This document shows, one piece after another, positions 1-35,107 of a stretch of DNA of 35,107 nt; within the stretch, counting starts at the first letter, position 1; every line of letters starts with the position of its first letter. The stretch covers positions 1 through 35,107 of the forward strand of contig CANFXY010000013.1 in NCBI GenBank assembly GCA_947451105.1, read 5' to 3'. The DNA is from Bacteroidota bacterium (lineage in GTDB: Bacteria > Bacteroidota > Bacteroidia > NS11-12g > UBA955). The notes beneath the pieces are model-generated. The model saw only the letters and a program-made list of their open reading frames with translations. It was not told where the DNA came from and made no database searches. The position numbers and the translations under genes were made by a program.

Positions 1-107
1 CTCACAATAACCGACATCGAATAATCGATGTATGCGGTTTTCATTTCGTCCTCGATATTAATCGGTATAATTCGATCGAAATTGTTTTCGTCAGGGTTTT
101 GATCCAT
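1..107 (-). CDS. gyrA: DNA gyrase subunit A, N-terminal fragment (runs off left edge)
   Basis: Reading leftward from the ATG at 107-105 gives 35 codons that stay open to the window edge. The peptide contains DRIIPINIEDEMKTAYIDYS followed by MSVIV, the hallmark start of GyrA/ParC-type type II topoisomerase A subunits. The RIIPINIE plus YSMSVIV combination favours GyrA over ParC. GyrA is the subunit of gyrase that breaks and rejoins DNA through a catalytic tyrosine, which would lie outside the window. The first codons (MDQNPDENNF) are a short acidic, non-conserved leader. The upstream M16 protease gene is on the same strand but is separated by a strong terminator, so gyrA probably has its own promoter in 108-186. 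I could not identify that promoter convincingly. Confidence 0.93.
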   Translation of the reverse strand, partial: MDQNPDENNFDRIIPINIEDEMKTAYIDYSMSVIV

Positions 108-186
108 AAATGTTTGATTTCTAAAAACAGTGCAAGATAACTTTTTTTTGGGGTAATTTTTAAATTACATTCCACAATATACCAAC

Positions 187-217
187 AAAAAAGCCTCAGA
201 ATTTCTGAGGCTTTTTT
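187..217 (-). terminator. Intrinsic terminator after the M16 protease gene
   Basis: A perfect 14-bp inverted repeat (187-200 with 204-217) has a 3-nt loop, a GC-containing core (GCCTCAGA/TCTGAGGC) and A6/T6 flanks. It lies 20 nt downstream of the protease stop codon and upstream of gyrA. The T-run on both strands would let it work in either direction. Confidence 0.9.
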
Positions 218-237
218 TAAATAAAGTTTATTAAAAA

Positions 238-3090
238 TTACATCTTAATTACCTTCACTTTGCCTAAGCCAAGTGATTCTAATTTTTCTTTAATTTTCAC
301 ATCATCTCCTACGCACAATATCACTAAATTCTCAAGTTGTATGTATTTCTTAGCGATCGCATTGACATCATCTTTTGTAAGATTCTTGATGATTTCAGAG
401 CGTTTTGCATTGAAGTTACGGTCTAAATCCAACTGAATGATTTGGGTTAAGAAACCTAATTTGGCAAAAGCACTTTCGTAATCCAATGCTTCTCCGCCTA
501 ACAATGATTTTTTAGTGAAATCAAGTTCATCATCGCTGATACCGGAAGTTACATATTTTTTCAATTCTGAGAAAATCTCATTAATTGCACTGTCTGTTGC
601 ACTCGCATTTATACCTGCACTAATAACGAAGGTTCCAGGGTAGCCATAGCCAGATGAGCTGAAGCCAGAGCGAATGCCATAGGTCCAACCTTTATCTTCT
701 CTTAAATTCAAGTTTAAACGCGAATTAAACGCACCACCCAAAGCAAAGTTCATGATATTGGCTTTATAGAAATCACCATCAATATCGTAAGGAATGGTTC
801 TGTAACCAATCATAATCGTTGTTTGAGGCGCATTGTCCTGATTCACCATGTAAATTTGTGTTTTGGTGCTCGCAGGGAAATTATTGAAAGTAGGCATACT
901 TAAGTTCTTGTTTTGCCATTTTTTCAAGAAGGCTAAATTTTCCAATACAACGGCTTCATCTAGGTCTCCAACAAATGAAATTGTTGTTAAATTTGGAGAA
1001 AGAAAATTTTCTTTAAAGTTTTTCAAATCTTCAATGGTAATTTTATTTGCCACTGAATATTCGCTTAAAGAAGTGGTACCAATTGGATTGTCAACGCCAA
1101 ACAATAAATGTCTGAAGTTCTTTGAACCAAAACTAGATGGGGTAAAGTTATCGTTTGAAATAGACCCTAAAATCGCTTTCTTGTTGGTTTTAAATTCTTT
1201 CTCAGCATAAGCAGGATTATAGAACATATCTTCTAAAAGTGCCATAGTTTGTTTCATAGAATCTTTAAAACAAGAAACCATGCAAGTAAAACTTTGACCG
1301 CTTGCACCAAATGAAATATTACTGCCCAAAGCTTTTAGTTTGTTTTCAACTTCCAAAGCGGTTTTAGTGGTAGTACCCTCATTCATAAGGCTTGCTAACA
1401 TTGCTGCAGTACCATTCTTGATTTTACCAGTTTCAAATAAGTGTGCACCTCTTATATTCATACTTAGATAAACAATTGGAGATTCACTGTTTTTAGTTCC
1501 AATGATTTTAATGCCATTGTCAAAACTTGCTTTAAAGAAGTCAGGCACAATAGCTGGTTTAGCCGCCGAAATAGCAGGCTTTTTGTTTCTGTCAAATCCA
1601 GCAACATCAACATTAGGTTTGTATACTAAGTTTGCATATGCTGATTTATCAGGCGTTTCATTTTTATAAGGGTTCTCACTTACATAGGCATCCACTCTGA
1701 AGTTGGCATCAACTTCAGCGCGCGGATCTGGCACAATGTGCAAACAAGCGTAATTTCTGCCTTTAATATAGGTATTGTATACCCTCATAATATCTTCTTT
1801 GGTTACATTCTTATATCTATCTAAGTCTTTATCCAAGGTCATATTGCCATTGGTTAGCATTTCATACTGCGTAAGAACAGATGCTTTAGAAGCTACCGTT
1901 TCATTTACGGCATAGTATCCTGCAAGCATTTCTTGTTTGATTCTGTTTAATTCAGCATCAGAAAAACCATTGGTTTCGAATTCCAATAAAGCCTTAGCAA
2001 GGTAATCTCTCATGTCTTTTTCGTTAAGACCGCCAAACTTTTCAGGATAGCTTACAAGTATAAAGCTAAACTCACCTGCTACTTCGAATGAGCTATTGAA
2101 GCAATTAGCCTGCAAAGCCATTTCATTGTCAATAAAGTTTTTGTATAAAACAGAGTTTTTACCATTGCCTAAAAGCTGAGCCAACATATCCAATGCAGGT
2201 TCGTCCTTGTGGAAAGTTGGTACACTTGGGTAGTTAAAGCTAGCCAATGGTGCGAAAACTTTACTTGTAATCGTTTTGATTTTTTGTTCTTCTAAAACGA
2301 TTGGTGTTTTCATTAAAGGAGCAACTTCAGGACCTCTGTTGATGGCGCCAAAATATTTCTCAACCATTGCCAAAGCTTCTTTGGTGTTAACATCACCTGA
2401 AATAACTAAAATGGCATTGTTTGGACCATACCATTTAAGGAAGAAGTTCTTTAAATCGGTTGAATCGGCATCATTCAAGTCGTCAACATAACCAATGGTT
2501 TGCCAACTGTATGGATGACCGTATGGGTAAAGCATTTGATCTTTAACCTCTGGCAACATGCCATATCCGTCTGCATATCTTTGATCTTTTTCGTTTTTTA
2601 CTGTTTTTCTTTGATTCTCAAACTTTTTATTTGTAAAAGCTGGCAACAAGAAGCCCATTCTATCGGCTTCAAGCCATAAAGCAGTTTCGAGCATATTGCT
2701 TGGAACTGTCTCGAAGTAATTGGTTCTATCTCTGTTGGTAGTTCCGTTCATTTCACCACCAGAACCTTGAACTATTTTAAAATGCTCTTCATCAGCTACG
2801 TTTTGAGAACCTTGGAACATCATATGTTCAAAGAAGTGCGCAAAACCTGTTCTCTTCATTGTTTCACGGTTAGACCCTACGTGGTAGGTAACTTCAACGT
2901 GCACAATTGGATCACTGTGGTCTTCATTGATGATGACTGTTAGACCGTTTGGCAAACGGTACTTTTCATAGGGAATCACCAATTTGCCTGGTTGGGCATC
3001 CACTTTCTTAATCAAAGTGGCCGTTTGTGCACTTAAATCCCGAGATAATAACAGGGCTAGAGCAATCGAAAAATAATACAATTTTTTCAT
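238..3090 (-). CDS. M16 family zinc metalloprotease, two-domain, exported
   Basis: This 950-residue protein fits the two-domain M16B (pitrilysin-like) peptidases of Bacteroidetes. The start chosen is the ATG at 3090; it gives MKKLYYF, a hydrophobic stretch and an LSAQ signal-peptidase-like site near residues 19-22, and the in-frame upstream extension lacks these features. The inverted zinc motif HFFEH is at residues 85-89, with a distal Glu near 167 in KNEKDQ. The second half lacks HxxEH but carries the C-terminal M16 signature LREDKGWTYG, whose Arg/Tyr pair assists catalysis in the family. It is probably a periplasmic peptide-degrading enzyme, with the exact substrate unknown. A TAnnTTTG element lies 28 nt upstream and a terminator follows. 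It is read alone, diverging from the secreted protein gene at 3212. Confidence 0.93.
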   Translation of the reverse strand: MKKLYYFSIALALLLSRDLSAQTATLIKKVDAQPGKLVIPYEKYRLPNGLTVIINEDHSDPIVHVEVTYHVGSNRETMKRTGFAHFFEHMMFQGSQNVADEEHFKIVQGSGGEMNGTTNRDRTNYFETVPSNMLETALWLEADRMGFLLPAFTNKKFENQRKTVKNEKDQRYADGYGMLPEVKDQMLYPYGHPYSWQTIGYVDDLNDADSTDLKNFFLKWYGPNNAILVISGDVNTKEALAMVEKYFGAINRGPEVAPLMKTPIVLEEQKIKTITSKVFAPLASFNYPSVPTFHKDEPALDMLAQLLGNGKNSVLYKNFIDNEMALQANCFNSSFEVAGEFSFILVSYPEKFGGLNEKDMRDYLAKALLEFETNGFSDAELNRIKQEMLAGYYAVNETVASKASVLTQYEMLTNGNMTLDKDLDRYKNVTKEDIMRVYNTYIKGRNYACLHIVPDPRAEVDANFRVDAYVSENPYKNETPDKSAYANLVYKPNVDVAGFDRNKKPAISAAKPAIVPDFFKASFDNGIKIIGTKNSESPIVYLSMNIRGAHLFETGKIKNGTAAMLASLMNEGTTTKTALEVENKLKALGSNISFGASGQSFTCMVSCFKDSMKQTMALLEDMFYNPAYAEKEFKTNKKAILGSISNDNFTPSSFGSKNFRHLLFGVDNPIGTTSLSEYSVANKITIEDLKNFKENFLSPNLTTISFVGDLDEAVVLENLAFLKKWQNKNLSMPTFNNFPASTKTQIYMVNQDNAPQTTIMIGYRTIPYDIDGDFYKANIMNFALGGAFNSRLNLNLREDKGWTYGIRSGFSSSGYGYPGTFVISAGINASATDSAINEIFSELKKYVTSGISDDELDFTKKSLLGGEALDYESAFAKLGFLTQIIQLDLDRNFNAKRSEIIKNLTKDDVNAIAKKYIQLENLVILCVGDDVKIKEKLESLGLGKVKVIKM

Positions 3091-3117
3091 TTTATAAAGT
3101 TTGGAATAATTATTGTA

Positions 3118-3125
3118 CAAAAATA
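3118..3125 (-). promoter_or_regulatory. Bacteroidetes -7 element for the M16 protease gene
   Basis: On the minus strand this reads TATTTTTG, an exact match to the Bacteroidetes -7 consensus TAnnTTTG. It would start the mRNA about 20 nt before the ATG at 3090. I see no clear -33 TTTG at the usual distance. Confidence 0.5.
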
Positions 3126-3194
3126 GTAGACAGGGGCAACCTTATCCACAGAAATGTCGTCAAAAGTAGAGATTTACTTGATAAAAGAAAAAAA

Positions 3195-3202
3195 TATATT
3201 TG
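3195..3202 (+). promoter_or_regulatory. Bacteroidetes -7 element for the IgGFc-like secreted protein gene
   Basis: TATATTTG matches TAnnTTTG exactly. Transcription would begin around 3207-3210, only a few bases before the ATG at 3212, so the mRNA may be nearly leaderless. The element overlaps the alternative ATG at 3200, which argues against that upstream start. Confidence 0.5.
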
Positions 3203-3211
3203 CACAAATAC

Positions 3212-5353
3212 ATGCGCTTTTTGCCATCAATTTCCCTCCTATTCTCAACCTTTTTAATTTTTTTAAGCACAAATAGAACAGAAGCTCAAAACCAAAATAA
3301 CAATTACGGAAAAGAGTTTCGTTTTACTTTCTTAGAAAATTATGGAAGTTTAGATAAGGTATCGTTTGTTGTTTCTTTAACGAAACTGCCAGATACAGTT
3401 CGTATTTATGCGGGTAACTCTGCATTTGAAACCATTGTTTACAAAAACTATGATACGGTTTTAAATTACACAAAATTTAGCTCCCCTAATGCTCTTGTAT
3501 TTGGTCCCAACAAGAGCATTTTAATCAATACCAAATCAAATACTCCATTTGCGCTCTATGCCATGAACAATGTGCAAAACAGCAGCGACATTTCGACCAT
3601 TACACCATCCGAAAAAATCCCTGGCAACCCTGACTATTTTATTAATACCTATAGAGGCGATGAGTCATTGGGCAAAGAAAACAACAGTTTGTTTTCTGTT
3701 GTGGCCATCGATGACAGTTGTTATATTAATGTCATGCCATCGGCTGATTCAAAATACAATTTGGTTAAAAATGTACCATTTGGAATTTGGCTTAGAAAAG
3801 GGCAAGTGTATTTCGAACAGGCCTTAGATAGTCAATCATTTTCTGGTACCCATGTATGGAACAGCAATGGATGCAAAAGATTTGCTGTATTTGAGGGCGC
3901 TAAATGTTCATTTGTAGACTATTCAACACCCAACTGCAGGGGTTGCGACCATTTATACAACCAAACCAGACCCTTGCAATACTTAGGAAAATCGTTTACC
4001 ACCCTACCTTATGAAACGATTGATGGAGGATACATCTATCAAATCGTTGCAACTGAAAACAACACCAACATTAAGATTGATGGTGTTTTTCGTGTTAACT
4101 TAAACAAAGCTGAGGTATATCAATACAACCAAAAAACGAATGTTGTTGTATGCATTGAGTCGGATAAATTGATTTCGGTGGTAGAATTGATGAAAAGTGG
4201 CGAATGCAATGGTCAGATCGATAAATTAGGCAACCCTAGTTTAATGAATGTGGTACCTAATAATCAAACCACTACAAATACTGGGTTTAGTTTCCCTTAT
4301 ACCACAAAAATATCTCAAAATCCTATTTCTCCAGCCGATTTTTATGTTGGAATATCTGCACCTATAGGAAGTTTATACAAAATTCGCATAAATGGCAACC
4401 CAATTGACACAAGTAAATTCAAAAATTCTTGTCAAAATTCAGTTGGTAGCATTAAACTTAATCCAGCCCTCAAATACAAAATCAGTTCAGAAATAGGATT
4501 TATCGCCTATATGTACGCATTTGGAATTGACGAAAGTTATGCAAGCGAAATTGGCTCAAGTTTCGAAAATTCAAAAACACAAATTTCACTTGATGCAAAT
4601 CAATACACGACTTGTGATTCTTTTAATGTTTTTAGGTTTAAAGCCAAATCGGATTCATTTGCTTTGTACAAATGGAGTTTTGGTGACGGAACTTTTCAAA
4701 CTGGAGACAGTGTTAGTAAAAAATATCCCAAAACAGGTGTTTATCAAGTTAAGCTAAACGCCACTTATCCGAATAATGTTGGCTGTTTGGGTGATACATT
4801 TGTTAAGACTGTTAAAGTTCAAAAACGTCCATACTTCAATTTAGGTAGAGATTCTATTTTGTGTTTCGGAGACTTTTTTCAAGTGTCACCTGTTGTTGAA
4901 CCTAAAACAAAATATTTGTGGAGCAATGGGAGCACATCGAGTCTGATTGTTGTAAATAATGCTCAAAAAGTTTGGCTGAAACTTACAGATACCAATCAAT
5001 GTTCATACACCGATACTATGAACCTTTCGTTTGCAAATTGTGACACAAACTCAATTATCATCCCCAATGTCTTCACGCCAAGTAATTTAAGTTCTCAATC
5101 TAATGACAATATCAATGATTTGTTTGAGACTAAATTCACGGGATTTGACGAATTAAAGGGTAAAATATACAACCGTTGGGGCAATTTGGTGTATTCTTTT
5201 AGCTTTCCGACTGATGCCTATTGGAATGGTGGTTTGAACAACGATGTTACAAATCCTTGTCCATCAGGCACCTATTACTATCTTTTTGAATTTACAAACT
5301 CAAAAACAAATTTAGTTAGATCATACAATGGCGTTGTCGAATTGATTCGATAA
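3212..5353 (+). CDS. Secreted IgGFc-binding-like / PKD protein with type B T9SS C-terminal domain
   Basis: A 713-residue exported protein is predicted from the ATG at 3212. That start gives a clean signal peptide (MRFLPSISLLFSTFLIFL, ending near TEAQ), whereas the ATG at 3200 lies inside the promoter. Residues about 30-450 resemble the IgGFc-binding-type region common in Bacteroidetes surface proteins, with phrases such as YQIVATENNTNIKIDG and a Cys-rich CRGCDHLY patch. A PKD domain follows (YKWSFGDGTFQTGDS). The last ~95 residues are a gliding-motility-associated C-terminal domain: IPNVFTPSN, IYNRWGNLVY, a WNGG motif and the ending VVELIR. That tail is known to direct export and surface attachment by the type IX system. 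The role is probably adhesion or matrix binding; IgG binding itself is not implied. Confidence 0.87.
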   Translation: MRFLPSISLLFSTFLIFLSTNRTEAQNQNNNYGKEFRFTFLENYGSLDKVSFVVSLTKLPDTVRIYAGNSAFETIVYKNYDTVLNYTKFSSPNALVFGPNKSILINTKSNTPFALYAMNNVQNSSDISTITPSEKIPGNPDYFINTYRGDESLGKENNSLFSVVAIDDSCYINVMPSADSKYNLVKNVPFGIWLRKGQVYFEQALDSQSFSGTHVWNSNGCKRFAVFEGAKCSFVDYSTPNCRGCDHLYNQTRPLQYLGKSFTTLPYETIDGGYIYQIVATENNTNIKIDGVFRVNLNKAEVYQYNQKTNVVVCIESDKLISVVELMKSGECNGQIDKLGNPSLMNVVPNNQTTTNTGFSFPYTTKISQNPISPADFYVGISAPIGSLYKIRINGNPIDTSKFKNSCQNSVGSIKLNPALKYKISSEIGFIAYMYAFGIDESYASEIGSSFENSKTQISLDANQYTTCDSFNVFRFKAKSDSFALYKWSFGDGTFQTGDSVSKKYPKTGVYQVKLNATYPNNVGCLGDTFVKTVKVQKRPYFNLGRDSILCFGDFFQVSPVVEPKTKYLWSNGSTSSLIVVNNAQKVWLKLTDTNQCSYTDTMNLSFANCDTNSIIIPNVFTPSNLSSQSNDNINDLFETKFTGFDELKGKIYNRWGNLVYSFSFPTDAYWNGGLNNDVTNPCPSGTYYYLFEFTNSKTNLVRSYNGVVELIR

Positions 5354-5395
5354 TTCTGTATAAAACTTGTTTATTTTACATAGCACAATATTGTA

Positions 5396-5403
5396 TAATT
5401 TTG
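5396..5403 (+). promoter_or_regulatory. Bacteroidetes -7 element for the sigma-54 response regulator
   Basis: TAATTTTG matches TAnnTTTG exactly, 15 nt before the ATG at 5419. Its last three bases form the in-frame TTG at 5401, so that codon is promoter rather than start. Confidence 0.5.
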
Positions 5404-5418
5404 AATACACTATTGAAT

Positions 5419-6774
5419 ATGCCAAAAATACTAGTTATAGACGACGAAAAACCAATCAGAGATGCCCTTCATAATATTTTAACTGCAGAGCAATATCAGG
5501 TAGATATTGTAGAAAACGGTAAAAAAGGTCTAGAGATGTTAAACGAAAACGACTACGATGTTGTTTTATGCGACATTAAAATGCCCGGAATGGATGGATT
5601 GGAAGTAATGACCAAAGCTTCAGAGATTGCGCCAGAAGTTCCATTCATATTAATTTCTGGGCATGGTACCATTGAAATTGCGGTTGAAGCAGTTCGCAAG
5701 GGAGCCTATGATTTTATTTCTAAACCACCAGATTTAAACAGGTTGTTAATTACGATTCGAAATGCGGTAGAGAAAAACAACTTAGTCATTGAAACGAAAG
5801 TTTTGAGACGTAAAGTATCAAAAACGCGCGATATTATTGGTGAAACTCCTTCTATTCAAAAAATTAAAGATACCATTGAAAAAGTAGCACCTACAGATGC
5901 ACGTGTGTTGATTACTGGAGAAAATGGAACAGGAAAAGAACTTGTTGCACGTTGGATACATGAAAAGAGCAACCGTGCAAACATGCCATTAATTGAGGTG
6001 AATTGTGCGGCAATTCCAAGTGAGTTGATTGAAAGCGAGCTATTTGGTCACGAAAAAGGCGCATTCACAACTGCAATAAAACAACGTATTGGTAAGTTTG
6101 AGCAAGCAAATGGCGGTACTTTATTTCTAGATGAAATAGGTGACATGAGTTTATCCGCTCAAGCAAAAGTGCTTCGAGTAATTCAAGAAGGCGTTTTACA
6201 AAGGGTTGGTGGCGACAAGGCAATTCATGTAGACGTAAGGGTATTGGCAGCTACAAATAAGAACTTAATTGAAGAGATTGAAAAAAATCAATTCAGAATG
6301 GATTTATACCACCGTTTAAGTGTAATCATGATCCATGTTCCAACCTTAAATGAACGTGTTGCGGATATTCCAGTAATTGCAGAAAAGTTTTTGAAAGAAA
6401 TATGCGAGGACAATGGCGTTAAAAAGTCATTCGCACACGGTGCATTAGACGAATTGAAAAACGTTGATTGGACTGGAAATATTAGAGAATTAAGAAACGT
6501 TATTGAGCGTTTGGTTATTTTATCGGATGCCAAAATTACGGTAGAAGATGTCATTGCATACAGCAATCCTTCCACCCCAGTTTCTAAAACTCAAAATGTA
6601 ATGATAGACAAGTTTGATAAGTTTCAAGACTTTAAAGACTATGCGGAAACCATTTTCTTGGAAGCTAAACTTAAAAAGAACAATTGGAATGTTGCAAAAA
6701 CAGCGGTTGAGATAGATATTCAAAGAAGTCACCTTTACAATAAAATAGATAAATACAGTCTTAAACGCAATTAA
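5419..6774 (+). CDS. NtrC-type sigma-54-dependent response regulator
   Basis: This 451-residue protein has the three NtrC-family modules. The receiver domain (about 1-120) has acidic residues D8/D9, phospho-acceptor D52 in [10 protein letters not shown] and K102 in ISKPP. The AAA+ domain (about 138-370) has Walker A GENGTGKE (167-174), Walker B LFLDE (235-239) and arginine finger FRMDLYHRL (292-300). A Fis-type helix-turn-helix ends the protein ([19 protein letters not shown]). It should activate sigma-54 promoters when phosphorylated. The sigma-54 contact loop reads GAFTTA (214-219) rather than the textbook GAFTGA. No histidine kinase lies nearby, so its partner is an orphan kinase elsewhere. 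I prefer the ATG at 5419 over the in-frame TTG at 5401. The sua5 gene follows after 3 nt. Confidence 0.93.
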
Positions 6775-6777
6775 TCG

Positions 6778-7746
6778 ATGATTGGAAATGAGATTAATGC
6801 AGCGGTTAACTTATTAAATCAAGGTCAAGTTGTTGGTATACCAACAGAGACAGTTTATGGATTGGCAGCCAATGGTTTAAATGAAAAGGCGGTGGTTTCT
6901 ATTTTTAAAATCAAGAATAGACCATTTTTTGATCCTTTAATCTTGCATTTTTCGGACATAGAATCAATTTTAGAGTACGTTGTAGAGCTAAATCCAAAAG
7001 CCTTAAAATTAGCACAAGCATTTTGGCCAGGACCAATGACTTTGCTATTGAAGAAAAACGATAAAGTTCCTGATATTGTGACTTCTGGTAGCGCATTGGT
7101 TGCTGTTCGAATTCCCAATCACCCCCTCACCTTATCCTTGCTAGAGCAATTGGATTATCCTTTGGCAGCACCTAGCGCCAATCCTTTCGGATATATCAGT
7201 CCAACAAAAGCTGAGCATGTTGAAAAACAATTGGGCGATTTGGTCCCATATATTTTGGATGGCGGTGATTGTCAAGTTGGTTTGGAAAGTACCATAGTTG
7301 ATTGTAGTGAAGCTGCATTAAAAATCAAAAGACTTGGTGGTCTATCCGTTCAAGAAATTGAGAATTGCATCGGGGAAACAATAGAAATCGAAATTTCATC
7401 GGGAAGTAATCCTAGTTCTCCGGGTCAATTGGATAAACATTACGCTCCCAAAACCCCTTTTCTTATTGTCGATGATTTAGAAACAAGTATCTTAAAATTT
7501 AAAGATAAGAAATTGGCATATTTAGGCTTTGGAGAAATTGCGGATAATGACAACCTTTACATTTTAAATTTGAGTCAAAAATCAGATTTGTCAGAAGCTG
7601 CTCAAAACTTATTTCACTACATGCGTTTATTAGATCAAATTGGGTTTGATTGTATATTAACCATGAAGGTACCTGAAGTGGATCTCGGAAGAGCTATCAA
7701 TGACCGCATTAAAAGAGCTGCAGCAGATTTTATTCATTATAAGTAG
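6778..7746 (+). CDS. sua5: L-threonylcarbamoyladenylate synthase (Sua5/TsaC type)
   Basis: The 322-residue protein makes threonylcarbamoyl-AMP from threonine, bicarbonate and ATP, the first step of the t6A37 modification of ANN-decoding tRNAs. The YrdC fold is recognisable from IPTETVYGLAANG near residue 20, KNRPFFDPLILH, FWPGPMTLLL, VAVRIPNHP and LAAPSANPFGYISPT. The length and the tail (SPGQLDKHYAPKTP, then about 100 residues) show the long Sua5 form with its C-terminal domain, not short TsaC. It begins 3 nt after the response regulator gene and is probably co-transcribed with it, although no functional link is known. Confidence 0.93.
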   Translation: MIGNEINAAVNLLNQGQVVGIPTETVYGLAANGLNEKAVVSIFKIKNRPFFDPLILHFSDIESILEYVVELNPKALKLAQAFWPGPMTLLLKKNDKVPDIVTSGSALVAVRIPNHPLTLSLLEQLDYPLAAPSANPFGYISPTKAEHVEKQLGDLVPYILDGGDCQVGLESTIVDCSEAALKIKRLGGLSVQEIENCIGETIEIEISSGSNPSSPGQLDKHYAPKTPFLIVDDLETSILKFKDKKLAYLGFGEIADNDNLYILNLSQKSDLSEAAQNLFHYMRLLDQIGFDCILTMKVPEVDLGRAINDRIKRAAADFIHYK

Positions 7747-7841
7747 ACATCTAAAAATAGATTCTATTCTTATTGTATTGAGTTCCAAATCAAAGGATTA
7801 AAATAAAAGTAAATACACATAAATTATAGAATATAATTAGT

Positions 7842-7849
7842 TACCTTTG
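7842..7849 (+). promoter_or_regulatory. Bacteroidetes -7 element for the leucine dehydrogenase gene
   Basis: TACCTTTG matches TAnnTTTG and sits 39 nt before the ATG at 7889, predicting a leader of about 30-35 nt. No good -33 TTTG is visible at the usual distance. Confidence 0.5.
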
Positions 7850-7888
7850 CACCTTTAATTTTTAAATCACTAAATTAATACACAAGAA

Positions 7889-8989
7889 ATGACTCAAGCA
7901 AAAGCCAGTACAAACGATACACAATTTGATGTGTTCGCTAAAGTTGCCCGTTATGACCATGAACAAGTTCTAATTTGTCAAGATAACCATACAGGTTTAA
8001 AAGCAATTATCGCCATCCACAACACTGTTTTAGGACCTGGATTAGGTGGAACTAGAATGTGGAAGTATGCCACCGAAGCAGAAGCGATCAACGATGCCTT
8101 AAGATTATCTAGAGGAATGACCTATAAAGCTGCAATCAGCGGTTTAAATTTAGGTGGAGCTAAGGCTGTAATTATTGGCGATCCAAGCAAAGACAAATCA
8201 GAGCATTTAATGCGTAAATTTGGAAGATTCGTAGAAAACCTAGGTGGTAAATATGTAACAGCTGAGGATGTAGGAACGACAACCAAAGATATGGAGTACG
8301 TGAAAATGGAAACCAACCACGTTGTGGGTTTACCAGAAATAATGGGTGGTGGCGGAGATCCTAGTCCAGTAACTGCTTATGGCGTCTACATGGGTATCAA
8401 AGCAAGTGCTAAGAAAGCTTATGGTAGTGATAATTTAAGTGGCAAAAAGATAGCGGTTCAAGGAACGGGTAAAGTTGGATTACACTTAATCGAATTGTTG
8501 CACAAAGAAGGTGCTCACATCATTGCAAGTGATATTTATGAATCAGGTTTAAAAATTGCAGCAGATAAATTTGGCGCTAGCATTGTAGCACCAACTGAAA
8601 TTTTCTCACAAGACGTAGATATTTTTGCTCCGTGTGCATTGGGTGCAATTTTAAATGAAGCAAATATTAACAGTTTGAAATGTCAAATTGTAGCAGGTGC
8701 TGCAAACAATCAGTTAGAAGACGAAACCATTCACGGTGATATGATTAAGAACAAAGGCATTTTCTATGCACCGGATTTCTTAATTAATGCTGGTGGATTA
8801 ATCAACGTATACAGCGAATGGAATGGTTATGTAAGAGAAATTGCTTTTGCACAAACTGAAAACATTTACAACACCGTTCTTAATATCTACAGCAAATCAG
8901 AAGAAGACAATATCAATACCCAATTGGCTGCAATTAAATTGGCAGAGAAAAGAGTTAACGATACAATGATTATGCAATCAAAAATCTAA
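7889..8989 (+). CDS. Leu/Val/Phe dehydrogenase (Glu/Leu/Phe/Val dehydrogenase family)
   Basis: A 366-residue amino-acid dehydrogenase that would reversibly deaminate a branched-chain or aromatic amino acid to its 2-keto acid with NAD+. The dimerisation/substrate domain contains the glycine-rich GPGLGGTRMW, then MTYKAAISGLNLGGAKAV. In that block K80 and K92 correspond to the substrate-binding and catalytic lysines of Bacillus leucine dehydrogenase. The Rossmann domain shows GTGKVGLHLIELL, and the segment CALGAILN plus VAGAANNQL is typical of the family. The length matches leucine dehydrogenases and is shorter than glutamate dehydrogenases. It is a single-gene unit with its own -7 element and a terminator 20 nt after the stop. 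Leucine versus valine or phenylalanine preference cannot be read with certainty. Confidence 0.9.
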   Translation: MTQAKASTNDTQFDVFAKVARYDHEQVLICQDNHTGLKAIIAIHNTVLGPGLGGTRMWKYATEAEAINDALRLSRGMTYKAAISGLNLGGAKAVIIGDPSKDKSEHLMRKFGRFVENLGGKYVTAEDVGTTTKDMEYVKMETNHVVGLPEIMGGGGDPSPVTAYGVYMGIKASAKKAYGSDNLSGKKIAVQGTGKVGLHLIELLHKEGAHIIASDIYESGLKIAADKFGASIVAPTEIFSQDVDIFAPCALGAILNEANINSLKCQIVAGAANNQLEDETIHGDMIKNKGIFYAPDFLINAGGLINVYSEWNGYVREIAFAQTENIYNTVLNIYSKSEEDNINTQLAAIKLAEKRVNDTMIMQSKI

Positions 8990-9008
8990 TTAGAATTTTA
9001 TTATAAAG

Positions 9009-9040
9009 AAAAAACCCGAAAATTACTTTTCGGGTTTTTT
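9009..9040. terminator. Bidirectional intrinsic terminator between convergent genes
   Basis: A perfect 14-bp inverted repeat (9009-9022 with 9027-9040) closes a TTAC loop, with a CCCG/CGGG core and A6/T6 outer arms. It sits 20 nt after the dehydrogenase stop and 31 nt after the end of the pseudouridine synthase gene, so it can end transcripts from both sides. Confidence 0.92.
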
Positions 9041-9071
9041 TATTGTCTTAAATTAAACGGACAAATATATT

Positions 9072-9797
9072 TTATATGTTACCATCGTATTTATCCAATA
9101 ATTTGATTAGTACTTCAAAATCTTTTGGATACGGTGCATTGATTTTAAGCTTTCCATTTTTAGGACTTTCAAATTCTATGCTATAGGCGTGCAAGGCTAC
9201 CCGGTTTATCAATGGCTTCTCTTCTTCTCCTGAAATTTTCACATTCTTCTTAATTTTAGATAAGTAAGCTGGTTTTCCACCGTAAAGCGTGTCGCTTAAT
9301 AAGGGAAGATTTTGAGAGGCAGCATGCACTCTAATTTGATGCAATCGGCCGGTATGTGGACTGCAAGAAAGTAAAGAAAAGTGTTTGTATTGTTTGAGTG
9401 TATTAAATACGGTTAATGAGGGCTTGCCTTCCTTACGTGAGATTAGCACCCTCCTTTTACTGTCGGTATACAAAGGAAGCTCGACACTAAGTTCATTTAA
9501 ATATACAGAGGCATTAACAACAGCATGGTAAATTTTATGTATGGTTCTTTTTTCAAATTGAGCCGCGATAAATTTGTATGCTTCCGTGTTTTTAGAAATA
9601 AGCATTACACCTGATGTTTCGCGGTCTAGTCGGTGGCAAAGACTATAGTTTTCATCAATATCCTTGCACATCTGAACAACAGAGAGAAATTGGCTGTCAA
9701 AACGCTCGTGTAAGGAAGAGAGATTTGCAGGCTTATTAATTGCAATTATATCTTCGTCTTCGTATACAATTAGGTCTTTAAAGCGAATGGCAGCCAT
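9072..9797 (-). CDS. RluA-family RNA pseudouridine synthase
   Basis: This 241-residue enzyme isomerises specific uridines in RNA to pseudouridine. The family signature HRLDRETSGVML is at residues 55-66, with catalytic Asp58. It is preceded by the usual VYEDEDIIAINKPANLSS and followed by a GRLHQIRVHAAS motif that contacts the RNA. There is no N-terminal S4 domain, which is compatible with RluA/TruC-like members. The target, rRNA or tRNA, cannot be told from sequence. Its ATG overlaps the stop of the upstream exonuclease gene by one base (TAATG), so translation is probably coupled. It is the last gene of the rpsP operon and is followed by the bidirectional terminator. Confidence 0.92.
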   Translation of the reverse strand: MAAIRFKDLIVYEDEDIIAINKPANLSSLHERFDSQFLSVVQMCKDIDENYSLCHRLDRETSGVMLISKNTEAYKFIAAQFEKRTIHKIYHAVVNASVYLNELSVELPLYTDSKRRVLISRKEGKPSLTVFNTLKQYKHFSLLSCSPHTGRLHQIRVHAASQNLPLLSDTLYGGKPAYLSKIKKNVKISGEEEKPLINRVALHAYSIEFESPKNGKLKINAPYPKDFEVLIKLLDKYDGNI

Positions 9798-10567
9798 TAT
9801 TGATTGTTTAAAGTACTTAGTTTTAGCTGTGTTAGAACTTTCTTAGTTTGCAAAGGGAAATCACCTTGCATCATCCAATCGTAGTATCCATAATCGGATT
9901 TGAAAACATCTTGAACTCTTTTGCCTTTGTGTTTTCCGAAATTAAAGACTGCTTCTTGCTTTTCGTTGTATATCAATCTTCCAGCAAGGTCAACCAAGTT
10001 ACTTTGCCCGCTAAACTTATGCAGAAAATCAATATTGGGTTCTAGATTTGTATATTTTTCTAATTGAGATTGAATAATTTCCCAGGTTGCCTCAGTATCT
10101 GCTTTAGCACTATGGGCATTGTTTAGGTCTTTCGCGCAGTAAAACTTGTAGGCTGCACTTAGATTTCTCGGTTCCATTGTATGGAAAATCTTTTGAGCGT
10201 CTATGAATTTTCTTTTGGATGTATCAAATTCAACACCTGCGCGGTAAAACTCTTCTACCAGCATAGGGAAATCGAATTTATTGCTGTTAAAACCAGCAAA
10301 ATCACAATTTTCCAAAAAAGCATTAAGTTCATGTGCTTTGTCTTTAAAGAATGGCTCGTTGGCGACATCTTCATTCGAAATGCCATGTATCAATGTAATT
10401 TCAGGAGGAATAGGAATTCCGGGGTTAAATCTTAAATTTAGTTCTTGTCTAGATCCATCCATTTGAACCCGAATCATACACAATTCTACGATACGGTCCT
10501 TTGCGGTGTTAATACCTGTTGTTTCAAGGTCGAAAATAACAAGAGGTTTTGTTAAAATGAGTTTCAT
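9797..10567 (-). CDS. DnaQ-like DEDDh 3'-5' exonuclease with C-terminal DUF3820 domain
   Basis: A 256-residue protein. Residues about 8-170 form a DEDDh exonuclease: D13 and E15 in IFDLETTG, D99 in FNSNKFDFPML, and H152 with D157 in AHSAKADTEA, so all five metal-binding/catalytic positions are present. Residues about 209-250 (FNFGKHKGKRVQDV, then YYDWMMQGDFP) match the DUF3820 pattern often appended to such nucleases. It may act as a DNA repair or RNA trimming nuclease; a role as the DNA polymerase III epsilon subunit is possible but not shown. It lies 7 nt after trmD and overlaps the pseudouridine synthase gene by one base, within the translation operon. Confidence 0.9.
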   Translation of the reverse strand: MKLILTKPLVIFDLETTGINTAKDRIVELCMIRVQMDGSRQELNLRFNPGIPIPPEITLIHGISNEDVANEPFFKDKAHELNAFLENCDFAGFNSNKFDFPMLVEEFYRAGVEFDTSKRKFIDAQKIFHTMEPRNLSAAYKFYCAKDLNNAHSAKADTEATWEIIQSQLEKYTNLEPNIDFLHKFSGQSNLVDLAGRLIYNEKQEAVFNFGKHKGKRVQDVFKSDYGYYDWMMQGDFPLQTKKVLTQLKLSTLNNQ

Positions 10568-10574
10568 TGTATAT

Positions 10575-11246
10575 TTATAATAAATCTGGTCTACGTTCTT
10601 TCGTTCTCAATTCGGCTTGTTCCATTCGCCATTCATCTATTAGTTTGAAGTTTCCGGAAAGCAAAACGTTGGGGACATTGAGTCCTTTAAATTCGGCTGG
10701 TCTTGTATAAACCGGAGGCGCTAAAAGGCCATCTTGAAAACTATCAGTTAGGGCAGATTCTTCATTTCCAAGAACACCGGGCAGCAATCTAACTATGCTA
10801 TCGCTAATGATAGCTGCGGCCAATTCACCGCCGGTTAAAACAAAATCACCAATTGAAATTTCTTTAGTGACATATAATTCACGGATTCTCTCATCGATGC
10901 CTTTATAATGGCCGCAAAGAATAATCAAATTTTCTTTAAGAGAGTATGCGTTTGCATGAGATTGTTTCCAAACTTCACCATCTGGGCAAGTGTAGATTAT
11001 GTCATCATATTTTCGAAGTTTGCAAAGGTCTTCAATTGCATTGGCTATTGGTTCACACATCAAAACCATGCCTGCACCGCCGCCAAATTGGTAATCATCA
11101 ACTTGTCCATAGCGGTTAAGTGCATAATCGCGTAAATTAATTAGATTTATTTCAGCTAAGCCTTTGTCTTTTGCTCTTTTAACGATAGAATGGTTAATGG
11201 TACCTTCTATTAATGCTGGTTGCACAGTTATAATATCTATACGCAT
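10575..11246 (-). CDS. trmD: tRNA (guanine37-N1)-methyltransferase TrmD
   Basis: The 223-residue enzyme transfers a methyl group from S-adenosylmethionine to G37 of tRNAs that read CNN codons, preventing +1 frameshifting. The deep trefoil-knot (SPOUT) signatures are visible: the N-terminal [47 protein letters not shown] and [11 protein letters not shown], including the Asp proposed as the general base (in SFQDGLL). The length is slightly short of the E. coli protein but normal for the family. It starts 2 nt after the rimM stop, keeping the widespread rpsP-rimM-trmD order. The usual fourth gene, rplS, is not next; an exonuclease gene takes that place. Confidence 0.96.
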
Positions 11247-11248
11247 AA

Positions 11249-11746
11249 TTACAAATCTAGTATGCCATCGGGAAAGCGAGCAAATATCTTTTGTTCGGAG
11301 TGGTTGATTTCAAGAATAAAATCTTCATGCAATGGAATTAAAGAATCTTTAAATTCGTTGCGGAATTCAATTAGTACATTTCCAGGGTATTCAATTAAAT
11401 CTGTAATTGGATAAGTTTGTCCCGTTTCGTCGTTTACCAATGTATACCCAATTATACTTGGGGCTTCTTTGGGTTTTGACACCAAATCAAGGATTGGAAG
11501 CGAAACGATTTCATTAATTTGATCGATGGTGTCGAAATCTTTCAATTTCAATATAGAAGAATCTTTATTGAACGATTGAATGGCAAAGGGCACATACTTT
11601 TCGTTGATTTCAAGAAACAGAAAGTCCTTTGGTATAAAATCATCATCCAAATGAACGCGTATTTGGCCATTGAAACCATGTGATTTCAAAACAAAACCCA
11701 CCTTTTTGGTGGGTTTTGAATGAATATTGTTGACTTTGCTTGTCAT
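11249..11746 (-). CDS. rimM: 16S rRNA processing protein RimM
   Basis: A 165-residue protein with the RimM layout. The N-terminal beta-barrel begins [20 protein letters not shown], where the G-x-G-QI-RVH pattern is characteristic. A C-terminal PRC-barrel follows (about 95-165: [20 protein letters not shown], then [12 protein letters not shown]). RimM binds S19 in the 30S head and helps 30S maturation. Its place between rpsP and trmD is the normal arrangement. Codons about 10-18 form a perfect 10-bp hairpin followed by a T-rich stretch (11693-11717), which could lower rimM-trmD expression relative to the much more abundant S16. It lies 11 nt after rpsP. Confidence 0.94.
11693..11717 (-). promoter_or_regulatory. 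Strong hairpin inside the 5' end of rimM, attenuator-like
   Basis: A perfect 10-bp inverted repeat (11693-11702 with 11708-11717, core CCCACC/GGTGGG) has a 5-nt loop. On the coding strand the right arm ends in TTTT, followed by GTTTTG, which resembles an intrinsic terminator. It lies within the first 18 codons of rimM, just after rpsP. It may reduce transcription or translation of rimM and trmD. Confidence 0.5.
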
Positions 11747-11757
11747 ACAAAAGCGTA

Positions 11758-12342
11758 TTAAGCTTCGGTATTTTCAGCAGCAGCTTCTGGAGCGTCTGAG
11801 CTAGTTGCTTCGATTGCTTCAGTTGCTTCAACTGCTGGAGTTTCAACTGAATCTTCAACTACTGGAGCTTCAACTTCTTCTACAACTGCGTTTTTAGCAG
11901 CAATAGCAGCAGCCCTAGCTTCTTTAATTTTAGCTTCAGCTTTTAGTCTTTCAGAAGCAGTTTGAGCTTTAGCGTTAGCTAGGCTATCGCGTTTGCTTTG
12001 TACTTTAGCTTCTTTTTCTTCAGTCCATTTAGCAAATTTTGCATCTGCTTCTTCAGCTGTAAAGGCGCTTTTGTTAACACCTCCATGTAAGTGGTGCAAC
12101 ATCATTGCACCTTTGTAAGATAGAATGGCACGAACGGTGTCCGTAGGGACAGCGCCTGTGTCTAACCATTTCACTGCTTTTTTCAGATCTAAGTTGATTG
12201 TTGCTGGGTTGGAATTAGGGTTGTAATCACCAATCCTTTCAATAAATCTACCATCTCTCGGAGCACGTGAATCTGCCGCCACAATGTAGTAGTAGGCTTG
12301 TTTTTTGCGTCCATGACGCTGTAATCTTAATTTAGTTGCCAT
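11758..12342 (-). CDS. rpsP: 30S ribosomal protein S16 (bS16) with long C-terminal extension
   Basis: The first ~80 residues are typical bS16: MATKLRLQRHGRKKQAYYYI, VAADSRAPRDGRFIERIGDY and AVPTDTVRAILSYKGAMM. S16 is an early-assembly 30S protein. The start is the ATG at 12342; the open frame upstream overlaps the promoter and has no S16 similarity. The protein is 194 residues. The extra ~110 residues are a charged helical stretch (about 95-150, K/A/E-rich) and then an acidic Ala/Glu/Val/Thr tail of low complexity. Extended S16 proteins occur in Bacteroidetes, so this is probably a lineage feature. It is the first gene of a five-gene translation operon, with a canonical promoter and a hairpin at the predicted mRNA 5' end. 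Confidence 0.95.
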   Translation of the reverse strand: MATKLRLQRHGRKKQAYYYIVAADSRAPRDGRFIERIGDYNPNSNPATINLDLKKAVKWLDTGAVPTDTVRAILSYKGAMMLHHLHGGVNKSAFTAEEADAKFAKWTEEKEAKVQSKRDSLANAKAQTASERLKAEAKIKEARAAAIAAKNAVVEEVEAPVVEDSVETPAVEATEAIEATSSDAPEAAAENTEA

Positions 12343-12357
12343 AAAATTATATAAAAA

Positions 12358-12379
12358 CGCAAGTTCTCCTGTTCTTGCG
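12358..12379 (-). promoter_or_regulatory. 5'-terminal leader hairpin of the rpsP operon
   Basis: On the minus strand CGCAAG (12379-12374) pairs with CTTGCG (12363-12358) around a 10-nt loop, AACAGGAGAA, followed directly by TTTTTATAT. Given the promoter at 12385-12415, transcription would start at about the first base of the stem. This could be an r-protein leader, an attenuator or a 5' stabilising stem. The purine-rich loop contains AGGAG. Confidence 0.5.
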
Positions 12380-12384
12380 GGGTG

Positions 12385-12415
12385 CAAAGGTAGCAATAAA
12401 AATGAGAAAATCAAA
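12385..12415 (-). promoter_or_regulatory. Canonical Bacteroidetes promoter of the rpsP operon
   Basis: On the minus strand TTTG (12415-12412) is followed by a 19-nt spacer and TACCTTTG (12392-12385), matching the Bacteroidetes -33/-7 pattern. It is the best promoter in the window, as expected for a ribosomal protein gene. The predicted start is near 12379, giving a leader of about 37 nt. Confidence 0.75.
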
Positions 12416-12651
12416 GGAAAAATGAAGAAGTTTACACAGTGCCTTATTCCTAATAACGCTCTATTTTAATTACTCTATCGTATATACATGTTTTAAGTTT
12501 TTAAAAAATATCATTAATTTACTTTGATTTTTTTAGTTCGGGATGCGGCATCAACGGGTCGTTCTTTTATCATTTTAAATACATGCAAGCTTATTCTATT
12601 TAATCCACTTATTAAATTATCAACATGTCTTTTTTGGCTTGAAAAATAAAT

Positions 12652-12659
12652 TACTTTTG
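12652..12659 (+). promoter_or_regulatory. Bacteroidetes -7 element for dnaX
   Basis: TACTTTTG matches TAnnTTTG, 24 nt before the TTG start of dnaX. A TTTG at 12633-12636 lies upstream but with a short 15-nt spacer. The AT-rich stretch between this and the rpsP promoter (12416-12651) shows no gene or clear structure. Confidence 0.5.
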
Positions 12660-12683
12660 TGGCTGATAATTTCATAACACAAA

Positions 12684-13793
12684 TTGGAAAATTTCATAGT
12701 TTCAGCTCGTAAATATAGACCTTCCGTTTTTGACGAAGTGGTTGGTCAGTCGCATATTACAGAGACTTTACTCAATGAAATTAACAACAACCATTTAGCG
12801 CAATCATTTCTATTTACCGGTCCTAGGGGCGTTGGTAAAACAACGTGTGCAAGGATACTAGCCAAAGTAATCAATCAAAAAGAGAATGACAATCCAGACC
12901 AAGATTACGCATTCAACATTTTTGAAATGGACGCAGCCAGTAACAATTCGGTTGATGACATACGGAATTTAAATGAACAAGTAAGGATACCACCACAGGT
13001 TGGGAATTACAAGGTTTATATCATAGACGAGGTTCACATGCTTTCATCAGCCGCTTTTAATGCGTTTTTGAAAACATTAGAAGAGCCACCGAAATATGCG
13101 ATATTTATATTAGCTACAACGGAGAAGCATAAAATTCTACCAACGATTTTATCTAGATGTCAGATTTTTAATTTCAAACGCATCCAAATAAAGGATATGG
13201 TTGAACATCTTAAAAAGATTGCCATCAAAGAAAATGTAAACGTTGACAATGAGTCTTTGCATCTTATTGCAGAAAAAGCAGATGGTGGACTTAGAGATTG
13301 CTTATCTCTCTTCGACCAAATGGTAAGTTACTGCAATGGTGAAATTACCTATGAAAAAGCTGTAGATAATTTAAACATACTTGACAGAGATTATTATTTC
13401 AAAATAACAACATCCATTTTAGAGCAAAGCATTGCTGAGGTGTTAAATTATTACGATGAAATTCTGAACAAAGGATTTGAGGGTCAGTTGTTTTTAAATG
13501 GCTTAAGCGAACACTTTAGGAACTTAATGGTTTGTAAAGACAAAGCCACGACGCATTTATTGGATGTTGGAGAATCACACAAATCAAAATACGAAGCCCA
13601 AAGTAAATTAACCGACTTAAGCTTTTTATTAAATGGATTGAATATCAACAATCAATTTGATGTAGAATACAAAAACAGTAAAAATCCTAGGTTACATATC
13701 GAATTGGCACTGATGAAATTATGCCATATCCGCAGCCAAATTAACAACGCCATCACTTTAGAGGAAATAAAAAAAAAAGTGATGAGTTCTTAA
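12684..13793 (+). CDS. dnaX: DNA polymerase III subunit gamma/tau, frame-0 (gamma-length) product
   Basis: The 369-residue frame-0 product is the AAA+ clamp-loader ATPase that loads the sliding clamp. It begins MENFIVSARKYRP, the standard Bacteroidetes DnaX start, at a TTG codon; no in-frame ATG lies nearby. Walker A is GPRGVGKTT near residue 45. The DEAD-like box VYIIDEVHMLSSAAFNAFLK, the sensor-1 region ILATTEKHKILP and LSRCQIFNFKRI are intact. The four-cysteine zinc module of E. coli DnaX is absent: the chain runs from ILAKVINQK to FEMDAASNNS without cysteines. Domain III follows (about 225-365). The frame closes 5 codons after an A10 run, whereas the -1 frame continues with a tau-like tail, so the full gene probably extends to 14392 and this is its short form. 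Confidence 0.93.
   Translation: MENFIVSARKYRPSVFDEVVGQSHITETLLNEINNNHLAQSFLFTGPRGVGKTTCARILAKVINQKENDNPDQDYAFNIFEMDAASNNSVDDIRNLNEQVRIPPQVGNYKVYIIDEVHMLSSAAFNAFLKTLEEPPKYAIFILATTEKHKILPTILSRCQIFNFKRIQIKDMVEHLKKIAIKENVNVDNESLHLIAEKADGGLRDCLSLFDQMVSYCNGEITYEKAVDNLNILDRDYYFKITTSILEQSIAEVLNYYDEILNKGFEGQLFLNGLSEHFRNLMVCKDKATTHLLDVGESHKSKYEAQSKLTDLSFLLNGLNINNQFDVEYKNSKNPRLHIELALMKLCHIRSQINNAITLEEIKKKVMSS
13769..13778 (+). promoter_or_regulatory. A10 slippage site in dnaX
   Basis: Ten consecutive A residues are read in frame 0 as ATA AAA AAA AAA GTG. Frame 0 stops at 13791-13793 and the +1 frame stops at once (TGA 13780-13782). Only the -1 frame is open, for 205 codons. Poly-A runs in dnaX cause transcriptional slippage in Thermus and ribosomal -1 shifting in E. 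coli. GAGGAA lies just upstream (13761-13766). A weak 7-bp pairing, 13785-13791 with 13821-13827, lies downstream. Confidence 0.7.
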
Positions 13794-14392
13794 GCAAGAA
13801 AGGAAATTCATCTCAAAAGAAAGAACTGGTATTACCTGTTCATGCGATCAAACCACCAGAATTAGCAGATAAAGCCTTAAGTTTTCCAAAGATTCCAAAG
13901 AAGAATCAAAACGGAGGGCCTCCAATACAAATAAGCAGCGCAGAAATTCTTGAGAAAGAAGAAGATATTCCAATTAGAGAGATTGAGGCTCAAATAGAGG
14001 AAGTCATAGAGCAAATATCTGATGAGGTTATTATAGCCCCAGAATTAAACCAAGAAAATGTTGTTAAAGCTTTTGCCTTATTTGCGGTTAAACAAAAAGT
14101 ATCCATCGTTTCTTTAATCAAGCTGTTAATTCCTGATATCAAAGGTAAACAAGTTTTTGTAACCATGACTGTTCAGCAGGAAGAGTTTATTGGTGAAGTG
14201 AAAATAGATTGGCAAGCATTTTTGAAAAAGTATTTCAATGACCCCGAAATTACTTTGCAATTTGCGATTGATGAAACTGCTAACACAACGAGAAAAGCCT
14301 ATACGTCATCAGAGCAATTTGAAGAAACATTGAATGAAAGTGAAATTTTCAGAACAATGGTCAATAAGTTTAAACTAAAATTGAAACAATAG
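13778..14392 (+). CDS. dnaX: dnaX -1-frame continuation: tau C-terminal region
   Basis: Read one base back from frame 0, this stretch has no stop until TAG at 14390-14392 and adds 204 residues. The full tau-like product would be about 569 residues. The first ~90 residues are a Lys/Pro/Glu-rich linker (LPVHAIKPPELADK, IPKKNQNGGPPIQISS) and then an acidic helix (EIEAQIEEVIEQI). The last ~130 form a compact alpha/beta region (VVKAFALFAVKQKVSIVSLI, VKIDWQAFLKKYF) ending FRTMVNKFKLKLKQ, the type of ending seen in Bacteroidetes DnaX. In E. coli the tau tail binds the polymerase and helicase. An annotator finding only the ATG at 14165 would report a spurious 75-residue protein. Expression needs slippage at 13769-13778, unless the run is really eleven A residues. 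Confidence 0.8.
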   Translation, partial: SDEFLSKKGNSSQKKELVLPVHAIKPPELADKALSFPKIPKKNQNGGPPIQISSAEILEKEEDIPIREIEAQIEEVIEQISDEVIIAPELNQENVVKAFALFAVKQKVSIVSLIKLLIPDIKGKQVFVTMTVQQEEFIGEVKIDWQAFLKKYFNDPEITLQFAIDETANTTRKAYTSSEQFEETLNESEIFRTMVNKFKLKLKQ

Positions 14393-14395
14393 GAA

Positions 14396-15832
14396 ATGTA
14401 TATTAAAAGCTTAAAAGTTTTATTTTTATATGCATTTTTAAATCTAACCGTTCATATTTTTTTCATTAACCTTCCCCCGTGCGGTAGTCATGTATGGCGA
14501 CAATGCAATACACTGGGCATGAGCCGAAATTTCGCCAACGAAAGCATGGATATTTTCCATCCAAGAATTGACAGAAGAAACAACAGCGATGGAATAACGG
14601 GTTCCCACTTCCCTGCTTATGAATGGACCTTGGCCTTACTTTCAAAAATATTTGGATTTAGTGATTTGTTGGCTAGGATCTTCAGTTTGCTTGTTTTCAC
14701 CATTGGAATGTTTGGATTTTATTTGTTTCTAAGGCAGATAGAATTTGATTTTAAATACTCACTTATTGGTCCTTTAATTTTACTCTCTATTCCTCAGAAT
14801 TATTACGACAGCATGAATGCAATGCCAGACATTATGGCTTTATCATTGTCATTGTTATCGGTTTATTTTTTAACTTTTTATTTTCAGAAAGAAAGGCTTT
14901 TATTTTTTGTTTGGGGGATTTTGTTTTCTGTACTTGCAGGGTTAATAAAATTTCAATTTCTAATTATCCCACTGTCTTCAATCGTTTATTTAAAATTGAA
15001 TAAAAGGAACTTCATTATTTCAATTTTGGGCGCCATAAGTGTAATTTCCATTGTAATGCTTTGGTATTTTTATGCCATTGAGTTGACCAAACTAAACAAC
15101 CTCAGGGAATTTGGATTGTGGATCAAGTCTATTTCCGTTAGCGAAAAAATAGAGACATTAAAGGGCAACTTGATTTCAGATTTCCCTGAATTATTGTTGG
15201 GCTGGCCCTTGTTTATTTTATTTATTCTTTTGTTGAAACAGCTTGGAATTAAAGGACAAGTCAAGCAACAAATTATTATCGGTTTTCTTGGATTCCTGGT
15301 ATTTTACATTATTGCCATTGAGCGTATGCAGCACCATAGCTATTACTTTATTGCATTGCTACCCTTTTTAGTCTTAAGTATATTGAATTCATTCAGAGCA
15401 TCTGGATTGCCGTTTAAACTAATAATTCTTGTTTGCGGACTTAACTTTTTTTGGTCATTTGCTAGAATAATTCCATCTCGTTGGAAAGATGGCGGTCAAG
15501 GCATTCCTGAAGAATTTAAGAATAAAGAACAAAGGGATTTATTGTCCAGTAAAATGAAGGCAAGTAAAATCAGTTTGGTTGGGCCAGATGTTTCTGGTTG
15601 TGTATTTTTTTACTTCACTGACACGAAAGGTTATTCATTTAATAAATTCGATGAATTATTTGAAGAAAGAAAACAAGGCAGTGAATTTGACCAAATGTTA
15701 TCTTCAGGTTTGGATAAAATATTAATTTATAAATCGGATTCAACTGATAGGGGAATGGATTTAATAATGAACAAAAAATTGATAGATCGGGTTGGGAATT
15801 TTGAAATATGGTGTATGGAAAGGCCAGAATAA
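14396..15832 (+). CDS. GT-C fold membrane glycosyltransferase (ArnT/PMT-like)
   Basis: A 478-residue integral membrane protein with about ten hydrophobic helices between residues 5 and 360, then a ~110-residue soluble C-terminal part. The first extramembrane loop has GSHVWRQCNTLGMSRNFANE followed by FHPRID and HFPAYEW. This resembles the WRQ...ARNF...P pattern of a bacterial branch of the ArnT/PMT (GT39/GT83-like) glycosyltransferases, which use polyprenyl-phosphate sugars at the outer face of the inner membrane. The acidic DE pair of classic PMT enzymes is not obvious, so the catalytic base is uncertain. The acceptor (lipid, glycan or protein) is unknown. It begins 3 nt after the dnaX -1-frame stop and is probably co-transcribed with dnaX. 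Confidence 0.75.
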   Translation: MYIKSLKVLFLYAFLNLTVHIFFINLPPCGSHVWRQCNTLGMSRNFANESMDIFHPRIDRRNNSDGITGSHFPAYEWTLALLSKIFGFSDLLARIFSLLVFTIGMFGFYLFLRQIEFDFKYSLIGPLILLSIPQNYYDSMNAMPDIMALSLSLLSVYFLTFYFQKERLLFFVWGILFSVLAGLIKFQFLIIPLSSIVYLKLNKRNFIISILGAISVISIVMLWYFYAIELTKLNNLREFGLWIKSISVSEKIETLKGNLISDFPELLLGWPLFILFILLLKQLGIKGQVKQQIIIGFLGFLVFYIIAIERMQHHSYYFIALLPFLVLSILNSFRASGLPFKLIILVCGLNFFWSFARIIPSRWKDGGQGIPEEFKNKEQRDLLSSKMKASKISLVGPDVSGCVFFYFTDTKGYSFNKFDELFEERKQGSEFDQMLSSGLDKILIYKSDSTDRGMDLIMNKKLIDRVGNFEIWCMERPE

Positions 15833-15882
15833 ACTGAATATTTGAATGGTCATTTTGCAATTTAGCTCTATTTTATCGTGCA

Positions 15883-15890
15883 TATGTTTG
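15883..15890 (+). promoter_or_regulatory. Bacteroidetes -7 element for gldA-gldF-gldG
   Basis: TATGTTTG matches TAnnTTTG and lies 54 nt before the GTG start of gldA, predicting a ~50-nt leader. The nearest upstream TTTG (15854-15857) has a 25-nt spacer, longer than usual. Confidence 0.45.
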
Positions 15891-15944
15891 CAATATAATT
15901 ATTAAAATTCTCGTTAAATTCGCCAACCAATAACTTATTATACA

Positions 15945-16853
15945 GTGTCAATACGTGTAGAAAATTTAACAAAGACTTATAAAAGCCAAAATGCGATTGA
16001 TCAAATTAATTTTGAAATCAAGAGCGGTGAGATTGTAGGCTTTTTAGGTCCTAACGGTGCAGGTAAAACCACCACCATGAAGATATTAACTTGTTATATC
16101 CCCCCTACTTCCGGGGCAGCTTGGGTAAACGGTTTAAATGTAGAAAATGATTCGATAGAAGTTAGAAAACAGATTGGATATCTTCCTGAACACAACCCAT
16201 TGTATATGGACATGTATGTTAAGGAATACCTTATGTTTGCTGCCTCTGTTTATCAATTATCCAATAAAAGTCAAAGGGTAAAAGAGATGATTGAACTGAC
16301 CGGTTTACAGGTTGAACAAAATAAAAAAATAGGTCAACTTTCAAAGGGCTACAGACAACGCGTAGGCTTGGCACAAGCGATTATACACAATCCCAAAGTA
16401 TTAATTTTGGATGAACCAACAAGTGGTTTAGACCCTAATCAAATTGTTGAAATTCGAAATTTAATCGTCAATATAGGCAAAGAGAAAACAGTTTTATTAT
16501 CTACCCATATTATGCAAGAGGTTGAAGCAATGTGCAACAGGGTAATGATTATAAACAAGGGAAAAATTGTAGCGGATGGTAAAACAGAAGAGTTAAAACA
16601 TTCATTTAGTCCAGACAATACGGTTCAAGTTACGTTTAATCAATCGTTAAATTCAGATCAATTAAAATCATTGAACATTATATCTGAGGCCTCTCAATTA
16701 AACGAACAAACATATATTGTTAAATCTAAAAAGAATGAGGAGCTTATAAAATCTGAGATTTTTAATTTTGCTGTTCAAAACCAATTGATATTAACAGAAA
16801 TGAAATTGATAGAAAGCAGTTTGGAAGATGTATTTAAAAATTTAACCAAGTAA
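15945..16853 (+). CDS. gldA: Gliding motility-associated ABC transporter ATPase GldA
   Basis: The 302-residue ATP-binding subunit powers the GldA-GldF-GldG transporter of gliding Bacteroidetes. Walker A GPNGAGKTT is at 35-43, followed by a Q-loop (IGYLPEHNPLYMDM), signature LSKGYRQRVGLAQA, Walker B VLILDEPTSGLD and switch His in LLSTHIMQEV. The pattern MSIRVENLTKTY plus YLPEHNPLY and the direct coupling to gldF and gldG identify GldA rather than a generic exporter ATPase. The start is GTG; no ATG lies near the conserved N-terminus. A ~70-residue C-terminal regulatory part follows the ATPase core. It lies 1 nt before gldF. Confidence 0.92.
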   Translation: MSIRVENLTKTYKSQNAIDQINFEIKSGEIVGFLGPNGAGKTTTMKILTCYIPPTSGAAWVNGLNVENDSIEVRKQIGYLPEHNPLYMDMYVKEYLMFAASVYQLSNKSQRVKEMIELTGLQVEQNKKIGQLSKGYRQRVGLAQAIIHNPKVLILDEPTSGLDPNQIVEIRNLIVNIGKEKTVLLSTHIMQEVEAMCNRVMIINKGKIVADGKTEELKHSFSPDNTVQVTFNQSLNSDQLKSLNIISEASQLNEQTYIVKSKKNEELIKSEIFNFAVQNQLILTEMKLIESSLEDVFKNLTK

Positions 16854-16854
16854 G

Positions 16855-17583
16855 ATGTTCAGTATATTAAGCAAAGAGATTCGTAGCTTTTTAAGCTCAT
16901 TAATTGCGATCATTGTGATCATTGTGTTTTTAGTTGCCAATGGACTATTCATTTGGATATTTAATGAAACCAATATTTTGGATGCAGGATATGCCAACAT
17001 TGATCCGTTTTTTGAGTTGGCACCCATCATCTTTATCTTTTTAATTTCGGCCATCACGATGCGTTCATTTAGTGAGGAGAAAAAAACAGGAACATTTGAA
17101 ACACTAAGTACCAAACCAATAACAGATTTATCAATAATTTTAGGCAAGTATTTTGCGGGTTTATTGATAGTTTTATTTTCAATATTGCCCACTTTTGTAT
17201 ACTACTACACAGTACACAAACTTTCTGTACCCGTTGGAAATATTGATACTGGAGCCATTTGGGGAAGTTATATTGGGTTAATCATGCTAAGTGCGGGCTA
17301 TGTTTCAATTGGACTTTTTTCGAGTGTTATTACAGACAATCAAATCGTATCATTTATTGTTAGCATGTTCTTGTGTTTCTTCTTTTATTCTAGTTTTGAT
17401 TATTTAAGTTCCATCGAAATTTTCAAGAAAACAGATTTTTTCATTGAATGGTTTGGGATAAATTTCCACTATAGAAATATTAGTCGTGGGGTTGTTGACA
17501 CGCGCGATGTGGTGTATTTTTTAAGTTTGATTGTATTGTTTATTTGGTTAACTAAAATTATTTTTAATAGCAGAAAATGGTAA
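16855..17583 (+). CDS. gldF: Gliding motility-associated ABC transporter permease GldF
   Basis: The 242-residue membrane protein begins MFSILSKEIRSFLSSLIAII and has about six transmembrane helices, with no large soluble domain. The cytoplasmic motif RSFSEEKKTGTFETLSTKPI is the coupling region typical of ABC-2-type permeases and GldF. It would form the channel of the GldA/F/G complex in the inner membrane; what the transporter moves is not established. It follows gldA by 1 nt and overlaps gldG by 7 bases (the gldG ATG lies within the last gldF codons), so the three genes form a translationally coupled unit. Confidence 0.92.
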   Translation: MFSILSKEIRSFLSSLIAIIVIIVFLVANGLFIWIFNETNILDAGYANIDPFFELAPIIFIFLISAITMRSFSEEKKTGTFETLSTKPITDLSIILGKYFAGLLIVLFSILPTFVYYYTVHKLSVPVGNIDTGAIWGSYIGLIMLSAGYVSIGLFSSVITDNQIVSFIVSMFLCFFFYSSFDYLSSIEIFKKTDFFIEWFGINFHYRNISRGVVDTRDVVYFLSLIVLFIWLTKIIFNSRKW

Positions 17584-19397
17584 AAGTGAAAAAGCATAAA
17601 AGGAGCATTAAGCAGCAATCTATACTTGAGTTGTTTCTGTTAATCGTTGTTATTGGCGTAGTAAATGTTTTGGCCATTCAATATTATAAGAAATTTGACC
17701 TGACCAAGGAAAAACGGTTTACCCTATCGGAGACATCTAAGAACCTAGCCAAGAAGGTTAATGATAGGATGTATTTCAAGGTGTATTTGGAAGGTGACAA
17801 CCTCTCCTCTCGATTTAAGCGCTTAAGAACTGCAACCATGGACATTTTGAGTGAATTCAGAGATGTTAGTGGCAACAAAATAGACTTTGAATTTGTCAAT
17901 GTTTTCAAAGACAAGACAGATAAAGAAAAGGCTGAAATCATTAAGCAGTTGAATGCGAAAGGTGTCATGTATTACAATGACCTTGAGATGGGTGCAGATC
18001 AGCAAAAGAGAAATTTAATTTTACCTTCAGCGGAAGTTACATATGGCAGCAACAAAGAATATGTTGTAAACCTTTTAAATACAGAGATGGGGCGTGCAGA
18101 AGAAAATGCCATTAACAAATCTATTGAAGGTTTGGAATATGAGTTTGCGAATGCGATTCGAAAATGTGTGAACAAAACACCAAAAAAGATTGCTTTTCTT
18201 TATGGCCACGGTGAACCAGATGAAATTCATACAGATGAATTACTGGCATCATTAAGTGAAAACTACTCCATAGACAGGGTGTTTTTTAATCTTGGAAACG
18301 AGAATTATTTAAAGCAATTTGTGTACTTAACTGAAGAAACTCAGGATTACGATACACTTGGTAAAAGAATCGTTTTAAAGTCGTTGGAGATGTTAAAACA
18401 ATATGATGGTATTGTGATCATTAAACCGACAGAACCCTTGCAAAAAGATGAAGCGTATATATTAGATCAATATATAATGAATGGTGGGAAAACCATTTGG
18501 ATGGTAGATCCAATCCAGGCTGAACATGACAGTTTAAGACGACAAACCAAAGCATTTTTCCCAGATTACGACAATGAAAATTTAAGGACCATGTTGTTCA
18601 ATTATGGGGTGCGTTTAAACTCAAATCTGTTAATGGATTTGCAGTGTAACAACATTGTATTGAATGACCCTTCACGTCCGGGACAAATGGTACCATTCCC
18701 TTGGGTATATTATCCGCTTTTTGCGTTTAAAGGCAATGAGCACCCAATTGTAAAGAATTTGGAAGTTGTGTGGGGCAGATACAGTGGAACCTTAAAGCCA
18801 ATATCTAGAAAAAACTTAAAGGTAACAAATTTATTGCTCAGCAGTGATAGAACTAAGTTACAAGATGCACCCGCATATGTTGATTTAGGAATCGTTGCCA
18901 ACAATTACGACAGAAAATACCTACAGTCATTTAAATCAGGCTTGCAGGTTGCTGGTGTTTTGTTGGAAGGTGAATTTAAATCAAATTTCAAACGCCCTGA
19001 TAAAATTTATGAATTTCCAGTAAAAGAATCGGTTAACAACAGCATGATTGTCATCGCAGATGGTGATTTAGGCATGAACTATGTTAAGCGAAGCACTGGC
19101 GAGGTTTACCCTCTGGGATTTGACAGGGAAACAGGCCGGCAATTTGCCAACAAGAAATTTCTATTGAATTGTTTTGATTACATGTTTGACGAAAGCGGTT
19201 TAATCGATATTAGGACAAAAGAAATTGCATTAAGGTTGTTGGACAAACCAAGAATTTCTGCTCCAAAAGCAGAAGGAGAAACATTCAGTGAGAAAACCAA
19301 ATGGCAATTATTAAACACAGCAGTGCCTGTGCTTTTAGTCTTGATTTTTGGATTGCTCAATATGTGGTATAGAAAAAGGAAATACACTAGAAAATAG
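17577..19397 (+). CDS. gldG: Gliding motility-associated ABC transporter component GldG
   Basis: A 606-residue protein with one N-terminal helix (about 15-36), a large extracytoplasmic region and one C-terminal helix (about 579-600) before a basic tail. This is the GldG / 'ABC-type uncharacterised transport system' layout. Recognisable segments include KKFDLTKEKRFTLSETSKNL, IAFLYGHGEPDE, IIKPTEPLQKDEAYILDQYI and GGKTIWMVDPIQAE. The helix placement suggests that it works with GldF in the inner membrane, with its body in the periplasm. In Flavobacterium, gldF and gldG are next to each other as here. No terminator is evident after it; a dyad at 19419-19471 lies downstream. Confidence 0.92.
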   Translation: MVKVKKHKRSIKQQSILELFLLIVVIGVVNVLAIQYYKKFDLTKEKRFTLSETSKNLAKKVNDRMYFKVYLEGDNLSSRFKRLRTATMDILSEFRDVSGNKIDFEFVNVFKDKTDKEKAEIIKQLNAKGVMYYNDLEMGADQQKRNLILPSAEVTYGSNKEYVVNLLNTEMGRAEENAINKSIEGLEYEFANAIRKCVNKTPKKIAFLYGHGEPDEIHTDELLASLSENYSIDRVFFNLGNENYLKQFVYLTEETQDYDTLGKRIVLKSLEMLKQYDGIVIIKPTEPLQKDEAYILDQYIMNGGKTIWMVDPIQAEHDSLRRQTKAFFPDYDNENLRTMLFNYGVRLNSNLLMDLQCNNIVLNDPSRPGQMVPFPWVYYPLFAFKGNEHPIVKNLEVVWGRYSGTLKPISRKNLKVTNLLLSSDRTKLQDAPAYVDLGIVANNYDRKYLQSFKSGLQVAGVLLEGEFKSNFKRPDKIYEFPVKESVNNSMIVIADGDLGMNYVKRSTGEVYPLGFDRETGRQFANKKFLLNCFDYMFDESGLIDIRTKEIALRLLDKPRISAPKAEGETFSEKTKWQLLNTAVPVLLVLIFGLLNMWYRKRKYTRK

Positions 19398-19503
19398 TTA
19401 TTGTCCAAAATACTGCAAGTTCAATGTGCAATTATGTATAGAAAACCATCCACTGTTTCACACAATTGAACAAGTTAAGTTTCAAGAATTACAATAATTG
19501 ACT

Positions 19504-19511
19504 TAGGTTTG
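19504..19511 (+). promoter_or_regulatory. Bacteroidetes -7 element for the aminotransferase gene
   Basis: TAGGTTTG matches TAnnTTTG. Transcription would begin near 19517, giving a ~38-nt leader to the ATG at 19555 or ~14 nt to the in-frame TTG at 19531. Confidence 0.45.
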
Positions 19512-19554
19512 CACTTTATAATTTGAAATTTTGACAAATCAAGAAGACAAATCG

Positions 19555-20742
19555 ATGATAGCCGACAGGTTAAATCGCATATCGGAATCAGAGACAATTG
19601 CAATGGCCAAATTGGGTCGAGCATTAAAGGCGGAAGGCAAAGACATTATTAGCCTAAGTTTTGGAGAGCCTGATTTTTTCACACCTGACCACATTAAAGT
19701 AGCAGCAATTGAAGCTATTAATGATAATTTCACCTTTTACACCCCTGTAGCTGGTATTCCAGATTTAAAAGAAGCGATATCTTCTAAATTTCTACGAGAA
19801 AATGGCTTGGTATATGGGACGGATCAAATTGTGGTTAGCACAGGTGCTAAGAATTCAATTATGAATGCTGTGTTGTCGCTTGTCAACCCGGGAGATGAAG
19901 TAATAATTCCAAGACCATTTTGGGTTAGTTATGCAGACATGGTTAATTTGGCTGAAGGTGTTAACGTATTTATTGATACGGATGTTGAGTCTGATTACAA
20001 AATAACGCCAGCGCAATTAGAAGAAAAGATTACCAATAGGACAAAATTGTTTATGTTCAGCAGTCCGAACAACCCTAGTGGCATGATTTATACAGAGGAT
20101 GAATTAAAGGGTTTGGCCGAAGTATTTGAAAGACATCCTCATGTTTATATTATAAGTGATGAGATTTACGAGCACATAAACTTTGGCGGCAAGCATTACA
20201 GCATCGCAAATTATGGCACTTTAATCAATAGAACTGTTACTGTAAATGGGGTTTCTAAAGCCTTTTCAATGACCGGATGGCGCATAGGTTACATCGGTGC
20301 ACCCAAAGCAATTGCTTATGCTTGCGAAAAGCTACAAAGCCAATTTACAAGTGGAACAAATTCAATAGCTCAAAAGGCAGCAATTGCCGCTTTAAATAGT
20401 GACCTCGCCCCTACCTATAAAATGCGCGATGCATTTAAAGTTAGACGTGATTTATGCTACAACATTTTAAAAGAGATTCCAGGTTTGAAACTCAGCCTAC
20501 CGCCGGGAGCTTTCTATCTATTCCCAGACGTTAGTGCATTTTTCGGCAAGTCTAACAACGGCCATACAATTAACAACTCTCAGGATATTTGCATGTACTT
20601 ATTGAATGAAGTATACGTTGTAACTGTGGCTGGGTCTGCTTTTGGAAATGACAATTGTATACGCATGTCATACGCTACAAGTGAGGAAAATTTATTGAAA
20701 GCGATGGAGAGAATTAAACAAGCTTTATTGGCTTTAAAATAA
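19555..20742 (+). CDS. PLP-dependent class I aminotransferase (aspartate aminotransferase-like)
   Basis: The protein has 395 residues from the ATG at 19555, giving MIADRLNRISESETIAMAK, a normal family N-terminus. An in-frame TTG at 19531 would add 8 residues and cannot be excluded. It is a fold-type I aminotransferase of the aspartate (subgroup Igamma) type: ISLSFGEPDFFTP, SSPNNPSG, IISDEIYEHINF and the PLP-lysine motif VNGVSKAFSMTGWRIGY are all present, followed by the C-terminal arginine region (NCIRMSYATS). It would interconvert aspartate/glutamate and their keto acids; a related preference such as aromatic amino acids is possible. It stands 5 nt before the heptose kinase gene, probably as first gene of an operon. 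Confidence 0.9.
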   Translation: MIADRLNRISESETIAMAKLGRALKAEGKDIISLSFGEPDFFTPDHIKVAAIEAINDNFTFYTPVAGIPDLKEAISSKFLRENGLVYGTDQIVVSTGAKNSIMNAVLSLVNPGDEVIIPRPFWVSYADMVNLAEGVNVFIDTDVESDYKITPAQLEEKITNRTKLFMFSSPNNPSGMIYTEDELKGLAEVFERHPHVYIISDEIYEHINFGGKHYSIANYGTLINRTVTVNGVSKAFSMTGWRIGYIGAPKAIAYACEKLQSQFTSGTNSIAQKAAIAALNSDLAPTYKMRDAFKVRRDLCYNILKEIPGLKLSLPPGAFYLFPDVSAFFGKSNNGHTINNSQDICMYLLNEVYVVTVAGSAFGNDNCIRMSYATSEENLLKAMERIKQALLALK

Positions 20743-20747
20743 TAAAG

Positions 20748-21719
20748 ATGGAAAATCTCATTAATGAATTTAAGGGAAAAAGGGTATTGATTGTAGGCGA
20801 TGTCATGATTGATGCTTACATCATGGGTAAGGTTGACCGCATTTCACCGGAGGCCCCTGTGCCAGTTGTAAATATTGAAGACAGGGACATGCGTTTAGGT
20901 GGAGCAGCAAATGTTGCCATTAATATTATTGCCTTAAAGGCAGTTCCAATTTTATGTTCAGTAATTGGGAAAGATGATGATGGTGATGCATTGATTTCAT
21001 TAATGCAAGGCAGCAAAATGCCTACAGCAGGAATTGTACAGTCCAAGAATAGAAAAACAACGACTAAAACTCGAATTATAGGCAACAAACACCAACTTTT
21101 AAGAATGGATCAAGAGATGTTGAGTGACATCAATGATGCCGAAAATGAAAAGTTGTTAAAAGTATTTAAGGAACAAATAAACAAATGTGACGTTGTTATT
21201 TTAGAGGATTACAACAAGGGCGTATTGACTGAAAAAAACATTCCACTTCTAATTGATATCGCCATTAAGGCTGGTAAACCTGTTGCTGTTGACCCAAAGA
21301 AGAAAAACTTTTTAGCGTATAAAAATGTAACACTTTTTAAACCGAATTTAAAAGAAATTAAAGAAGGTTTAAACAGTGATTTAAATTTAAAAAAGAAAGA
21401 AAACTTAGTTGACTTGGTGTTGGCGCTTAATGAAAAATTGAATAATACTTTTACCATGGTTACCCTGAGCGAGGATGGTGTAATGGTAACTGATCACAAT
21501 GACTTTAATTTTATTCCAGCCCACATTAGAAATATTTCAGATGTAAGCGGAGCAGGTGATACCGTTATCAGTGTTGCTTCATTGTGTTTGGCTTGTAATG
21601 TTGAAATGGGAATATTGGCTGAATTGTCAAATTTGGCAGGTGGCTTAGTATGCGAGGAAAGTGGTGTTGTTCCAATTAATATAGAAAAACTAAAGAAAGA
21701 ATCCAGTTATCTTAACTAA
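20748..21719 (+). CDS. rfaE1: D-glycero-beta-D-manno-heptose-7-phosphate kinase
   Basis: A 323-residue PfkB/ribokinase-family sugar kinase. The N-terminal block VLIVGDVMIDAYIMGKVDRI followed by SPEAPVPVV, then MRLGGAANVAINI, is specific to the kinase domain of HldE/RfaE, which phosphorylates heptose-7-phosphate at C1 in the ADP-heptose pathway for LPS-type glycans. The ATP/anion-hole motif DVSGAGDTVIS is near the C-terminus and contains the catalytic Asp. The protein ends after the kinase domain, so the nucleotidyltransferase domain of E. coli HldE is absent and must be encoded elsewhere. It lies 5 nt after the aminotransferase gene and 9 nt before the K+ transporter gene. Confidence 0.9.
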   Translation: MENLINEFKGKRVLIVGDVMIDAYIMGKVDRISPEAPVPVVNIEDRDMRLGGAANVAINIIALKAVPILCSVIGKDDDGDALISLMQGSKMPTAGIVQSKNRKTTTKTRIIGNKHQLLRMDQEMLSDINDAENEKLLKVFKEQINKCDVVILEDYNKGVLTEKNIPLLIDIAIKAGKPVAVDPKKKNFLAYKNVTLFKPNLKEIKEGLNSDLNLKKKENLVDLVLALNEKLNNTFTMVTLSEDGVMVTDHNDFNFIPAHIRNISDVSGAGDTVISVASLCLACNVEMGILAELSNLAGGLVCEESGVVPINIEKLKKESSYLN

Positions 21720-21728
21720 GCCTTCAAA

Positions 21729-23528
21729 TTGAATTACAAAAAGAAGATATCGTATTTCTTATTCAAGCATGAGGAAATCATATTAAGGTTGCTAAGAATC
21801 TTAACGTTAATTTCTTCTTTATTGGTATTGGGTGTTATGGTTTATCGATTTGGATTTAACCATACAGAAGAAAACATCAAGTTGATTATTTTAACCACCC
21901 GCTTCTTTTACTTGGTATTTATATTGGGGTTTTTTATTCGATTGTCGCTAGCAAAAGACAAACAGAGTTTTCTAAGTGGCAATGCTTTTGAAGGTATTCT
22001 AATATTATTGGTTATTTACGATGGTGTGAGTTATTTTCTTTTTGGACACCCTATACTTGAGAAACTATTGATTCGATTGGGCATTGTAAACTATAGGGCT
22101 ATTTACCATTTCTTTATACAATTCTTTTTATTGTTTTTCGCTGGCATAGAATTGGTAAAATCAATCAATTCGATATACACGTCAAAACTTAAACCTACTA
22201 CCCTATTTATTTACTCTTTTGTGCTTTTAATATTGGGCGGTGGAGCATTACTTACGCTGCCAGGATTTAATTACACAGGACGTTCATTGAATTTTGTAGA
22301 TGCTGTTTTTACGGCCGGAAGTGCCAGTTGTGTAACCGGTTTAACAGTTGTGAACACTGCAACATTTTTTAATATTAAGGGGCAGATCATAATTTTAATC
22401 CTCATCCAATTAGGTGGCATCGGTATATTAACCTTTGCATCTTTTTTTGCTTCTTTTATAAAAAAAGGAATTGGTGTTAAGCATCAAATTGCAATGAATG
22501 AATTGTTAGATGCAGAAAACATTAGCGGAAGTTATTATTTGATTAAAAGAATTTTAATCATGACCTTTTTAATTGAAGGGCTAGGCGCTTTGGGCATTTA
22601 TGTATTGTGGGGCGATTATCAATTTGCCAGTCCGGGAGAGAAAATTTACACATCCATTTTCCATAGTATTTCTGCATTTTGTAATGCGGGTTTTAGTACG
22701 TTTGAATACAATTTTGAGACACCTCTTATTTCCGAATTGTATATGCTACATATTTTTGTAGGGGTAATCATCTTTTTTGGCAGCTTAGGTTTCCCCGTTA
22801 TCAGGGATGTGTTTTCTCCATTGATGCTAAGGATTAGGTTAAAAGAACCTTGGAGAGAATGGAGGTTGAGTTCAAAGGTTGCGATTTACATGAGTATAGC
22901 TTTGATTTTGGTGGGCATGGCATCATTCTATTTCTTGATCGAAGATCCGAGATTTGCTACCCAATCGCCTATCGCTCAAGTAGCAATTTGCTTTTTCCAA
23001 TCTGTTAACTTAAGAACCAGTGGTTTTAACAGCATCAATTTGGAACATTTGCCGAATACATTGTTGCTGCTGTCTATTTTTTTAATGTTTATTGGCGCGT
23101 CCTCAGCCTCAACTGGTGGCGGTATTAAAACCAGCACATTTGTGGTAATGTTGGTAGCTGTTATTGGCACCATAAGAGGCAAAAGGGAGATGACCTTGGG
23201 CAACCGCAGTATAGCGCAGGACTTGATTTATAAAGCTTTTGCAGTTGTTATATTTTCCGGACTTTTTGTTTTGTTGGTCATAACTGTTTTGTCCTTTACC
23301 GATAAAGGAATTGAATTGGTGCGTTTGGCCTATGAGGCAGTTTCTGCATTTGCTACTGTAGGTCTAAGCACTGGAATAACTGCAGGACTTACAGATGCGA
23401 GTAAAATCACATTAACAATTGCGATGTTTGTTGGCAGAGTTGGAATTGTAACTTTGGCTTATTCGTTGAGTGAAAAAGCCATCAATGCAGATTATAAATA
23501 TGCGACAACGCATATGAATATTGGATAA
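21729..23528 (+). CDS. trkH: TrkH/KtrB family potassium uptake protein
   Basis: The 599-residue membrane protein has the four P-loop repeats of the Trk/Ktr/HKT family, with filter glycines in SASCVTGLTVV, SAFCNAGFSTF, NLRTSGFNSINL and SAFATVGLSTG. It is the ion-translocating subunit for K+ (or Na+/K+) uptake. About four extra N-terminal helices (residues 15-150) precede the first repeat, making it longer than KtrB. The start is TTG at 21729; the first in-frame ATG is ~39 codons later and would remove part of the first helix. No TrkA/KtrA regulatory subunit lies nearby. Its TAA directly abuts the gldB stop on the other strand, with no spacer for a terminator. Confidence 0.88.
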   Translation: MNYKKKISYFLFKHEEIILRLLRILTLISSLLVLGVMVYRFGFNHTEENIKLIILTTRFFYLVFILGFFIRLSLAKDKQSFLSGNAFEGILILLVIYDGVSYFLFGHPILEKLLIRLGIVNYRAIYHFFIQFFLLFFAGIELVKSINSIYTSKLKPTTLFIYSFVLLILGGGALLTLPGFNYTGRSLNFVDAVFTAGSASCVTGLTVVNTATFFNIKGQIIILILIQLGGIGILTFASFFASFIKKGIGVKHQIAMNELLDAENISGSYYLIKRILIMTFLIEGLGALGIYVLWGDYQFASPGEKIYTSIFHSISAFCNAGFSTFEYNFETPLISELYMLHIFVGVIIFFGSLGFPVIRDVFSPLMLRIRLKEPWREWRLSSKVAIYMSIALILVGMASFYFLIEDPRFATQSPIAQVAICFFQSVNLRTSGFNSINLEHLPNTLLLLSIFLMFIGASSASTGGGIKTSTFVVMLVAVIGTIRGKREMTLGNRSIAQDLIYKAFAVVIFSGLFVLLVITVLSFTDKGIELVRLAYEAVSAFATVGLSTGITAGLTDASKITLTIAMFVGRVGIVTLAYSLSEKAINADYKYATTHMNIG

Positions 23529-24542
23529 TTAAGGTTTGTATCCACTTTCTTGAAGAATTAATTCAGCGTTATTATTGTTCATTAAAGATTTCAAATCCAC
23601 TGAATTGTTTTCATTCATATACATCCTAACGGCCATCCAACCAACGTAGCGGCCAATCATAGCAGGTGCATCAGGAGGAATACCACTGGCAATGGTTTTA
23701 GGCCCTTCCTTTAATAGGCGTTCGAATCGTCTTTTATCGGTATCGAATAAATATTTCTCTTTTACGATGAAGGCCCAAATATTGTGCTCCTCTTTTTTAC
23801 ACCAATCAAATTCAGACTGTGTCAACCCTATTTTAATATGATCAGGGACATTTGGGGCCACTGCGTCAAGAAAATAAAGCAGTTTGCCATAATAGATCAT
23901 TTCATCGGTGAAGTTTTTTGCCTTATTTGTTTTCAAGAACAAATCGTTTGCGTGGGCTAACATGTGGTTAGTTACGATTGTTTGAGGGATTAAAATTTTC
24001 CGCCAATACATTTCAATGTTGGTGTACTCGTATGGTTTAAAATCTTGACCTAAGTGCATATCTAAAGCAATTCCAATGTAGTCTTGACCAACGGGGTTCA
24101 CATAAAAACTAAAGTTGCTGGTGTAGGTAACAATGGTTGGTATTTTCTCTTCTGGGAAAAAGTATTTAAAACGCTTGTAAGCCTCTGTTAATTCGTTTTC
24201 ATATGCTTTAAAGTCACCAAATTTTTCTTTAACAAATCCATAAACTTTTTTAGCGTTTACATCGGTTTTGAAGAGCATTAATTGTTGAAAGGCCTCTTGC
24301 TCATTGCCGGGAAAACCAATAATACCTTTGTTATAATCGGTCAAGAAAAAGGGGTATTTATTAGAAAAGCTTTGGTAATCGTTTAATTTGTTTTCGAATA
24401 GATCGTTTTCGAAATGTCTGATGTCTAATTTAACCTCAATATCATCTGTATTGATATCTAATTTATTAGAATGGCAAGATGTTAAGAATAACATGATAAA
24501 TACTGCTGATGCAGTAATTGAAAATTGAATTATTTTGTTCAT
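23529..24542 (-). CDS. gldB: Gliding motility lipoprotein GldB
   Basis: The 337-residue lipoprotein has the signal peptide MNKIIQFSITASAVFIMLFL with lipobox LTSC (Cys23). Typical GldB segments follow: IEVKLDIRHFENDLFE, FSFYVNPVGQDYIGIALDMH and YWRKILIPQTIVTNHMLAHA near residues 165-200. GldB is required for gliding in Flavobacterium johnsoniae, but its biochemical role is not settled; I note the conserved His/Asp-rich segments without claiming an active site. GldC, usually adjacent in flavobacteria, is not found here. The gene diverges from an outer-membrane barrel gene with only 27 bp between starts, and its stop abuts the trkH stop. Confidence 0.9.
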   Translation of the reverse strand: MNKIIQFSITASAVFIMLFLTSCHSNKLDINTDDIEVKLDIRHFENDLFENKLNDYQSFSNKYPFFLTDYNKGIIGFPGNEQEAFQQLMLFKTDVNAKKVYGFVKEKFGDFKAYENELTEAYKRFKYFFPEEKIPTIVTYTSNFSFYVNPVGQDYIGIALDMHLGQDFKPYEYTNIEMYWRKILIPQTIVTNHMLAHANDLFLKTNKAKNFTDEMIYYGKLLYFLDAVAPNVPDHIKIGLTQSEFDWCKKEEHNIWAFIVKEKYLFDTDKRRFERLLKEGPKTIASGIPPDAPAMIGRYVGWMAVRMYMNENNSVDLKSLMNNNNAELILQESGYKP

Positions 24543-24557
24543 TTTTGTGCAAATAAA
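24540..24557. promoter_or_regulatory. Possible overlapping divergent -7 elements between gldB and the barrel gene
   Basis: CATTTTTG (24540-24547, plus) and TTTATTTG (24557-24550, minus) each differ from TAnnTTTG at one position and face each other around TG. The short gap between the two starts leaves little other room. The minus-strand start would make gldB almost leaderless. Confidence 0.3.
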
Positions 24558-24569
24558 ATCATTATCAGC

Positions 24570-25313
24570 ATGAAAACAACGTTAAAGTATACTTTTTTAT
24601 TGATTGGGTTAACAATATTCTCTTTAAAATCCAATGCACAAGACGATAGAGACTTTAGAATAGGCTTCAAAATAATACCTGGTTTTGATTGGACCAAAGC
24701 AGTTAGCAATGATGTTCAAAAGGATGGTATGGGTATAGGATTTTCATTTGGCGTGATGTCTGATATCCGTTTAGCAGACAATTATTTTTTCACGCCTGAA
24801 TTGAATATTACGACGATGAGTAATTCAATTAAATTAAAATCAGATTCAATTTATTACTTAGCAGGCAACAACACTCAGGATTACAACAAAATTAGTTATA
24901 AGTACAGCCTTAAATACATTGAAATTCCATTGACTTTTAAATTTAGAACCAAAGAAAGCAATGGCATGCGTTATTGGGGCCAATTCGGTGTGGCACCGGG
25001 ATTTTTGATTGGCAACAATGTAACCGTATTGGCTTCTCCTGTTTCTACAGGTACCAAAAACTTTCCATCTGATGAAAAATTCATTCCCAATGACGCCAAC
25101 AACTTCAATTTAGATTTCACCAAGCACATTGATGACATTAACTTTTTAAGGGCGTCTATGATACTCGGTGCAGGCATAGAATACAACTTAAGTGGAAATA
25201 CCAGTTTCTATGCAGGCATCAGATTTAACAATGGCTTTACAGATATTTTGGATGACAAAAAATCTAAAATGATAAACAATGTTATGGGCTTGGAATTGGG
25301 TTTCTTTTTTTAG
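24570..25313 (+). CDS. Outer membrane beta-barrel protein (PorT / OMP_b-brl family)
   Basis: A 247-residue exported protein. The ATG at 24570 gives a good signal peptide (MKTTLKYTFLLIGLTIFSLK, then SNAQ); the open frame upstream overlaps the start of gldB. The mature chain alternates hydrophobic and polar residues as membrane strands do (FRIGFKIIPGFDWTK, GIGFSFGVMSDIRLADNYFF, YKYSLKYIEIPLTFKFR) and ends GLELGFFF, with the terminal aromatic recognised by the Bam machinery. It fits the ~8-strand barrel family that includes PorT, a T9SS accessory protein. I cannot say whether it is PorT itself or a generic member. nadE follows after 23 nt. Confidence 0.8.
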   Translation: MKTTLKYTFLLIGLTIFSLKSNAQDDRDFRIGFKIIPGFDWTKAVSNDVQKDGMGIGFSFGVMSDIRLADNYFFTPELNITTMSNSIKLKSDSIYYLAGNNTQDYNKISYKYSLKYIEIPLTFKFRTKESNGMRYWGQFGVAPGFLIGNNVTVLASPVSTGTKNFPSDEKFIPNDANNFNLDFTKHIDDINFLRASMILGAGIEYNLSGNTSFYAGIRFNNGFTDILDDKKSKMINNVMGLELGFFF

Positions 25314-25336
25314 CAAAACACCACAATTAAGGACAA

Positions 25337-26959
25337 ATGAAAATTGCTTTAGCGCAACTGAACTATACCATTGCAGATATAGTTGGAAACAAAGAGAAGA
25401 TTATCGTTGCGCTTAACAAAGCTAAAGAATCTGGTGCTGAATTGGTCGTTTTTAGTGAATTATCAATTTGCGCCTACTCACCTGACGATTTATTAGATTA
25501 CAAACACTTTGTAGAAGAATGTGTTGAGGCAGTTAAAGAAATTGCCAAGCATGCCTTGGGGATAACCATTATTCTTGGATCTCCAACATTCAACGATGGC
25601 AAGCATGGCAGAAAACTTTACAATTCTGCATGCATTTTACAGGATGGGGTAATTAAAGAAATCGTCAACAAAACACTATTGCCAACCTACGATATATTTA
25701 ATGAGGCTAGATATTTTGAGGAAAATACAGTTTTCAAAACGATAGAAATAAATGGCAAAACAATAGCGGTTACAATTTGTGAGGACTTATGGTTTGAGAT
25801 GGACAGGTTTAACTATTTGGGAAATCCTTTGGAAGAATTAATCAATAATAAGCCCGATTTTTTAATCAATATTTCTGCTTCACCATTTAATATAAACAAG
25901 AAAAAAGAGCGATTCAAAGTGTTGCAGAATAATTGTTTGCGCTATTCTATTCCTTTGGTATATGTGAATCAAACAGGTGTTCATACCGACATTGTATTTG
26001 ATGGAAACTCAATGGTTATTGATAAAAATGGTCGACTAATATTAGAGTGCGAAGGATTTAAAGAAGATTTCAAAATCTTTGAAACTGATACAGCATACGA
26101 TGAAATAGCGTTTTATGAAAAAGAATCAACAGAATTAATGCACGATGCATTGGTGTATGGGATTCAAAATTTCTTTAATAAAATGGGGTTTTCCAAGGCG
26201 ATTTTGGGATCCTCAGGTGGAATAGACTCGGCTGTTGTTCAAGCATTGGCAAGCCGTGCCATTGGGGCAGAAAATGTAAAAGCGGTATTAATGCCATCAG
26301 ACTTTAGTAGCGAAGGCAGTGTTGTGGATGCTCGAAAATTATCGGAAAACTTAGGCAACAGCTATGAAATTTTGCCTATTTCAAACGTGTTTGAATCATT
26401 TGGAACAGCCTTAAAACCCTTGTTTGAAGGTTTGGAATTTGGATTGGCCGAAGAGAATATACAGGCTAGAAGTCGTGCTGTATTGTTAATGGCAATTAGC
26501 AATAAATTTGGGCATATTTTATTGAACACAAGCAACAAAAGTGAGATGTCAGTTGGTTACACAACCTTGTATGGAGACATGTGCGGGAGTTTGAGTGTAA
26601 TGGGTGACGTATACAAAACGGACGTGTACAAATTGGCTCGATTCATCAATAAAGACGAGGAAGTAATTCCCAATTCCATCATTGACAAAGCGCCTAGTGC
26701 AGAATTAAGACCCAATCAGAAAGACAGTGACAGTTTGCCCGACTATTCTGAATTAGATCAAATTCTTGAAATGTATATAGACCAGCAAAAAGGGTTAGCC
26801 GAAATTGTAAATTCAGGATTTGAGTCTTCATTGGTGAAAAGAATTATTGGCATGGTCAACCGAAACGAATACAAGCGTTTTCAAGCGCCGCCAATTATAA
26901 GGGTCAGTTCCAAAGCATTTGGCAGAGGCAGACAAATACCATTGGTAAGCAAGTGGTAA
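25337..26959 (+). CDS. nadE: Glutamine-dependent NAD+ synthetase
   Basis: The 540-residue bifunctional enzyme makes NAD+ from deamido-NAD+, ATP and glutamine. The N-terminal nitrilase-type glutaminase domain (1-~250) shows its Glu-Lys-Cys triad: E41 in FSELSICAY, K112 in NKTLLPTYD and C148 in TICEDLW. The synthetase domain (about 265-540) has the PP-loop SSGGIDSA (292-299), LNTSNKSEMSVGYTTLYGD, and KAPSAELRPNQ with PDY, the usual ending. All key residues are present. NAD synthetase is commonly near gld genes in flavobacteria, so the neighbourhood with gldB looks ancestral. Its stop is 1 nt from the stop of the convergent thioesterase gene. Confidence 0.96.
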   Translation: MKIALAQLNYTIADIVGNKEKIIVALNKAKESGAELVVFSELSICAYSPDDLLDYKHFVEECVEAVKEIAKHALGITIILGSPTFNDGKHGRKLYNSACILQDGVIKEIVNKTLLPTYDIFNEARYFEENTVFKTIEINGKTIAVTICEDLWFEMDRFNYLGNPLEELINNKPDFLINISASPFNINKKKERFKVLQNNCLRYSIPLVYVNQTGVHTDIVFDGNSMVIDKNGRLILECEGFKEDFKIFETDTAYDEIAFYEKESTELMHDALVYGIQNFFNKMGFSKAILGSSGGIDSAVVQALASRAIGAENVKAVLMPSDFSSEGSVVDARKLSENLGNSYEILPISNVFESFGTALKPLFEGLEFGLAEENIQARSRAVLLMAISNKFGHILLNTSNKSEMSVGYTTLYGDMCGSLSVMGDVYKTDVYKLARFINKDEEVIPNSIIDKAPSAELRPNQKDSDSLPDYSELDQILEMYIDQQKGLAEIVNSGFESSLVKRIIGMVNRNEYKRFQAPPIIRVSSKAFGRGRQIPLVSKW

Positions 26960-26960
26960 T

Positions 26961-27407
26961 TTAAACTACCCGATGGTTTACCACGCACATGGTTGAATAG
27001 CCTCTAGCAATAAGAATTTCAGTTTTCTCGTGGTTTACACAATAAATATCAGATTCACAATAATGCAATAAATTGCCAGCTTTAATCACTCTACCTTTTG
27101 CAATAATTTTTGTTCCAATGCCTGGTCTTAAATAGGCTATTTTCAGATCAGAAGTAACGGTTCCCTCTCCTTCTCCGACAAGCGTAAAAGCTGAAAAACC
27201 CATAACAATATCCGCCAAAGTAGAAGTAACTCCACCATGAACAAAACCATTTTGTTGTAAGTGAATTTTTTGCAATATCAATTCACCTTCTAGGTAACCA
27301 GGCTCAATGGATGTAACCATAAAACCAAGGTGCTGCATAAAATGATTTGATTGCATTTTAATGAGCATATCTCTTTTAAAGTGAGGATTTTTACTGGTGT
27401 ATTCCAT
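26961..27407 (-). CDS. PaaI-type hotdog-fold thioesterase
   Basis: A 148-residue hotdog-fold protein with the PaaI/YbgC-like motif QNGFVHGGVTSTLADIVMGF (about residues 52-71), where the HGG turn and downstream Asp form the usual acyl-CoA thioesterase site. TSDLKIAYLRPG fits the following strand. It would hydrolyse an acyl-CoA thioester of unknown chain type. Proteins of this kind are poorly resolved by sequence alone. It is the second gene of a two-gene minus-strand unit, 9 nt after the TPR gene, and converges on nadE. Confidence 0.85.
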   Translation of the reverse strand: MEYTSKNPHFKRDMLIKMQSNHFMQHLGFMVTSIEPGYLEGELILQKIHLQQNGFVHGGVTSTLADIVMGFSAFTLVGEGEGTVTSDLKIAYLRPGIGTKIIAKGRVIKAGNLLHYCESDIYCVNHEKTEILIARGYSTMCVVNHRVV

Positions 27408-27416
27408 AATATATTT

Positions 27417-27776
27417 TTAAAATGTTAATTCTTCTAATGCGCTTTTAAGTTCTAATTCCGTTTTTTTATCTGCCAATTTAATTGCCAATTCGATACCCTC
27501 CTCATAAACAAGGATGGCCATATTTGAATTGCTTAATTCTTCATATACATGGGCTAGTTGATAGTACAATGGCAGATAATCAGGATGATTGCTGCGGATC
27601 CATTCTAATTGAACGGCGGAAGAGTTCCAATCGGATAAAGACATATATTCCATGGCCAAAGCATAGTTTAGAAAAATGTCATTGGGGTTTTCTGTTAGCA
27701 AATGTTTGATGGTCTCAATTCTGTCCATATATTGGATATTGTTAATTACTTTGCAAAACTCATTTTTTCTTAGCAT
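27417..27776 (-). CDS. Small tetratricopeptide-repeat protein
   Basis: This 119-residue, mostly helical protein has about two TPR-like units: NDIFLNYALAMEYMSLSDWN and YLPLYYQLAHVYEELSNSNM, followed by AILVYEEGIELA, with the alternating small/aromatic positions of the repeat. It is probably a cytosolic scaffold or binding protein of unknown partner. The ATG at 27776 is ~20 nt downstream of a perfect minus-strand -7 element. An alternative ATG at 27728 (MDRIETIK) is where the recognisable fold begins and may be the true start; the first 16 residues have no clear similarity. It precedes the thioesterase gene by 9 nt. Confidence 0.75.
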   Translation of the reverse strand: MLRKNEFCKVINNIQYMDRIETIKHLLTENPNDIFLNYALAMEYMSLSDWNSSAVQLEWIRSNHPDYLPLYYQLAHVYEELSNSNMAILVYEEGIELAIKLADKKTELELKSALEELTF

Positions 27777-27786
27777 TTTTTTAACT

Positions 27787-27802
27787 TAATTTTGCAAAAA
27801 TA
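27787..27802. promoter_or_regulatory. Face-to-face divergent -7 elements for the TPR gene and etfB
   Basis: The 16-bp sequence TAATTTTGCAAAAATA is two abutting -7 elements: TAATTTTG on the plus strand (27787-27794) for etfB and TATTTTTG on the minus strand (27802-27795) for the TPR gene. Both match TAnnTTTG exactly. The two start sites would lie within each other's element, so the promoters should be mutually exclusive. Confidence 0.55.
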
Positions 27803-27817
27803 TTTTTTTAATCTTTC

Positions 27818-28558
27818 ATGAAAATTTTAGTGTGCATGAGCGTGGTTCCAGATACCACAACAAAGATCACTTTTACTGAAAACAACACCCAATTTAATAC
27901 ACAAGGTGTTCAGTTTATCATCAACCCATACGATGAATTATCTTTAACAAAAGCTTTGGAGCTAACGGAGAAAAACGGAGGCAGTGTAACGGTTGCAACT
28001 GTAGGTTTAGCAGACGCAGATGCTGTTATACGCAAAGCTTTAGCAATTGGAGCAAACGATGCAATTAGAATAAATGCAGAGGCAAAAGATGGTCAATTTG
28101 TCGCTGAACAGATTGCTGCTATTGTTAAAGCCAATGGATATGACATGGTTTTAACTGGACGTGAAAGCATAGATTACAACGGTGGTCAAGTTTGCAGTTT
28201 ATTAGGTGCTATGTTGTCATGGCCATCTGTAAACGTATGCACACAAATGGATATACAAGACGGAAAAGCCATTTTTGAAAGAGACATCGACGGCGGAAGA
28301 CAGTCAATTAGTTCTTCTCTTCCTGTTGTAGCAAGTGCGCAAAAAGATTTATGTGAACCAAGAATTCCAAATATGAAAGGTATCATGGCTGCAAGAACAA
28401 AACCATTACAAGTTGTAGAAGCAATATCAGTTGAAAACAACAGCACCTATAGTTTGTTCGAAAGCCCTCAAGCGAAGCAAGCAGTTCGTTTAATCGATGC
28501 TGGTCAAGCTGGACAATTAATTGACATTTTAAGAAACGAAGCTAAAATAATCGCATAA
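27818..28558 (+). CDS. etfB: Electron transfer flavoprotein subunit beta
   Basis: The 246-residue beta subunit of ETF begins MKILVCMSVVPDTTTKITF and shows the family landmarks FIINPYDELSLTKALEL, ALAIGANDAIRI, VLTGRESIDYNGGQV and KDLCEPRIPNMKGIMAARTK. The heterodimer accepts electrons from acyl-CoA and related dehydrogenases on its FAD and passes them to ETF dehydrogenase; the beta chain binds AMP. etfA starts 1 nt after its stop, so the two are made together. Transcription probably starts at the divergent element at 27787. No acyl-CoA dehydrogenase or ETF oxidoreductase gene lies in the window. Confidence 0.95.
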   Translation: MKILVCMSVVPDTTTKITFTENNTQFNTQGVQFIINPYDELSLTKALELTEKNGGSVTVATVGLADADAVIRKALAIGANDAIRINAEAKDGQFVAEQIAAIVKANGYDMVLTGRESIDYNGGQVCSLLGAMLSWPSVNVCTQMDIQDGKAIFERDIDGGRQSISSSLPVVASAQKDLCEPRIPNMKGIMAARTKPLQVVEAISVENNSTYSLFESPQAKQAVRLIDAGQAGQLIDILRNEAKIIA

Positions 28559-28559
28559 T

Positions 28560-29498
28560 ATGACTGGAATATACGCAGAAAATTCAGAAGGAATCTTTAA
28601 AAAATCAGTATTAGAGGCAGCATCCTATGCTTCAAAAATTCAAAATGGTCCAGTTACCGCTATATGTGTTGGCAAGCCAAATGATGGAGAATCTGAAAAA
28701 CTAGCCAAATACGGCGTTAATAAATTAATTGTTATAGATGGTTTGAATGCTTTTGATGCTCAAGTGTATTCAGAGGCGGTTACCAAAGCCATCGCTCATG
28801 CCGGTATAAACACATTGGTAATTGCCAATACGTATGAAGCAAAATCAATTGCTCCAAGAATTGCGGTTGGAATGAATGCATCATTGGCAACCAATGTCAT
28901 TGCATACCCTGACATGAGCAATGGATTTACCGTTAAGCGTGGCGTATTTTCAGGAAAAGGTTTTGCATATGTAAAACTTGAAAAAACAAATAAAATTGTT
29001 GCTATTACACCCAACAGCACTGAATTGATTGAAAACAATCAAAGCATTGCAATTGAAAATATGGTTGCTGAACAAAGCAATTCTTCTACTCAAATTATAT
29101 CAACTTCAAAGGCTGCAGGAAAAATTCCTTTAACCGAGGCTGAGGTAGTTGTTTCTGCTGGTAGAGGTATGAAAGGACCAGAAAACTGGGGAATGGTTGA
29201 AGAATTAGCTGATTTATTGGGTGCTGCTACAGCATGCTCTAAGCCGGTGAGCGATATGGGTTGGAGACCACACGGCGAACACGTTGGTCAAACTGGTATA
29301 ACGATTAAACCAAATTTGTACATTGCCATAGGAATTTCTGGCGCTATTCAGCATCTTGCTGGAGTGAGCAGCAGTAAAGTCATTGTTGCAATTAACAAAG
29401 ATCCTGAGGCTCCATTCTTTAAAGCAGCTGACTACGGAATCGTAGGTGATGCTTTTGAGGTATTGCCACAATTGATACAAGCCGCAAAGAACCACTAG
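28560..29498 (+). CDS. etfA: Electron transfer flavoprotein subunit alpha
   Basis: The 312-residue alpha subunit of ETF binds the FAD. The C-terminal FAD domain is clear: VVVSAGRGMKGPENWGMVEE, then GWRPHGEHVGQTGITIKPNL, IGISGAIQHLAGVSSSKVIV and NKDPEAPFFKAADYGIVGDA. The N-terminal domain (1-~185) has the VIANTYEAKSIAPRIAVGM type of segment shared with the beta fold. It pairs with the beta subunit encoded directly upstream. A bifunctional-nuclease-family gene follows 17 nt downstream. Confidence 0.95.
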   Translation: MTGIYAENSEGIFKKSVLEAASYASKIQNGPVTAICVGKPNDGESEKLAKYGVNKLIVIDGLNAFDAQVYSEAVTKAIAHAGINTLVIANTYEAKSIAPRIAVGMNASLATNVIAYPDMSNGFTVKRGVFSGKGFAYVKLEKTNKIVAITPNSTELIENNQSIAIENMVAEQSNSSTQIISTSKAAGKIPLTEAEVVVSAGRGMKGPENWGMVEELADLLGAATACSKPVSDMGWRPHGEHVGQTGITIKPNLYIAIGISGAIQHLAGVSSSKVIVAINKDPEAPFFKAADYGIVGDAFEVLPQLIQAAKNH

Positions 29499-29515
29499 TA
29501 TAATTTTTTCGCAAA

Positions 29516-30109
29516 TTGAAGAAAATCGAATTGGATATCTATGGCATTGCGCCTTCGCAAATAAAAGGTTCTTATAGCCTTATATTGGCGGAGATTGATG
29601 GTGACCGTAAATTACCGATAATAGTCGGTCAATTCGAAGCTCAAGCCATTGCAATACCTTTGGAAGGGATCAATACAGAACGGCCTTTGACGCATGATTT
29701 GTTTTTAGTTTTTGCTAAGAAGCTTGGTTTTACAATTACAGAAGTTTTCATTCATCAGTTGAAAGAGGGTGTTTTCTATGCCTCATTGATTGTAGAGAAC
29801 ACAGACGAAAAACTAACGATAGATTGCAGAACCAGCGATGCAATTGCAATTGCGGTGAGATTCAACTGCCCTATATTTACTACTGAATCAATATTAGACG
29901 AAGCAGGCATAGAAATAGAAGACAATCCTATTCAAAAACCTGGAAGAGATGATGTTGAGGATTTATCATCTATCGGAGAGAAAAATGTAAATGATGTGTT
30001 TAAAGGAAAGTCATTAAGTGAACTTGAAACATTATTAGACGAAGCATTGCGAAATGAGGATTATATGAAGGCTGCACAAATTCGAGATGAAATTGATCAG
30101 CGTAAATAA
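29516..30109 (+). CDS. Bifunctional nuclease (BFN/DUF151) domain protein with C-terminal UVR motif
   Basis: A 197-residue protein. The N-terminal BFN domain (1-~130) has KLPIIVGQFEAQAIAIPLEG and CRTSDAIAIAVRFNCPIFTT, typical of the family; some members have been reported to cleave DNA and RNA. The C-terminus carries a UvrB/UvrC-like interaction motif (LSELETLLDEALRNEDYMKA followed by AQIRDEIDQR). The start is a TTG codon; the next in-frame ATG is near the C-terminus, so the TTG is needed. It follows etfA closely and its last 23 bases overlap the start of the lipoprotein gene. Nuclease activity is inferred from family only. Confidence 0.88.
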   Translation: MKKIELDIYGIAPSQIKGSYSLILAEIDGDRKLPIIVGQFEAQAIAIPLEGINTERPLTHDLFLVFAKKLGFTITEVFIHQLKEGVFYASLIVENTDEKLTIDCRTSDAIAIAVRFNCPIFTTESILDEAGIEIEDNPIQKPGRDDVEDLSSIGEKNVNDVFKGKSLSELETLLDEALRNEDYMKAAQIRDEIDQRK

Positions 30110-30458
30110 AGTTTTAGCAACGCTATGCTGTGTTTTTCTTTTGTCTTGCCATCAAAAGACGGAGACTGACTTTTTAGTTGGTAATTGGAAATATTTAAGC
30201 ATTCAAAAAAATGGAATAAACTTCATAGAAGTTTTGGACAACGACCATTTGACGATAAGACCTGATAGCACATTTGAATACAACATCGAATCAGTTAAGA
30301 AACAAATGAAGGGTAATTGGACTTATTCAGACCACACCTTGCATTTAAAATACAGTGCTCCAGATACCATTAGGCATTTCAAAATTGATATTTTATCAAA
30401 ATACGAATTAAAAATGCATGAAGATTCTGTGTTTTTTCTGTTTCGAACAGCGCAATAA
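30087..30458 (+). CDS. Small lipoprotein, lipocalin-like
   Basis: A 123-residue predicted lipoprotein with signal MKLISVNKVLATLCCVFLLS and lipobox Cys21 (LLSC). The mature part has LVGNWKYLSIQKNG, LTIRPDSTFEYNIE and KGNWTYSDHTLHLKYS. This W-plus-strand pattern is seen in small Bacteroidetes lipocalin-like domains, which are ~100-residue beta barrels of unknown ligand. Its ATG lies within the last codons of the BFN gene, an overlap of 23 bases in a different frame, suggesting coupled translation. It converges on the DUF3820 gene with 1 nt between stops. The function is unknown. Confidence 0.78.
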   Translation: MKLISVNKVLATLCCVFLLSCHQKTETDFLVGNWKYLSIQKNGINFIEVLDNDHLTIRPDSTFEYNIESVKKQMKGNWTYSDHTLHLKYSAPDTIRHFKIDILSKYELKMHEDSVFFLFRTAQ

Positions 30459-30459
30459 A

Positions 30460-30681
30460 CTACCTATTTCTTAAAGGTTTTAACAAGTACTCCAAACCAT
30501 TTACCTTGATTTCATAAATGGTTCTTAACAACATTCCTAACTGACCTTCAGGAAATCCCTTGCTACTGAACCATTCTAGGTACGAAACTGGCAGGTCGCA
30601 AATTATAGTTCCTTTGTATTTTCCAAAAGGCATTTTCATTTCTACTAGTTTAAGTAAAACGTTAGGGTCAGGTCCTTGCAT
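30460..30681 (-). CDS. DUF3820 family small protein
   Basis: A 73-residue protein that is almost entirely one DUF3820 domain: MPFGKYKGTIICDLPVSYLE followed by WFSSKGFPEGQLGMLL. The FGKYKG start and the LEW-x5-GFP core match the domain fused to the exonuclease at 9797-10567 (FGKHKG and DWMMQGDFP). Its function is unknown; the family is small, soluble and sometimes linked to nucleases. It begins 4 nt after the stop of the giant adhesin gene and may be co-transcribed with it, which is an unexpected pairing. Confidence 0.82.
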   Translation of the reverse strand: MQGPDPNVLLKLVEMKMPFGKYKGTIICDLPVSYLEWFSSKGFPEGQLGMLLRTIYEIKVNGLEYLLKPLRNR

Positions 30682-30685
30682 AATT

Positions 30686-33600
30686 TTATCGTATTAATAA
30701 AATGGTTCCTTTTTCAATAGATTTTGAACCATCTTGTTTCTCAATTTCAATTTGGTAAAGGTAATGTCCTGTTGGCACTAATTCACCCATAAAAATCCCA
30801 TTCCAACCAATCTTTGGATCATTGCTGTTAAAAAGCATTTCTCCCCAGCGGCTGTATACCTTCATTGAAAAGGTTTTGTACTTATACAGTCCATAAATTT
30901 TAAATAAATCATTGATTCCATCTTGACTAGGCGTAAAAGCATTGGGGATATAATATGGTACATTGTATACCAAAGACTTTGATATTTCTGCTTTACAATT
31001 ATTTGTGTCGACTATGATTAATTTGGCAATGATGAATGTTGAGTCATTGACCAAAAATGATTCTATACGATTAGAACCTGAGTAGCCATTTGAAAAATAC
31101 CAATTCCTAGTAAGTGTGGAGTTTTTGGATTGATCTTTAAATGTTAAGAGCAATAATGGATCTTGGTAACTAATTGAATCAGTAAAATCAACAAATGGCA
31201 AGTCGTTTACCCAAACAAAATTATTGAGGATTTTATTGGTAACACAGGAATACGGACTGCTTGCTATTACTTCAAAGTTGTTGTTGCCTGCATTTTTCCC
31301 TACAAATGTAAAGTTTTGGCCACTGCCTTGATAAATGCTGTTGACTTTCCAATCGTATTTATTAAATGGACTACCATTTACACTAAAAATAACCGAATCA
31401 AACTTACATATTTCTTTGGGGCCATTTACTTCAAACTCAGGCATAGGAGCCACATAAACCATCTTAATCAATGTATCTGAGCAAGCCAGATTATTTGAAA
31501 TTAGTAAACTTACTTGATTAAATCCGGTGTCTGTACTGGTGAAAACTACACTGTTGCCTTGGTTTGAAGAAAGTGTTGGGTGGTACCATTTTCTTGTGTA
31601 AGGGAGATTTGAATTTGTCTTATCATCTAGAACAAAAGAATTGCCTTTTAAACATTGAATGCTATCATTAATGGTAAAATTTGCATTAGGAGACTCCAAA
31701 ATACTTATGGTTTTCGATAAAGTATCTCTACAAAATTTATTGCTTACGGAAATAAGTTTTAAAGTGTAATTGCCTTTGTTTGAATATCTATGGCTGATAG
31801 ATTTTCCTATTTTCAAATTTCCATCACCCAAATTCCATTGAATGCTATAATTTCCAAATGGTATCATACTGTTGTCAGAAGCAATCAAATTATTTTGTTT
31901 AAAACATTGCATTGAATCATTTAGATAGAACTTCAAATTGGTTTGAGGCCACAGTTGAATTTTGTTTATTGCTGTATCACTGCAGAGTTCAGGTGTTTTT
32001 AATATTAGCTTAATATAATATATTGAATCATATATATTATAGGTTTTATTTGGAGCTGAAAACAAATTGCTGCTGTTTCCGTCTCCCATATCCCAGTAGC
32101 TTGTGAAGTTCCCAGAACTTGAGTTGCTTAAGTTGACAAAGGCAAAAGAATTGCCTTTAAAGCATTGATCTTTGGGTGAAATACTGAATGCGGCTTTGGG
32201 ACTTTCGTATACCACCAAAGATTGAGAAATTGAATCTATACAAGCAAAAGGCGTGTAACAAATTAATTTGACCCCTTGCTTCCCTATTCCCTTAAATGTG
32301 TGGTTTGAGTTAAAACTAGAATCTCTATAATTATCGCTGTATTTCCAAATACTCTTAAAACTTGAATTTGTAATGGTACTTAGATTTTTCATACTAAAAG
32401 AATGCCCTTTAAAACATTGCGAGCTGTCGTTAACCGTTAGTCCCATCAAAGGTTTAGGTCTAATTTTAAGATTTACTGTTGCAGTATCTTTGCATTGGTT
32501 GCTTGCTATAATTGAATAAGTGCCACTGTCTGAGAATTTACTTGCTTTAATTCTATAGAATTGAAAAGTTGAATCTTTAATGTTGGTAAAATTCTTCTGC
32601 CATTGATAGGTTGCCCCCGAAGCGTTTAAATCATTTGCTTTAAGAACAAATGTTTTTCCAATGCACAAGGATGAATCCCCCTTTAACCAAGTTATTTCCA
32701 TGTTTGGTGCTTTATAAATAAAGACTGCACTGTCTTTCTTAGTTACTTTACCGTCTATGCTTAAGCTTACTGTTTTGTATCCTGAACCAGTGAAGTAAAC
32801 CGAATGAGGTCCTTTACCAAATGCTGTTGAAGGGGTTGCAGAAGATCCAAAATCCCAAAGATATTTAATGCCAGGTAAATTACTTGAATCGGTAAAAACA
32901 ATTGTTGAATTGGGACAAACTTTCGGTTTGTTTGTCACAAATTTGGGAATTAATTCTGGCTCAATAAACAAGCCATAGTCCTCGGTCTGTCCATAATTTA
33001 AATTGCTGCATGGATTGGTTCCAAGGCTATTAAAATCGCTGCGGATTCTCATCTTTAGAATGGTTCCAACTTTAGCATTTAAAGGAATCGTGATGGTGTC
33101 TAAATGGTTGATCAAACCTGCTGCAGGCTGGTAAACCAATTCGCCAAGATCGCTTAGAACACCATTGTTGTTAAAATCTATAAATGCTTTTACTTGCTCA
33201 TTGTTGTATTGTCCTGTAACTACTTTCAAAGCATATTTTTTGCCGCGTTTAACTTTAATTATTTGAGCGCAACTTAAGTCTACATATGGACCTTCTTGTG
33301 ATCTATCGCCAGATGCCCGGTTGATATTAGATAGACTAACATTAAAAATACCCAATCCGCCAAAGTTGTTGTTGGTTGTAGGGATACAGGTTTTTTTTGC
33401 TGTGTCGCCAACAGTAATAAATCCCATTAAGGTATCTATTCCATTGCAATTTTCAGCCATGAACTTATAGGTGTATATTCCCGGGCTGGTAAACTTAATT
33501 GACGGATTTTCTGTTGTTGAATCACTTGAATTTATAAAATTAAATGATGAAGGTGAAATGGTCCATTTAAAACGGCTTGGGTTGTTGCAGGTTTTGCTGT

Positions 33601-35107
33601 TGAAATTTAGTACAGACGATTTGCAAACAACTGTATCGTATGGATCCAATAGGGCAACAGGTTTTTGAGTTCCCTCATTAAAAATTGTTGTGTAAAAATT
33701 CCCTCTATTGTAGGTAGAACCATAAAGAACATTGCAGTTACATGCTTTATTTGGTTCATAATACATCTCTAAATCTGTTACATTTACTGTGTTTGGCAGT
33801 CCCTTGCTAAAATAACGCCAAGCTGATTGTGTAGTATCTGAATACCAAACACCACCTCCCATTGTGGCGACATATAAACCTCGTTTTTTATTCGATGTAT
33901 CTAATAAAATTGAAGAGACATTATAAGGGAAATTAGCAAGTACTTGTGTCCAATTACTACCCTTGTTGTTGGATTTGTATACGGTGTTGCCAATACCAAT
34001 ATAAACTGCATTTTGATTTTTGGGATCTGTTTCTATTGAATTCACAACACCTGAAGTTGGCAAAGTTAGGGTTGACCATGTTGGTGTTGTCGCATTGACA
34101 TTATCACTTCTGAATAGCGTACCATTTGAGCGGGCAGCATATAAAATATCAGAATTGGCGATATTGCTTTCAATTTCATTAAAGTCAACTGAGTTGACAC
34201 CACCAAGATTATTGGAAATTTTCTTCCATGTAACTGGAGAATTTTTGATGTTGTTGCTTCTCCAAATATTCTTATAGCCTATGTACATTGTGTTGCCATA
34301 GCCTTCTCTAAGCGTAAAAGGTGTTACCCATCCACCGGATTCGTTGATGGTATCGCTTCCTGCTGCTGTATATCCATTGTTGGCAATTGTCGCTTGAGCA
34401 TTGACATTGAATACCCTGAAAATACTACCATAGTATAGTTCACCGTAACTATACCTTGAATCTGTTTGATCAATTTCACAATCCATTCCATCACCGCCGT
34501 AAGTGGTATACCAATTTTTATTGTAGTTGGCTGTTCCATTGTCTTGGTATCCATTGATAAGAATATTTTTCACATTTCTAGCCGCGCCCATTTTATAAAT
34601 TTGAGCGATGCCTATACCACTTCCAATTGGCAACCAAGAATTACCCTTATTTCTGGTGGCATAAAGTCCGCCATCATTGCCAGCAAAAATTCTGTTTGTG
34701 ATGGGATTGGCAGCAAGTTCATGCTGATCGGCGTGAATTTGATTGACCCAATATCCAGCGATGGTCCATGTTTTCCCAGTGTCAGTTGATTTAAAAATAT
34801 TCACACCGCCACAATACAAAATGGCTTGATTGCCTGGGTCGGATACCATGTCCATATCATACCAAGCTTGACCAGAACTGCCACTGCCATTGGTAGAGTA
34901 ATCGTGTAAATTTGGTGTAGTTGATTGGGTTTTAAACGCAGAGCCACTGTCTCTTGACAAATAAATTCCTTTATGCACACTTCCAGTTGCAATCCAAAAA
35001 TAAACCATTTTAGGATCTTTGGCATTAACCTCTATTACACCTCGCGATATGGAAGTAGTGGGCAAGCCATTGGTAAGATTTGTCCAATTAACGCCATTGT
35101 CAATGGA
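30686..35107 (-). CDS. Giant multidomain surface protein (BNR/VPS10-like, GEVED, PKD repeats, type B T9SS tail), N-terminus outside window
   Basis: At least 1473 residues, open to the right edge. The frame runs on past a TTG at 35065 with SIDNGVNWTNLTNGLP, a BNR/sialidase-like repeat, so that codon is not the start. Order seen: BNR/VPS10-type beta-propeller repeats (first ~480 residues; FKSTDTGKTWT, YATRNKGNSWLPIG); an Ig/PKD-like domain; a GEVED domain (about 580-710; VKAFIDFNNNGVLSDLGE, YGQTEDYG); a PKD domain (YLWDFGSSATPS); Ig-like domains; four ~85-residue PKD-type repeats each carrying a QCFKG-like motif; and a final gliding-motility C-terminal domain (IPNAFTPSQDGINDLFKI, YSRWGEMLF, the end LLIR). 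It is probably exported by the type IX system and held at the surface as an adhesin or binding protein. A catalytic role for the propeller is not evident. Confidence 0.88.
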   Translation of the reverse strand, partial: SIDNGVNWTNLTNGLPTTSISRGVIEVNAKDPKMVYFWIATGSVHKGIYLSRDSGSAFKTQSTTPNLHDYSTNGSGSSGQAWYDMDMVSDPGNQAILYCGGVNIFKSTDTGKTWTIAGYWVNQIHADQHELAANPITNRIFAGNDGGLYATRNKGNSWLPIGSGIGIAQIYKMGAARNVKNILINGYQDNGTANYNKNWYTTYGGDGMDCEIDQTDSRYSYGELYYGSIFRVFNVNAQATIANNGYTAAGSDTINESGGWVTPFTLREGYGNTMYIGYKNIWRSNNIKNSPVTWKKISNNLGGVNSVDFNEIESNIANSDILYAARSNGTLFRSDNVNATTPTWSTLTLPTSGVVNSIETDPKNQNAVYIGIGNTVYKSNNKGSNWTQVLANFPYNVSSILLDTSNKKRGLYVATMGGGVWYSDTTQSAWRYFSKGLPNTVNVTDLEMYYEPNKACNCNVLYGSTYNRGNFYTTIFNEGTQKPVALLDPYDTVVCKSSVLNFNSKTCNNPSRFKWTISPSSFNFINSSDSTTENPSIKFTSPGIYTYKFMAENCNGIDTLMGFITVGDTAKKTCIPTTNNNFGGLGIFNVSLSNINRASGDRSQEGPYVDLSCAQIIKVKRGKKYALKVVTGQYNNEQVKAFIDFNNNGVLSDLGELVYQPAAGLINHLDTITIPLNAKVGTILKMRIRSDFNSLGTNPCSNLNYGQTEDYGLFIEPELIPKFVTNKPKVCPNSTIVFTDSSNLPGIKYLWDFGSSATPSTAFGKGPHSVYFTGSGYKTVSLSIDGKVTKKDSAVFIYKAPNMEITWLKGDSSLCIGKTFVLKANDLNASGATYQWQKNFTNIKDSTFQFYRIKASKFSDSGTYSIIASNQCKDTATVNLKIRPKPLMGLTVNDSSQCFKGHSFSMKNLSTITNSSFKSIWKYSDNYRDSSFNSNHTFKGIGKQGVKLICYTPFACIDSISQSLVVYESPKAAFSISPKDQCFKGNSFAFVNLSNSSSGNFTSYWDMGDGNSSNLFSAPNKTYNIYDSIYYIKLILKTPELCSDTAINKIQLWPQTNLKFYLNDSMQCFKQNNLIASDNSMIPFGNYSIQWNLGDGNLKIGKSISHRYSNKGNYTLKLISVSNKFCRDTLSKTISILESPNANFTINDSIQCLKGNSFVLDDKTNSNLPYTRKWYHPTLSSNQGNSVVFTSTDTGFNQVSLLISNNLACSDTLIKMVYVAPMPEFEVNGPKEICKFDSVIFSVNGSPFNKYDWKVNSIYQGSGQNFTFVGKNAGNNNFEVIASSPYSCVTNKILNNFVWVNDLPFVDFTDSISYQDPLLLLTFKDQSKNSTLTRNWYFSNGYSGSNRIESFLVNDSTFIIAKLIIVDTNNCKAEISKSLVYNVPYYIPNAFTPSQDGINDLFKIYGLYKYKTFSMKVYSRWGEMLFNSNDPKIGWNGIFMGELVPTGHYLYQIEIEKQDGSKSIEKGTILLIR
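31643..32419 (-). repeat. Four ~250-bp coding repeats in the adhesin (PKD modules)
   Basis: A near-identical 15-base motif encoding QC(F/L)K(G/Q) occurs at 32405-32419, 32153-32167, 31895-31909 and 31643-31657, spaced 252, 258 and 252 bases (84-86 codons). It is usually preceded by a short acidic NDS-like stretch and followed by a PKD-like strand set. The spacing marks tandem duplication of one domain; the rest of each unit has diverged. Confidence 0.75.

Follow-up and report, generated by a model that had tools for sequence, protein, structure and literature searches.

Face-to-face -7 elements as a candidate compact bidirectional promoter in a genus of Bacteroidota

Bidirectional promoters and the -7 element of Bacteroidota

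Warman, in 2021, reportedly traced bidirectional promoters to the symmetry of the -10 element in E. coli, Salmonella and other prokaryotes. As described in the parts consulted of two later papers (Warman 2026, PMC12825309; Middlemiss 2023, PMC10268837), one short symmetric core is read both ways in the bidirectional promoters of E. coli and Salmonella, with divergent starts 7-25 bp apart (18 is the commonest distance, and 10 and 23 are also common in E. coli). The same portions of these papers describe, for the E. coli type, mutually exclusive polymerase binding and a chromosomal bias to divergent gene pairs. In Bacteroidota, the sigma-A/ABfr promoter is composed of a -33 TTTG and a -7 TAnnTTTG, as given in the sections available of PMC9723704, PMC7366714 and PMC6847099. 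Within those sections, the TAnnTTTG box of Flavobacterium psychrophilum lies at -12 to -5 with a median leader of 24 nt (PMC9723704), and the nn of the -7 element contains no G in F. johnsoniae (PMC6847099). The word "bidirectional" is absent from the main text of PMC9723704 and PMC7366714, and the sections available of all three papers do not describe a mirrored arrangement of the -7 element. Titles and abstract beginnings of papers that link divergent or bidirectional promoters to the -7 motif or to Bacteroidetes, Bacteroides and Flavobacterium did not reveal this arrangement either, in a search that covered a minority of the subscription journals.

We analyzed a stretch of 35,107 nucleotides from a Bacteroidota bacterium (hereafter the window), in which two TAnnTTTG elements face each other between a TPR-repeat gene and etfB, and we followed the same pattern in the rest of its genome and in related genomes. 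It seems to us rather probable, judging from motif counts, gene context and conservation, that TAnnTTTG-(0-1)-CAAAnnTA acts as a compact bidirectional housekeeping (sigma-A/ABfr) promoter in the genus, the copy between the TPR gene and etfB being a weak member of the class. In this arrangement the 3' ends of the two -7 elements meet, and a single melted bubble of about 13 bp could thus be read either way, with predicted starts 9-10 nt apart and running outward. Both halves would initiate transcription, and the bubble would be shared by the two directions, the polymerases excluding each other.

Compared with the bidirectional promoters of E. coli and Salmonella, as these appear in the consulted parts of the papers, the mirrors of the genus, known from sequence alone, have a similarly symmetric core and divergent bias, and their predicted start distance falls inside the 7-25 bp range. 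They differ in that the core is the Bacteroidota TAnnTTTG and in that two complete elements abut, instead of one -10 element being shared. The mirrors also resemble the standard sigma-A/ABfr promoter, as far as the available sections describe it, by having an identical -7 element placed as expected relative to the start codon, but unlike it they carry two elements in mirrored orientation. The symmetry on both strands that defines the core of a bidirectional promoter is found here as sequence symmetry, in the form of an exact -7 mirror and of the enrichment of its class.

The mirror between the TPR gene and etfB

A sequence-only reading of this DNA had proposed that two exact TAnnTTTG elements stand face to face between the TPR gene and etfB, and this was confirmed at 27787-27802. 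On the plus strand, TAATTTTG (27787-27794), the -7 element of etfB, is directly followed by CAAAAATA, which on the minus strand is TATTTTTG (27795-27802, read 27802-27795), a mirrored leftward -7-like element. Each half matches exactly, 0 bases lie between them, and this 16-bp mirror is the sole exact zero-spacing match in the 35-kb window. As dinucleotide shuffles yield 1.1-2.6 sites per Mb at 0-1 base between halves, the expectation is well under 0.1 per window of this size. The flanking genes are also as claimed, according to Pfam: etfB (27818-28558, plus strand; ETF, E=2.9e-34) and etfA (28560-29498, plus strand; ETF_alpha, E=2e-33), encoding the beta and alpha electron transfer flavoproteins, lie to the right, while a TPR-like gene and a thioesterase-superfamily gene lie to the left on the minus strand. 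The TPR-repeat protein (27417-27776, minus strand) has 119 aa if it starts at 27776 or 103 aa if it starts at Met17 (27728), and its TPR_8 score of 25.1 bits is slightly under the cut-off of 25.7. Gene calls and start codons come from our own simple caller. A structured RNA at this junction was rejected, as Rfam gave no match at the gathering threshold in 27300-28000.

The etfB half ends 23 nt ahead of the ATG, a distance suited to a -7 element. By the position of the box at -12 to -5 given for F. psychrophilum in the available part of PMC9723704, the etfB start site is predicted at about 27799, with a leader of about 19 nt, and the leftward start site of TATTTTTG at about 27790.

We aligned the window with the 13 closest named etfB loci (74-98% EtfB identity, not all proven to belong to the same genus). 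Results showed that the etfB half is kept in 14/14 sequences, that is in the window and all 13 relatives, and the rightward half of the mirror would be the conserved etfB promoter. The leftward half is exact in 3/14 only (the window and its two closest relatives, L042 and L043), even though all 13 relatives retain a minus-strand gene upstream of etfB. A separate leftward element, GAGTTTTG (27754-27761, minus strand, read 27761-27754), lies 41 bp from the leftward half of the mirror and is kept in 13 of the 14 sequences, being missing in L052. It is a candidate conserved TPR -7 element with one mismatch to TAnnTTTG, at the first base, and by the -5 rule its start is predicted at about 27749, which would give a 21-nt leader to Met17 at 27728. 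With the caveat of this mismatch, GAGTTTTG is probably the main TPR promoter. The leftward element of the nine loci L056-L064 is exact in all but L058 and L063 (7/9); 16-17 bases separate it from the etfB element, and its nn varies.

The TPR frame is closed a few codons above the equivalent of Met17 in 11/13 relatives, and Met17 is therefore the TPR start in those 11; in the window as well, the start may be at 27728 instead of 27776. Only the window, L042 and L043 have a frame that stays open to 27776, and these are the very three sequences in which the leftward half is exact. This coincidence would be expected from a joint origin of the mirror and a longer TPR start, and it counts against reading the copy as a weak member of its class; but as the three sequences are close relatives, it represents at most one event.

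These data bear on whether the site is a full two-way promoter for both TPR and etfB, which we consider doubtful. Both of its halves are exact, such mirrors are enriched at divergent junctions of its own genome, and in the three mirror-bearing sequences the TPR frame reaches up to 27776, for a predicted leader of 14 nt from the leftward start. However, the relatives retain the upstream minus-strand gene mostly without an exact leftward half, nearly all of the sequences possess the separate leftward element with its predicted 21-nt leader to Met17, and the three mirror sequences amount to a single event at most. The pattern is better described by a weak member of the mirror class that may serve mainly one gene. 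Its leftward half may be a lineage-limited match from which some leftward initiation is possible, and the mirror was probably superimposed, in a limited lineage, on two ordinary divergent promoters. Thus, the proposal that symmetric -7 elements act as divergent promoters is supported for the class in the genus, by counts, context and conservation, and is weak at this particular junction, where the leftward half is exact in 3/14 sequences and a separate leftward element occurs in 13/14.

Two other features of etfB upstream regions were observed. A conserved block extends over 27749-27797 between TPR and etfB, with a second, imperfect TTTGCAAA mirror (TTACTTTGCAAAACTC, 27746-27761, 2 mismatches). 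In Chitinophagaceae (L068, L072, L076, L078 and others), an inverted repeat TAGTTGCATAAACAACTA follows the -7 element and looks like an operator or a leader hairpin.

The looser TTTG-(N)-CAAA versions that had been pointed out at two other junctions of the window are present with mismatches, but their number does not exceed chance. The first (3195-3212) has an exact first half, a second half CAAATACA with 1 mismatch and 2 bases between them, and is located at the start of a gene called from 3212 (plus strand); the second (24540-24557), between gldB and an OMP gene, has one mismatch per half and 2 bases between. With up to 2 mismatches allowed, the window contains 11 matches at two-base spacing vs 8.6 expected and 12 at zero spacing vs 9.6 expected, both at chance level.

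Mirror counts, spacing and gene context

To read TAnnTTTG as a sign of promoters, we used the window and 20 further stretches, about 0.43 Mb in total, with 175 first-gene starts. The background stretches were chosen by contig number, and since in C2, C4 and C7 they skirt site-bearing stretches, the sample served for rates and gaps and not for site counts. Within 150 nt upstream of the first-gene starts we found 99 sense motifs, 67 of which lie at most 30 nt from the start, vs 49 antisense motifs with 8 that close; the -7 element therefore appears to be in use in this genome. In favor of a promoter, an upstream TTTG with a spacer of 18-23 accompanies 15/71 mirror halves vs 17/241 intragenic motifs (P=0.0014) and 10/89 single promoters, whereas the shorter TTG does not distinguish mirror halves from intragenic motifs (16/71 vs 37/241, P=0.21). 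The -33 signal is weak in all sets, and we rejected it as proof of a promoter. A G in nn occurs in 16/71 mirror halves, compared to 62/241 intragenic motifs and 14/89 single promoters; the absence of G is thus not above background among the mirror halves, and as a rule that does not discriminate it was equally discarded. A T just outside the TA is found in 47/71 mirror halves vs 33/89 single promoters. We also asked if the -7 element is merely often trailed by CAAAnnTA. A half in a zero-spacing mirror is trailed by C, and a C after the motif is common (20/50 tandem and 23/49 divergent motifs), but the complete CAAAnnTA follows 0/50 tandem and 2/49 divergent motifs, and this explanation was rejected. 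The mirror at 27787-27802 is the sole such site in that sample; the 2/49 are therefore this one site seen from both sides.

The own genome contains 19 places with 0-3 bases between the halves vs 4 for reversed-pattern controls (spacings of 0, 1, 2 and 3 bases occur 8, 8, 1 and 2 times, respectively; two of the 19 are one site on overlapping contig ends), while at 4-12 bases the numbers are 19 vs 16, obtained by subtraction. In 17 genomes of the same genus, we counted 152 places vs 44 controls at 0-1 base and, again by subtraction, 695 vs 541 at 2-20 bases, an excess of the 0-1 form with a Fisher P of 8e-9. No preference for 0-1 spacing was found in 14 genomes of the neighboring family (43 vs 32) or among eight further genera of its own family (11 vs 10). 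Summed over 36 same-class genomes outside the genus, places over controls are 157/110 at 0-1 bases and 850/580 at 2-11, and a preference for abutting spacing across the class was rejected. The abutting form is therefore raised in the genus, but not in the class as represented by these 36 genomes. Of 111 genomes from other classes, one (G147) stands out with 18 abutting mirrors vs 2 controls, the largest excess outside the genus in its list. The back-to-back form sharing the TA (CAAAnnTAnnTTTG), the nearest analogue of the E. coli promoters, was tried and rejected: it gave 319 vs 239 controls in the 17 genomes, or 1.33-fold, roughly the general excess seen in face-to-face pairs spaced 2-20 bases (1.28-fold).

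The 15 distinct sites of the own genome are 10 divergent, 3 intragenic, 1 tandem and 1 at a contig edge. Of 136 places in the relatives, 109 distinct ones were examined; clusters of sites were built by single linkage, and orthologous sites are not independent. The 109 comprise 67 divergent, 25 intragenic, 12 tandem and 1 convergent site, with 4 at edges. About 3.7% of the sampled bases fall in divergent gaps, which contain 72/635 single motifs, so the mirrors have a chromosomal bias to divergent junctions (10/15 in the own genome and 67/109 in relatives, vs 72/635). Own sites with 4-12 bases between the halves are divergent in 6/19 cases, and the comparison of 10/15 with 6/19 is not significant alone (P=0.08). 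After dinucleotide shuffling, divergent DNA contains about 2.6 sites per Mb. Nine genomes of the genus share an intragenic mirror that lies toward the 3' end of a conserved gene, called in most of them at about 137 aa (L143 1501-1516; also L175, L177, L184, L193, L216, L224, L245 and L252).

Could AT-rich, compact divergent gaps juxtapose two -7 elements by chance, the arrangement itself being unselected? The abutting spacing is not preferred outside the genus, and the leftward half of the TPR/etfB copy may well be a chance match, both in keeping with this explanation. As an account of the mirrors in the genus, however, it is extremely improbable. When promoters are placed independently at sampled distances in divergent gaps, 0.49 own sites are expected at 0-1 bases and 10 are seen, compared to 2.6 expected and 7 seen at 2-12 bases; own divergent junctions thus favor 0-1 over 2-12 spacing (10 vs 7, P=5e-5). 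The long conservation of both halves at other junctions also stands against chance.

Conservation of both halves at orthologous junctions

Orthologues were fetched by protein and not by motif, with upstream DNA taken from the best 30 loci per protein search; names such as aspartokinase or YggS are our reading of Pfam families. At the FBPase/aspartokinase junction, both halves at zero spacing are present in 15/15 readable loci of the genus, a sixteenth being truncated at the end of its contig; the nn bases are variable (TT, CT, CC or CA on one side and AA, AG or GG on the other). Outside the genus, face-to-face pairs are found at this junction in 6/9 divergent loci, at 2, 3, 3, 6, 6 and 7 bases, and in 1/4 tandem loci. 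The YggS junction has both halves in 13/13 genus loci, and the 0-1 form in 0/17 loci outside the genus. In 11/11 pattern-found YggS sites, only the 16-bp mirror separates CAT from ATG and both frames continue without a stop for 110 codons or as far as the contig reaches; our simple caller set both starts beside the mirror in just one of the 11 (L247). Both halves, with one base between, are kept in 15/17 genus loci at the TilS/OstA-like junction, where the TilS half survives in each of the two exceptions, one of which has lost the divergent orientation of its genes. The FolP/DUF1599 junction has both halves in 12/15 genus loci; of the three exceptions, two combine a preserved leftward half with a FolP half that has one mismatch, and the third lacks both halves. 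Taken with the enrichment and the divergent context, this conservation of both halves makes the mirror class real in the genus.

A palindrome held at fixed distance could also be the operator of a dimeric transcription factor that overlaps the promoters by chance. The palindromic form itself, the spacing fixed at 0 or 1 base in the pattern-found orthologous groups and the extra T outside the TA would all suit such an operator. Against it, nn shows no symmetry between the halves (13/42 matches vs 13.8 expected, in 21 cluster representatives), and the spacing at the FBPase/aspartokinase junction is 0 in the genus and 2, 3, 6 or 7 bases in other genera, and hence not fixed. Both the nn asymmetry and the change of spacing between families argue against a dimer. 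Moreover, the element equals the sigma consensus and lies at promoter distance from the starts, and the ten neighbors scanned at six junctions (FBPase, amino-acid kinase, TilS, OstA-like, YggS-like, FolP, DUF1599, a class II tRNA synthetase and two oxidoreductases) belong to unrelated pathways and form no evident regulon. We therefore regard the operator as highly improbable, the compact bidirectional promoter being our preferred reading.

Implications of a two-way -7 promoter

Bidirectional promoters have been described for the TATAAT-type element. If the mirrors are indeed bidirectional promoters, they would be a conserved counterpart that uses the Bacteroidota -7 element in a geometry of its own and that has risen in a particular lineage, and promoter symmetry would have been reached independently of the motif of the sigma factor. 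In biological terms, we see an evenly balanced case for the idea that TAnnTTTG-(0-1)-CAAAnnTA has become established in the genus as a minimal two-way promoter whose elements abut without overlapping and in which one bubble-sized stretch serves two housekeeping genes, with the expression of unrelated genes perhaps coupled or balanced. As polymerase could proceed in one direction at a time, such coupling or balance may follow. The FBPase/aspartokinase, YggS, TilS and FolP junctions are ready cases for asking whether polymerase competition ties unrelated genes together.
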